From contig CM068587.1 in the NCBI GenBank assembly GCA_035048485.1, positions 52,009,501-52,073,500 of the forward strand: a DNA stretch of 64,000 bases, given 5' to 3'. The notes below the pieces were generated by a model, which worked only from the letters and a program-made list of their open reading frames with translations, was not told the DNA's origin and searched no databases. Each line of letters begins with the position of its first letter. Positions within the stretch are counted from its first letter, which is position 1. Both the position numbers and the translations under genes were made by a program. Positions 1 through 64,000 of this stretch are shown here, in pieces. This DNA comes from Pteria penguin (taxonomy: Eukaryota; Mollusca; Bivalvia; Pterioida; Pteriidae).

Positions 1-507
1 ATACTATAGATATACTCGTATCAACTGATAAACAATTATATAACTTTATTCATAAATATGAGTAAAATACAATACATGGCTGGTAAGTTCCTCATTGTTG
101 TGTACATGTACCTACCTATATTTTGCACATCTTCCCCAATCCCAAAAGCCACATTGTACAATATATCCTTCGTTTTCATAGCAAGTCTTAGTGCAGCTGT
201 AATATTGAGTACAGTATCCTGCAATGCTCGCCCTGCAATGAAATACTGCATGTGTACTTATTTCAGCTTGGTGCATACTGTAGCGGCATTAGCCCTGCTC
301 CAATTGCGCCATTGCATATTGAATACATAAATCAAATGAAAATAAAGTGCAAAAGATCTAGAAACGAATAATAGGATTGCGCAAATAATTCACCGCCTTA
401 CGCCTTTTTCCGCTAAATATATATAAAATTATAGTATATGCATGTACTATAATTCATATAATGCATCACTATACAATGATACAGTCTCTCAAATCTTGAG
501 TCAACAG
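1..507. other. no gene recognised
   Basis: AT-rich sequence with only short open frames. I recognise no protein family, splice-consistent exon chain or RNA gene here. Confidence 0.4.
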
Positions 508-1115
508 AGTTTTGGGGTCAGTAGCTCGTGGTGTTCTCCAAGTTCTGTAAGCTTCGTTTTTGACTAGAATATATTAACCTTTATTTACTTAATTTACAGA
601 TCCTACAATATATCATTTGGTCACAGAATTGCGATCATATGCTTCAATACCTAGTCAGTATAGTTCATTGCCATACTGCCATGCATTGCCTAGCTGAGGT
701 TAATTTCATAACTGCAGCTCATTCCCGCACTGCAACCCATTGCCTAACTGCGGTTCATTGCCTAACTGCAGCTCATTTCTTAACTGTGTCTCATTGCCTA
801 AATGTGGCCCATTGCTGCCTAACTGTAGCTCATTGCCTAATAGCAGCTAATTGCCTAACTGCAGCTCATTAGGTCCTGCCTCAGGGCTGAGAAAGAGAAT
901 ACCTACGTAAAGGTAGAGTTTTGCATTTGATTGACCCCTCCTTGCTTCAGGTGGGTTTAGCTTTAAATTTCCATGAAATGCCTATAAGGCAGATGTGATT
1001 ATCTTTTAAATGAAATAATCTTGGTATATGGTGCAATAAGAAGGAAATTACTCAGTGTAGCCAGCAGTCTCATAAAAACTGATAATAAATATATACCATG
1101 TTCTATGCAGTTTTC
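508..1115 (+). repeat. dispersed repeat copy A, interrupted by minisatellite
   Basis: Two blocks (about 508-660 and 985-1115) match, in the same order and strand, one continuous block at about 14564-14840. Shared landmarks are 'ggtcagtagctc', 'catatgcttc', 'ggcagatgtgattatctttt' and 'gataaatatataccatgtt'. In this copy about 325 bp, including an 18-bp minisatellite, separate the two blocks. The family is unnamed and I see no coding capacity in it. Confidence 0.7.
650..872 (+). repeat. 18-bp minisatellite
   Basis: A degenerate tandem array of about ten units with consensus 'tgcctaactgcagctcat' (18 bp). Because 18 is a multiple of three, it stays open as a repetitive ORF rich in His, Cys, Leu, Thr and Ala. 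That ORF is very probably not a gene. Confidence 0.85.
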
Positions 1116-1256
1116 ATCACAAACAATGGATATTGTACCGAAACAATTTTAAAGAGAAAACTGAAGACATCTGACAAAGCTGTATAATGACAAAAATCAC
1201 TAAGGCTATGCAAAAAAAGATGAAAAAAGAAGAATGTACACCGAAAAACGTTTGTC

Positions 1257-2774
1257 ATGCGAGTTTCCGAGTTCGAAGAAGATATTGATGTCGACAATGA
1301 AGTAGAAAGACTGCAATTGGGAGTAGCACCGTACCTGTTCGAGCCTACCTACTCTGACAGTGACGAGATTCCCGAATCTGACGAGGAAAACGAACAAGAG
1401 TTGCGATTAGGAAACACAGACTGGTAAATGCGATTTAATCACTCAGCTATGATAATTTACTTTAAAAAAAAACCTTTGGAAAAGGCATGGGAAAAAGGGG
1501 GGGGGGGGGGGGTAGAAAAATAGAGGTTGGGATAGTGTTACCACAAATCTGGACTAAATGGTTCTTCCCATACGAATGACACTTTTGCAATGACATTTGG
1601 TCTGTACAAGTTACATGTATTTTTCAAGCCAATCAAAGTACAATTGGGTTAATTTTTTCATCTGCTCACAATTGATTGTGAAACATTTATTCCATAAAAA
1701 TGCTGATTCCTGAGAAAAAAAAAAAAAAAAAGAATCACTCATTTAACATGTCCTACAAATTGCAAGATGCAATTCCATGCAAGATTAGAGGAATTTAATC
1801 ATTAAAGAAAGCCATTGTGGACAAAAATGGGAATTCTCTAATATTAGAAAATCATATTTAAATAATAAAAATTGAATTTCTAAATTTATTTTTTAATGTT
1901 AGAAAATACCAGGTTTTGTCCACTTTGGCTTGCCATAAATTATCATCCATTACTTGCTACAGCATTTCATGTTGTCTTGGATGTAATATGACTGGGATGT
2001 AAATTATGATAATGTCATTAGATTTGACAGATTTTCAGGTATAAATTGTTGTGAATGTTATTCCCTTGATTTTACCATTAAGATGTGTATGTCAGCATTG
2101 CATCCCATGTGATACAGCAACAGAGTGCAAATGTTGTGAGGAAATTCCAGAGATCAAGGCAAAGATGTATGACCATCATTTGACATGCATCACCCAACAT
2201 TCTGGATTTGAGGCCGCTGTTTTGAACAGGTATACTCTAGAAATAGGATACCTGGCATATAACCAGCAATATGGAGTGGAGTTGGCTGATAAACCAGAGT
2301 AAGTAAACCATTATAAGGCATCATATATGCACATGTTCATGTACCTGCATTTGATAATGATACAGCAATATGCCAATATATTACTGTGCCTGTATTGATG
2401 ACCAATAGATACTCTCTGTGCAACATACACAAATTTAACACAACCTATTCCCATCTTGTTGTGAAATTAGAAAGCTACTTAAAATCCATTCTCAGAATAA
2501 CAAAGAAGATCGTTGTTTACATGGAATGTATTATTTAATGATTTTGTTATTAACAAGTTCAACCTCTTTTCTTAAATAATGATGAACATATTTTTGTCTA
2601 ATTTTCAGAAGATATCGTTATACTGCCTATCGCCAGCTAGTAAGATGGATGTGGGGATATCTAGGGAAGGAAATCCGAGTTGTCCTCCCATCATGCGCAG
2701 TACAGAAAATTAGACACGCATATCCGTGTCCTCAAGGACAGGAGTACAAAGGCTTTCACGCTCCGGTTGATTAA
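1257..2774 (+). CDS. P2X7 ballast-domain-like protein (three exons)
   Basis: Predicted exons are 1257-1423, 2083-2298 and 2609-2774, with GT-AG introns, giving about 182 residues. The first ATG after an in-frame stop at 1221 is at 1257. Exon 1 encodes an acidic N-terminus ending in 'LRLGNTDW'. Exon 2 has a Cys cluster (CVCQHC, CKCCEE) and 'YLAYNQQYG'. Exon 3 has 'RWMWGYLGKEIRVVLP' and a C-terminal 'AVQKIRHAYP'. This order matches the intracellular Cys-rich C-terminal (ballast) domain of P2X7 receptors, which mollusc genomes carry as stand-alone proteins, often annotated 'P2X purinoceptor 7-like'. No channel or membrane segment is visible, so receptor function should not be assumed. Oddity: joining exons 1 and 2 at consensus sites gives TG|A, a stop, where the family has Trp (TGG). 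Either the exon-2 boundary differs or the copy is mutated. Confidence 0.72.
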
Positions 2775-2998
2775 ATCTTGTATGGTATTCCTCAATTGCC
2801 ATAGATTTGTCAGGTCGGTGATACATGCTGGCCAGTGGAGGTGGTGCATCGCCAGGTTTTACACATAATGGATTTCTCAACATTGTTTGAGAATTGGCTA
2901 AGGAAAATACATGTGCCATCAATCTGCAGACATATCCTAGAATGAACAAGATGTGTTTGTGAAACCCTGATGCCCCTGTCAGCAGCAATTTTTGAACT

Positions 2999-3425
2999 GA
3001 TCTAGGTCAAGGTCACAAAGTCAAAACTTATGGTCGCAAATGAAAGGTCTTGTCCTAAGGAATATATATATGTAAAATATCTAAGCCCTACCTCTTACGT
3101 TTCAAGAGATATGGCCAAGGTTAAAGTTTTCTTTAAGTAGGCCACAGATCTAGGTCAAGGTTATAAAGTCAAAATTCATGGTCACAAATGAAAGGTCTTG
3201 TCCTAAGGAATGTATATGTAAAATATCTAAGCCCTACCTCGGTTAAAGAGATAAAGCCAAGGTAAAAGTTTTCTTTAAGTAGGTCACAGATCTAGGTCAA
3301 TGTCATGAGGTTAAAACTCATGGTCGCAAATGAAAGGTCTTGTCCCAAGGAATGTGTATGTAAAATATTATAGCCCTACCTCTTACGTTTCCAGAGATAT
3401 AGCCAAGGTTAAAGTTAAGGTTTCA
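2999..3425 (+). repeat. three-unit ~145-bp tandem repeat
   Basis: Three direct units begin with 'gatctaggtcaaggtcac' variants near 2999, 3147 and 3289. Each contains 'aaatgaaaggtcttgtcc' and 'taagccctacctc' variants. This is the common bivalve 'ggtcaaggtcac' type of non-coding repeat. Confidence 0.85.
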
Positions 3426-3894
3426 TGGAATTACATGACTGCAAATTAAAAATTAACATCATGGCTCTCATGAGTTTAAGAAAATTTTAATGATTGTCAG
3501 CTTACTACTCAGATTAATTTTAGGAATCTTATAAGATATAGCTTGTAAAAGAATTAATTGTATGGCCATATTTCAATGCATACCAGTGACCTTTGACCCT
3601 TGACAATATAAAGAATAAATCTGTGACACTTTATGACAAATTCAGAATTTGAACATGGTAATCTTATGTTGTCACTGCATGCAACATTTCAATGCAATAT
3701 GTAGACACAGAAAAAGAGATAGGTCTTTCAAAAGACTGGACTCACCATATGTGCAAAATACTTTAACTTTCCTTGTTGTGTGCTTGCCCGGTTTGTATTT
3801 TGGGAAAACTATGCTGTATCTTTTGTTTCCATCTTTAGTTTCAGCTTGATTTCTCATCCCATTTTCATTGTAATGCAGTGCTGCTATGATTATT

Positions 3895-4103
3895 CTACAA
3901 GATACATATAATAACAATAAATGCTTGTTCAATTTATTTTTACTTAACATGTTTTATTGTTTCTAATTATATGTACATACAGATATAACATGTTTATGTC
4001 AAAGACTTACTTGTATCAAATTATCAATAAAGTATTGCTGTCATTTCCATTCTATAGTAAGCAAAGTTAACATCTGGTGATAGACATACATGTATACTCT
4101 TAC
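3895..4103 (-). other. last intron seen in the THAP/D(2)H gene
   Basis: The donor 'gcag|gtaaga' (minus strand, at 4104/4103) and acceptor 'cttgtag|aat' (at 3895/3894) join an Arg codon split 2+1. The reading frame is kept into the 'ALHYNENG' exon. Confidence 0.7.
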
Positions 4104-6030
4104 CTGCTTCTCATCCCATGATAGGAGAAGCCTATCATCTTTGGAGCATAATGATTGATTATAGCATGATATCCTTCCAAGGCAGATGTTTGAGGGCCAG
4201 GAGACAATTTTGGAATATCCCGTACCATTTGTTTAGACAAGACAAGATCTTGCACTTTTGCAGCAACTTTTGAATCTTGAAGTAAAACAGAAGTCATTGC
4301 AATCGACTGATTAAATGACAGAATAATTGCTTGATTAACATAAGAATAGAAGTACAGAATTAAACTACAATATCCTTAATGAACTTGAAAAGCATAATCA
4401 ATGAGTAGTAAAAAAAAAGAGTTATATTCTACATGTAATAATGTGCATATATGTTACATCTTTGATATTACTTATCAGTAATATGGGTGTTTATGTCATA
4501 TTTACCCCTTTTTAACCATTTTTTCCTTCTTTCACATTCAATGCGAGGTCCATGTTGACACGCTGGAAACAAGCTGCCTTCATGCTTATGTTTGTTGATC
4601 ACATGGTTGGCAATGGATTGCCATTTCTGGAGCATTTCATTGCCATGCCCATCAGGGGTAGATGCTGCAGTCCAGTAGACATGATTTGAAATGCTCTGGA
4701 TCCATGGGGCTAGATCTCCACAATCCCTTTCTTTTGATATGGCAGTTTATTTCTTTTTAATTCCTAAAGTTCAAATATTCTTAACAGACTAAAGCATATA
4801 TGCTGTTATTGATTCTTTTCTTAGATGTAAAGTAGGTCATATGGCTTTAAACATACTGGTCTGTATATCACATGTTGCCATATCAATATGTTAAAATAAC
4901 CCAACAGAAGTTTGGTTGAATGTAAAGATATTCGATGTATGTGTTGGCAACACTGATCTCTCTATTGATATTTTTAAAATTGAATGGTTACTGTGTAAAT
5001 TTAACATTGAGTACCAGATGGGTGCATACAAAAGTTGCCACAGGTTGCTCCTAAATTAATTAATGAAGATCTACCTTTTGCAACATGCCAAACATCAAAA
5101 TTGTGTGTTGTTTGTGGCATATTCTCTCTTACCCACTTTACAATCTGAACATGTCTGTCTGTAACTAGGGTTCTAATCTGAAGATCCTCATTTTTGAAGG
5201 TTTGAATACTTCTTATCAGCCCAGTTTTCTCCATATGGCTACTTCCTTTGACTTCATTGCTCTAAAAGCACATGCATATAAAGGATAGTTAATTCCTAAA
5301 TAGCAAATGCTGATGTCCAAATACTTATAAATTTGTTTATAATGTAGATTAAAACTGACAATCAATCAATGTCATCCATCAGTCCCAAATAAATATGTTA
5401 CATGTATTTGTATATTAATATGCTGATATACTGTTGCTTTATGAGTGAGACATTTCCCATGCAACATAAAACTTTATAATATATAATGTATCTATACATG
5501 TATAAATATTATATACTATACAAATTCATGGTAGGTATTCATACCTGAATAAGTTGTATATCAACAACAAGCATTATCCTCAGGTCAAGCATTGAATAAC
5601 TGCCAAATTTGGCACTGTGACCTGGGCTGTCAGCCCTGCCATCGCCCCCAAGGACAAGTGCATCTCCTTCTGTTCTCATCTGACTAAAGTATATAGTCTG
5701 AAAACGTTTCCATTCCCTGGACACAGCTGGATGAAGATAGTGTTTTTGATGATTCAGAAATGTGTCAGTAGAGATGGTTGCCATGTTCATGTGGTCTAGA
5801 AATCGCAATGATTTACTTGGGAGAGAACCTATATGGAAGTACATCTGTATAAGTAATTTGTACCAGTGTGATACTATTCTGTACTAACGTTAAAAAGTAA
5901 ACTCACTGTCAAATTAGACATTGCATCACAAAGAATACAATATAATATATCAAAAACATTTTCTTAATGTCCCTGTTTGTTCATGAGAGTGAATAAGTAC
6001 TTGTAAAACTATTGTGACAGATGTCAGGCA

Positions 6031-6110
6031 TTGGTTCTGATAGCTCAAAAGTTAGAGTGTTGCTCTTGATAGAGGAGGGATTTGGGTTCGATTCCCGGGT
6101 CTGTACAATT
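6031..6110 (+). repeat. tRNA-like (SINE-head) fragment
   Basis: 'tagctcaaaagttagagtg' resembles an A box and 'gggttcgattcccgggtct' is a good B box and T-arm. The spacing is tRNA-like, but the acceptor stem does not close cleanly. It is best read as a tRNA-derived SINE head inside an intron of the THAP/D(2)H gene, not as a working tRNA. Confidence 0.6.
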
Positions 6111-8188
6111 TTTCACCCTGACTTCACTACAAAATTTTCTCAAAATTAAAATTGAAATTTGTGTTTACCAGAAAATAACATTGCAAATGACATAGCGAGA
6201 TTGCCTGCTGGAATGCTGCCCACCATGGGCTGGCTTGTCCATGTTCTCCTACAGTCTCAAATCCCACACTCCTGAGTGATCTTCACCATTGTTCCCATTG
6301 TACCATTGATGTGGGAGAGAGTAGGTGCAGCGCACTTTGGACATGTCCTGAAAAGCTCCATGAGATCATTCTCATACACAATATATTTCCTTGTCTGTAG
6401 GACTGTGACTTCAGGTGAATTGTCATCTACAGAGTTGTCATCTACAGAGCTGCAACAACATTGATATTTCTTCTAATAATAATATCATTTTAAATAAAAG
6501 ATCTCAAATGTGTTAAATTGTATTTAATAGGTAACAACAATGGATATTATATGATTGGCATGAGTACCTGTCATCATCAGAAGAATAGATACTCTCAGAA
6601 TCTGGATTAAAAGTTGGGTCATCCTTTAAGTTATCTATTGGTAGTTCAAGATTCTCTGTTTCATCATCTGATTCCTCAGCATCCACAGTATCTAATTTAT
6701 CTTGGGTTGAGGTTGAGCTACCAAGTAAATTGCACTGAATAGCCACACTTCTAGTCTTTGGCTTGCTATTCACTTGGATCCCTGAATAAATTAAAGATCA
6801 TAAAAAAATCTATTTTTAAGTTAATATTGAATATGTAAATACATGTATCTAATGAACACATATATCACTAAATTATTATGTAATATTATGTATATGTAGA
6901 CTTTGCATTTGTGATATTGATTAAATACATGTAACTAGTCAGGATATTTGTAATTTATTTATGTACAATATATGCACTAACCTTTATTACTGACAGAAGG
7001 CCGAGTTTGGGTTTTATGCGATTTTTTGTGTGGCTTACTCCCACTATACTGTGTTCCGACTTCTTTATTTTGTGCCTCACAGGCAATCTGCAAATAAAAT
7101 GTAGAAGTCAATAGCTATGTATTAAGTCAAAGAAAGAGTAAACATATGCAATGCAGAAAAAAACTGTAATTATGTATAACAGTTTACATTTGTACATTTT
7201 ATGTGGATACATAATGATACAGGCAACCATACCTCTTTGTTTCCGTACATATGGTCCAAGGGCTCATTTACTTGTTCATGAGGCAGTATATCATCATTTT
7301 TCTCATGGAGGACTGTCTGTTTCAGCTTCAAATAATAACTATAAATAACAATTTATTATTTCAATTTCAATTTTATGTTAATAAGAAAATTAATACATAT
7401 ACTAATAAAATCAAATCAGCCAACAGAGTCCTGCCAGGTGCCCAAACAGGAAGGAAAAAAAAAAAAGAAAGAAGGAAGGAAGGCTAATTTACTTGTAAAT
7501 AACTATTTAACACAAGAAATATGAAATCTACTATTGTTAAATTTGTTTTGTATGTAAATTTGTCATGTCTGTTGGAATTATCTTCCATAGATACTGGTTA
7601 ACAATAATAATGAAAAACTTCATATCATCATCATGCGCGGATCCAGAGGGGGGGACCGGGGGTCCGGACCCCCCCTGAGATTTTCAAGAGGTGGGGTCCA
7701 TGGACCATGGTCTCCACCTCTGACAGATCTCAGGGGGGGGGGGTCCAAATACGATATGAGGTCACTTTGTTTCATATGGATTTTTTCCGGCTCGCTTTCG
7801 CTCGCCAAATACATAAAACTTGTATGAGAGGATACATCAACAAATACATGTATACACATTAAATTGATATTTATGATAACAAGTTACTTTTATCAGTGCA
7901 ATGCCTTATATTACTCTACTTTCCATAAGCATATTCATGCTTGGATCCAAATATGTTATTGTTGCCAACTTCAATGTTTTACGATTATAAAGAAGTATTA
8001 TTAGATAAATATTTTAAAGTACCTTAAAATGGAGGTTCCACGGTCTATGGGTTTGTACATTAATTTATTATATTAAACTTAACAAAACGTAACTTAGTGA
8101 TTTTCATTTCAATATTTTCGATTACTTTACATTGTTTGTGGCAATATGTGTACGCCAAGGTTCGCAACTATTGCTTTTCCCATTTCGA

Positions 8189-8352
8189 CTTTGATACTAA
8201 ATAACGGATTGCTTCTTAACATAGGTGTCGCTTCGCAACTGCACAGAAAGCTACGCCGAACACGTGCTAATTTTGATACTGAATAACATATTGGTTCTTA
8301 ACATAGATGTCGCTTTGCAGCTGCACAGTAAGCTACGCCAAACACATGCTAT
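8189..8352 (+). repeat. two-unit 82-bp direct repeat in transposon leader
   Basis: Two adjacent, slightly diverged copies start with 'tttgatactaaataac' and 'tttgatactgaataac' and end with 'aacacgtgcta' and 'aacacatgcta'. They precede the OTU-like ORF. The frame is open through them without an ATG, so I treat them as 5' leader rather than protein. Confidence 0.75.
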
Positions 8353-8404
8353 CTTTTGTTTAGTTTGTCTTCAGTTTGTTGACTGGCTAAATCGCAACTT
8401 GCAA

Positions 8405-9214
8405 ATGGATGAAATAAAGCGTTGGGAATCAGTTCATTCAATTCTATCCAAAGCCGCAAGAGAGGGATGGAATTCATTAAAATTTCAGATATCAATCAGA
8501 GAGAAATCACTTATGCAGGCTGTTCTGCCTATAACTAAAGTAAAGTTCAGTGATTTATCGCCGTCGGTTAGGGAAGACTCAAAGTCCAGGCTACTTTTTC
8601 CAAATGACGTATCGCATAAAAATCTTACACCCATTGGGGTTTTAGGGGATGGGAATTGTTTTTTTCGGTCGATTTCCAACTCGCTGTTTGGTTCAGAAGG
8701 CAGACATGTCGAATGTCGAGTACGTTGTATGATCGAGCTAGTGATGAACACTAGTAGGTATCTCCGCCAAGACACATACACCAACATGTCGTCCAATCGG
8801 ACAGATATGCAGTATGTTCTTGAAACGACCATTTCTGACGAGGCTAGAGTGTCAGATGACATGACAAAATCACTGCAGAATGAGATATTACGATCGGTGA
8901 AAGACAGCTACTATTCGTCATTGATCCATCTCTATGCATCTGCAAATGCCTTGAATCGGCGAATTGTGACAATATTTCCGTCCATACAAAATGTGACAAT
9001 AAACAGGGAAATACATAATCAGACAATACGTCCTCTTCTTCAGACTTCACAACAAAACGATCCCCTTTTGTTCATTATGTGGACTCATACGTCCAATACA
9101 AATCTTATCAACTGGAGACCAAATCACTTCGTATCTTGTCATGAGAAAAACGATTCTTCTCAAGTATCTGCCTCGGAGGATCCGCCCTTGAAAAAAACAG
9201 AAAGTGTCGGATGA
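8405..9214 (+). CDS. OTU-like cysteine protease ORF of the hAT element
   Basis: The start is taken at the ATG at 8405 ('MDEIKRWESV'); upstream open sequence lacks ATG and is the duplicated leader. The product is about 269 residues. Residues 80-90 read 'GDGNCFFRSI', the OTU signature with catalytic Cys85, and the 'PNHF' near residue 241 supplies the expected His. The separation of about 155 residues fits one OTU domain. OTU enzymes cleave ubiquitin-type isopeptide bonds and are known as passengers in other transposons, notably some Helitrons. The frame ends at TGA in a seven-A run (9191-9197). With one A fewer, the reading would continue directly into the downstream transposase, so an ancestral OTU-transposase fusion is likely. 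Target and activity are unknown. Confidence 0.75.
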   Translation: MDEIKRWESVHSILSKAAREGWNSLKFQISIREKSLMQAVLPITKVKFSDLSPSVREDSKSRLLFPNDVSHKNLTPIGVLGDGNCFFRSISNSLFGSEGRHVECRVRCMIELVMNTSRYLRQDTYTNMSSNRTDMQYVLETTISDEARVSDDMTKSLQNEILRSVKDSYYSSLIHLYASANALNRRIVTIFPSIQNVTINREIHNQTIRPLLQTSQQNDPLLFIMWTHTSNTNLINWRPNHFVSCHEKNDSSQVSASEDPPLKKTESVG

Positions 9215-11612
9215 CTTTCCTGCTCAAGGCTGTGATTCTAATGAACCAGACGATCCAGATAAAGATGTGCAAAGTAAAGGTCTAGATGAGCACGAAATGT
9301 CAGAGGAATCTACTGGTAAGCCACTTTCTGGGTTTGACTTTGGTGAAATTGTTACTGGCGAAATATCTCTCTCCACTTTATCACCTTCAGAAAAGGTGAA
9401 ATTAGCAGGGGCAACATTCGAAACAGAAACACAGCAATATTTGCCGTTCAAGTCTGTTTTCGTTGGAAAAGACAAAAAAGAAAAAAAGCTTTACTTCCAA
9501 GCATCTTGGATGCAAAAACACAAATGGCTAATATTAAGCCATAAATTTCAAGGTGGCCTTTGTAAAATCTGTGTTCTTTTCCCGCAGATGGGTATGAGAA
9601 GTTATGAAAATTTTGTGTCAAAAACCATTCAAAAATTTCAAGAAAGCGGTGGGCAAGGACGGATCGTTGGCAAAACACGAGAACTCCGATTTTCATAAGG
9701 CGGCAAGTATAGAGTATCAGACTCTTAAATCAAGCTTGGCAAGACCAAAGACTACTCTACCTTACAAAATAAGCCAACAAAACAAAGAAATGTACGACAG
9801 AAACATGCAGCTGTTGTCAACGATAACGGAAACGGTTGTGCTTTGCGGGAAACAAAATATACCTCTGCGTGGACACAGAGACGATTCAACTAGCACTGCG
9901 TCAAATAAAGGTAACTTCCTAGCTATTTTGAATCTATTAGCAAGTCATGACAACCAGCTGGCAGAACATTTACAAGAATCACCAAAAAATGCCACTTATA
10001 CTAGTAAAAGCATTCAAAATGAAATAATCGATATCATTGGTCAAAACATTCGTAAAGAAATACTGTTTGGCCTTCGGGGTAAAGGATTCTACTCCATCAT
10101 CGCAGATGAAGTGACGGACAAATACGCAAACCAGGAAGTTTTGACATTGTGCTTGAGGTTTCTTGATGAAACAGCATCAGAACCTATCATTAGGGAAGAA
10201 TTTTTTGACTTTGGACTTTTGGAGGAGCAGCGATCTCGGAAAAAATTGTCGAAATTTTGCAAGAAAATGGTCTGTCTGTTGATAAAATTAGAGGCCAGGC
10301 TTATGACGGTGCTGCCTCAATGGCATCAGAAAAACAAGGTTGTCAAGGAAGAATCAAAGAACTGAATAAACTGGCTGTGTATACTCACTGCAAAAGCCAT
10401 GTGCTCAATCTGAGCATTGCACACGCTTGCAAACTTCCACTAGTCAGAAATATGATTGACGGAATAAATGCTACGTTTCTGTTCTTCGATTCTTCACCGA
10501 AGAGACAGCGATACTTTGAGCATGTGCTGTCCCAGCAAGAAACAGAGGTGACCCGAAAAAAACTGGTAGGTCTTTGTAAAACGAGATGGGTTGAGAGACA
10601 TACCTGCTTTGATACATTCAAGAGCATGTATGTTAGCATTACAATGTGTTTGCAGTATATTGTCAATCCTGGCATGGACGAAAACCTACAGGACAATTGG
10701 GCATGGGATGCCCAGACCAGAGTAACTGCCCAAGGCATTTTGGCCACATTGACATCCTTCTCTTTTCTCGTGACCTTCATGTGCGTTAAGGCCGTTCTCG
10801 AAATTGAAAAGCCAGTCGCAGCCAAGCTTCAAAAACATTACTTGGATATTTGTCAAGCTTTTGCATTAGTTGAGCAGCGCGTTGCCACAGTGAAAGAAAT
10901 GCGCACAAATATAAATGTTCAGTTTGAAAGTTTGTTCACTGAAAGCAAAAAGATGGCTGATGAGTTGGGAATCGACGTAAAGGTCCCAAGATTGTGTAAG
11001 AGGCAAACACAAAGAAGCAATGTTGGTGATGGCACTGATCCTTCTCATTATTTCAAAGCCAATGTTGCAATCCCTTTTCTTGATTATTTATATCAAGAAT
11101 TAAGTTGTAGGTTTAAGAAAGACGATGGCCCTGGCTATTCAGTATTATCGCTGGTCCCTGATCACATGGCCAAACTAAGTGATTCAGATGTTAGTCGTTT
11201 AGCAAATGACCTGATGTTTTGGGGGGTGGACTTGGAAAGTGTACAACCCGATGACCTTAAGTATGTGCTATTAGAGTGGAGGATGGCTTGTGCAAATATG
11301 AAAGAGGAGGACAGACCAGACAGTTTGCTCGGAACATTTAGAATAACTGATGGCGATATCTTCCCTGACGTTAAAACACTATTGCACATAGGCTGTACTT
11401 TGCCAGTGACCTCCAGTGAAGCTGAACGCTCTTTTTCTGGTTTAAGAAGAATAAAAAGCTACATGAGGTCAACGATGAATGAAGACCGGTTGGCAGCCCT
11501 GGCTCTTATGCACATTCACCATGACATGCACATTAGCATTAAAGAAATATGTGAAGAGTTCGCAAGGAAAAATAAGAGAAGATTGTTCAAGTCATGTATC
11601 TTATTTGATTAG
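9204..11612 (+). pseudogene. zinc-finger (TTF-type) hAT transposase, frameshifted
   Basis: Three overlapping frames together form one ZMYM/TTF-hAT-type transposase. First, 9204-9698 has an acidic N-terminus then 'WMQKHKWLILSHKFQGGLC' with 'CKICVLF' (TTF zinc finger). Second, 9604-10365 has 'KHENSDFHKA' (completing the finger) and 'SIIADEVTDKYANQEVL', the start of the RNase-H-like core with the first acidic residue. Third, 10257-11612 has 'GQAYDGAASMAS', 'THCKSHVLNL', 'CKTRWVERH' and a C-terminal 'TSSEAERSFSGLRRIKSYMR' dimerisation motif. The frame breaks near 9622 (in an A run) and near 10235. These disrupt transposase activity unless they are sequencing errors. The ORF continues to a natural TAG at 11612. 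Confidence 0.85.
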
Positions 11613-11654
11613 AATCACAACAAGATGAAGTTACAAACTCAATTCAATAAAAAA

Positions 11655-11732
11655 GAACCACAAAAAAAAAAAAAAAAACAAAAAAAACAAAAAAAACAAA
11701 AAAAAAAAAAACAAAACCAAAAAAAAAAAGGT
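11655..11732 (+). repeat. A-rich simple sequence at transposase 3' end
   Basis: An imperfect poly-A/CAAAA tract follows the transposase stop by about 45 bp. It could mark an old polyadenylation-proximal tract or slippage expansion; no retroposition signature was checked. Confidence 0.7.
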
Positions 11733-12206
11733 TCTATTGTGGAGGCCTCCTCGTGGCTAGAACTGGTAACGTGTCAATGAACGGCTAACATCCACCAATT
11801 TTTCGTCTTTAATGTCTCCCATATGTCTTTATGTTTATAGTTTTCCATCAATTTTGGGTATTGATTTCGCATTGTTTGCAAGCGCTTAAAACGTGGAAAT
11901 CCAGGAGCTTGCGGGGGCTTCGCCCCCTGGCCCCCCACCAGGGCTTCGCCCTGGACCTACTGGGGGCCTTAAGTCGGCCCCCAGACCCCCGGACTTTTGG
12001 ACCCCCCCCCCTGGTGAAAAAAGCTGGATCCGCGCCTGTCATCTATACATTTTATTAACATAGTTTTTTCCTGGGATAAAGCTATGAAGTTATAAGGCTA
12101 GTGTTGGATAAAGGTGTCTTTTTTCTACATTTAATAGGACGAAGTAATATAGTTAAAATGTTAACTTCTAAACGCAAATTTTAATCAGTTCAATTAATAT
12201 TCATAC

Positions 12207-12617
12207 CCTTTTGAACTCCCTCTTGCGGTATGCAGATCTCATAGCCTTTTTGTGGTTTGTCCCCGACACCGGCGTCACTGTCTCTGATGTATCTACGGGC
12301 ATATGGATCGTGGGTACTGCCGTTGGTAATAATACCTTCCTTGCGATTTCCATGCCCATAGCCTTCTTGATTTCATATTCCGGGGGATAGCAGGTGGAAA
12401 TGAAGTGCTTCTCGCACAAAACAGACTTAATGGTCGGTTTGGTGAAGTCCTTGCGTTTCACCTGCACGAACTTCACCCATTGCCGTCTAATTGATGGTCG
12501 ATCCGACTCTTTAGGGAATGTATGTAAAGAAAGATTGTCTCTGTGGGTAGAGTTACATCCCCAGGCCAAACAATACATCCCCGTTCTCTTCCGCTTACCC
12601 ACCGGGCCAGCAGACAT
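12207..12617 (-). CDS. THAP zinc-finger exon (first exon of the D(2)H transposase-derived gene)
   Basis: A 137-codon exon begins at an ATG at 12617 and ends at a donor 'aaaagg|gtatga'. The C2CH THAP finger is complete: Cys16-x4-Cys21, Trp47 and Cys68-x2-His71, followed by 'STCYPPE'. THAP domains bind DNA and are found both in transposases and in host transcription regulators. The exon ends in phase 0 after a basic 'YRKREFKR' segment. It joins in frame to the exon at 7325-7233, across an intron holding the 4.4-kb hAT element. Alternatively it could be a stand-alone THAP gene: reading on gives only V then a stop. Confidence 0.85.
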
Positions 12618-12884
12618 ATCGTTAAGTCTTTAAGAATTCAAAAACTTAAGAATTTTTGTGTGTGTTTACAATTACTTTCAGTTTCAGCATCACATTTATG
12701 ACGTCATATCCGTTTTAGCGTCTATTAAAGGAATGGGCGTATATTGTTAAATTTGGTATTTTGTGAATTACATAAAAATCGGACCGATTTATGTTTTATT
12801 TTCGTTCGTTCCGTTAGTTTGATATGATTTTAGATCAAACCATACCAAAATATAAATTTATTCAGGTTGTCCTTTAAAACAATA
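12618..12884. other. upstream region of the THAP gene, no signal called
   Basis: AT-rich sequence upstream of the minus-strand THAP exon. No clear TATA box or other site could be assigned with confidence. Confidence 0.3.
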
Positions 12885-12990
12885 TTAGATTGTGCTGCGG
12901 TTACTATACCGACTTCCGACGGTCAATTGAAGTAACAAACGTCATTCAATCGGTGTGGTTGACCGGTTTACGGGCGCCCACCTTCCCAAG
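12885..12990 (-). repeat. Penelope-associated 3' block, inverted copy
   Basis: The reverse complement matches about 57690-57790, sharing 'gggcgcccgtaaaccggt', 'aatgacgtttgttacttca' and 'accgtc..aagtcggtat'. A further inverted copy is at 43785-43870 and a short piece at 49350-49395. It lies downstream of RT sequence at 57.2-57.7 kb, so it is probably the 3' region of that retroelement family. Confidence 0.7.
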
Positions 12991-12994
12991 AAGA

Positions 12995-13325
12995 ACATAA
13001 ATATAAATTTGGCAAAGAAAAGTAGAGGAAAAGAAATAATATAACTGACAGAAAACACGATATGATGAGGAGACGATCAGAGGAGACCCTTTTCATTTTG
13101 ATGACAAAACTTTGGTTAGTGTTTGTGTGAAATTTAATCAAAATACATTCATAAAATTCCGAGGTAAAGCTCAGGCACAATTTCTAGTCAAATTATCAAT
13201 ATGGCTTTGAGAGTGACATTGAGCCAAGGATATGGCACGCTCGTAGGTCAAGAAAAGTATGTATGTGAAGTTTGCTTAAGATCTTTTCATTAATGGCCGA
13301 TTAAAGCCTTGACACTTTTTTAAGT
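12995..13325 (+). repeat. direct repeat copy 1 (pair with 15070-15440)
   Basis: About 330 bp aligns in the same orientation with 15070-15440. Shared anchors are 'aatttggcaaagaaaag', 'gtgtgaaatt', 'cacaatttctagtcaaatt' and 'agatcttttcattaat'. The pair brackets the reverse-transcriptase fragment at 13.7-14.2 kb. Confidence 0.7.
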
Positions 13326-13773
13326 AAATGTAAACTACGAAAATAAGTAGTGTCACATTACTATGGCACTAACGACAAACACAACATCAGAAAAAATGCT
13401 AAAATAACACTTAAGTCAAACCCTTTTCGGTGATCTTTAACGTTACGAGCTCCACTCTGCAAAGGGAATAAGAGTGGCGTTAGTGTCAATTACGAAATTA
13501 ACATGGCTGTGGCACTAACAACAATGTACCACAACAGATATTCACGGACCCCGGAAATTCAGAAGTGAGACCAGGTGTCCGGGGAGGGGGGGGGGGGGGG
13601 CTTCTCCTGTTTGTCTAGCCACATCCACCGTAAATGCTCTTCAATACAGAAGAAACAAATATAATTCAGCACTGTATATATAAATGAATGTAAACAATCA
13701 CTGTGTAGAAAGTGTCAGTCACACAACATCACAAAAACTGGTACAATTAATAATTTCAATTAATAATCCTTCA

Positions 13774-14205
13774 ATCGCGGATTACTTTAGCATCATCTAT
13801 CCAAGTGAACTGGAGGTCAAAGAAACCACAGAAAGTAGTAATTCTACTTCGTATTTAGATATAAATTTGTCTTTCGACATTAATGGTCAATTGAACACCT
13901 CACTCTATGACAAACGTGACGATTTCAATTTCGCTATCACAAAATTTCCTTTCATAAGTAGCAACATTCCATCATCGCCCGCATACTGCGTATTCATATC
14001 TCAGTTAATACGTTATTCCAGAGCATGTTCAAATTACAATGACTTTGTTCTGAGGGCTAGCCGACTTTCAGTTAAGCTGCTCAACCAGGGTTATATATGT
14101 GCTAGACTAGCAACGTCACTGAGGAAGTTCTACGGTCGTTACGAGACTCTTATTACTCCATATGATATCTCGTTATCCAGACTTTTAAATGATATTCTGG
14201 ACTGA
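13774..14205 (+). pseudogene. Penelope-like reverse transcriptase, C-terminal fragment
   Basis: The open frame begins upstream at 13684, but recognisable RT starts near 13774. It contains 'IIYPSELEVKETT', 'TSYLDINLS', 'LYDKRDDFNFAI', 'FPF', 'SQLIRYSRACS' and 'SLRKFYGRYETLI'. This is the region just after the catalytic YIDD box in the RT at 50.4-51.0 kb, to which it is closely similar. Fingers, palm and YIDD are missing, so it is a truncated relic. I place it with Penelope-like elements by its resemblance to RTs of that type common in marine invertebrates. Confidence 0.8.
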
Positions 14206-14216
14206 GACCGCTTTTG

Positions 14217-14490
14217 ATCATTTTACACAGATTTGACACCTTCTATACTAGAAGGTTACCTACTTCGGCTTCTCCATATATAAATACATACGGAATTTAC
14301 ACGATTTGACTCTTTCTACTGGGTATATGTGACGGGCGTTGCTAGCAAGCAGGAGATGCTCACTCTCACCGGGCACCTGATCTCACTCCATCACAGGGGT
14401 TCACATATGCTCTTCAAGTAGACATATTTTGTTATTTTCCATTTGTTTTTCATTTTCACTGATTTTGTATGTCCTCTGGTTTCATGATTT
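14217..14490 (+). repeat. Penelope-like 3' flank, copy 1
   Basis: About 270 bp is nearly identical to 49846-50118, from 'cagatttgacaccttctata' to 'tttgtatgtcct'. Here it follows the end of the RT fragment; at 49.8 kb it precedes the RT body. That is the expected layout of tandem Penelope-like copies sharing a pseudo-LTR. Confidence 0.85.
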
Positions 14491-14563
14491 TTGCTTGCTA
14501 CCAACATAAGTAAGTCTAAGTTAAATATGAAATTATGTCATTTTATGACAATTTACCACTCTC

Positions 14564-14840
14564 AGTAGGGGTCAGTAGCTCACGGTCTTCTCCACGTACA
14601 GTTAGCCTGGTTTCTTGATTGATAAATATCAACCTTTATTGACTTAATGTACAGAACCTATAATATACCATTCGTTCATAGTATTGAGACCATATGCTTC
14701 GGTTATATAGAAGGCAGATGTGATTATCTTTTGAGTGAAAGAAAACTGACATATGGAACAATAAAAAAGAAATCTCTCAGTGTTTCCGGCAGTCTTATAA
14801 GAATTGATGATAAATATATACCATGTTTTATGCAGTCTTT
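14564..14840 (+). repeat. dispersed repeat copy B (uninterrupted)
   Basis: Continuous counterpart of the split repeat at 508-1115, with the same anchors in the same order. Confidence 0.7.
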
Positions 14841-15069
14841 GACCACTAAGAACTGATATGCATAGCTCTGTCCATGGATAGATTCTTTGGTTCACTTTTC
14901 GGTCATTTTAGCTTCAACACTGCTCTTCATATTTTTATATATTTTGAGAATTCCAATCATTCGTCTACGAGCATTACTGAAGAGACATAACTTGTCGAAA
15001 TGCGCATATGGTGCACAAAATTAAAAGGTATATATGTTCTGTATGTATTGTAGCGAAAACATTCTAAAG

Positions 15070-15440
15070 AATATAAATACAAATTTGGCAAAGAAAAGGT
15101 AGATGAAGAGAAATACTATAAATAACAGCAAACAAGAAATGATTTTAATGGAGACGATCACATGGGACCCTTTTCTTTTTCATTTTTTGCCAGTTCATGA
15201 CACTGAGAGCCACAAAACTTAGGTCAGAGTTTGTGTGAAATTCAATCAAAATACTTTCATTAAAGTACGACGTAAAGCTAGGGCACAATTTCTAGTCAAA
15301 TTATCAATATGACTTTGAGAGTGAATGCATGATCTTGAGCCAAGGATATGACATAGCCTTAGGTCCAGAAACGTGTTTATGTGAAATTTGATCAAGATCT
15401 TTTCATTAATAGTCGATAAAACTTTGACACTTTTTAAAAT
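15070..15440 (+). repeat. direct repeat copy 2 (pair with 12995-13325)
   Basis: Same-orientation copy of the 13.0-kb block. Further 'gaccttgag' type repeat sequence follows to about 15700, with no coding signal. Confidence 0.7.
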
Positions 15441-15950
15441 TAAATGCTATTATGACTTTGCGACTGCAAGCATGACATTGAGTCAAGGTAATGACTTACT
15501 CTCAATTATGGAGAGTATTTGTTTGAATTTAACCAATCCATGCATAAAATACAAATGTATACCTAAGTTTCACTTCCACTGTGACCTTGAGAATACAAAC
15601 ATGACCTTGTGTACAGGTCATAACACACCCATGTGTCATGATGAGTATTTATGTGAGGATTATCAACATTCATTCACATATAGCTGAGACATAGCCCCAA
15701 CATGAAAATTGGAACAGACACATGAACACACAGGGACAATTATATACCTGGATGCTGCGATGGCAAACTACCCAAACACCATAAGGCCTCCATCTGATGC
15801 AGGGCTCTAGCAACCCTTGGTAAAATTTGACAGCATTTTGGTCAAATATGTCAGAAGCAAATATGACTATGCAGTAACGAATATTACACAGGGATAAAAA
15901 AGAACAAAAATCATTTTATAGTAATAAATTTTAATAAGAAATATAAAACA

Positions 15951-18900
15951 TCATCTGTTGTTACGTTTCTTTTTAAGTTCTTCCCTCAGATGCTGAATCT
16001 TTGTGTCAATGTCTGATAAACTGATTTCCTGAAATTGGATGCAACTTCTGATACCATAAATTGTGCCACCATAAACCTCAAATTTTACTTATTTATTAGT
16101 CATATAATATTTCTTTATTGTCTTTTTTTATAATATTTTTTTTTTACTTTTTTATGAATATTTGGACATACAAAACATACTGATCTCCTTTTTTTCTGGT
16201 TAAAATTAAACAGTAAAATTTAATTTATAAAGAGTGACAGTCCATGTCATGTCATAATAAGTGACCACAAATAATGAGAAGAATATCTGGGGGCAATAAA
16301 TTTATGCAGTAGAATTGTCAGATGAACTAGGTTGGGTGAACGCCTTTGAAAGATGCAATTACAAGAAAGGGATTTTGTTTTATAAAAACCCTTCATACTT
16401 GACTATAAATATAACAACACATTTCTATACCCTACAGTCAGTGTAGGAGAGGTGCTTGGTGATGTAGTATCCTGTTTACTTTACTGGAATAAGATATATA
16501 AGGCAAAACTCAGCTAAACAACAATTTCTTTTTGCTACAGATTCATTGCAAAGTATTCGTGGTGAAGTTGGATCGACGGTTGGTGAATTACAAGTGAATT
16601 TCAACGTTGTGAAGAGCACAGTATTTGCTGTTTTTATTTTAACATCCAGGAACTTGGAAAGTCACACTGCTTTCAAAAATGGCAGTTATGTCATACAGAA
16701 AAGGTTACATGTAATCAGCCTGGGAGAATCTAATGGTATGTCACAATCAAACTGAATTATACAAGCGTAGTTTAAGATCTAGAGGTGTAGCAAGGTGGAA
16801 TACGCCTCCAACACCCATACAAAACTCTAGCTTTCCTTGTTGTCTTAATGATACTTGTAATGGCACTAAATAGATAATTTTATTTTTATTCATATATATA
16901 TGGTTAAATCTTTTCAAATTCTTACATTTGCATGTTTATCATATTTCCTTTCTTTGCATAATAACATGTTTGTAACATTTACATTTTGTAAAGGCCATGT
17001 AAATGAATAACACCTCACGTCATGTGCAACCTTCTTGAAATAATGATTATAATTAATATTATACTAACTTGGTTTAAGTATACATAGTAATTACAATAAT
17101 AGTATGATATAGCATCTTACAGAAGAATGTTGTCCTGAGAATGTTGATAATGGCTCTGTTCTTTTCCGTTTTGGCATGGGAAGCTATAACATTCAAAATA
17201 TTCTCAAACACTGAACAATATATTGGGTCTTTTCGTTATACAGAGTCATTTCCCATATAAGCAGGCATCTGACGTCAAAATTTGTGACATCATACAATTT
17301 CTGTATCATTTCCCATAATTTTACTCCAGTATTACACCACAAAGAACTGCTTGACGTCACATTAGTTTAACGTCAGATACTTGCTCATATGGGAAATAAC
17401 TCTGTATAATGAACGGACCCAATTCGATATGGTATTTAAAAGATGCCAAAAATCTATTAATATAGTTGACCACTTTCAGCAAAATATAATTATGATATAC
17501 TATGAAGTAAAGATGCATGATAGAAAACAGGATGTATATTAGACACTTTTATGAAATATCTTAGAAATTTGTGGAATCTGTCTAAATCCATTCATAAACC
17601 TAGATTTTTAATAACAATTACCAAGTTTAATTTGAAGAAAAAAAAGACATGCAACTTTCAACATTACTATGTATGTAAAATGCTTCATGGTGAAAAGTAG
17701 GAAATTATTGTAAACATTCTAGACAGTATAAATGCATGCTACTTACAATTCTGTCACTGAAGTATTCCGGAGACAAACTTTCAAGATAAAGTATGCGCTC
17801 CTCTAACTTTTTCAGTCTTGAAAACATGTCTTGTTTTGACTCCTTGAGGACTAAAACAGAAAAACAACATCATGTCAATCAATTAAATACTGTTTATAAA
17901 AGTACCTACAAGTTACAACAATTGAATCCCGCAGTGTCTTTTCTTTAGAATAAGACAGTAAAAACCAAAGTCCCATGTCACAGTAGACATGGCATGTAAA
18001 GGATATTCACTGCTTCAGGTGGGTATGTTATAAAGGTATAAATTTCTTCGCAAATGTATCAGGTGGATGTCACCACCCTGTAAATGAATTGAGTGACGCA
18101 AAACAATACTCAGTAAACAAATTCTTGAATCAATTTGATGATGTAAAATTCCTTGCAAAAGAACAGACTGAAGATTAGACATGTCACGTTCTATTTGCCC
18201 TTGGATGATTTACACCACAGTTATGATGATAGATTTGTGTTTTCTAGCAGTTTTACCTGGGAATTTGAGATGAGTTTCTACATTCTGTAACCGTTCCTCC
18301 ACTCCCTCACTGACCCCTGATGATGCTCCTCCAGGTTCCTTTTTTATCTTATCCGAGTCCAGGATGCTCCCTTTATGTAAAGTCTGGGGGCCCATATAGT
18401 TGCATACTCTAGTGACTGAAATGAATGGACAATGTAATTTATCATTATAACATTTATATTAATTCTTTTTATTTTCCCATCGGTATAATCCCTGGGAGAC
18501 TCCAAAGCAGAAAATGACCCTGGCGTCTCTCCTTTGTCAAAGATCTTGGCAATGAGCGGTTTAAAAAGCTATTCTAGGATCGCACTGGCATTCGACACCA
18601 ATGAGGAAGCTGGTCAGTGTACTTGCTAATGTAACTTTCTCTTGGTTTTCTAGAAAATAGTCCTGACAATATTATGTTTGTCTGATTTTTGTTAAGCCGA
18701 TGTGGCCTAGTGGATAAGGTGCTCGGCTCGTGATCGAGAGGTCGCGGGTTCGACTCCCGCCCGGGGCACACCGGTGTTCTGTCTTTCGGATGAGACAGTA
18801 AAAACCGAGGTCCCGTGTCACGGTAGGCGTGGCACGTAAAAGATCCCTCACTGCTTCGGGTGGGTCCATTGCAAAGGTCTAAATTTGTATGCAATGCATC

Positions 18901-21900
18901 AGGCAGATGCCGTCACCATATAATCGATATATAATCGTGGAGTGACGTAAAACAATAATCAAACAAACAAACAAACTGATTTTTGTTTGACGTCACACCA
19001 GGATTACCTCACATATACTAGTATACATGTGACGATGGCATCTGCCTGATGTATCGCACAGAAATTCAGACGTATGCAAAGGACCCACCAAACTACTGAT
19101 GTCTACCAAGACATGGGACCATGAATTTTAACTGTGTTATCCAAAAGACAGATGAGCCATCAATGGGACTCAAACCTGGGAACTCTCGGTTTCAAACCAA
19201 GCTGGTAACAAATTGAGGTAAACCCTACTCATCCAAATAATATTGACATATCCACATTATCCATATGATTTACACATTGTGAATGAATAGAGACATGTTG
19301 AGTGCAATAAACTTTCAGTATCTATGTAGACTTGGCATCAATCAGTTTTATACTTTTAGGTTTACAATTTCTCAGCTGACCAATAAATGGCTTTTGAGAA
19401 AAATCAAAACCCAATTCTCTATCACTCTACTTACACTTCATATTGATGTTAATTATCTTATACCTTTAATGTGACTTTTTCCATCCACACGAGTAACGAA
19501 GACAGAATCAACTCGTGCACAACTTTCTTCTGGACCTGTAAATAATTTTTAAACTTAATTCAAATTTATTATAAATCAATAAATATATAACTCATTTTTA
19601 ACAAAAATATCATAAAACGTTTAGTTATTTAACAGTTAAGTTCAACTTAGATAAAGCTGAATTCTGCAGTGTCCTTTCTTTTGGATAAGACAATAACAAA
19701 GAAGTTCAGAAACTTGTGGTCCCCCGCTTTCAGGGTTCTATCAGTAAGGGTGCAGTGATCTGTGACATATTGTCATGGTTGTGCATGTCTACATGTATCT
19801 TCAGCGCCATTAGGGAAACACAAGCCAGATATGAAGGCCCCACGTCTTACAGTTAAAAAGTTACATTGAAGTAGGTCAAAGGTCAGGGTCAAGGTCAAAT
19901 GATAAAAATTTTGGAACCAACAGAAAGGTATTGCAATTAGGGACACACATGCCAAATATGAAGGCTCTACATCTTACGGTTAAAAAGTTTAATGACCAAG
20001 GATAAAGTTTTTGTGACAGACGTACATACAGAAGGATGGACAGAGAGAAAGACAGATGAATGAGATTTAATGTCCCCACGCTTTCGCGAAAAGAGGGGAA
20101 CTATTATTTTGAGAAATGAACACTATTCATTAAAATCTTAAAATCATGGAAGCAAAGGAAGAGATAGGAAATAAAAAGATTGCATCTATGGGCTGCTATG
20201 AAGCTTGGATTCCAGAAATAATTATAATGAATGATGTTATATATGGCCATCAGCCGACTACATGTGTCTGGGATTTGTTCTGACAATGTCTTACACCACT
20301 CTGACATTTTTGCACTTATATGATGGTGGCACCTGTTTGGTGTATCGGTTCATAATTATGACCTCTGTTACAAGTATGGACACATCCTGAGCAGGTAGGG
20401 ATATCATTTGTGCCAAAGTATACCATGACACATGGCTTCGGTTTATGGTTTGAAGGACAGACAGGCAGCAGAAGGAGACAAATCTCCTTAAATCAGAGCC
20501 ACTAGCCAGATCGAGCCCTGTTCCACAGATCTGATGTCCACTGCAATACCACTGGACTTTACCATTGTACTAATCAGCCTCTCTAAAGAAACAGCTATCA
20601 ATCGGTAGGAAATGGCCTCCATGAAAAATTAATATGAACAAGATAAAACACAAAATGCCTGGTATTGTGACAATAATTTCCATTAAATCCTTAAAGTATC
20701 ATGGGTAGACAGGTAATCAAAATATCAATCCTTTATCTCTCTTTAGGACTAGGGACATACAAAACTGGTTTTTCAAGACCCATTATGCTGGAAATAACAT
20801 TTACATAAATTCTGACAGTAATGTAAATTGTTAAAATGGCTTACATAGCGCAGTAAGAGCTGTGCTGCAAAACTCTCTTTTATTTACTTCATCAACTTCT
20901 GATTGCTTTTGTTCTATAAAAGCTGCAATTCTTCTGTCAATCTGTGAAATAAGTTTTTCCTCCTTTATGTTTTCAACAAATAAAATGCTCATTTACAAGA
21001 CATAATAAGAGCAATACCTATCCCAGACTTACAAAGCCGTCAGTCTGGGACCTGGATAATACAACTACACGCATCAAAAATCATAATAGTGTCTTCATGA
21101 TGTGTATCAGTGAGTTTTGTAACTTTCAACTCTAGAAGGAAACCTAAACTGAAAATTATTAGACTTATATATTTTTCATCCCAAGTACAACAAAACATTT
21201 CATATTCTGCATACTGAAGTTTAAAGTTATCTAGGTTATGAAGAATTCTTAAAACTTTCGACAAAGTATTTCTCATAAGCATATTTTAACACATTAGTAT
21301 TACTGTGAATATATGAATTTTGCTTAACTAAGTACCATACTAGACAAATTATCATAACAGATTAGTGTTAATTACACATACATATAAAAAACACAACACA
21401 AAGGTAAAACAAATTATTTGCCATTTTTTTTAATACAGTTGTCACCTTTCTCTTTAATCTACCTGGAAAGAGCAACAGCTTTACCAAACCTAAATATAAT
21501 ATGTAGAAGAGAACTGTGTATGCATTTTGTTAGTACAAGCACTGATACAAATGAAAACATACTTCACTCTTTGGTGCTTTTATTTGCACTAAGTCTATAT
21601 TTAATCTAGGCTGCTTCTCGGTTTGTGTGTCTAATGATACATCATCTGTTTCCATAGCAACATGTTTTTCATAATTTGTTTCCACATTTTCCTCATTATC
21701 TTGTGGTTCTTGTTTAATCTCTGTACTAAGAGGATGTGGTTCTTGTTTAATCTCTGTACTAAGAGGATTTTGGTCAATGTCTGCTGTTGGTTCCTTCTTC
21801 ACAGTTGAACATGGATTCACCGAGTCTACAGTGGAGCCAGTAATCAAGCTTGCAAAATCTGAACGAAAATTCTGAAAAAATAGTATGTTATTCATGAAAA

Positions 21901-24288
21901 GACTGAGTCATGGTGACATTTTTCTTCCATTCCTAAACCTTTCAATGCCGTATCACTGTTAGAGGCTTAATTACATCTCTTTATCTTAAAATCAACAAAC
22001 TGTTTGAATATGAAATTAACAGGTCAACAGCCAGCAACAAAAACTTTTGGGGCAAGACCACAAAAAAGCAATTGGACAGGGCAATATTAACGACAACACA
22101 CAGACAAATGCATCTAAGGAATTGACTACAGCCACAAAAACTTAAATGGTATTAGAATAAAAAAAACAAAAACACCAAAAGGACTGAAATTATTCTAAAA
22201 CCGCCATTTCAGTTTCTTTCTATATCTATATGTCCAGTTTGGTGTTCAACTCATTTTGTGTCCTTTCATTTTAGTATGTGTCCTTCTTTGTGAAAGTGAA
22301 AATTGTAGCAAAATAGCTTAAAACAAAGTTTTAATGAAAATATATAAGTGAGAATAAGAGGACTGACTTCTCAACTCTTTACAATACACAGATTACATGC
22401 ATGCATGTGTCCAGAATGCGTCAAAGCAGATCAGGACTTACAATTTTCAAAACTGAAGGATCTACAAATGCATCCATGTTCATGTAATGATGTACACATT
22501 TAAATATTTGAGTGATTGATGATATTCTTTCGGTAATGCCCCTCAATAGAGATGTAACAATACTGTTTCTCATAATACAATACATGTCATGAAACTTTAA
22601 AGCTCGAAATTGGCAAAAATTTCAGGTCATCAATTGGCATATATTTAAAGAAAATTTGGACGATCTCCATTATATTTACTGAAATTTTAGATTGCCCAAA
22701 GAAATTTTAGGTTGTTTTTGACTACCAGATGACTGCTAATTTCGAACACTGCCATATGTATCATGATACACTTGTTAAATCAAGAAATCAGGTCTGCAAT
22801 TTATTGTTTTGTTATCATGAAGTATCCAAAATTATTTAGTGTTTTCTTTTTTTGAATAATCAAATCTGTTTGAAACATTTATATATAATATATTATATCA
22901 GAACTGTTATGGATTTTTTTTTATAAAGAAAGGGATTGCAGTATCATTGTCGTATCATTTGAGCTTTTTCTTATACATCATGTCATGGCCCCTGTATCAT
23001 GACATATTGGATCGCGATATAGCATTACATCCCAACCCCTTAGCAAGAGATGAAACCTTTGAAACTGGTATGCTATTTACCTGAGACATGTGTTAAGTAC
23101 CCACACTGGATCATATCTAATGCCCTTATTGTTCAGTTATTATAAAATTAGGAGAGAGATAAATTTCAACCACGACATTATGATGTTTCAGAGTCACCTT
23201 TAGAAGACAGGGAATTTGTTTGATAAAAACCATATCTTTTTAATCTAAAATGCTATTTTATTTTTATCATTACATTCTACGATAACGGAGTTGCTTCCGT
23301 TCGAAATCTGACTGACAAGAGCAATAAATGAATAAAAATTAATTTGTAAATCTGACAAGAATTTTCAAATCTTATAATGAAAATCTAGAATTTAACCTGT
23401 AAGAAGACAATAAGTGAATCCAAAGCCACAAGAATGTCAGGTCTGTTGTCATCAGTACTTAGAATCTTTTCTTGTGAGAGATCTGCAAATTGTGGAAGCA
23501 TTTTATCACCAAATACCTGTAAAATAATGAAAATGTAACAATTTGTTACATATATTGTAAAATTATACATATTACATTAGGAGTTGTAATAAACTTATTC
23601 AATAAATATAAAATCCTCCCCAATACATTACATGTTCAAATCTGATTAATTAGAAATCAACAATTCTATCATTACGCTTGAGAATAAAAAAAAATCACCA
23701 AAAATTGATCTAAAACTTCGGGAAAATTTGACAGTCAAAAATGATGTTTTCATGAAATGATGATGTCATATTTGTTGTATGTTTGATACCGTCCCAAATG
23801 GGAAATAATTCTGTATAATGAAAAGACTCAATATACATGTAAGTGAAATTAACATGGTGTGACTTACAAAAAGAAACATGCGACCAAACAAGTATAAAAT
23901 TTTTGCAGTACTACGATTAAAGAGTTATCTCCCCCTTGTCTCCAGAAAACATTGGAAAATGTGCAGCAGACGACAACAGAATGTACGAACACATTCTTTA
24001 TGTAAAAATGTAGTATTTAGATGCTAATGGTATATAAAAGACATCGACATAGATAGTTTTAAGATAAACAACATGACTTGTGAAGTAAATATCAGAGAAA
24101 ATTCGAACAAATTTCGAACGGTGCATTCAACAGTGATCAGACCTAGATAATACGTTGACGTTAACATATAAAAGGGAAAATAAACATGGTGTTGAAATTT
24201 ATAATATCTTAATCCTTACTTCTTCTATAAATTTGCATATCTTCTCAAAACAATGTTGGAGGCTTGTCATGTTGGATGTTTGCTGCAT
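15951..24288 (-). CDS. MBIP: MAP3K12-binding inhibitory protein 1 (MBIP), eight exons
   Basis: Exons on the minus strand: 24288-24220, 23516-23397, 21871-21563, 20941-20845, 19535-19464, 18415-18257, 17850-17747, 16028-15951. All are GT-AG and in phase, giving 335 residues against 344 in human MBIP. The order matches MBIP. An N-terminal helical segment is followed by an acidic linker with two 'STEIKQEP' repeats and 'VQIKAPKSE'. Then come 'IDRRIAAFIEQKQSEVDE', 'REFC', 'SCARVDSVF', 'KSHIKVTRV', 'YMGPQT', 'EERLQNVETHLKFPG' and 'LKKLEERILYLESLSPEYF', ending in a coiled coil. MBIP inhibits the kinase DLK/MAP3K12 and is a core subunit of the ATAC histone acetyltransferase complex in the nucleus. 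The start codon is 287 bp from that of the divergent neighbour. No break is seen. Introns carry two SINE-type copies in tandem, further fragments and a MITE. Confidence 0.93.
17223..17422. mobile_element. ~200-bp MITE with long inverted ends
   Basis: 'ttgggtc..ttatacagagt' plus 'atttcccatat' on the left mirror 'atatgggaaat' plus 'actctgtataa..gaccaa'-type sequence on the right (ending 'gacccaa'). 'tctgacgtc'/'gacgtcaga' sit inside. No coding capacity and no clear target duplication. A half copy lies at 23740-23832. It is in the last intron of MBIP. Confidence 0.75.
17930..18130 (+). repeat. SINE, 5'-truncated copy
   Basis: Diverged copy of the body of the SINE at 18694-18975 ('gacagtaaaaacc', 'cactgcttcaggtggg', 'gagtgacgcaaaacaata') without the tRNA head. 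Confidence 0.75.
18694..18975 (+). mobile_element. full-length tRNA-derived SINE
   Basis: A tRNA-like head starts near 18696 ('gccgatgtggcctagtgg' A box; 'gggttcgactcccgcccg' B box). It is followed by a body with 'cggatgagacagtaaaaacc' and a (CAAA)n tail. Perfect 12-bp target duplications 'ctgatttttgtt' flank it at 18682-18693 and 18976-18987. These show a fairly recent insertion by target-primed reverse transcription into an MBIP intron. It should carry internal Pol III promoter boxes but is not a functional tRNA. Confidence 0.93.
19000..19205 (-). repeat. SINE, inverted diverged copy
   Basis: The reverse complement carries the same body ('catcaggcagatgcc', 'gacagt.aaa' region) and a decayed B box near 19160-19180. 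It lies just downstream of the full-length copy in the opposite orientation. Confidence 0.65.
19790..20060 (+). repeat. two-unit 'ggtcaaggtcaa' repeat
   Basis: Two related ~130-bp units contain 'ccaaatatgaaggc' and 'tcttacggttaaaaagtt' variants separated by 'aggtcagggtcaaggtcaa'. Non-coding intron repeat. Confidence 0.6.
21872..23396 (-). other. MBIP intron 2, no gene recognised
   Basis: An AT-rich intron without a recognised family or mobile element. Confidence 0.4.
23740..23832 (+). repeat. half copy of the 17.2-kb MITE
   Basis: 'aaatgggaaataattctgtataatgaaaagactc' type sequence matches the right arm of the 17223-17422 MITE (split here by 'aaat' and 'gtataatga' anchors). The left arm is absent. 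Confidence 0.55.
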
Positions 24289-24574
24289 TTTGAGAGTTAT
24301 CTCCCGTCTCGAAATAGCAGCTGATGCTGTAAAACCAAAGGCTCGCAAAGCAAGGAGTGGAAACGGAACATTTTTAATACATTATCTTTCCTTTCTTACT
24401 TATTGAATAGTTTTCAGTATTTATGCATAACTTTCGTATATTGTCGTAGATTTTTATGTTTGCCAATTTCATAATTCATGCATGGTCGAAAATAAAAATT
24501 GATGGATGATGATGATGCCATTGGTATTGATGACAGTGAAGACAATAGTGTGACAGCAGCACCAGCCAATAGTA
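24289..24574. promoter_or_regulatory. putative bidirectional promoter
   Basis: Only 286 bp separate the start codons of MBIP (minus, 24288) and the next gene (plus, 24575). Head-to-head spacing this short usually means a shared promoter. No specific factor site or TATA box is called; transcription start sites are unknown. Confidence 0.5.
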
Positions 24575-27500
24575 ATGTCATTCAGTTTGGAACTAGAGAC
24601 TCCACTACATGTACAAAAAGCTGTATATGAGGTATTTCTTTTATTTATAAAATATATAAATGGTTAAAACTTAAGTAGACCTATTATTAAAATTGCAGTG
24701 AGTCTAGATGTGACATGCGTGCAGTGCAGTGCTGTGACATGCATGCAGTGCTTCAATTTTCACGTAATAAGGTCCATATTATTTTAGTGAAGTGACCACA
24801 AAACCTGTATGTCTGAAAAATTGCTTTGATTATGTAGTCGTAGAGTCTAAATAAAGTCATTACACAGATTTGCATATGCGCCTGCTGAAAAGTTAAGTCT
24901 TTTACGCTTGGTGATTATTATACATGAAGATTTCTGTCATTTAAATAGTGCAATATCACAGTAATATTGCACAAGTCTAAGCAGCAAAACTTAGATGTGT
25001 CAGGTATTATTGCACCTAGCTTACATCATGTAAAATTAGAAAATACCTGGTCTATTCTGAGTCACAGAATTAACCAAGTGTCACTTGGTAACATTATTTT
25101 AAGTAATGACTTTATAAGTCGTTCTGATCATGCATCTAAGACATTATATGACCATATGTCTACAGAAATATCCAAATACACACACATGAATTAATCCTGA
25201 TGACCCTTATATTACTAATTCATTGTCTATATGATTAGACTGTGAGTAAAATTACCAGTATATCACAAAAGAAAATGGCATCTTTCACAGTACATATGTT
25301 CTATGATTTAGATGTTTCAGTAAATTAATGTAGAAGTTGGATGCCTCATATTTCATGTATAACTATGTGAAACTTGTATAGTGGAATTAATATGTATTTT
25401 GGAAGTCTACTGTATAGCGGAATATCAGTTTTATTGAAGTAAAATGTAGAAAATTATGATTTATTTATTTAGCTTTCTTTTTCTTTTTTTTTTCTTTCCT
25501 TTTTTGACTGCAACCCTTTAGTTTAAATTCAGTGTTTCAGTTTATTCACATAGAATTTGAAGCGTAACTTTCATAAAAAATGTATTTCATTTCAATTAGG
25601 TTGAATCAAAGATCGATCATTTTATCATTAGAATGAATCAATTATTATTTTGTAATTTATTGGTATTTTATTCTGTTTATCTGTATATTAATTAATTTAT
25701 AAATTAGTATATTTATTTATTTATTCATATATTTGTTTATTTATTAATCTGCCAGATTATCGATCACATGATATTAAAATCCAAGAAAAATGAATTTGTT
25801 TACATCAAAATTATAATTACAACAAAAGGAGGTGAAGAGTTAGAAGACAAACTACTTTTTCATATTAAAAGTAAGTTCTTACTAATATTTCTACTGAAAG
25901 CTTAAGGTATTCCAAAAATTTATCCAAATAAGAAAGCTATAGTCTGCATTAGTGTATAAATTTCATGATCAAACCTTGATCATTATGAAATGAGAGTTTT
26001 AGGTGTAAATTACAAATTGTAAAGTAATGTTTAACAAAGCCTTTAAATCATGTTAATTTTCTAATTGTATTTTCATATTTTATTTCAGTTCACAGTAGTC
26101 AGGTATATGATTTGGAACAGCTATCCCATACTGGTTAGTGAAAATGAATCAGTTATGTGCAGTCAAATATGAAATCTATAATTAGATTCTTGAAGACTGG
26201 TTGATTGTTTAAATGTAAGAGAAATGATGACAGATTTCAGCAATGATATTAATATCTAAATAAGTACAATGGCATGTGCTTATTTACATAATTACTATTT
26301 CAGAATGCCCCTTATTTAACAGTGGTGGATCCAGGATTTCCAAAAGGAGGGGAAAGAGGGGGGGCCACATGTGTATTAGCCAAACTACTCAGCCATTGGT
26401 GCCAAATCTTAATTTTACTAGTAAATATTTGACCAAAAGGGGGGGGGGGGACCCTCTAAATCCGCCACTGTTACATTTTTTCAAGTATATGTAAAAATCA
26501 GATTTATTTGAAATACCTCACTTTCATTTACCCAGTGTCTGAGCAGACAATTGACTAAGAATGTATCATTAACTGAAATAATATTTTTAGATCATCTCAT
26601 GAAATGAGCAGGAGCTTACGCTATCGCCCTTTTGGTGTCCTCGTTCATTGGCCATGTCCACATTGTTAAGAAGTTTCTATTATTTCTTTAATATCATATG
26701 AGGTATAGGATGGTCAAACTTACACTAATGATGAATCTATACGAGTTAAGGAGGATCTAGTTCCAAATGCTGTGCCTCGCCCATAGTATAAGGTTGACTG
26801 AGCATGTTTTGTTGATTTTGATACGCCCGTCATTAGATGGGACATATTATGTTATGGCGCTGTCCGTGCGTCCATCTGTCCTAGGTAATGTTTTCCGGAC
26901 TTTTTTTTGCCGTCTTTCAAGATATTGAGTTGAAATTTAGTATATAGCTTTATGTCAAGCAGCGTCAGTACCAGTTTAAGTTTTGTTACGATTGACTCAC
27001 TTTTGACGGATTTATGGCCCTTGGACTTATAAATTTCAAGATTTTTTCAGAAATACATTAAAAATCTATTTTTTGTCAAAATATTATGAAATTTATCATG
27101 AAACAAGTAAAATGTACCAACTATCATATATATTATGAGTTTTAATATCTTTTTCTTCATTTTTGAGAAATTTATAATTTCTGGGGTGACCATCTGTCCA
27201 AGGTCATGTTTTCCAGACTTTTTTTGCTGTCTTTCAAGATCTTGAATTGAAATTTGGTATATTGCTTTATATCAAGGGGCGTCAGTACCAGTTCGAGTTT
27301 TGTTACGATTGATCACTTTTGAAGGATTTATGGCCCTTGGACTTGTAAATTTCAAGATTTTGTTTTGAAAATTCATTAAAAATCTATTTTTTGTCAAAAC
27401 ATTATGAAATTTATCTTGAAACAAGTAATATGTACCAACTTCCACATATTTCACAGGTATTGATATCTTTTTTTCTTCATTTTTGAGAAATTTATAACTT

Positions 27501-30500
27501 TAGGAGGGGGGGGGTTGTACTAAAATATTTCAAGTTTTTTTTTGCAGGTCAAGTTCCAAGATGGGTTGGATAGGACCATTTCTGCAGGAGTTATTGCCCT
27601 TGGACTTATTCCTATGATTAAATGCTATGAAACGCAATTAACTTTAGTAAACGTCAGATGTTTTTCATGAAAATCATGCCAAATGCGAATTAATCCCGTC
27701 CGAATTAAATGACGGGTGTATTATGCCACACTATGCGTTGCTTTTGTTATAGTAATATTAAGAAGTTCCGTTTCTTTACTATGAGGCATAGGATGCTCAA
27801 ATTTACATAAAAGATGCATCTGCATGTGTTAAGGAGGAATTTAGTTTCAGTTGCTGTGCCTGACCTAAATTTTGCACTCAGGTGAACATGTTTGTCCAGC
27901 ATAGTCCATATAAACCTTGTCCTGGTAATAATTTCTCTATAATGCCTACCTGAATGAAACATATAAAGAATAACCTTATTATGGTTAAAACCCATAAGGT
28001 GAGCTTCATAATCTCTGATTACACTATGTTTTCAGAATGTGGTTTTCCAGAGTTGTGTGCCCTTTTGCAAAAAATGCAAGCAACAGAAGATGAAAGTCAT
28101 CTATGTATCCAAATTCCAGATGTTAATGACAACACAAAACTTCAACAAAAAAGTTTCAGAGCACAAGTTTCAGATAAAGGCACTAACAAATACAATCTAC
28201 AATGTGTAGGAAATCAAGTGAAATCACGAAAAGACGGATCCAAAACAAATTTACATCTTAGGGTGAGGTTATCTCCTTTTTTTATATTATCCAATGATTT
28301 ATTAACTTCCATGCATTTCTTTTTCAGGTCTCATGCAGTAGAAACCTTTCGCTGCATTGAGTATTCACCCTCCTACTGTTTTACATATGATACCTAGTCA
28401 TGAATTAGTATGAAATGTTGAAGTGATTTCATACTGGAAACAAAAGTATCACATTATTTCAATTATAAGATGTGCATTCTATAAACATTTTATCCCCCAT
28501 TGTGACATAGCTTTATGTTTATTATCATTATTATTCCCATGGCAGATAGAATGGAGGGGTCTTATATAGGAATTATATATAAATGTTATCTGTCAGTCCA
28601 TCTTATTTTGTGGTTGAGAAGTCTTAAAAGCTTAAATCATAAGTATAGATTTGGATAGGGAGTTGATATTTCAAACTTGAGGTGCTTATAATAAGTGTTA
28701 TCATGATGTTTGACCTAGTGAGTGACTTTGAACTTTAAGATTGACCTTTGATTTAAACATTCTTCATACAGTTTATCATATCATTTTACTGGTAAGGGGC
28801 AGGGGTTTGATATTTCGCACATAGATTCTTCATGATCATAGTCTTTATTTGGTACCATGGATTTTGTTCTAGTGACCTTGAGATATCAATTTGGTCCTAA
28901 ATCTGAAAAGTTAATAACCTGTATTATAGCTTTTTAATGATAGGGGTCAGAGGTTTGTAATTTACACTTGGATATTCTGTTACCATAGCTTTTATTTGGT
29001 ACTGTAACTTTTGATCTTGATCTTGAAATGTGACCTACTTTAAAATGGTAACACATTTCAGTTATAGATACACTATGATTCGGGCTTTCATTTGGGATCC
29101 TGATCTTTCAAATTAGTGACTTTGACCCTGATATTTGACCTACTTTTTAATAGTAAGAATTAGAACTTCATATTTCAAATATAGATGCAATTTGACAAGC
29201 ACTTCCATTTTAGATCATTTCATTTGACCTAGTGAAGTAGATCTATTGATATTAATTCAAATTAGATATTATTGATATTGAACTTAATTATATTATCCAT
29301 ATTTGTTACTTCAGGGGTGTTGGACTTACCGAAAAACACTAGTTATAATTACTAAATTACTATTACTATGAGTTGTTGTTTTGTTGTAGTTAATTATAAC
29401 GTAAAACAAGTAAATCATTGAATAATAGGAAAATATGTTGTCTAATAATTGAAAAGGTGGTTTGTGTGAGAAGTAAGAATAATTTGAGGTACTTTATTGT
29501 TTTTAAATTATTTTTTTTATGCTATTAGAAGTACTGAACTGCTTAAAGATTTCAGGTTTGTGAGAAGAAGATGGAAATGATGACCAGCAGTAAAAAGATA
29601 TACGAATACCTACGACTAATAAGCTATGTAAACTCCAAGGTCAGTGAAAAGAATAGTAATTAAGATAAATACATGTAAAAAGCAAAGAATATAAGACAAA
29701 ATGTGATAAAAGTAAACATTAAACCTGCAATAGCTTTCCACCTGAATATTTTGATTTTCATTTCAATTAAGTAATATGGAACAAAAAAAAAGTACAACAG
29801 CTTGATGGAAAAATGTGGAATTTGGTAGAACACATATTGCTACCACTTTTGTATATATATGTATCTGAGTTATTTGTGACCAGTTCCCTCGGTTGCCTCA
29901 GGCAATCATTACTTACATAAGAATCTCATCTTTGTCCAGCTTTTGTTTTCAATTTTTCAGTTGAAGATCTTGTGTACCAATAGCCACCACGGAATAGATC
30001 ATTTTAATAAGGGTGATTTGTCTGCCCTTGATAAGGACTCTCTTGCATTATGCGTATCATTGTGAGGTTTATAACAGTACAACTGTTACTTGAATGTCTA
30101 TATAATTCACCTTGATCAATTGACCAGGCATATAAGAACAGGAATATGAATATAGCTTCTTCCATTATTACATGTCGGACAAATCACTTTTTGCTGGAAT
30201 TTTCATTATGATAGTTTTGTTTCAATTATTTGAATAATTTGGCACAAATTTGAGCCCCAAAACATCGCACGTTGGATATTGCCTCTTATATCATATAAAA
30301 TTGAAGGAAGATATATTGCACAACTTTTCTACCCCTTATTTTCCACTTTGTGGACGACCTTAATCATCAAGGGCAGATAACTCCCCTTATATTGAAATGG
30401 CCTAAAGTTGATGTAAGGTATACATTTGTATACTTTGAAGGTATAGCAGATAATTTTTTTTCCCTATGGTCCCAAATCATCCGATGCATAATTATATTGT

Positions 30501-33500
30501 CTCTCATTTAGATTGACATAAGTTTATCTCTGAAGATTCAAGAAAATATTTGTGAATTCAGTTTCAAGTAAGTGCTTTTTTCTTCAGCCAATTTGATGGT
30601 TATGAAAACTTTTTATGAATTAACTTCGGAATCTTTTTTCATCGATATGAAGTGAAGTTAAGGTTGTATTAATCAAGAGAATACAAAAGTCAATCTACTT
30701 AAAATTCGATCTTTATTATGTGACATGCAGTACAGCTAGGAGCACAATAAAGATCAAATTTTAATTAGATTGATGCAAAAGTAAACTTCAATACAAAATT
30801 TTATTGGAACTCTTTTCTTACACTGAAGTTAATTTATAATTGATTTGATGTAAAAATCTTTGTAGAAAGGATTTTATTTAATTTCAGCCCCTCCATGCTG
30901 TTTATGCCCCTTCTTGAATGCTCAATATGTAACAATGCAAACTACATACTAAGGTAAATTACATCAACTTGACAAATTTAGAAGCTGTATAGATATAAGA
31001 GCTATTATGATGCAGTTATATTTAAAGTGATATCAAGTCTTGTTACAAAATTCAATTCTTTTTAATTTAATTCCTTATAATATAGGTTATAATGAAAATA
31101 AAGGTATCTCAGATAACTTTATAAATTGAACAGAAACAATGTACCATCTTAACTTGTAATGTACTATGATATTTCATTTACAAAATTGATGTAGTTGCAT
31201 TTATCATTAATCTGTGATCAGAAATCAGTTTTCTTTATTCTGTGAATATATGTGATTACATGAAAATGTTATCATGACTCATGCAATGGGCAAAGTAATA
31301 GAAGAAAAAAGAGGAGTTACCGGCTCAGTTATGTGGCAGAAGTCACCATGGAGTAATAGAACTCTTCTCATTATTTAACATATATATGACTTGCAGTTCT
31401 ATTTAGTAGGCTGATGGAATTACATTCTCATTGAACAGGGAATCATTACATCCCTTATAGCTTTGCTCTTGTTAAATATGTATCTTTGTTTGGTGATTAT
31501 GTGGGAAGTCTCAAAACGTCGTAAAGATACGTGTAAATGAGTTGTTAGAGATAGCTTCTTGTGTATTTGAGTGCATGCAAATGAATGTTTCTGTTATATT
31601 TTAGGGGCTCTGAATTTGAAGCGATCTCACCAGTTTTGGAAGGCCATACAGGAGAAGTAATAGAAGTACAAAATGTCAAGATAAATCATAGTTCCAGAGT
31701 GGACATGAAAGTCTGGTGTGCAGCTAGTCTCATAAAGTGTCGATGGAAACCTCACTTGACATCACTTCTGACGGTATCCTTATTCAGCCAATGTTTTTAT
31801 CGTCTCTTTCATATGATGTCACATACCAATATTATCATCTGTGTAATGGTTATCATCTTCTTTGAAATGAAGTAAATTGAACTATAAGGTCTACTATTAT
31901 TTTTTTTTTTTTGGTGGGGGGGGTGTCTTGTTTTAAGTTGCCTATATATGGTGATGGCATCTGCCTGAAGCAGTCCATAGACATTTAATCTTGTGGAAGG
32001 GACCCGCTTGAAGCAGTGAGGATTTTTTTTCTGCCATGTTTACTGCGCCATGGGACTGCAGCATCTGTATTTGCCTTTAATGTTGGTTTAATCAGAACAA
32101 CTTTGCACTGGTAGAGTAGTATCGTTTCATTATAAGCGAAAAGCTTCAAAGTGTAATAAATTCTTACTTTCATATATATTTCTTGAGGAATAGATCCAAG
32201 AATCATCTTTGTTATAGATATCTACATATGGACCCAGAGGAATTCCTTTAAATTGTGATAAAGCATCTTTACTACCTGTAGCCAATGCTTTGCCATGGTC
32301 CAACTTCAGTTTGGAAAACTCAGATTTAATTCAGCAAAATAAAGTCAGTATGTATTTCAAATGAATACATCTTAACTTTTATAAATTGAGTAAATCAATA
32401 CAAAATATTTTACATTAAATACATCCAATTCATCACTGCACTGGATATATTTCAGTTACAGTCCATCAAAATATTTCAATACACATTAAATGTGATTGAC
32501 ACTGGGTCTAATACTTTAGTTGGTTGGTTGGTTGATTGGTGTTTTACGCCTCTTTCAACAATATTTCAGTTATATCGCGACATGGAAGCAGGAGGTTACC
32601 AACCTCTTAAACATAGTGGCGCAACCTGGAAATCAAACCCGGATCTTTGGCACCGCAAGCTAAACGCTTTACCACTACACTACCCTTGCCCCTCTAATAC
32701 TTTAGTCTTTTTATATAGGTTATCATCTGATTCCATTAAACATAACATATTTTGGTGTTGGTGTATGGATTTCTTGAAAATTTGGGCTCTTAAGGCACAG
32801 ATTTTGTTTTAAATAAATCATGTATATCTATACGCTTGTCGTTAAATATTACAGGCTTCATGTTGTTAATTTTGAGGTCTAAGACCTTAGATTTTAACTT
32901 AATTTCTTAAAATATTGCTGATCAACATTATGCCTTAACCCTCCCTTGGGTCTATGATTCTGTTGTAACAGTCTTTCCAATGTCTCTTTTCTCTAACAGC
33001 CATCATTGTATACTAATGTTTACATTTCAGAATCTTTGACAGCTGATCTGGTCCTTGGATTAGAAGACCTTACTGGTCAGAAAAGGTATCACTTTGTACT
33101 AATGTTGTACTTATTCATTGATGAAGACAGTAAAAAAGAAGACAGTGCAGATATCATAGGTAAAACCATAGCATGATAATATATAAAAAAAATGAGGCAA
33201 CAAAGCATACAAAATATTAATAACTACTTTATCTAAAATACTTAGCTTCATGTAAAGCCAATTTTCTATCTTTTCCTCACTTTTGTGTCTACCTTTTTAA
33301 TACTTCAGCTTTTTAACAAAAATTCCTTTGCTACTTGTATTCTTTGTATAACACCCCCCTCCCACAAAGTTTGGGATACATAGGAATACCCTGTCTTTCT
33401 GTCCATATATTCAAGGTTTCTGGTCCATTATTGACATCCCATTACACCCTGAATAGCTAGGAAACTCCACAAGCAGACTTGCCATCAATCAAGGATTAGG

Positions 33501-36500
33501 CCTATTGATTTGAAGGTGAATAGGTGAAAGATCAAGGTCATAGCACAGATAATTGAATATAGTTTCCCAACCATATCTGAATTTCATTTACACCTATTGA
33601 CACACACTCGAGGTGAATTAGGGATGTGCCCTACTGATTTGGATGATAAAAAATCAAAAGTCAAGTTCAAAGAGCATGGACAACTGTATGTGTCCATAAC
33701 TAAATTTCTGGACCAAAACAAAATTTTCTTACATCCATTGTCATGATATATTACACGGTAATACTTTGAGCTAAGGATATTCCCTATTAATTTGGAGGTC
33801 AAAGCTCAATATGATAGTGCATGGATAAATGAAACTATAAATGAATTCCTTTTACACGTATGGACATTAAATTTCCTTTGTAGACTCTCCATGAGTTAAG
33901 GATGTACTCTATTTACTTAGAGTTCAAAAGGTCATGATCAGAGGTCAAAGTCACAGAATGTAGGTAATTGAATTTGGTATCTGTACCATAACTGATCTTT
34001 TTTGACACCCAAGATCCAGAAACTTCACACAAGACCCTTTGTCAGTCAAGAATGTGCCCAATTGATTTGGAGGTAAAAAGATCAAAGTTCAAATTCACAG
34101 AATATGGAAAACTTACTTGTCCATACCATAGATAAATTTTCTTTATACCCATTGCCATGAAATATTCCAAAGTAAATCTGTGTGAATTAAGAATATGTCC
34201 AGTTTTGGTAAGGACTCCAAAATTCTTTTTATGTGTTATTTTCTTTCATTTCTTTTTTCTTTTTTTTTTTAATTTCTTATCCCACATACCCACATAATAT
34301 CTTCAGAAACATAAGAGTTTGCATTTTGATATTGTATATAATTTGCTCATGGTAAAGTTTTTCTTCCTCATGAACTTGACCTTGAAATTTGATCTTTGTT
34401 TTTTAAAACAAATTAATCTTCATTATATCTTTTGAACCGCAGTGTTAGATTCTTCATATTTTTGTTACTGTTGGGTCACTGATAGGACATGACAAAAATT
34501 TGTTGTCATTGAAACTTGCTGCATCCCGGGGCATTTGTCCCATCAGGACAGTTCTAATTTTGTTTGTTTAGCTATGAATTTTAACATTCATGATAACTTG
34601 TGGAGGAATAGCAGACAAGACTTATATACTTATAAAACTTATATTATAAGAATATATAACTGTATATGAATATTGCATTATTTTCTCCAAAAACCAATGG
34701 CATATTTGTTTGAAACAATGTTATTACAATTCTTTAGTTAGATGGTTAAAGTCTGATACAGTAAATGTCATCAGAACATGTAGTGATTCTCTAGCCAATG
34801 CCATCCACAGTACAGTATCCAGGGCCCTAGCTTTTAGAGTGAAGACTTTTGATGGCAAGGTAAAGAATGTACAGATCAAGGTTAAACTACCACTCACAAT
34901 CTCCCCCTCCCCAAATTGGCATAAATTTGAAAACCTCTCATAAACAATGGATTACTCATCTAATGATCTTTCTATATATTCAAATGTAGATTAATCATTT
35001 AATGAAAAGATTCTCAGATGGATTAATTCTGCACACAAGACCCCTGAATGTAGGCTGATTTTTGTCTAATTCTACACAAATTTATTGCTTATTTCATCAT
35101 TTCGATAAAAGCACATGTATGACTCAAGGTGATACATTTGTCATACATAGCCTCACCAAACAACAATCAAGTGTGGCATAAAAAAACAGGGTCAAGGTTG
35201 ATCTCTATGATAAATTGATCTAGAAAGGCTGAAATTTGAGTAGTTCTATAGTTTGTACTTCATTTAATACAGATTTGACATGCCTTTATGATGTCATACA
35301 GGTTTTCAGTGATGTCATTATGTATGGAAACATAATCATTTGTTATCTGGTGAATATTCATAGAGACATATACAAATAAATCAAAATTTTTGGAAAATTC
35401 AATTTAAAAACAAATCACTAGGCTGGATATGGCAGATAGAAAGTGTGGTTCTTTATTGAAAATATAAAGAGTAAAAGATAAACAGTTATACATGTATTGT
35501 ATTTTCATAATACAATTTTGATCTCTTAATACATTAGCTAAAATAATATGTTGTCCATCAATTTCAATATTTCATTATTCATAGCACTTTTACAAAACTA
35601 ACCAAGCAATATTTTTGACAAACATCAATTATGTTTTACTTCTTCAATAAATCAATTGAATAATACATTGTAGAGACAAGGTTTTGCTGAAACATTTCAA
35701 TTGCTAAATCTGTTATTGCTGGTGTTACCTTTAAGTTCATTGTCTTAGACATGTAGAAGCTACAGTAAAGCCATCCCAGTTATAGCAAAATCTATCTCAT
35801 CTGTTCTTCTAAGAACATCAAATGAGGACTTCAGAAAAAAGTGTCTTCAACTTCTACTGGTAGGTCTATATGTATTAATATAATATACTTAGACTTTTAT
35901 GCCCTCAACATGTATGACTGAGAGAATTTTATAGCGTTTGTTTTGTCTATCCTCCTGTTCTTCTGTCACACAATAGGTTTCCAGATAACTAATGTTCCTT
36001 GCATCCTATCCAAACAAATCTGGACTTATCAATAACTTGTTAAAATAAATATTAGTGCATGTATATGCGATCAAATTGATTTGGTTACTATAAGCGCATT
36101 TCAACAACTTTTGGATCTTCATTGATGGTCAGGATCTAAACTGTGGAAATAAAAAGAATAAATATTTGAAGAGCAAAATCATTACCAATTCGACCAAAAC
36201 GTGAAAGCCAAAGTACCCATCTAAAATTGAAGATGTCTTGCCATTTTGGGGTCAGTAAGTAAAAGGTCAAGGTCACCACTGGTTAAAATAGAGTGCAATT
36301 ATCAGTTGATAAATAAAGTACTATGCATTCCATTCATACATGAATTGGATGTATTCATTGTTATCAAAAGGGGAAGATACATATTGATTTTGTGGTCAAT
36401 AGGTCAAAAATCAAGGTCTCCACTGGTAAAGATAGACTGAATTTATTGGTTTCCAGGTAACAAGTCAAGGGCCATGCAATTTTAAAGTACTATACAAATC

Positions 36501-39500
36501 ATATTTGGATATATTAAATCTCATCAAAAGAGGAGGATGGGTCAAAAGTTAAGGTCAATACTGGTTATATTTTATAGGAGTTATTTTCCATGTAACTTGC
36601 AATTAAAAGATTTTAGCTAGGAATACTTTGTGGTTGCTCTGAAATAAACCCCCAGTGGGGGCATATGTTTTATAAGCATGCTCTAATTTTGTATAGAAAT
36701 TTGATGTTCTGTAAATATTAAATATATTCACTATTCACATTCCCTGATGTCAGTGTATATTTTCTTTATGCATTCACCTTTTGTTTACCTTATATTTTCA
36801 GGTAGAGAGTGCTGCTACAGTAGAGACTGCCTTAAGCAGTAAACTTTGGCACATTGCAACATCCTGCTGTGCAGTGACATCTGTACATGGATCTCAGTCT
36901 CATAACAATATACAGGTACATTATTATGTTGCTTTGATATTTACAAGTATAAGTATGTATATATGCAAACAAATGATGTGATACCATAGAAATAGGTGTT
37001 TAAAAGCTGTAGATGTTTATTTCCTATAAACTGTTTGTTTTTTATGCCACCGCCATATATGGCTGGGGACATATAGTGTTGCACCCTGTCATTCCGTTAT
37101 TTTGTCATTCCGTCATTCCGAAAACTTATCATCGCCACTACTCCCAAACTGTTCATCAGAATTTCACCAAACTTCACATGTAGGTAGGGCAGCATATGTA
37201 GATGTGCATGAAGGGAGGCAACTCTGCTCAGAAATTTTTTTAGGAATTATAGGACTTTGAAATCAGAAAATGTGCATTGCATATGGCTGAACTATGTTAG
37301 AATTTTTAAATATTAGTTCTGTGGCAATTATATTTCACTACCTTGGCTGCCAGCAGGGGCATCTGTGTCGCACCGACACATTAAAATGCTAGTTTTTCTT
37401 TTTTTTTTTTTTTTTTTTTTTGTTGTTTTAGGTTTTTTTTTTTTGTTTTTTTGGCTTACCTGAGCCGAAGGCTCAAGTGAGCTATTGTGATCAATCACCG
37501 TCCGTCGTTAACTTCTCACATTTTCGACTTCTTCTCCAGAACCACTAAACAGAATTTGATGAAACTTAATAAGCATGTAGTACTCATGGTCCCCTACAAG
37601 TGTCGTTGTTTTTCGTCCAGATTCATCAACAGGTGGCGCCACCACAGGCAAAAGTAGGTCAAAGAGGGTACCATCCTTTGACAAACTTCTTCTTCAGACC
37701 GGGGGCATACAGAGACAAACCGAATGCATAGGAATGATCTAGAGGGATGTGTGAAGAAGTGTTGTTATTTTTGGTTCCGTTCCGAAATCAAATTTTTGAC
37801 GTTTTTTTGTACTTGGTAGTTTTAATGCAGAAAAGAGGTATTTTTTTCTTTTAGTAAACATTGATGCATTAATTTGGTTTAATTTGATCATTTTGATGGT
37901 AAGAAATACTACTGCGAAAAAAATTTTCCAATATTTTATGTTTTGGATTTTTTATGAATTTTTTAAGACTTTCAAGAAAAAGGGGGGTGAGATAATTGGT
38001 GTAAACATTTCACATTTTGAACTTTTTCTTCGGAACCACTTGCTGGAATTCAATGAAACTTGGCATACATTAAATACTCAAGGTCCCCGACAAATGTGGT
38101 CATCTTTGTCAGGATCCATGAACAGGTGGCACCACCACAGACAAAAGTAGGTCACAGAGGGTACCCTCCTTTGACAAACTTCTTATTCAGATCGGGTGCA
38201 TACAGCGACAAACCGACTGCATAGGAATGATTTAGAGGCATATGGGAAGAAGTATTGATATTTTTGGTTCCATTCCGAAATCAAATTTTTGACTTTTTTT
38301 TTCATTTTTATTTTGGACTTTGTTATTTTAATGCATTAAAGAGTTATTATTTTCTTTTAGTAAACATTGATGCATTCATTTGGTTTCATTTAATCATTTC
38401 TATGGTAAGGAATGCTGGTGCGAAAGAATTTTTTCAATATCTCGATTTTTGAATTTTTTATGAATTTTTTAAGACTTCCAAGAAAGGGGGGGGGGGGGGG
38501 GGGAATTTTTCATATCTTCAACTTGATCATCTAGCTGTTCAGGTGAGCGATATAGGCCCATTTGGGCCTCTTGTTTTTGGATATTGTTTTGTTCTGTTCT
38601 ACTTAATTTTTTTCCACATAAATCGATTCTGTTAAATTAAGAATCAGATATTAGATGATGTATTAAGTAATATTTCTTTACAATAAAAAGTCACTTACAC
38701 ATGTTTCAGAGTGTGGGATATGTAAATCCAGGAAATATTCCTCCTAAAATATCTACCTCTGACCTTATACCAGTGGTGGAGTCATTCCCAAACAATGATC
38801 ATGCTTCATGCCAGGAGGAAAAAGAAGACCTATCTTTAAGCAAAAAGTCCACACATTTTAATGAAATGTTCTTGCGAGAAAATCAGTCAGATGGAATACA
38901 TGCACCATTTGATAAAACATGCTCAGTATTAGATGAAAATGAAGTTCCCGAGAAGACATACCTATTTGAACATGATTATTTTCAGGATCCTGAAAACAAT
39001 GATGAATCATCTCTTCAGTCCATTTCAGGATTTTGTTTGAGTGACTTTCACACCAAAGATATAAATTCTGTTGCTATGCAACATGTAAAATTACATTTTG
39101 ATGAAACATCACATTCAGACAATGTTTCTGTAAAGCACGAAAATGTAGAACAACAAAGTGACTTTGATGACTTTGATGATTTTACTCTTAATGAAACCTC
39201 AGAGACTAAATCCAGTGATGGTTTTACCTCACAAGAATTTACAATAAAATCTGCTCCAGTGAAATCTGTAGAGGTCAGTATAAGTAATTTCATGATAAAA
39301 AAAGTCAAAGCAAATACTAATGCATGTTTAATCAATTGGAGGTAATTATTCTGTAATAACAGTGCACATATAATACCAGGGTCCGGCGCCATAAACTGAG
39401 AAATACTTAAGTCTATTATTTCATTCTAATTCATTCCATTTAACATTCAAATAAATTGTCATGCAGAATGGTTTAATTCTATTTACCAATAGCATAAAAC

Positions 39501-41209
39501 TCAATAAAATCGATATCTTAGTACCTAATTCATCGTTGAACAGAAGAATATGAAATTATCACTTAAGTATTTTCTCAGTTTATGGCGCTGGACCCCTGAT
39601 CTTTTTGTCTTCATAGTGGTGTAGCTGTAAGTTAATTATAGTGCTCAAAATGTATTTTGAAGCTGCAAGCATTTTGGTTGGTTGGTTGGTTGATTGGTGT
39701 TTTACGTCGCTTTCAACAATATTTCAGTTATATCGCGACATGGAAGCAGGAGGTTACCAACCTCTTAAACATAGTGGCGCAACCCAGGAATCGAACCCGG
39801 ATCGTCGGCGCCGCAAGCCAAGCGCTTAACCACTACACCAAGCCTGCCCCAAGCATTTTGGTACCCCTTGTATATCCCAATTCACAGCTACTGCGAATCA
39901 GATGATATTACGTGATCAGTGCTTCTGTATAGATCGAAATGTGTACTTCAAATTTACCGAGATGAAAGTTTGTAAATCATTCTGACACTGAGGAATATCT
40001 CCCTCGTGCAATAGCTATATTCCCAGATCGTTCCTTTGGCGTTCACTTCTAGGTCAGTTGAGAAATTGGTAGTTCTTCAAATATCTATGCTTTGGACTTC
40101 CATAATTTCGGCCTTGAGCAGCACTGAAGAGACATTATTAGTTGTCGACATGTGCTTAATATGGTGCACCAAATCAATAAATGTATTAAATGTATACATG
40201 TATCTAATTTTTATATTTATTCAAAGGCGAAGGATGCTGATACATCGATACAGTGAGGTGAAGGACACTGATACCATTTTTTTCACCGGAGGTCAAAGCA
40301 ATGCATCTACTATCAGTCCGTCCATTATCATTTGTCGGTCTGTTAATTTTTGGCATTTTCAACTTCTTCACAACTTCTGAAGATATTTTAATGAATCTTA
40401 ATAGGAATTAAGTACTCAAGGTGCCCTACAGGTGTTGTATTTTGACTAGATGCGTCCAGGAGTGGATTTAGGACAAGACGAATGAAGCCCCAGAGTGGGT
40501 ACTCTCCTTTTATAAATTATTTCTTCCCGACCAATGAATCAGTTAACCGAATGCACCAGCGTTATCTAGAAGGTTTTCCAAATGAATGTTGCTTTATTTT
40601 TGTTCCATTCCAAATTGAAAATTTTGGAGCTTTCTTGACGTGTTTTTGGACGTTATCATTTTTGCACATTTAAGTTAATTTCTTCGGCTTTTAGATTTTA
40701 AGATTGAAAAAGGAGACGGATGTACTGTTTGTATGTGAGGATGATCATTGATGGACTTTTTCATCAGAAATCTAAGAAAATTATTCATAAAACACGGTAG
40801 GGCCCATAAAAGTGTGGTTGTTTTTCCACCAGATCTTGTAAGTGGTGGATCCAGAGCGGGACAATATAGACATCAGAAGTTTCCATCTTTTGACAAACTG
40901 AAGCAGAAGAGAGACCGAGCAAGGTGTCTTTCTAACATTCTAACCTTCTAACATTTTGATGTGTTCAATGCGTTCAGGTGAAATATATATGCCCGATTTG
41001 ACCTCTTGATTTTGCTTCCTTCGCAACAGACTATGATTTTATGCTTTTCAAAATAATGAAAGAGAAATTATGATATACACAAAGATTTAGAACAAATGTT
41101 AATATTCTTCTTTATTATTTTTTTTTTTCAATTTTAGAATAATCAAGACTCGGACGAATGGTTTGACAACGTCTTGATGGAGGTAGACGACTGGTTGAAG
41201 GAAATTTGA
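24575..41209 (+). CDS. fourteen-exon gene, possibly TOPOVIBL/TOP6BL-like (meiotic DSB factor)
   Basis: Exons: 24575-24631, 25756-25870, 26089-26133, 28036-28262, 29556-29639, 30512-30567, 30887-30953, 31605-31773, 33031-33159, 34738-34859, 35749-35859, 36802-36915, 38710-39273, 41138-41209. The ATG is chosen because 'MSFSLELETPLH' joins in frame to exon 2. It encodes about 640 residues: a mixed globular region, then helical stretches ('SKAIPVIAKSISSVLLRTS', 'ETALSSKLWHIATS'), a long acidic Ser-rich exon, and a short C-terminal helix with 'DEWFDNVLMEVDDWLKEI'. This layout, especially a final Trp-containing helix, recalls TOPOVIBL (C11orf80), whose C-terminus binds REC114 for SPO11-dependent break formation. 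That assignment is from memory and tentative. Two junctions do not keep frame with the sites chosen: exon 6 to 7 (phase 2 to 1) and exon 8 to 9 (phase 0 to 1). A missed small exon, another splice site or an indel is needed. Confidence 0.62.
26320..26470. mobile_element. hAT-type MITE, 151 bp
   Basis: Ends are 'cagtggtggatccagg' and 'aaatccgccactg', inverted. G-runs lie inside. The same type of end as the 4.4-kb element at 7632-12038, so it is probably a non-autonomous relative. It lies in an intron of the 14-exon gene. Confidence 0.8.
26820..27750 (+). repeat. 'tacgcccgtc' repeat element, copy 1
   Basis: Begins 'tacgcccgtcattagatggg' and ends near 'gacgggtgtattatgcc', an imperfect inverted end pair. 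Two internal ~300-bp direct units share 'tttcaagat..tgaattgaaatt', 'ggcgtcagtaccagtt' and 'tttatggcccttggactt'. Non-coding. A related longer copy is at 41259-42875. Confidence 0.7.
28690..29230 (+). repeat. degenerate 'tgacct' repeat array
   Basis: About four diverged units alternate 'tgaccta..ttgaa', 'atgatagggg.cag..gtt.gatatttc' and 'cattt.gta'-type phrases. Intronic and non-coding. Confidence 0.5.
31301..31353 (-). repeat. 53-bp perfect inverted copy of 49453-49505
   Basis: All 53 bases equal the reverse complement of 49453-49505 (core 'gttaccggctcagttatgtg'). The partner lies beside Penelope-like 3' sequence, so this may be a small retroelement-derived piece in intron 7 of the 14-exon gene. 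Confidence 0.85.
31925..32200 (-). repeat. SINE, inverted diverged copy
   Basis: 'ggtgatggcatctgcctgaagc' type sequence and 'gaagcagtgagg' are the reverse complement of the SINE body at 18694-18975. The tRNA head is poorly preserved. Confidence 0.6.
32521..32692 (-). mobile_element. tRNA-derived SINE (TTGG-tailed), minus strand
   Basis: The minus strand reads a tRNA-like head, body and (CCAA)n tail, seen on + as 'ttggttggttggttgattgg'. A perfect 14-bp duplication 'tctaatactttagt' flanks it at 32507-32520 and 32693-32706. Same family as 39678-39849. Its tRNA boxes are mutated relative to that copy. Confidence 0.92.
33440..34210 (+). repeat. ~150-bp 'gatttggaggt' tandem repeat
   Basis: About five diverged direct units share 'aattgatttggaggtaaaaa', 'tcaaggtca', 'catggaca.ctg' and 'ttacacc.attg'-like phrases. 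Intronic repeat with no coding signal. Shorter related units occur at 36100-36560. Confidence 0.65.
37045..37395 (+). repeat. 'tatgccaccgccatatatgg' repeat
   Basis: A ~350-bp block from 'tatgccaccgccatatatgg' to 'gtgtcgcaccgacacatt'. Non-coding; this matches a type of dispersed repeat I know from bivalve intron sequence, but I cannot name it. Confidence 0.5.
37450..38575 (+). repeat. 'gagccgaaggctcaagtgag' element with two internal ~490-bp units
   Basis: Starts 'ctgagccgaaggctcaagtg' and ends 'aggcccatttgggcctcttg'. Two long direct units share 'tcaacaggtggcgccaccac' (second copy 'aacaggtggcaccaccac'), 'aaaagtaggtca.agagggta' and 'tgcataggaatgat'. Diverged pieces recur at 40255-40990 and 63555-64000. 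Non-coding; lies in the intron before exon 13 of the 14-exon gene. Confidence 0.75.
39377..39598. mobile_element. 222-bp MITE with 35-bp inverted ends
   Basis: 'cagggtccggcgccataaac' plus 'tgagaaatacttaagt' at the left is mirrored by 'acttaagtattttctca' plus 'gtttatggcgctggacccctg'-type sequence on the right (split at 'ggcgc'). No ORF. Intronic. Confidence 0.88.
39678..39849 (-). mobile_element. tRNA-derived SINE (TTGG-tailed), minus strand
   Basis: The minus strand gives 'tggtgtagtggttaagcgc' (A box) and 'gggttcgattcctgggttg' (B box) followed by the SINE body and (CCAA)n tail. The perfect 12-bp duplication 'caagcattttgg' flanks it at 39666-39677 and 39850-39861. It sits in the last intron of the 14-exon gene. 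Confidence 0.93.
40255..40990 (+). repeat. diverged copy of the 37.5-kb repeat
   Basis: Contains weak matches to the 37.5-kb element ('tcggtctgttaa', 'acaacttctgaagat', 'caggtgaaatatatatgccc', 'gacctcttg'). At 40850 'agtggtggatccagag' also resembles a lone hAT-type end. No coding signal. Confidence 0.5.
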
Positions 41210-41258
41210 AACTTACATTGTTTCAATACTCTTTTTTCACTTAATACTCACATTTTGT

Positions 41259-42875
41259 TTTATACGCCCGTCTTAAGATGGGCCGTATTATGTTATGGCA
41301 TTGTCCGGCGTCAAGGATAAGCTTTTCTCGCACCGGAGATCGACTAGTTCCGTTTTTTATCAGTACTTGAAAATTCTATCCTTCCGCGCGTCGTCTGCAT
41401 TGTTTACAAACAAATGAAACATGGCGACTCACGATTTTTTCGTCGGAGAGATAGTCAACATTGTGTGTTATCGTTAAGTTTAATGTTGAAAAATCCTATC
41501 AAAATATAAAGTTTTTTCATGCATATCATGGTGTTTTACTTTATTTCGGCGGACCATCTTTTTATTCAATCAGTGATTCGGCCATCAAATGAAGTAAACA
41601 AAAACATCGAAAATATCTATAGCCTACATCGAGCTGCTGAGGTGCGAGAAAAATAACCAAGCACTAGTTTGAGTTCCAGATAGAAAAAGATCATTCTCTG
41701 GCTGGATGAAACATCATATCTCAAACTCGGCTAACGCCTCGGTTGAGATTTGTTGATTCATCCAACCCTCGACTGATCTTTTTCTATCTGGAACTCAAAC
41801 TAGTGCTAGATTCTATTAGTCCAGGCTAATACTTATTTCCCTGTACACGGATTTCAATAATATTTCCCAGAATTCTTGCTTAGATTCAAGGGTGTGTCAT
41901 GAGCTTGATCCAAGGTCATAGGTCTAAGGTCAAGGTCACAACATGCAATGTGAGTAAAACCTTGTCCGGGCCATACCTTCTTCCCCTGTGCATGGATTTC
42001 AAAAATATTTCACGGAGTTCTTACTTAGGACCCAAGGGTATCTCATGACCTTGACGCAAGGTCATAGGTCAGAGGTCAAGGGCACAAAATGCAAAAAGAT
42101 TAAAACCTTGTCTAGGCCATTACTTCTTGCCCTGTGATGGATATCAGTAATTTTTCACAGAATTGTTATTTAGGACCCAGGGGTGTGTCAGGATCTGCAC
42201 AAAAGGTCATAGGTCAAGGTCACAAAATGCAAAGTGAGTGAAACCTTGTCTGGGCTATTTCTTCTTCCCCTGTGCATGGGTTTCAATAATATTTCACAGA
42301 ATTGTTACTTAGGACCCACGATTGTGTCATAACATTGATACAAATCATGATCAAAGGTCAAGTTCACAACATGTAAACTGATTAAAACCTTGTCTAGGCA
42401 ATTACTTCTTTGTCCTGTGCATTGATTTCAATAATATTCCACAGAATTGTTACTTAGGACCCAAGGGTGTGTCATGATCTTGACCCAAGGTCAAAGGTCA
42501 AGGTCACAACATGCAAAGTGAGTAAAACCTTGTCCGGGCCATAACGTCTTCCTCTGTGCATAGATTTCAATAATATTTCTATGATGCTATGGAGATGCTA
42601 TGTAACTCGATAACTTAAGTAAATCTCAGTTGTTTTTCATTACTCTTATACAGAATGCTCAAATAGTGTAGTGGAAGCCACTTTTCAGTTTTGAGCAAAT
42701 TCCATTTTGTTGTTACAGAGTTATGGGACTTTGATCCCTCTTTTTTTATTTCAATATTTCATAAAAGTATTACCAAAGAGACCCATGTTTGAGGGTAATA
42801 AAACCATACGTTCACATTGATCCCGGCCAAAGTAAGCGACAGGCGTATTAAGCCACTCTAGGCGTTGCTCTTGTC
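41259..42875 (+). repeat. 'tacgcccgtc' repeat element, copy 2, with ~130-bp tandem array
   Basis: Starts 'tatacgcccgtcttaagatg' and ends 'gcgacaggcgtattaagcc'. From about 41860 to 42580 there are five or so direct units sharing 'cttcccctgtgcatgg', 'ttaggacccaagggtgtgtc' and 'ggtcaaggtcacaa'. A separate hairpin element sits inside at 41661-41806. Confidence 0.8.
41661..41806. mobile_element. 146-bp foldback/MITE
   Basis: 'gcactagtttgagttccaga' followed by 'tagaaaaagatca' is mirrored by 'tgatctttttcta' then 'tctggaactcaaactagtgc'. The loop contains a smaller palindrome ('ctcaaactcggc..gccgaggttgag' type). No ORF. Confidence 0.88.
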
Positions 42876-43784
42876 AAATCAATAAAATACCAGTTACATG
42901 CTGTCTTATTGAACTTCGTTTACAGTTTAATAATACGGATTTCATCTTTGAATTTTTTTTTTAATTCTAACATAATACATGTGTTAAATTGTTCAGTTTT
43001 GAACATAATTTCTCTGGTTAATATGTACACTTTATCATGTCGGTGTCAATATGTTTACAATTTCGACCTTGAGCATCACTGCCTTGTGCACTAAATAAAT
43101 ACCTGTGCATATTTCCTCATATATACTATAGGTATTTCACATCCTGTTTGCTTTGATCATTGGAAAATTGTGCGCTACGTTGACAACTCGCTCACCACGT
43201 ATAATGCCTTCTACCTAACAAAGAGTATTTATTCTTGTCTACACGAAGATAAGCTGTTTTTACTGACACAAAAAGACAAATGTCGCATGGACCATACAGG
43301 GCAAATAAGAGCCAAGGAAAGACCGCCATCTTTGGGCGGTCAAATGACAATTATTAATCAATACTAGACTTTCGAGATACACATCAGTGATTCGTTTTAA
43401 CAAAATGTAGAGCATTCTGTACCGGGGATAATATAAAATAGATTCAACCGTAACACACAACGTACCCCACGTAAGTTCTTTACAGTGATATGAATTGCAG
43501 TTGTAGTTGTACTCGTCTTGAAGATTAATACGGACGCGAAGTAAATCCTGACAGTTGGTTAAAATCATACAAAAAGAACAAATTTTTAAAATGCCCCTTG
43601 GTATACAGTTTAGAAATAGGTTCTTTTAAGTTGTGCAATTATATTTATTTGAAATGATCAATAAAAAAGAAGACAGACGACATCTAACCAAAATGTATGA
43701 CACAAACCACCAAGGACATGCACATGGAACATGAATAGTCAAACCAATACAGAAAATGACCTTACAAATTTTTCGATTGTAGTG
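42876..43784. other. no gene recognised
   Basis: Only short frames; no recognised family or repeat. Confidence 0.4.
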
Positions 43785-44195
43785 CTGTTACATTACTGAC
43801 TTAGGCGGCCAATCATAGTAACAAACGTCAATCACTTGATGTGATTAACGGACGCCCACCTTTTCACTGACCGCAAATGCAGCACACTCAAAGGACACAG
43901 ATTAAAATTATACATAATCCTCCATATAGAGGAAAAGGATCAATAGGTTTCTCAAGACGAGAGGTCATAAAATTTTTCTGAGGAAACGTTTATGGAATAG
44001 TATGCTAGTATCAAGGCGACATCAACATAAGTAAATCTTGATCTGCCTGTCTGTAAGCGAGCTCGGATCCTTGATCTGTAGAGAGTCCCGACTAACAGTC
44101 AGAGGGGACGAGGCTCGGGTCCTTGTCTCTTCTGAAAAGGATTGGACAAAGTCCGTCATAGAGTCCCACCGCCCTGTTAGCGTGCATTACGCTCA
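43785..44195 (-). repeat. Penelope-like 3' part, inverted copy
   Basis: The reverse complement of 44041-44190 matches 57345-57490 ('gagtcccgactaaca', 'ggaccttgtctc.tctgaaaag', 'cctgttag..gcgtgc'). The reverse complement of 43785-43870 matches 57690-57790. Order and orientation agree, so this is one inverted, diverged retroelement 3' piece. Confidence 0.75.
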
Positions 44196-44237
44196 AGTTA
44201 AAGTTAGTGTAGGGCTGTAGAGGGATATCAAACAAAA

Positions 44238-44835
44238 ATAGCGATTTTTTCAGTCTTGGCTTCGAATCTTCCGTCAGTCATGGCTTCGAGTCTTACTAGA
44301 GTCCTGGGTTCGAGTCATGCTACTCCTGGCTTCGAGTCTTGCGAGAGTCCTGGCTTCGAATCTTCCTTCAGTCCTTGCTTCGAGTCTTGCTATAGTCCTT
44401 GCTTCGGGGTTTGTTAGAGTCCTGACATCGAATCTTCCTTCATCCCTGGCTTCGAGTCTTGCTAGAGTCCTGGCTTGGAGTTTTGCTAGAGTCCTTGCTT
44501 CGAGGTTTTCTAGAGTCCTGGCTCCTGTTTTAGCTTCGAATCTTCCTTCAGTCCTGGCTTGTAGTCTTACTAGAGCCCTGTCTTCGAGTCATGCTAGTCC
44601 TGGTTTCGAGTCTTGCGAGTCCTGGCTTCGAATCTTCGTTCAGTCCTTGCTTTCGAGTCTTGCTAGTGTCCTTGCTTCGAGTCTTGCTAGAGTCCTTGCT
44701 TTGAATCTTGCTATAGTCCTTACTTCGTGTCTTGCTAACGTCCTGGCTTGGAGTCTTGCTAGAGTCCTGGTTTTAAGTCTTGCTAGAATCCTGACTTGGA
44801 GTCTTGCTAGAGTCCTGGCTCCTGATAGAGTCTCG
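44238..44835 (+). repeat. 24-bp minisatellite
   Basis: About 25 imperfect units with consensus 'gtcctggcttcgagtcttgc' plus 'taga'. The 24-bp period keeps frames open on both strands (198 codons on +, 78 on -) with Leu/Ala/Ser- or Arg/Leu/Ala-rich repeats; these are by-products, not genes. Confidence 0.9.
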
Positions 44836-44839
44836 GCTG

Positions 44840-45660
44840 CCAGTTTCAATAGTGGTTGTCGTAAAGTACAAAACAAAAGTTTAGATATAAATAGATTTAA
44901 ATACTATGGATAGGGTAACAGGTGAACAACAAAGGTCGATTTTCTGTCTCGTGAGCTTTTGTGCCAAGTATCTCGTTTACAAATCAAATTTCAATCACGA
45001 AGGAGTAAGCTGAATTTCACTTCCGTTTACGTAGAGACGGGGTTGCAAAATACTCGGTAGGTAGTTTCTTTTTATTCAACTTCTTTAGATGTTTATTATT
45101 TCAAATTGATTATTGTTATTGTATGTTTTTTCAATGTATTTGATATACATTTCGAAGACATTTTGTTCGTTAGAATAATATAAACCATTGGATAATAGAG
45201 AAAATACTAGTATTCTGTTTCCATGCTATGTATTGATTGATCGAATGTTTAAAACGACCTCACACACAAGACTATACATCAACCTGCCTTTTAAAACAAA
45301 TTTGATACAGAAACTGCGAAAATTGGTAAAAATAAGAGGAAACTTTGAAAGTAAAAGGTTTAAATAATACTTGTACTCATTGAGAAATATTTCAATTGAA
45401 GTATATTGCTACTTTTATCATCAGAAACTATATAAAGCTAAAGTGTAGCTGTTTCAAAACAAATGAAATATTCTGGATATTGGATGCATTGCCAAATCAA
45501 ATGCTTAGAAACCCCATGCACTTGAATGGCTTATCATTCCATGACTTGAAATAATGTCTTGTAATTTGGCTATTTAATTTCAAAGGATTTGACTAATACC
45601 CTTTCCCCATTTATTTACACGTCTTTCCGAATATGTTCATGTACATTCAGTTTTAATATT
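44840..45660. other. no gene recognised
   Basis: AT-rich sequence with no recognised ORF or repeat. Confidence 0.4.
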
Positions 45661-45668
45661 TACTTCTT

Positions 45669-46258
45669 GTGCCTCTGCAATTTAAACCTAAGTCGATCAG
45701 AAGTCTGCTAAAGAAAAGAGTTAGAGGACTACGTCAGTTTGTCAAGAAGACATATTGTTCTATATTTCGTGATTCCAGTGTCGTTAGAGAACATTCTCGA
45801 CTTCACGAAAATTTCATTATTGTTCCTGCTGACAAGGCAGCCAACAATTACACATTCGTATGTAAGGCATGCTATATTAAATGTCTTATAGAAGAGCTTG
45901 GTCTTCATTCAACGCCTGGTAATCCAACTTATACAGTTACAAATCTGTCTCCTTCAGAGGTATTGGATAATCACAAGTCAGTTCTCAGTTCATTACTACA
46001 AATGAATCTGATCTCGAGCTACCATACCTTTTTTGGATTCCAAAGATGCATAAAACTCCATATAAGCATCGATTTATAGCTGGATCTTCCAAGTGTTCCA
46101 CCAAGCCTCTTTCCATGTTACTCACCAAAATCCTAACAGAAATCAAATACGATCTTAAGAAATACTGCTCTGCTGCTTACTCGAGAATCGGAATTAATCA
46201 GATGTGGTTGCTAAAAACTTCCAAGGAACTTCTAGAGCACTTAAAGACCGGGTTCTGA
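45669..46258 (+). pseudogene. Penelope-like reverse transcriptase, N-terminal half
   Basis: Two overlapping frames (45669-46079 and 46046-46258) form the N-terminal half of an RT ORF. Features are 'NFIIVPADKAANNYTFVC', 'NPTYTVTNLSPSEVLDNH' and, after a frameshift near 46012, 'ELPYLFWIPKMHKTPYKHRF' with 'IAGSSKCSTKPLS' and 'LLKTSKELLEHLKT'. It stops where the family normally continues to 'FDFSTLYT'; that box is found 3.9 kb downstream on the same strand. The two halves probably belonged to one element. Not translatable as it stands. Confidence 0.85.
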
Positions 46259-46697
46259 CCTACTTATTTTACACCCCTACAGCATTTAAGCCGTTATGGT
46301 GATGGGCGGCTCTGCTGCAGATAAGAATAGACACCATGTGTTCCAGCGCACGTGCTGTTACTGAGCATCGGATTGTAAACATACGGTGAGATAGTACCAT
46401 AGCTTGAAGTATGATAAGTGCAAAGAGTTACATAAAGCATTGGTGGACTAGGGACTGACATAATCATGATAAATAAAGATAAATAATCAATCAACAGACA
46501 AAGAAAATGTTTATATCAATCATTCATAAAACCTATCATATAAACAACAATACTATATAAAGATACCATGCATGTAGAAAAATTATAATCTAATTTTACG
46601 TATCACGCGGTGCACGGTTACAAATTATTGAAAATTAATTACAGTTTAAAAGTCTCTTTCATTGTAAAATCTAACCCCCCCCCCCCCCAAATTATTC

Positions 46698-48284
46698 TTA
46701 AAATTCACCCATCTGCCGTCTCCAGATACTACGTCTGTAGTTGTACGTTGGTGAATTGTAGTTCTTTTTTCCTTTGGAACTTCTTGGGGCATTAGAGCGT
46801 TCCGGATTCCAAACTGACGTATATTCGCGGTCAACATTTTCGTTCCAGTGACAGACTGTAAGTTCACTTCGTACGCGATACCCATCATCTGTGAACGAAA
46901 TCCGCTTGTCGTGGAACATATTGATTGTATTGTTGAAGCTTTCAACATAGTAAGAATTCTTCCCAAAGACGAAATCGCTGGCATTCTTATATAGTGTCGA
47001 ATTAGTTATTACGCCTCGGAGAAGGTTCCGCGACACGTCATCGGCGAGAACTTGTCGAGATGGTTCGTAGTTCGAATCCTTTTTACATCTCGATGATCTG
47101 TGACACCTCTCATGGTTGTTCTGGTAATGATTCAAGACATTGATGAGAAACAGTCTTGGTTTCTCAGGGTCACCCTCGCAATTTTTAACAGCCCAATGAT
47201 AAATTGTGGCGACAGGCTCGACTTTATCCTGTAGAAGCACCGACCAAGTTTTATTCTTCAAATATAAAGGACCACTTGAGACTTTTTTCATTGCTGCCTT
47301 TACCGATTTTACCCCGTGCCATAGATCGTTCTGGTTAAGGGTACCATGTGCATCTCTGACGAATTTATTTACTGACAGATTTCTGTCATGAGTATGAGTT
47401 TTTATCCATATACCCTCAGCTTCCACGGATTCATATATCCTCTGTGTCCCCAGAAGTTCATGCTTTTGCGATATAGGGTCATCTTGTTTTGTCACATGCT
47501 CACACCGAATAACGTTATGTGTTTTGTCGCCAATCGCAACTACACTTGTGTCTTTTGCATTTTTTCGCCAGCCATGCCGAGCGTCCGTCATAATGTCATT
47601 TCCATCTCCAGGTGAAAAAGCAACTTCTCCCCCTAGAGCCAGACTAATACTTTCTTCATATTCTTCTTCCACGTGGGGTTTTATGCTTTTGAAGTATTGC
47701 CTTCGCTTTTGAACTCCCAACGTTCCGCATCCCGTGCCGTTCGTGAATCGGATGTAGTGTATAGGTAACATACCGCTATACGTAAATCCACGATAAACCC
47801 TTTTGTTCACGAGATATTCCTTGTTTGGCAGATAAGGTGATGAAGACCAAAGTATACTGTGGTTTTTTGTCACATTGCATTTCATATTGATGGCAGCTAC
47901 ATGCCCCTTCATCGTTAGTTTCCTCGCTGTGAGTTTGCCATCACAAACGCGAACATGGTTTTCTACAACTTCTGTCAGCCGCCCTAACGAGGACTTTGTC
48001 GTCAAGAAAATTTGTTCGTTTGTCTCCTCTGTTTCACAACAATGAAAAGTGTTCATTTCGCCTCCACTCAATTCACGTGTTTTAACCTTTCCTCTTCGTT
48101 GCTCTAGAAATGATTTTAGCAATTCCTTCAATATTTCTGCATTGTTTACGGGTTTGTTATATTTTCGCACCAATATTCCTCGAACATCCGAAAGTTTCGA
48201 AAATATAGAATTCTTTGTTTCTTCGCCTCCAGGAATTGATATTTTAAAAGAAGGTGGTTGTTTTGATTCTGGATTCGCCATCAT
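46698..48284 (-). CDS. D(2)H-class (Kolobok-like) transposase
   Basis: A single open frame of 528 residues from an ATG at 48284. Candidate catalytic residues: Asp234 in 'MTDARHGWRKN', Asp300 in 'THTHDRNLSVNKF', Asp320-x2-His323 in 'DLWHGVKS', and Glu448 in 'YYVESFNN'. 'CHWNEN' follows. The set lines up with the THAP-linked transposase at 3.7-12.6 kb (DSPGHSAK; TDRH; DVWH; LEGYH; LHYNEN), so both belong to one family, most likely Kolobok-like. There is no THAP domain here: the N-terminus is unrelated and basic/acidic mixed. Unlike most transposon genes in the window it is intact and intronless, so it may be recently active or under selection. It is divergent from an accessory gene that could be its partner. 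Reaction by family: cut-and-paste DNA strand transfer in the nucleus. Confidence 0.8.
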   Translation of the reverse strand: MMANPESKQPPSFKISIPGGEETKNSIFSKLSDVRGILVRKYNKPVNNAEILKELLKSFLEQRRGKVKTRELSGGEMNTFHCCETEETNEQIFLTTKSSLGRLTEVVENHVRVCDGKLTARKLTMKGHVAAINMKCNVTKNHSILWSSSPYLPNKEYLVNKRVYRGFTYSGMLPIHYIRFTNGTGCGTLGVQKRRQYFKSIKPHVEEEYEESISLALGGEVAFSPGDGNDIMTDARHGWRKNAKDTSVVAIGDKTHNVIRCEHVTKQDDPISQKHELLGTQRIYESVEAEGIWIKTHTHDRNLSVNKFVRDAHGTLNQNDLWHGVKSVKAAMKKVSSGPLYLKNKTWSVLLQDKVEPVATIYHWAVKNCEGDPEKPRLFLINVLNHYQNNHERCHRSSRCKKDSNYEPSRQVLADDVSRNLLRGVITNSTLYKNASDFVFGKNSYYVESFNNTINMFHDKRISFTDDGYRVRSELTVCHWNENVDREYTSVWNPERSNAPRSSKGKKNYNSPTYNYRRSIWRRQMGEF

Positions 48285-48698
48285 TGATCAACAGTAGTTG
48301 TATAAATGAAACAATACCGACAATTCCACCCTATATTACATGCATATATTTAGAGGCACCAAGGGGTTTCTGAACTAATGGATATGTGTATGCAATTGAA
48401 AGCAATATAAATTGATAAAAGAACGGATCGAAACAATAAATTAATATTTTCATAATACACAAGACATGTTTACATGTATAATAACAATATAAAAGCGAAA
48501 TAATTTTGTATATTATGTCATGAAATGACTCTGCGCCCTTTTGATCTCCTCTGGACCACCCCCTTGTCTTTATCTATAGGAAGTAAGGATGGTAAAGGTA
48601 TAGTATTACATAAATGTCAGAGCCGGTCAGTGATCGTAGGGTGATAACGCATAACATATAGGCACGATATTGTCATTTCCCGCGGTCTGCTCTACAAA
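48285..48698. promoter_or_regulatory. divergent promoter region of the two-gene unit
   Basis: About 414 bp, AT-rich, between the start codons of the transposase and accessory genes. A shared promoter is inferred only from the head-to-head arrangement; no site is called. Confidence 0.4.
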
Positions 48699-49247
48699 AT
48701 GGCGTCAAGAATTTTACAAGTTTCTGATGAGCAGTATGATGTAATTGAAGGCAGTTTTACGCAATTAGGATTGGATATGCCAACAACAAAAGAGGAAGAT
48801 GTATCCTTTCATAAAACTTATGTGGATGTAGCAACTGACACAGATGACTTGTGTGACACCGAACACAATGAGAATTCAGTGTACCCTTTTGTGGTCGAAC
48901 AAAACAATGAAAGAGAGGATTGTCCGTATTGTTTTTGTAAACCATGTATTACCTCGGAGGAAAACCGACAGTTTTGGTGGAAAGATGGTAGGGGGCCTGT
49001 AAAAAGTAAAAAGAACAGCAGTCTACGCAAGGAATTATACAAAAAATTCTGGACTATGCTTTTTCACAGATTGGTTTTTAGTGATGATAGATATGTAACT
49101 AAGAAACGGCTAGCTATGAATCGTGACCCAAGATTGTCACTATGGTTGGCATCGTAGAGATATCATGCCGGATTGTGTTTTGAAACTAGTTCGTGGGTGG
49201 TTGCCGAATCTAGATAGCGATGAGTATATGGGGCACATGTGGGAATA
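48699..49247 (+). CDS. Cys-rich accessory protein of the two-gene unit (one frameshift)
   Basis: The ATG at 48699 opens 152 codons with an acidic N-terminus, a zinc-ligand-like cluster C75-x2-C78-x-C80-x2-C83 ('CPYCFCKPC'), 'NRQFWW' and 'SLRKELYKKFWTMLFHR'. The frame stops at 49155-49157. Shifting frame between about 49110 and 49135 continues with 'HYGWHRRDIMPDCV', 'LVRGWLPNL' and 'YMGHMWE' to TAA at 49247. I recall this conserved C-terminus from uncharacterised proteins of corals, Hydra and molluscs, so a 1-nt indel is likely. No enzyme motif is visible. The place beside the transposase suggests DNA binding or a cofactor role, by inference only. Confidence 0.72.
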
Positions 49248-49339
49248 ATACACAGAATTATTCATTTTGATTTTACTGCATTACTTCCTCTAGTATTTAT
49301 TTATATGGCATTTTTTTTCAAATAAACTCACACTGAATT

Positions 49340-49845
49340 ATGGGATCTTCCTTTGACCGTCCTAAGTATCGTATCGTAATTGCACTACAATCAAATATTT
49401 TTGTAATGTGTTAAATGTTCTATTATATTATTTATATTCATGTATTGTATAGCTCCATGGTGACTTCTGCCACATAACTGAGCCGGTAACTCCTCTTTTT
49501 TCTTCCGTTGTAAATATACATGAAGACGTTTCCATGGTAAACTCCGCCCTCTTCTGTCAGTCAGGGAAATTTGAATCTACGGAAGGCTTTGACTAAGAAT
49601 AATATCAATTTTTGTATTTTATATTGTTTTGATATGGAAATTTCTCTGGGAATAGGTAGGTATTAATGGAGGTAGCTTGTATGCTTAGAAACAATAGAAA
49701 CAGTTAATATTTATAGAAGCTATTCACAAAAAAGGTCTTCTCGACATGAACCCTGTCAATAATTTGAGGAAACCATGTTCATTCGGAGCATCTCTCCTTT
49801 TATAATCGGCACCCGGTCTTTAAAATCTCCTGTTTTCAAGAATGT
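49340..49845 (+). repeat. Penelope-associated 3' sequence
   Basis: Includes a match to the 57.7-57.9-kb block ('gaccgtcctaagt', 'ttgtaatg', 'caaataaactcacac' counterparts) and, at 49453-49505, the 53 bp shared inverted with 31301-31353. No coding signal. Confidence 0.55.
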
Positions 49846-50118
49846 CACTTTACACAGATTTGACACCTTCTATACTAGAAGGTTACCTACTTCGACTTCT
49901 CCATATATAGATACATATGGAATTCACACGATTTGACTCTTTCTACGGGGTATATGTGACGGGTGTTGCTAGCAAGCAGGAGATGCTCACTCTCCCCGGG
50001 CACCTGATCTCACTCCATCACAGGGGTTCACATATGCTCTTCAAGTAGACATATTTTGTTATTTTCCATTTGTTTTTCATTTTCACTGATTTTGTATGTC
50101 CTATGGTTTCATGATTTT
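49846..50118 (+). repeat. Penelope-like flank, copy 2 (pseudo-LTR-like)
   Basis: Nearly identical to 14217-14490. Here it lies directly upstream of the RT body, whereas the other copy follows RT sequence. Confidence 0.85.
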
Positions 50119-50129
50119 TGGACTTGTGG

Positions 50130-50990
50130 TTTGGATTTATCCATCATCTTTACAATTCAAGAATGTCACTTGCATCACATTTTTTGACTTTTCGACTCTC
50201 TATACAACTATTCCTTATCAAAAACTAAAGAACAGAATAACATCAATTATTCAAAACGCCTTCTTTAACAAAAAGGGAATTCGCAGATACAAATACCTCG
50301 TTTTAGGCCACAACGACACATATTTTGTAAAGGAACAGTCTGATTCCAGCAGCAAGTATACAGAAAAAGAGATTTTCCAAATGTTAGAATTTTTTTAGAT
50401 AATATTTTTGTGATATTTGGTGGGAAAGTGTTCCAACAGATTGTTGGCATTCCTATGGGTACTACTTGCGCGCCTCTTCTGGCCGACATATTTTTGTACT
50501 CTTACGAGGCAGAATTCATACAGTCTCTGCTCTCTAAAGGCAATAACCAATTAGCATCTCGGTTCAACTTTACATACAGATACATCGATGATGTTTTGTC
50601 GATTAACAACCCTGTATTTGAGGATCACTTCAACATCATATATCCAAAGGAACTCGAGATAAAAGAAACTACAGGGAGGGCATCTTCTGCTTCATACCTC
50701 GATATACTGCCATCAATTGGTGACGATGGTTCATTAGTAACCTCTCTCTATGACAAACGTGGCGATTACAATTTCATTACTACCAACTTCCCTTTTCTGA
50801 GTAGCAACATACCTTCCTCTCCCGCATATGACGTCTTCATTTCACAACTTATACGCTATGCCAGGGCATGCTCTAAATACGAAAATTTCGTCCTGAGAGC
50901 GAGGATTCTTGCCACGAAACTACTCTCACATGGATATATTGAGGAACGTTTGAAATTGTCACTGAGGAAGTCGTTATAGGGATCTATTGC
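50130..50990 (+). pseudogene. Penelope-like reverse transcriptase, catalytic C-terminal half
   Basis: Two frames (50096-50398 and 50410-50979) carry the palm and thumb. The first has 'FFDFSTLYTTIPYQKLKNRI'. After a T-run frameshift near 50390 come 'QIVGIPMGTTCAPLLADIFL', 'RYIDDVLSINN' (the catalytic Asp pair), 'IIYPKELEIKETT', 'YDKRGDYNFITTNFPF' and 'SQLIRYARACSKYENFVLR'. It ends at a TAG after 'SLRKS', where the 13.8-kb relative continues 'FYGRY', so the 3' end is also broken. It complements the N-terminal half at 45.7-46.3 kb. I see no GIY-YIG endonuclease domain in the window. Confidence 0.87.
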
Positions 50991-51179
50991 AATTTCAGAT
51001 TCCTCTTTCAAGAATGTTAAGCGATATTTTGGAACCTGACCATACTAAATAACCATCTTAACTTTTTGACTATACTTGATTTGACATAATACGTGTATAC
51101 ATGTATATACAGATATTTGTTCACCTGCGTTACCGACACCGGAATTTCAGGCAGGCAGCATTTCTTGCTTTGAATGGGA

Positions 51180-51440
51180 AATTTGACTCCGTGATCCTGT
51201 CTCTTTCCTATGTTCATGCGTGTATATTTATGTATTTACCTCCTCGATTTGAAAGGTTATTGCAGGACTTTTGCAACGGGTGTTGCATGCATCCAGGGTA
51301 CGCTTACTCCTCCCGGGCACCTAGTCTCACCTCAATTTTATTGGGGTTCGCATTTGTCTGAATATGACACTAAACACGATATTGTCCCCTTTATTCCAGG
51401 GACTATGAGATATGGTTTACCCTTCGGTATTTCTTTGTTT
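51180..51440 (+). repeat. Penelope-like 3' tail, copy
   Basis: 'ttgcaggacttttgcaacgg', 'gcatccagggtacgct' and 'gtttgaatttgtctgaatatgacac'-like sequence match the reverse complement of 58180-58340. Follows the RT half directly, consistent with its 3' untranslated region. Confidence 0.7.
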
Positions 51441-51449
51441 TGTACTTAT

Positions 51450-52186
51450 GTATAATTTGCCAGAAAAAATTTTTTTTTTCGTAGTTATGCTCCACTTGGG
51501 GTCGAATATTATAACTATACTATATGAATCTGTCTCTATCTTCATATTTATTCTACTTCATTACTAAAGCCATTTTAATGAATTTTCTCATTCTGGAAAG
51601 TAATTTATGCAATGATAGCAATAGAACTTATTCACTTTTTGAGTTTTACATATTGATGCATTCTTTTATGAGTAGAGGTGCGAGAGATTCCGAGTGCATA
51701 TAGGTTATGACTTTGGCTTTATCCTAGGCCATAATGCAATTTTTAACTAGAATTTATACAGATACCATTATAAATATTTTGAAATCCACATTTGAATTCA
51801 ATGAAGAAGCATACATAGATGATATATAATTAATAATTAATCTCATTTAAGATAAAAATCACAGTAAAACCAAAAGATTTAAAAATAAGATAAATCCCGA
51901 GGAATATAACTCATAACAAGTCACCGTCTAAGCATTTGTGAATTAGTCTAATTGATGCAATTTTAGTACTATGCCAGTCTATGGCGGAAGTGTTACCAGT
52001 TTGGTTAACCGCTCTATGAACGTCTAAATATTCCAACACTGCATAAGCAAGATGACATGATTAACACCGAAATCTTCCGCGCCTGAACTGCAAAGGGATC
52101 CATGTATATGAATGTTTTGTGTTGATTCAGCTTTTCCTAATAACATCGGTCCTTAGGTTCTTACCGAATGAAAACTGTCTGGACCA
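51450..52186. other. no gene recognised
   Basis: AT-rich sequence, no recognised family. Confidence 0.4.
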
Positions 52187-52513
52187 GTGTTTTATATTCG
52201 AAATCCGGACCGCATCACCGATGCAAGTTTTTTAGTTGGTAGAAAACAACCAGGAACAGTATCAGATAAGTATGGTAAATTAAATATTCCAAACTTTTTA
52301 TGGTTTATTTCTGGCAACCACTCGAATATGATTATGCCATCTTGTCATGTTTTCAGCATGTTTAGAAAATTATTACGACTCATCAATTGTAACATCGAAT
52401 TTGCAGATGTTATGCAAACTGTAAACGTTATGTCGATTTGTCAGGAATTCGTGTCGGACTATCAACATAAACATCTGAAGAATGCCACTGAGATTTTACA
52501 GGTTGACAATTAA
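52187..52513 (+). CDS. unassigned ORF, 108 codons
   Basis: Opens at an ATG ('MFYIRNPDRI') and encodes 'VGRKQPGTVSDKYGK', 'FLWFISGNHSNM' and 'MFRKLLRLINCNIEF'. I recognise no domain. The amino-acid mix is protein-like rather than repetitive, and the surrounding 1 kb has no repeat signature. It could be a single-exon piece of an unknown gene or chance. Only a homology search would decide. Confidence 0.3.
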   Translation: MFYIRNPDRITDASFLVGRKQPGTVSDKYGKLNIPNFLWFISGNHSNMIMPSCHVFSMFRKLLRLINCNIEFADVMQTVNVMSICQEFVSDYQHKHLKNATEILQVDN

Positions 52514-52697
52514 ATGAGAAGCAAGTGGTAAGAATATGACGATAGAATGGAAAATATAAAGATGTCACAATAGTAACAAAATTTAGCTCTACACTGACAG
52601 TTCAGCCATGGTATAAGGGGAATAATTCTTTTTTAACACCCACCCCTTCTTACTTAATAACAAAAATGTGATAAAATAATAGCATAATAGGCAGATA

Positions 52698-52868
52698 CAG
52701 TGGCGGATTTAGAGCCCCCCCCCCCCCCCCCCCCCCCCCCCCGTTTTGGTCGCATATATACTAGTAAAAATCCAGATTTTGCATCAAAAAAGGCTGAGAA
52801 GTTTGGCTAATACCCATGCGGAACCCCAACCCCCCCCCCCCTTTTCGAAAATCCTGGATCCGCCCCTG
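52698..52868. mobile_element. hAT-type MITE, 171 bp
   Basis: Starts 'cagtggcggatttagagc' and ends 'cctggatccgcccctg'; long C runs inside. Same terminal type as 26320-26470 and 7632-12038. Confidence 0.82.
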
Positions 52869-53550
52869 AGTTATTTTCTCGGTTGTAGATTATATAATAT
52901 AATGTTATGGTGAAACTTGTTTTGAAAACAGGTTTACACCACATGTGATTAATAACCGTATTACAAGGAAGTTTAAGCAGCTATTGCACGATGCGCAATA
53001 TTGTGGCCTCTTTTTGTCGCCACCTTTACCGCTGGTGGCCATTTTTGTTCTGAAATGTGTCCATTTTGTAATATGTATTATCTGGGGTTTGTGTCCCATT
53101 TCTTATTCATCATTTGAATAAATGATATTAATCCTCGATGTATTTGTTTATGTATATTTACTGTACTGTAACCTGCCCAAGCGGCAAACTAGCTGAGAGA
53201 CCATTACTTCTAGCCAACATGATTTGGCTGCAGAGATACCTGGTTAGATAATGATTCACTACCTCGTTTATGTTTATTATTCTCACAACGCTCAATTGTT
53301 TTGGTTGTACATGCAGAAGACATAAAGGAATTTATAACAATTGGACCCTGTTGGCATGCATTTCTACATTCCATGCGTACCTAGGCGTATATTCAAAAGA
53401 AAACAGTGCATATCAATGTGAAATTTACATAACAAGTCATCTTACATATTCTTAAGATTCTGTATTTGTAACGGATACTCTCTTTTCTATCATATTCCAA
53501 AATGAAGAATTGTGTATCTAATTTAGATTCACTTTTCGAGGCATTCGGCA
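52869..53550. other. no gene recognised
   Basis: No coding or repeat signal beyond short frames. Confidence 0.35.

Positions 53551-53553
<3 letters not shown>

Positions 53554-53644
<91 letters not shown>
53554..53644 (+). repeat. (CA)n microsatellite
   Basis: About 90 bp of uninterrupted CA dinucleotides. The open frames seen over it on both strands are artefacts. Confidence 0.98.
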
Positions 53645-53647
<3 letters not shown>

Positions 53648-54689
53648 TTTATTTATATTATTATTACATTTTTTTTTTTTTTGGTATTTAATTATTGTTT
53701 TATGATTTTGTCATCAGTATTTTTGACTTCATGGTTTTAGTTCATTTCTTGTCTAATATTTAGACACAACTATTAATTATAAATTACCACTTGTACAATG
53801 TTTCAAAAAGTACATTTTCAGCTTCTCTCAAGATATAGAACGGATTCATGAAGGGTCACCTAGCCTAATGTCACAGGCGGCTTGTCGGAATCCTATAATG
53901 ACATTAATAATAAAATCAGAGAGAGAAAAATAAAATAAAGTAGACAAAATTTGATGTAAATAACAAGGGGAGGTTACGGAGTGACACTCGGTATTTCCCG
54001 CGTATGTATCAAATTCCAATATAAAGATATTCATGCATCAATTTACTTCTACAGCAAATTCAATACAGATACTACTAGGTAGATGCAATCAAACAGAGTG
54101 CTCGATTTTTACTTCTATATCAGGATTCGTGCGAGATGATTTAGTAAAGATGATTGCTAGATGTATTTAGAGATGGGACCAGTTACCCAGGAGGAGTACG
54201 GTAGATGCTTTTAATTTCTGATACCAATAATTAGCTTCCTAGATAGTAAATCACAAGTTCAAAATTGATCAAGGTTCTATGCGTTTTAGGGTCTTTAGCT
54301 GGAAATAAAAGTCTGGAGTCAGTTACAAAAGTAAGTGTGACAAGGTTATGATTCCTAGCTTATGGTTGTTTATTTCTGCCACCAACTTATCATATAATTA
54401 TGTCGAAATATATGATTTGTAGATTTTGTTATGTCGACTTGTCGGATGTAATGTTTGTCACAGGTTGTAGATGGTATGTCGTTTTGTCGGATGTAATTTT
54501 TAGATGTTAAAAGTTTTGACGACATGTCAGGAAATTATGTCGACCTCACTACCTAAATATTGAGTGATTGGAATGAATATATCGCCATTCAAGGGCTGGG
54601 TGGATTTAACATATAAACAATTTTCAGTTTAAAGAGACAACACGACCATAATGTAAATGGAATAATGTTTTGCACTATAATATTCTACA

Positions 54690-54763
54690 ACAACAACTAC
54701 TACTACTACTACTACCACCGCCGCTGCTGTCACTACCCACTACTACTAGTAATAATAATAATA
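54690..54763 (+). repeat. compound CAA/CTA/CCG/AAT triplet repeat
   Basis: Adjoining short runs of caa, cta, ccg-like and aat triplets. Simple sequence. Confidence 0.85.
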
Positions 54764-54894
54764 ATGTGAAAAATTTTAACCATTGAGTTTTTGTAAAACT
54801 ATACGCAATGACATATATATTTCTTTGTTATATTGAAAAGCACTGCATATCTAAGACTTGTTATTTTTTAGGTTGTATATTAATTTCCTCTCTC

Positions 54895-55874
54895 GAAGCA
54901 GTTTTCGTGCCATTTTAACGAAGGAAAAACTTTTCTCGTTCGAACGAGAAATTTATCTCGTTCGAACGAGATAACTTTCTCGTTCGAATGAGAAATCAGC
55001 TCGTTCGAACGAGAAACTATCATATACCATAGTCTGCAGTGTAAGTATTATTAACCGATAAAAAGAAAAGAAATAACGTACATCAATAAATCTTTTGTTA
55101 TTTCTTTAGTAGAGGATGTTTGATCGTTTAAATAATTACATTTGGTCGCGTTTAGCCTGAATTTAATTGAAAGGCATTATACGTATTATTTCAGTCTATC
55201 TAAAGTATGTTTGTAACATTTGATTTGGAGCCTCATCTTCTCCCTTTTATATTTATGCTTTAAGTCACTGGAATAAAACTAACTTGGCTCAGTAACCTCA
55301 CCAATTAATATTAATCATTAATGAAATAATAATGCATGATTATAAGTGTTTTACTGTTTAGCAATAAGTACCATTCAGTGTATGTTTCAATTCTGAAATG
55401 TATAAATCATAATTATAGTTATTATAACACTTTTAATTACAAGAGGAGGGCAAAATATCTCTGATGTCATGCGCCCCCCCCCCCTTTTTTCCCCTCGCAG
55501 TCATCTCCTTCTTCGAAATTTAATTAATCATACTTTAAGTTAAGTATTTCCTTTCTATTGATAAGCCGTGTATTACAGAAAAACATGTGTGAAGTGAATC
55601 TACATTTATATGAATTTTAACTTGAAATATCTGCAATTATGTGTATATAAATGTATCACGTTATGTATCAATTGAAATAATCATACTTTTTTAAATAACC
55701 AAATACCTTAATTCATATATAATAGTTTCTCGTTCCAACGATATTTTTTTCTCGTTCCAACGAGATAACTGTCTCGTTCCAACGAGATTTTTTGTCGTTC
55801 AAACGAGAAAGTTTCTCGTTCGATTGAGATAAAAAAAAATATTTTCTTCTTTAAAATGGCACGAAAATGGCTTC
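54895..55874. mobile_element. ~1-kb foldback element with clustered palindromes
   Basis: Inverted ends of about 30 bp: 'ttttcgtgccattttaac' then 'gaagg' on the left, and 'ttcttctttaaaatggc' then 'acgaaaa' on the right; outer 'gaagc'/'gcttc' also match. Just inside each end lie arrays of a near-perfect palindrome. On the left (54934-55013) they are four 'ctcgttcgaacgaga'-type units. On the right (55725-55830) they are variants 'ctcgttccaacgaga' and 'tcgttcaaacgagaa'. No ORF lies in the ~700 bp between. The architecture resembles a non-autonomous DNA transposon with subterminal transposase-binding sites. Confidence 0.72.
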
Positions 55875-55936
55875 ATACCTTTCACCTAGTTATTAAATAA
55901 TGCAACTTTCTTTTACAGAAACAGGTTTGCTATAAG

Positions 55937-58900
55937 ATGTTTTACATTTTCACCCTGGTTGCTTGTCTAAACATCCAATGTTCCCTTAGTCTTAATTACA
56001 AAGGTAAGATATAGAATAGCAGTTTAAAAATTGTAAAATAAAAATCTTTCACATCGAAGTGATGCTTAAATATGTAAGAAAGAGGGCAGAATAGAAAACA
56101 CGAGAAAAGTATATTTGAAGTAATAAACAACAATGAATGCATTGGATAAATAATTCCCATTCCGTATGCCAATATTCCATTTTCCAGGAAAAATTCTTAC
56201 TTGCAGCATGTTAAATTGGATTTGTAGATAATACAAGTTCCTTGGATTACCAGACATCTATCAAAATTCTAACGAAGTCATTGAAATATTCTGTCTTAGA
56301 AATTTTAGGGCAAATAATGTTTCTACTTTTGATTTTTCGACACTATATACCTCTCTACCTCATCACTTAATCAAAACCAAATTGTTGTCTCTCATACGTA
56401 GGTGTTTCAACAGAGAGTCTAAATCATACTTCTGTACCTCAATTACATGTGGATTTTTCCAGAAAATCCAATATGATAATTATAAATACTGGACTTGTAC
56501 TGAGTTGTGTAATGCCATCATGCTTTTGATGGACAATATTAATGTATAATTTAATGGCAAGATTTATCAATAGATTATTGGGATTCCAGTGGGCACTAAC
56601 TACGCTCCCCTTATAGCAGATTTATTTTTATACTGTTATGAGAGAGACTTTATGCATTCTATTCAAACCTCTAAACGTTTCGACCCTATTGATAAGTTCA
56701 ATTGCACAATCATCTTGGTGGTATTTTAGTTATCGATAACACTGAGTTTGAAAACTATATTACTGATATTTATCTATCTGAACTTTCAATTAAACAAAAC
56801 CAATACTTCCGACCAGGAAACACCTATTTTGGACTTATATATTAAAATTGTTAACAAAAATATTCGTACCAACATATATGATAAAGGTGACGACTTTGGA
56901 TTTCCTATTTTAAATTTCCCTTATCTAGATGGTGATGTCCAGAGACTCTCATCTTATGGTATTTATATTAGTTAATCGGTTCGGTTTGCTAGAACCTGCA
57001 CTCATGTTTTGGATTTTCACGCAATACATTCTCAGGTTACTTTTAAACTTCTTACTCACGGTTATAGATATCATAAACATCGAAAAACGTTTGATAAATT
57101 TTACAGATCTTATTCAAACATTGTATCTAAATTTTCGTATCCAGTGGAATATCCCATCCCAATTTCTACAGTGATCTAGTGTACAAACTAAGGAGGGTCA
57201 AAAGTTCCGATAATGTCAAATCGGCGGGTTCTAAAATTATTAAACGCCTTCGACATCGACAGTATGACCCCGAGATTATCGCTAAGACCATAGTTCTTGT
57301 ATTGGGTCCCTCTACAGCCCAATACAGACTTCTGCTTGAGCGTTGCACGCTGACTAACAGGACGATAGGGATTCTATGACAGGCCTTGTCGAAATCTTTT
57401 CAGAGGAGACAAGGTCCTGATTTTCGTCCCCTCTTAGTGTTAGTCGGGACTCCTATTGATCAAGAATCTGAGCTCGGCTTACAGACAGGGAGATCACGGT
57501 TTACTTATGTTGATATAGCCTTACATATTTTTAATAGCAACATATTATTCTATAAAAGTTTCGTGTGTAACAAAATTTTTATGACCTTTCTTCGTGAGAA
57601 ATCTGTTGATCCTTGTTCTCTATATAGCGGATTATTTATAAATTTTTTAATGTGTCCTTTGATTGTGCTGCTTTTGGGGTGAGTGGGAAAGTGGGCGCCC
57701 GTAAACCGGTTTACCACCCTTATTGAATGACGTTTGTTACTTCAACTGACCGTCCTAAGTCGGTATCGGAACTGCAGCACAATCGTATATTATTGTAATG
57801 TTTTTTTCCTTGTATATTCTACTATAATGCATGTCCTTGTTGACTGTTGTCAGATGTCCTCAGTTTCCTCTTTTATACTCATTAAATAAACTGACACCAT
57901 TTCATGGTAAAAATCTCTCTTAAGGAAATTTCTTAAAGAGTTGAGATCATGCTCAACGTTATGCCGACGTCATCAGCTGTAGATTTGACCGTGGCGTAAT
58001 TTTGGCACTTCAAGGTTTAAACGATTTCTTTTAACACTTTTGCGTAGTTTGTTGCCTTATCTGTCAAGCATTCATAATAATACATGTCGTCTGCGATGCC
58101 TCTCCGAAATGTTTTTCGCTTGAAGAAATGTCCGTATTAAGTAAAGGTAAACAAGGAAGAAGTATTCCAATTCTATGGAATAAAAGTACAATGTCATATT
58201 CAGATAAATTCAAACCCCAAATAAAATGAGGTGAGGCCAGGTGTCCAGGTGAAGGAAGCGTCCCTTGCTTGCATACAGCATCCGTCGCAAAAGTCTTGCA
58301 ACATCTATTCAAAATCAAGAATAAATACATTGGTACACACATGAACACAGGTAAGACACAAGGACACTAAATCAAATTATCCCATTCACGGTATGAAATT
58401 AAATCCGGTATCGAAAATACACGTGTAATAATGTCTGTATGCATGCATATAATGCCAAGTCAAGTATAGTCTAAGAGCTCAAGATGGTTAGTTGGTATGA
58501 TCATATCCCAAAATTGTGGTTAACATTCTTGAAAGGGGAATCTCAGTTTCGGTTCTCGAATTCAGATTTGAGATGATGACTTGAGATTGAGGAAAAAATA
58601 TTGAGGAAAATAATACTCAAACCGGAGGTAGGGCATTGAGATCAGGAAGGCTAGTGATGCCGGGAATGGTGTTGAACTTAACATGAAAAAACCAAACAAG
58701 CAAACAAAACAAAACAAACAAAAGAAAAAAAAACCTAATATGTGAGTGTAACAATACTTTAGTAGTTGTGTATGTTTATATTTCTTTTTTAAGAGCCATA
58801 TGATTATTCAAACCATAATTCTACCAAACAACTAGACACATTTACACCTGTTCAGACTTCTCCGATTGCTGTTCCGTTTGGATCCAATGCATACACAACG

Positions 58901-61900
58901 GTTTACGTAAGTTGAAAATCTGCATCTATCTAATATACCAATACATGCAATTAATGTTATTTTCTAATTCTATAAATGGAGATTTGATCATGAATCGAAA
59001 TTTTTACACGGTTTTTTTTTATTATTATTTTTTGTCCTCAAATGTTTTTCAAAAGTATCCATTTTATGGCCTTTATATTTGACAATATAACCCCATTTAC
59101 AAAAGGAATCGTTAATTGGCCATGGGGCATCTTACATGCAATGTTGCAGTACTGTGTTTAGAAGGTCAGATTGTTCTGCTTCCATGTATATTGCAAAAAT
59201 AATGTTGTAAAAACGTCGGAATCAAAACAATCGACCAACTAACCTTTTTCCTATAAGCATCTTGACTGTAGAGTGAAAAATCAACGCTGTAAATGATACG
59301 ATAACTACTGAATACGTGCAAATTGTAGATTATAAGTGAATACACTACAAATAAAAGTAAGATGAATCATATTAATAATTACCAAATAATCACCATGTAG
59401 GAAGTATGAGTAAATAGTGTAGGCCCTTATACCAATTGGTTATAAGTATAATAACTGCCAAAATAATGCAATAACCACTTATTACTAGTGTAATTACCAC
59501 AATTGGGTAGTGGACGTTAAAGAAACGCATTACCACAGATAAGTGTTTTGATAACCACTTATTGATAATGCAACAACCCCTATTTAATAGTGTAATTACC
59601 ACATATGAGTAGTTACTTTATCACATATAAGTCCTGTGATACCCACTTATTAATAATACAATACTTGCAGACTTAATGTATGACCTGTTATTACTGGTAT
59701 GATAACCCTGAAAAGTAGTTCATTGACCACAGTTCAGTAGTATTATAACTGTGGAACAGTATTGTGATTGCTATCAATTTCTAAAGTAATAACTATTGGT
59801 TAGTAGTGTAACAATAAAAACTGTTTAGTGGTATGATAACAACTGACTAGTGGTTTAATAACATTGTAAATACTTATTAGCAGATTTGTACACGCTGTTG
59901 TATTAATTATTTCGATTGTACATTAAGCAACTGAGAACTTTCTCATTGTGTACAGAGATCGATAATTTAAGATTCATGTGAACTGTAGGCGGGAACATGT
60001 GGATATATAACATTCGATGGAAGCAGCATAGATTACACACCAGAGCCGATAAATCAAACATCATTTTCATTTCCCTTCATCGCTGCATACTGGACGGATC
60101 TTGACCCACGAAAGACTGGAGCCGCATTATATTATGGAACTTACACAACGGGAGATTCTGACTTACTTAGGGCTTCAGAAGAAGTACGTTACTTTACAGG
60201 AAGGACATCATTTGATGCAACTTGGATGTTCATTGCAACATGGCATAATAATACATATTACTGCTGTAGTGATTTGGTAATTAATTTACAAGATTTTTTT
60301 ACTCTTTAATATTGTAATTTTACCTCAACCAACACCCGCTGGCAGTTTCATTTCCTATGCTTATTCCTGAAGAGAAAAACATATGGCCAGCTTCTCACTT
60401 ACTCATGTTTATAAATATATACGTTAATAATATATATTCATAATTGTATCCCAAATGTAAAGATATTACTTATTTTCCAGTTAATCTGTAAAACTTATCT
60501 TGCATGAATTATTATTTCACACATCGTTTGAAATGGAATTCCATTGGAGATTCTTTTATCATATGGTATTTGGCGTTTTGGGCAAGTTTAACTACTTAAG
60601 ATCATAAAACATAAAGCCGTATAAAACCTCTAATTGCATTATAATGAATTAATGTTCTGAATGAGTGCAATGCAATTAGGGAGTGTCTGGGTCGTCTTCT
60701 TTAAAACCCTGAAAAGAAATGTGTTGGTAGGGAAGTTAAATCCATCTCAACACAGTCCAGCACCTCCCAAAACTGTAAACAAATATAGTCGATGAAAGCT
60801 ACATGTTGATTAATAAACCACCACGTTAATCACTTTTACCCATGTCTTTTGTTATTATTGGTCGCAGTGAATGATTCTATGTCCTATGAAACAAAATAAC
60901 CTCTGAGTTAATGAAATGGGTTCTTATGTGTCAAATATTGATTCGCAGCTTTTTGTATCTTGAACAATCTGACACTTGTATTCAAAACTTTCCGTTCACG
61001 GACTGTAAAGGTATTACACGTCTGCACTGAACTTTCACACTTACCATTCTTTAGAATAGTTTACAAAGTAAGCCACTGTACTCACAATTTACATATTGGT
61101 CTATTTACCTATAATTACGCATTTATATTCGCTTTTAGCATCTATTTAGAACTTTTCTCTAATGTAAATAATATGGTCCCCAATTCGACATGTTAACATC
61201 CGTCTCTGTGTAAAGGTATTGACTCGATCGAAAAAAGGCGAAAAAATTGACAAGGAATGAAATGAAGGATTACAATGTATGTTCAAACAGATCAAGAAAT
61301 AAAACTCATAATTATTGGTTTCAAGTGTGAATTGTCTTTTTTTCTTTTTTTTTTTTTTTTGTTTTGGAAAAAAAAAGGGGGGGGGGGAGATATAGATCTT
61401 CTAAAGTGTATCGGGATGGGTATTTGGCATATACAAAGAATTATAAAAATTTTCGGGGAAATATAATACAAGAACAGCAATTTAGTGTGTGAAAAACTCC
61501 TTTCAATTCACAATTACCAAGATAGTCTTCACTATTGATAGTGTAGTCCCAACTTTACATCAACTTGTGGTTCATGTGCAGCATCAAAATCAAAATTAAT
61601 GGTTCAGATTTGTGTTTTGAAATGGGCGTTTATCTGTTTCTAATCCTGATTTTATTTCTGGTTTAAATACTGGCAATCGAACGAAACTACATAACTTTAT
61701 GTGCATGTCCTTGGTGATTTGTGTCATACAGCTTGGTCAGATGTCTTCTGTTTTCTCTTTCAGTTGTACAAGAGAAATACGTATCTCCGAACCTTGTAAT
61801 GACCAGTTTTATGGCAAAATTAATAGTAAATTCCTGTTGTTTCATAGCGTTACAAAACTAATAATTCTCTATAATCTCTATAATTTTCTATAATCATAGT

Positions 61901-62157
61901 AACGATAGACACTTGGTGTTTGTGGTGTATTTTTATATTTTCATATCTACAGAAAAGGCTAACAATTCAAGCTGTGGTAGTCACAGATGGAACTGATACA
62001 TATGCTCTCCTGAATTATATAGATGTACAGACTAGAAAGCCAACACATGATGTAGCAATCGGATGGAAAGAAACCTCATCATTTTGCCAACATCAGGTCT
62101 CCTTTACGGACATCGCGTTCAATATGTCTCTGCAAACTAGCAACACTAGAGACCAGG
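55937..62157 (+). CDS. secreted NIDO-domain protein, 5' part (four exons, continues beyond)
   Basis: Exons: 55937-56003, 58794-58906, 59989-60276, 61953-62157, all GT-AG and in phase. Exon 1 is a signal peptide: 'MFYIFTLVACLNIQCSLS'. Exons 2-4 encode a NIDO domain as in nidogen, alpha-tectorin, SNED1 and mucin-4: 'SPIAVPFGSNAYTTVY', 'GYITFDGSSI', 'FPFIAAYWTDLDPRKTGAAL', 'GRTSFDATWMFIATWHNN', then 'LTIQAVVVTDGTDTYALLNY'. The domain usually sits near the N-terminus of large extracellular matrix or mucin-like proteins. Exon 4 ends in phase 1 ('RDQ' plus one base, donor gtaaaa), so more exons are expected, probably beyond the window. Intron 1 holds a Penelope-like relic, intron 2 a minisatellite. 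No break is seen in these exons. Confidence 0.87.
56277..57700 (+). pseudogene. second Penelope-like reverse transcriptase relic
   Basis: Broken RT: 'VSTFDFSTLYTSLPHHLI', 'FFQKIQYDNYKYW', then stops, 'IIGIPVGTNYAPLIADLFLY', a damaged YIDD region, 'FPYLDGDVQRLSSYGIYIS', and, after frameshift, 'SDLVYKLRRVKSSDN' with 'RLRHRQYDPEIIAKTI'. It is distinct from the 45.7-51.0-kb lineage ('FLDGDV' rather than 'FLSSNIP'). Multiple stops and shifts make it non-coding. It lies in intron 1 of the NIDO gene on the same strand. Confidence 0.82.
57690..57900 (+). repeat. Penelope-associated 3' block, reference copy
   Basis: 'gggcgcccgtaaaccggttt' and following sequence; inverted copies are at 12885-12990 and 43785-43870. 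Confidence 0.7.
58064..58500 (-). repeat. Penelope-like 3' tail, inverted copy
   Basis: The reverse complement matches 51180-51440 ('tgcaagacttttgcgacgg', 'cctggacacctggcctcacc', 'gaatttatctgaatatgaca'). It lies head-on to the RT relic upstream, so a second insertion or rearrangement is implied. Confidence 0.72.
59380..59880 (+). repeat. degenerate ~30-bp minisatellite
   Basis: Many diverged units around 'gataaccacttattactagtgtaattaccaca' (split as 'ataaccacttatta' and 'gtgtaattaccaca'). Non-coding, in intron 2 of the NIDO gene. Confidence 0.7.
60277..61952 (+). other. NIDO gene intron 3
   Basis: AT-rich intron with a T-run and G-run near 61340-61385. No gene or mobile element recognised. 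Confidence 0.5.
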
Positions 62158-62243
62158 GTAAAACGTTAAGTATTTATTCGTTTTTGCTAGAACACCAAAA
62201 CAATAAGGATCAATCAGATAGAAATTTAAGCTTTTTTGACGTG

Positions 62244-62573
62244 CAATCTGATTAAATCTATATCTTTATTCCGCTTCTCTATTTGTTCCATTGCGTATAA
62301 AGATCGGTGGATCGGCTACAAAATCTTAGTGATGGAATTAACATCCACGGCGTGCGTGACACACAAGGTAGTTTTTGAACGGTGTTTGTTACATATTGCG
62401 TCACTATCACGTGCCTAGCAGAGTCACTGATTGGCTATGGGAAATAACGGTTTCGGTGAGTGAGACGTCATCAGAGGTCACCAGAACGTGAACCCTTACG
62501 GGGTTTCACCAGATCTTTATACGCAATGGAACAAATAGAGAAACAGAATAAAGATATGGTTTTAATCAGATTG
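62244..62573. mobile_element. 330-bp MITE with ~62-bp inverted ends
   Basis: 'caatctgattaaatctatat' continuing to 'gcgtataaagatc' on the left is mirrored by 'gatctttatacgc' through 'ttttaatcagattg' on the right. 'ttttgacgtg' occurs immediately left (62234-62243) and 5 bp to the right (62579-62588) and may be a target duplication. The interior has no ORF. It lies about 90 bp downstream of NIDO exon 4. Confidence 0.9.
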
Positions 62574-62588
62574 TTTTGTTTTGACGTG

Positions 62589-64000
62589 TTTCTGGACTTA
62601 GTAATTTCAATGGAAAAAGGTGTCATGTTTTTCAGTTAATTGATATTGATAATTTCTAAATGACTACTGTATAACCGGAAATTTTCGCTAGTATCAAATT
62701 TGGCGATTCAGTATCAGAAAAGCTTATCTTTATTTTCGCGGATACAATTTTTCGCGATTTCAAAAACAGAAAAAACCCATATTTTTTTAAACTATGAAAT
62801 AAAACGACTCTCGTCAAACAACTAGACGTAGGACAAGCTATATCCGCATCTCTGTGAATCAGTTTATCTATATGTATAACTTCGCTTGTTTCCGCTCAAA
62901 TCCACGGCTTGTAGCTTGTCGGTGCAATCGGCGGAATTGTTAAGTAAAGGACACTTGAACGGAAATTATCTGTAATTTGTTAACGAAAGCAGTCGAAAAT
63001 GATAAGTATTTTTCATCAAACGGCAGATAAAATTCCTCAATTTTATTCGACACATACGGGCATATAATTTTTTCAACATACTGAATCATTATTTTCTCGT
63101 TTTCATAGTGGTTTTCGGAATGATTTATGTGGAATTCGGAGGGGAATCGGAATTTCGGGTTGCACTTATCAGTCTTCAAAAAATAAATAAATATGTAAAC
63201 AAACTAATTAAGGGAATACGGACACGTACAATGGCTTTGATTACCATATGCACTATTCATTCACGCGTTAATAATTGCTTGTTATCTATCGACAAATATG
63301 TGAAACCACTGACATAACGAAATCATGGGCTTTGTCAATTAGGGTTTTAAAATTGTACACAACCGTAATATTCGTTTTGTCCCCTAGACGTCAATGGTTC
63401 ATTGAGAAACGGGAATGATATTAATACCAGTTTGGTCCCCATTTTTTCGGAGTACAATTTTTCACGGTAACTTATTTTCGCGTGTTCAAATTACTCGCGA
63501 AAACAGCGAAAATTAGTATCTCGGGAAAATTTCTGGTTATACGGTATTTTGATCATGATTATGGTAAGGAATATTATTGTGAAAGAATTTTGTCAATATC
63601 TCGATTTTTGGATTTTTTGTGAATTTTTTAAGACTTCCATAAAAGGGGGCAGTTGGCCATTTTTCACATTTTCAACTTTTTTCTGCAAAAATATTGAAAG
63701 GATTTTGATAAATCTAGGTAGAAATAAATCACTTATGATACCCTTCAAATTCTATTGTTTTCGTCCAGAACTCTTTACAGGTGGCGCCACCATAGTCAAA
63801 AGTAGGTCACAAAAGAGTACCCTCCTTTGACAATGTTCTTCTTCATAATGACTGTATACAGAGACAAACAGAATGCATAGAAATGATCTAGAGGGATGAG
63901 TGGAGACGTATTGTCACTTTGGTTCCCTTCCAAAATCATATTTTAGAATTTTTTTTCCGACATTTGTTTGGACTTGGTGATTTCAATGCAGAACAGTGAC
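62589..64000 (+). repeat. fragments of the 37.5-kb repeat family, otherwise no gene
   Basis: From about 63555 to the window end the sequence matches the 37.5-38.2-kb element ('acaggtggcgccaccat', 'aaaagtaggtcaca', 'tgcatagaaatgatctaga'). A short piece at 62575-62640 also matches. The rest shows only short frames. Confidence 0.6.

Follow-up and report, generated by a model that had tools for sequence, protein, structure and literature searches.

Can a cut-and-paste transposon of the hAT type carry an OTU-like protease as a part of its own transposase? This question is raised by a locus in the bivalve Pteria penguin, whose genome (838 Mb) we have searched. The locus lies in the window, i.e., the whole stretch of 64,000 nucleotides that was analysed (G000:C8:52009501-52073500). 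An earlier inspection of the letters alone (the sequence-only reading) had noticed, between matching inverted ends, an OTU signature with a His about 155 residues on and a TTF-finger hAT transposase directly after it, and had taken a seven-A run as the only barrier between the two.

The protein domains and the ends agree with this description. The OTU reading frame matches PF02338 with E=4.8e-8 and 34.0 bits, above the cut-off of 23.3, and an intact copy of the element scores 31.4 bits. The Cys of the GDGNC box is residue 85 and the His of the PNHF motif is residue 241, that is, they are separated by 156 residues. The OTU domain is predicted to adopt the OTU fold, and the predicted model of a relative shows the OTU fold and the Hermes fold in one chain. 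After the OTU, the transposase is recognised by DUF4371 (E=9e-11) and Dimer_Tnp_hAT (E=2e-8), so both the hAT transposase domain and the C-terminal dimerisation region are present. For the zinc finger, the CxxC...H pattern aligns in the relatives, and the match of the intact copy to zf-C17orf113 is weak and below the cut-off (E=0.048). Short terminal inverted repeats, a hAT-type feature, are 15 bp long and 93% complementary, and other copies have the same outer borders. The layout is given in Table 1, where the tandem duplication before the ATG is a possible promoter or leader.

Table 1. Layout of the OTU-hAT copy in the window (positions are those of the window).
Feature	Positions	Strand	Basis or remark
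Whole OTU-hAT element, degenerate copy	7632..12038	+	borders common to other copies
5' terminal inverted repeat CATGCGCGGATCCAG	7632..7646	+	93% complementary to 3' end; recurs in copies
3' terminal inverted repeat CTGGATCCGCGCCTG	12024..12038	-	complementary to 5' end; recurs in copies
TCAT, possible eroded target-site duplication (left), inside ATC microsatellite	7628..7631	.	sequence; 4 bp
TCAT, possible eroded target-site duplication (right)	12039..12042	.	sequence
Subterminal palindrome, two 35-nt arms, 83%	7669..7739	.	
Subterminal repeat, inverted relative to 11995-12013	7731..7749	+	
Subterminal repeat, inverted relative to 7731-7749	11995..12013	-	
Tandem duplication, 2 x 82 bp, immediately 5' of ATG	8190..8351	+	
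OTU ORF, 269 aa; Cys85 at 8657-8659, His241 at 9125-9127	8405..9214	+	
A7 run at which the OTU and TTF frames diverge, inside codons of a lysine-rich KKxK stretch	9191..9197	+	
Linker plus start of the TTF-type zinc finger (CKIC...), in the second reading frame	9192..9695	+	alignment with relatives
Remaining zinc finger plus N-terminal hAT half (DUF4371), in the third reading frame	9598..10362	+	
C-terminal hAT domain with Dimer_Tnp_hAT, up to stop codon	10209..11612	+	

Compared with an intact copy, the window copy has three frame-shifting indels: one at the A-run and two further on, in the ranges 9598–9695 and 10209–10362, the latter two being placed by the overlap of the frames. Thus the OTU and TTF frames do part at the A-run, as the sequence-only reading had it, but the run is not the sole barrier, since the transposase is broken at two further points. 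Moreover, the run has six A's in 7 of the 9 copies examined and seven in only two (the window copy and L021), so the seven-A state is a copy-level difference in lysine codons and not the state of the family; the KKxK stretch itself is common to several relatives in the alignment. In the window, the gene for the fused 1,071-residue protein is present in broken form. A programmed frameshift at the A-run as the norm can be discarded, because those seven copies as well as the proteins P0030, P0001, P0002, P0032 and P0033 read through. The seven-A state is better explained by homopolymer slippage or sequencing error, and the run may have a low-level recoding role. Such a frameshift had been suggested by the protein P0031, which is 79% identical and terminates with the same PPLKK-TES-type tail.

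The protein search of the genome, in which only the best candidates are scored, gave at least 132 OTU matches. Among the matches listed, at least 19 places are close copies, with no less than 86% identity to the window OTU, and all 19 have a hAT match 0.9–1.1 kb downstream on the same strand. Two of these 19 (L009 and L046) keep a single uninterrupted 1,071-aa frame, so copies with the same ends and one OTU-TTF-hAT frame, which the sequence-only reading had named as support if numerous, do exist in the genome of the window itself. The other 17 lack the full-length frame, and some of the indels in the broken copies may be assembly errors. The two ends could be placed for 16 of the 19 copies, while for three the 3' end was not found in the fetched sequence. 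Exact target duplications flank 14 of these 16 copies (5 bp in 11, 6 bp in 3); for C3:34.02 and C5:56, which are among the 14, a single base of the 3' end is altered and the duplication was identified by eye. The two exceptions are the window copy, with 4-bp TCAT only, and one copy without a duplication. The movement of the element is read from these duplications as footprints in the sequence. Classic hAT groups of the Ac/Hermes type make an 8-bp target-site duplication, while some hAT groups (hAT5 and hAT6 of Repbase) make duplications of 5–6 bp. Since the duplication here is 5–6 bp and not the classic 8 bp, the hAT label rests on the transposase.

At the DNA level we have compared nine copies including the window. 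One of them, L020, holds an insertion that causes misalignment and was left out of the calculations below. The remaining eight differ from the column majority by just 0.18–0.43%, which indicates a young burst. The pN/pS ratio among these young copies is 0.84 over the ORF and 1.21 in the OTU, the latter from 21 changes. As these changes look neutral, which is expected after insertion, the case for purifying selection comes entirely from conservation between families.

In the genome as a whole, 31 of the 107 OTU places listed are followed on the same strand by a hAT match within 3 kb and one more by a match at 5.5 kb, and among these 107 places no hAT was found within 6 kb of an OTU in another arrangement. 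The remaining 75 places comprise fragments, OTU carriers of other kinds and unexamined places. A Helitron passenger is out as an explanation, since none of the 107 places, the window included, lies within 8 kb of any of the 108 Helitron_like_N matches. Overall, the sequences make it almost certain that the element is a member of a young cut-and-paste family and that its only recognised gene encodes one 1,071-residue fusion protein. From its N-terminus, this protein runs through a cysteine protease of the OTU fold, a linker that bears lysines and a zinc finger of the TTF type to a hAT transposase resembling Hermes, so it differs from Hermes-like hATs by the additional N-terminal OTU domain within the same polypeptide.

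The same order is kept in proteins of other species. With the read-through protein (X at the breaks) as the query, the search retrieved 29 proteins with E<=1e-3 out of 7,218 candidates. P0001 (1,076 aa) and P0002 (1,079 aa) match 99% of the query and contain OTU, DUF4371 and Dimer_Tnp_hAT, and the fusion occurs elsewhere at 38–58% identity. The closest named OTU relative is P0030 of Pinctada imbricata, with 90% identity. OTU remains are also detected in P0004, P0006, P0007, P0008, P0019, P0020, P0022, P0024 and P0029 by a profile that includes most of them, and the remaining hAT proteins of the 29-protein search gave no OTU-profile match better than E=0.04. With a profile built from ten canonical OTUs, the N-terminally cut relatives score from 1e-28 (P0007) to 5e-5 (P0029, Hydra), as E-values for 36 sequences. 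In the tree, P0012, a shorter model with the label Mytilus edulis, is nearly identical to P0007. Some sources name members of this DUF4371 branch '52 kDa repressor of the inhibitor of the protein kinase-like'. Homologues that lack the OTU or carry it elsewhere, which the sequence-only reading had regarded as the sign of an accidental fusion, did not turn up in the family or among its closest relatives.

In addition, the same genome holds a second OTU-hAT family (L010/L027, L011/L028 and L033-L036), whose hAT is 39–43% identical over the main match. Its OTU is in two pieces ~2.2 kb apart, and the first piece stops directly after GDGNCLYNCVSIFLSG; the gap is apparently an intron. Such an intron would explain why several ORF-based proteins begin just after the Cys box. 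Three proteins placed among the OTU-bearing relatives in the tree (P0003, P0005 and P0009) have no visible OTU, but as ORF-only predictions they may simply lack a part that encodes one. For more distant DUF4371 hATs of the genome (L013/L023, L024/L037, L038-L042 and L014), the upstream sequence that was fetched gave no OTU. Near L024 there is a weak OTU-like piece (725-1044), which falls outside the part that L024 has in common with L037 and was not counted. Since several DUF4371 families show none in the fetched upstream sequence, the OTU is not essential to hATs, and the idea that it is ancestral to all DUF4371 hATs is unsupported. The transposase trees are compatible with one gain and losses and also with two gains of the OTU; the OTU tree, with its root unplaced, fits co-inheritance with the transposase.

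Another transposase-like protein, P0036, has a related OTU at its C-terminal end (32% identity to the P0002 OTU, E=2.7e-11). Its relatives in the host genome are L043/L044 and L045, at C10:14.77 Mb (open frame of 1,145 aa) and C8:4.98 Mb. Pfam gave no transposase family above the cut-off on P0036 and L045. This type thus differs from the OTU-hAT both in the C-terminal place of its OTU and in its other domain, which is not recognised as hAT. A scan of viral contigs with OTU gave nothing useful.

The hAT matches at 34–35% identity include six of one further family, with open frames up to 1,059–1,079 aa. In the two members that we have read (L065 and L066) there is no OTU; at the same position their N-terminus carries another domain, in which GSQC is found at frame position 53 and DSH at 180. 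Herpes_teg_N (PF04843) was matched on L065 334-1260 with E=0.0047 and 17.0 bits, below the cut-off of 25, and it was not listed in the scan of the full-length L065 or in L066. A search of PDB sequences found the herpesviral large tegument deneddylase (chain 6ppb, E=0.0013) with both catalytic sites aligned. From its sequence, this domain looks like a VTD-like deubiquitinase. It is present at 8 places with 97–100% identity, six of which have a hAT within 3 kb and the other two within 13 kb. There are also 57 weaker VTD-like places in the genome (E from 2e-14 to 4e-4, about 21–39% identity), and 56 of them have a Helitron_like_N match within 6 kb downstream on the same strand, a count that took in 79 of the 108 Helitron_like_N rows. 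We have taken these places as the VTD domains that Erven et al. describe on Helitrons (accessible part of PMC9741609). The transposase tree joins the VTD family to P0021 of Branchiostoma (support 100) and leaves this family outside the group (support 93) that holds both OTU-bearing clades and several proteins without a visible OTU. The strongest pointer to function lies here: because two unrelated deubiquitinase-like domains share one place on related transposases, ubiquitin removal itself appears to be selected, which argues that the activity, and not the fold, is what matters.

What would such an activity do for the transposon? The sequence-only reading had proposed that it might stabilise the transposase or counter host silencing. 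As a whole, the best explanation is an OTU-hAT fusion with a cis-acting deubiquitinase that aids transposition, to which we give a probability of roughly 60%. The OTU domain would be active as a deubiquitinase, and the fusion would place the enzyme on the transposase and let it travel with it; by stripping ubiquitin from the transposase, it could prevent clearance by the proteasome before or during transposition. That this self-deubiquitination is the main role of the domain we regard as an even bet, judging from the architecture and by analogy with the biochemistry of the related Helitron VTDs (as covered in PMC9741609, in part).

The enzyme may instead have its substrates at the donor or target site, in chromatin or among repair factors, such as ubiquitinated histones and repair proteins. 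In that case the fusion would deliver it to the transposition complex, where it would open chromatin, evade silencing or bias repair. The fusion in cis to a DNA-binding transposase suits this reading, as does the lysine-rich linker stretch common to several relatives if it is read as a nuclear signal. Apparently domesticated VTDs are expressed in the male germline according to Erven et al. (PMC9741609, accessible part), and a chromatin-signalling role is one option for the Helentron OTU in Thomas et al. (PMC4067079, accessible part). However, the cis fusion is equally compatible with self-deubiquitination, and we consider an action on chromatin or repair factors rather unlikely.

Catalysis might also be dispensable, with the OTU serving as a ubiquitin-binding, dimerisation or targeting module, for which inactive OTU-like proteins, vertnin included, offer a precedent (PMC10318531, in the part available). 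On the other hand, the Cys is kept in 10 of the 10 alignment rows that span its site (7 of the 17 rows begin downstream of it) and the His in all 17, and the unrelated deubiquitinase-like domain at the same place in the sister family has its own Cys and Asp-x-His, so this reading appears improbable. Still less probable is a polyprotein-type protease that frees itself from the transposase. For Helentron OTUs, cutting of the protein of the element itself has been listed among the options (PMC4067079, in part), but the eukaryotic OTU families treated in the accessible text of PMC10318531 release ubiquitin from proteins, and no conserved cut site is apparent since the linker is poorly conserved. 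Finally, the OTU might be a fragment of a captured host gene that has no role and is read through by accident, as the broken frame at the junction of the window copy and the related OTU on another transposase-like protein might suggest. This is largely refuted by the arrangement kept in all 19 close copies listed, in two intact frames, in other species and in the second family, whose OTU has an apparent intron, and by an OTU core that is better conserved than the linker.

The preferred reading, a deubiquitinase acting in cis on the transposase, can be compared with several known systems. OTU domains on Helentrons are established (PMC4067079, PMC6431247 and PMC9741609, each in the parts available). 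Helentrons and Helitrons are likewise animal DNA transposons that carry OTU and/or VTD deubiquitinase-type domains, the VTD in molluscs too (PMC9741609 and PMC4067079, same parts); they are rolling-circle RepHel elements, whereas the OTU-hAT is a cut-and-paste transposon. What appears to be new here is a deubiquitinase-type domain on a cut-and-paste DNA transposon. The accessible text of PMC9741609 states that transposon OTU domains have not yet been assayed for activity, while Helitron VTDs have been studied biochemically, and treats the role of deubiquitinases on rolling-circle Helentrons as open. Cnidarian VTDs fused to transposon-associated domains are mentioned there, and the word hAT is absent from its main text as available. 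We have found no description of an OTU-hAT or VTD-hAT in the open-access PMC literature; Repbase reports and most subscription journals were outside this scope, so an earlier description is possible. The cellular enzymes OTUD3, OTUD5, A20 and VCPIP1 share the predicted fold and the catalytic Cys and His with the OTU of the element, and their sequence identity to it is about 15–20%; the OTU of the element differs in being transposon-encoded and transposase-fused.

A wider interpretation, to which we lean somewhat less than halfway, is that hATs have acquired two unrelated deubiquitinase classes, OTU and herpes-tegument-like VTD, at the same N-terminal position in parallel with Helentrons. Ubiquitin removal may thus be a general and repeatedly selected aid to animal DNA transposition, and such transposons may seed host genes, vertebrate vertnin possibly among them. 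As a compact, single-gene and recently active hAT with uninterrupted copies, the element is a simple system for asking whether ubiquitin limits animal transposition, and it is a candidate source of OTU-like host genes. Vertnin (VRTN) is described as an inactive OTU-like homologue (PMC10318531, accessible part), and a transposase-like HTH motif has been reported in it (PMC3024977, accessible part). It differs from the element as a vertebrate host gene without the catalytic residues, and we have set the two side by side by description only. The UniRef name of the Pinctada OTU protein P0030 is 'Vertnin'.

On certain hAT elements, the N-terminal OTU is replaced by a VTD-like domain, i.e., a domain resembling the herpes tegument deubiquitinase (Pfam match under cut-off). 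Two such elements are L065 and L066, and almost identical domains occur at 8 places in the genome. In addition, at 56 places a VTD-like domain lies upstream of a Helitron_like_N match, where long open frames are common, reaching a maximum of ~2,800 aa. That is, putative deubiquitinase-bearing Helitrons are numerous in the same genome.

The OTU is also found in other settings. L044+L043, L045 and the database protein P0036 carry an OTU at the C-terminus of a transposase-like protein, which is other than the hAT fusion and has no family name. A weak OTU-like fragment is located near an OTU-less hAT copy, yet outside it. In a second OTU-hAT family, an apparent intron of ~2.2 kb falls within the OTU domain, directly after the catalytic Cys box, and the first exon would escape ORF-based gene calls. 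The Pinctada OTU protein (P0030) bears the UniRef label 'Vertnin'; the OTUs of transposons and the vertnin gene of vertebrates may be connected.

Elsewhere in the window, a THAP-domain ORF lies ~160 bp past the 3' end of the OTU-hAT element, two ORFs have similar peptide stretches in common, and two arrays of a palindromic unit are spaced by ~0.7 kb.

Loci and window features
Feature	Position	Strand	Match or unit
VTD-like hAT, L065 334-3510	G000:C1:24199300-24203100		
VTD-like hAT, L066	G000:C5:49879700-49883400		
C-terminal OTU, L044+L043	G000:C10:14772400-14778700		
C-terminal OTU, L045	G000:C8:4978300-4982800		
Second OTU-hAT family	L027/L010, L028/L011, L033-L036		
OTU-like fragment	L024 725-1044		
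THAP-domain ORF	window 12201-12617	minus	PF05485, E=2.2e-14
ORF, shared peptide stretches	window 13684-14205		
ORF, shared peptide stretches	window 50410-50979		RVT_1, weak (reverse transcriptase; E=0.0033, under cut-off)
528-aa ORF	window 46698-48284	minus	no Pfam match at E<=0.1
Tandem array	window 54919-55018		22-bp palindromic, CGAACGAGAAACTTATCTCGTT type
Tandem array	window 55724-55832		22-bp palindromic, CGAACGAGAAACTTATCTCGTT type
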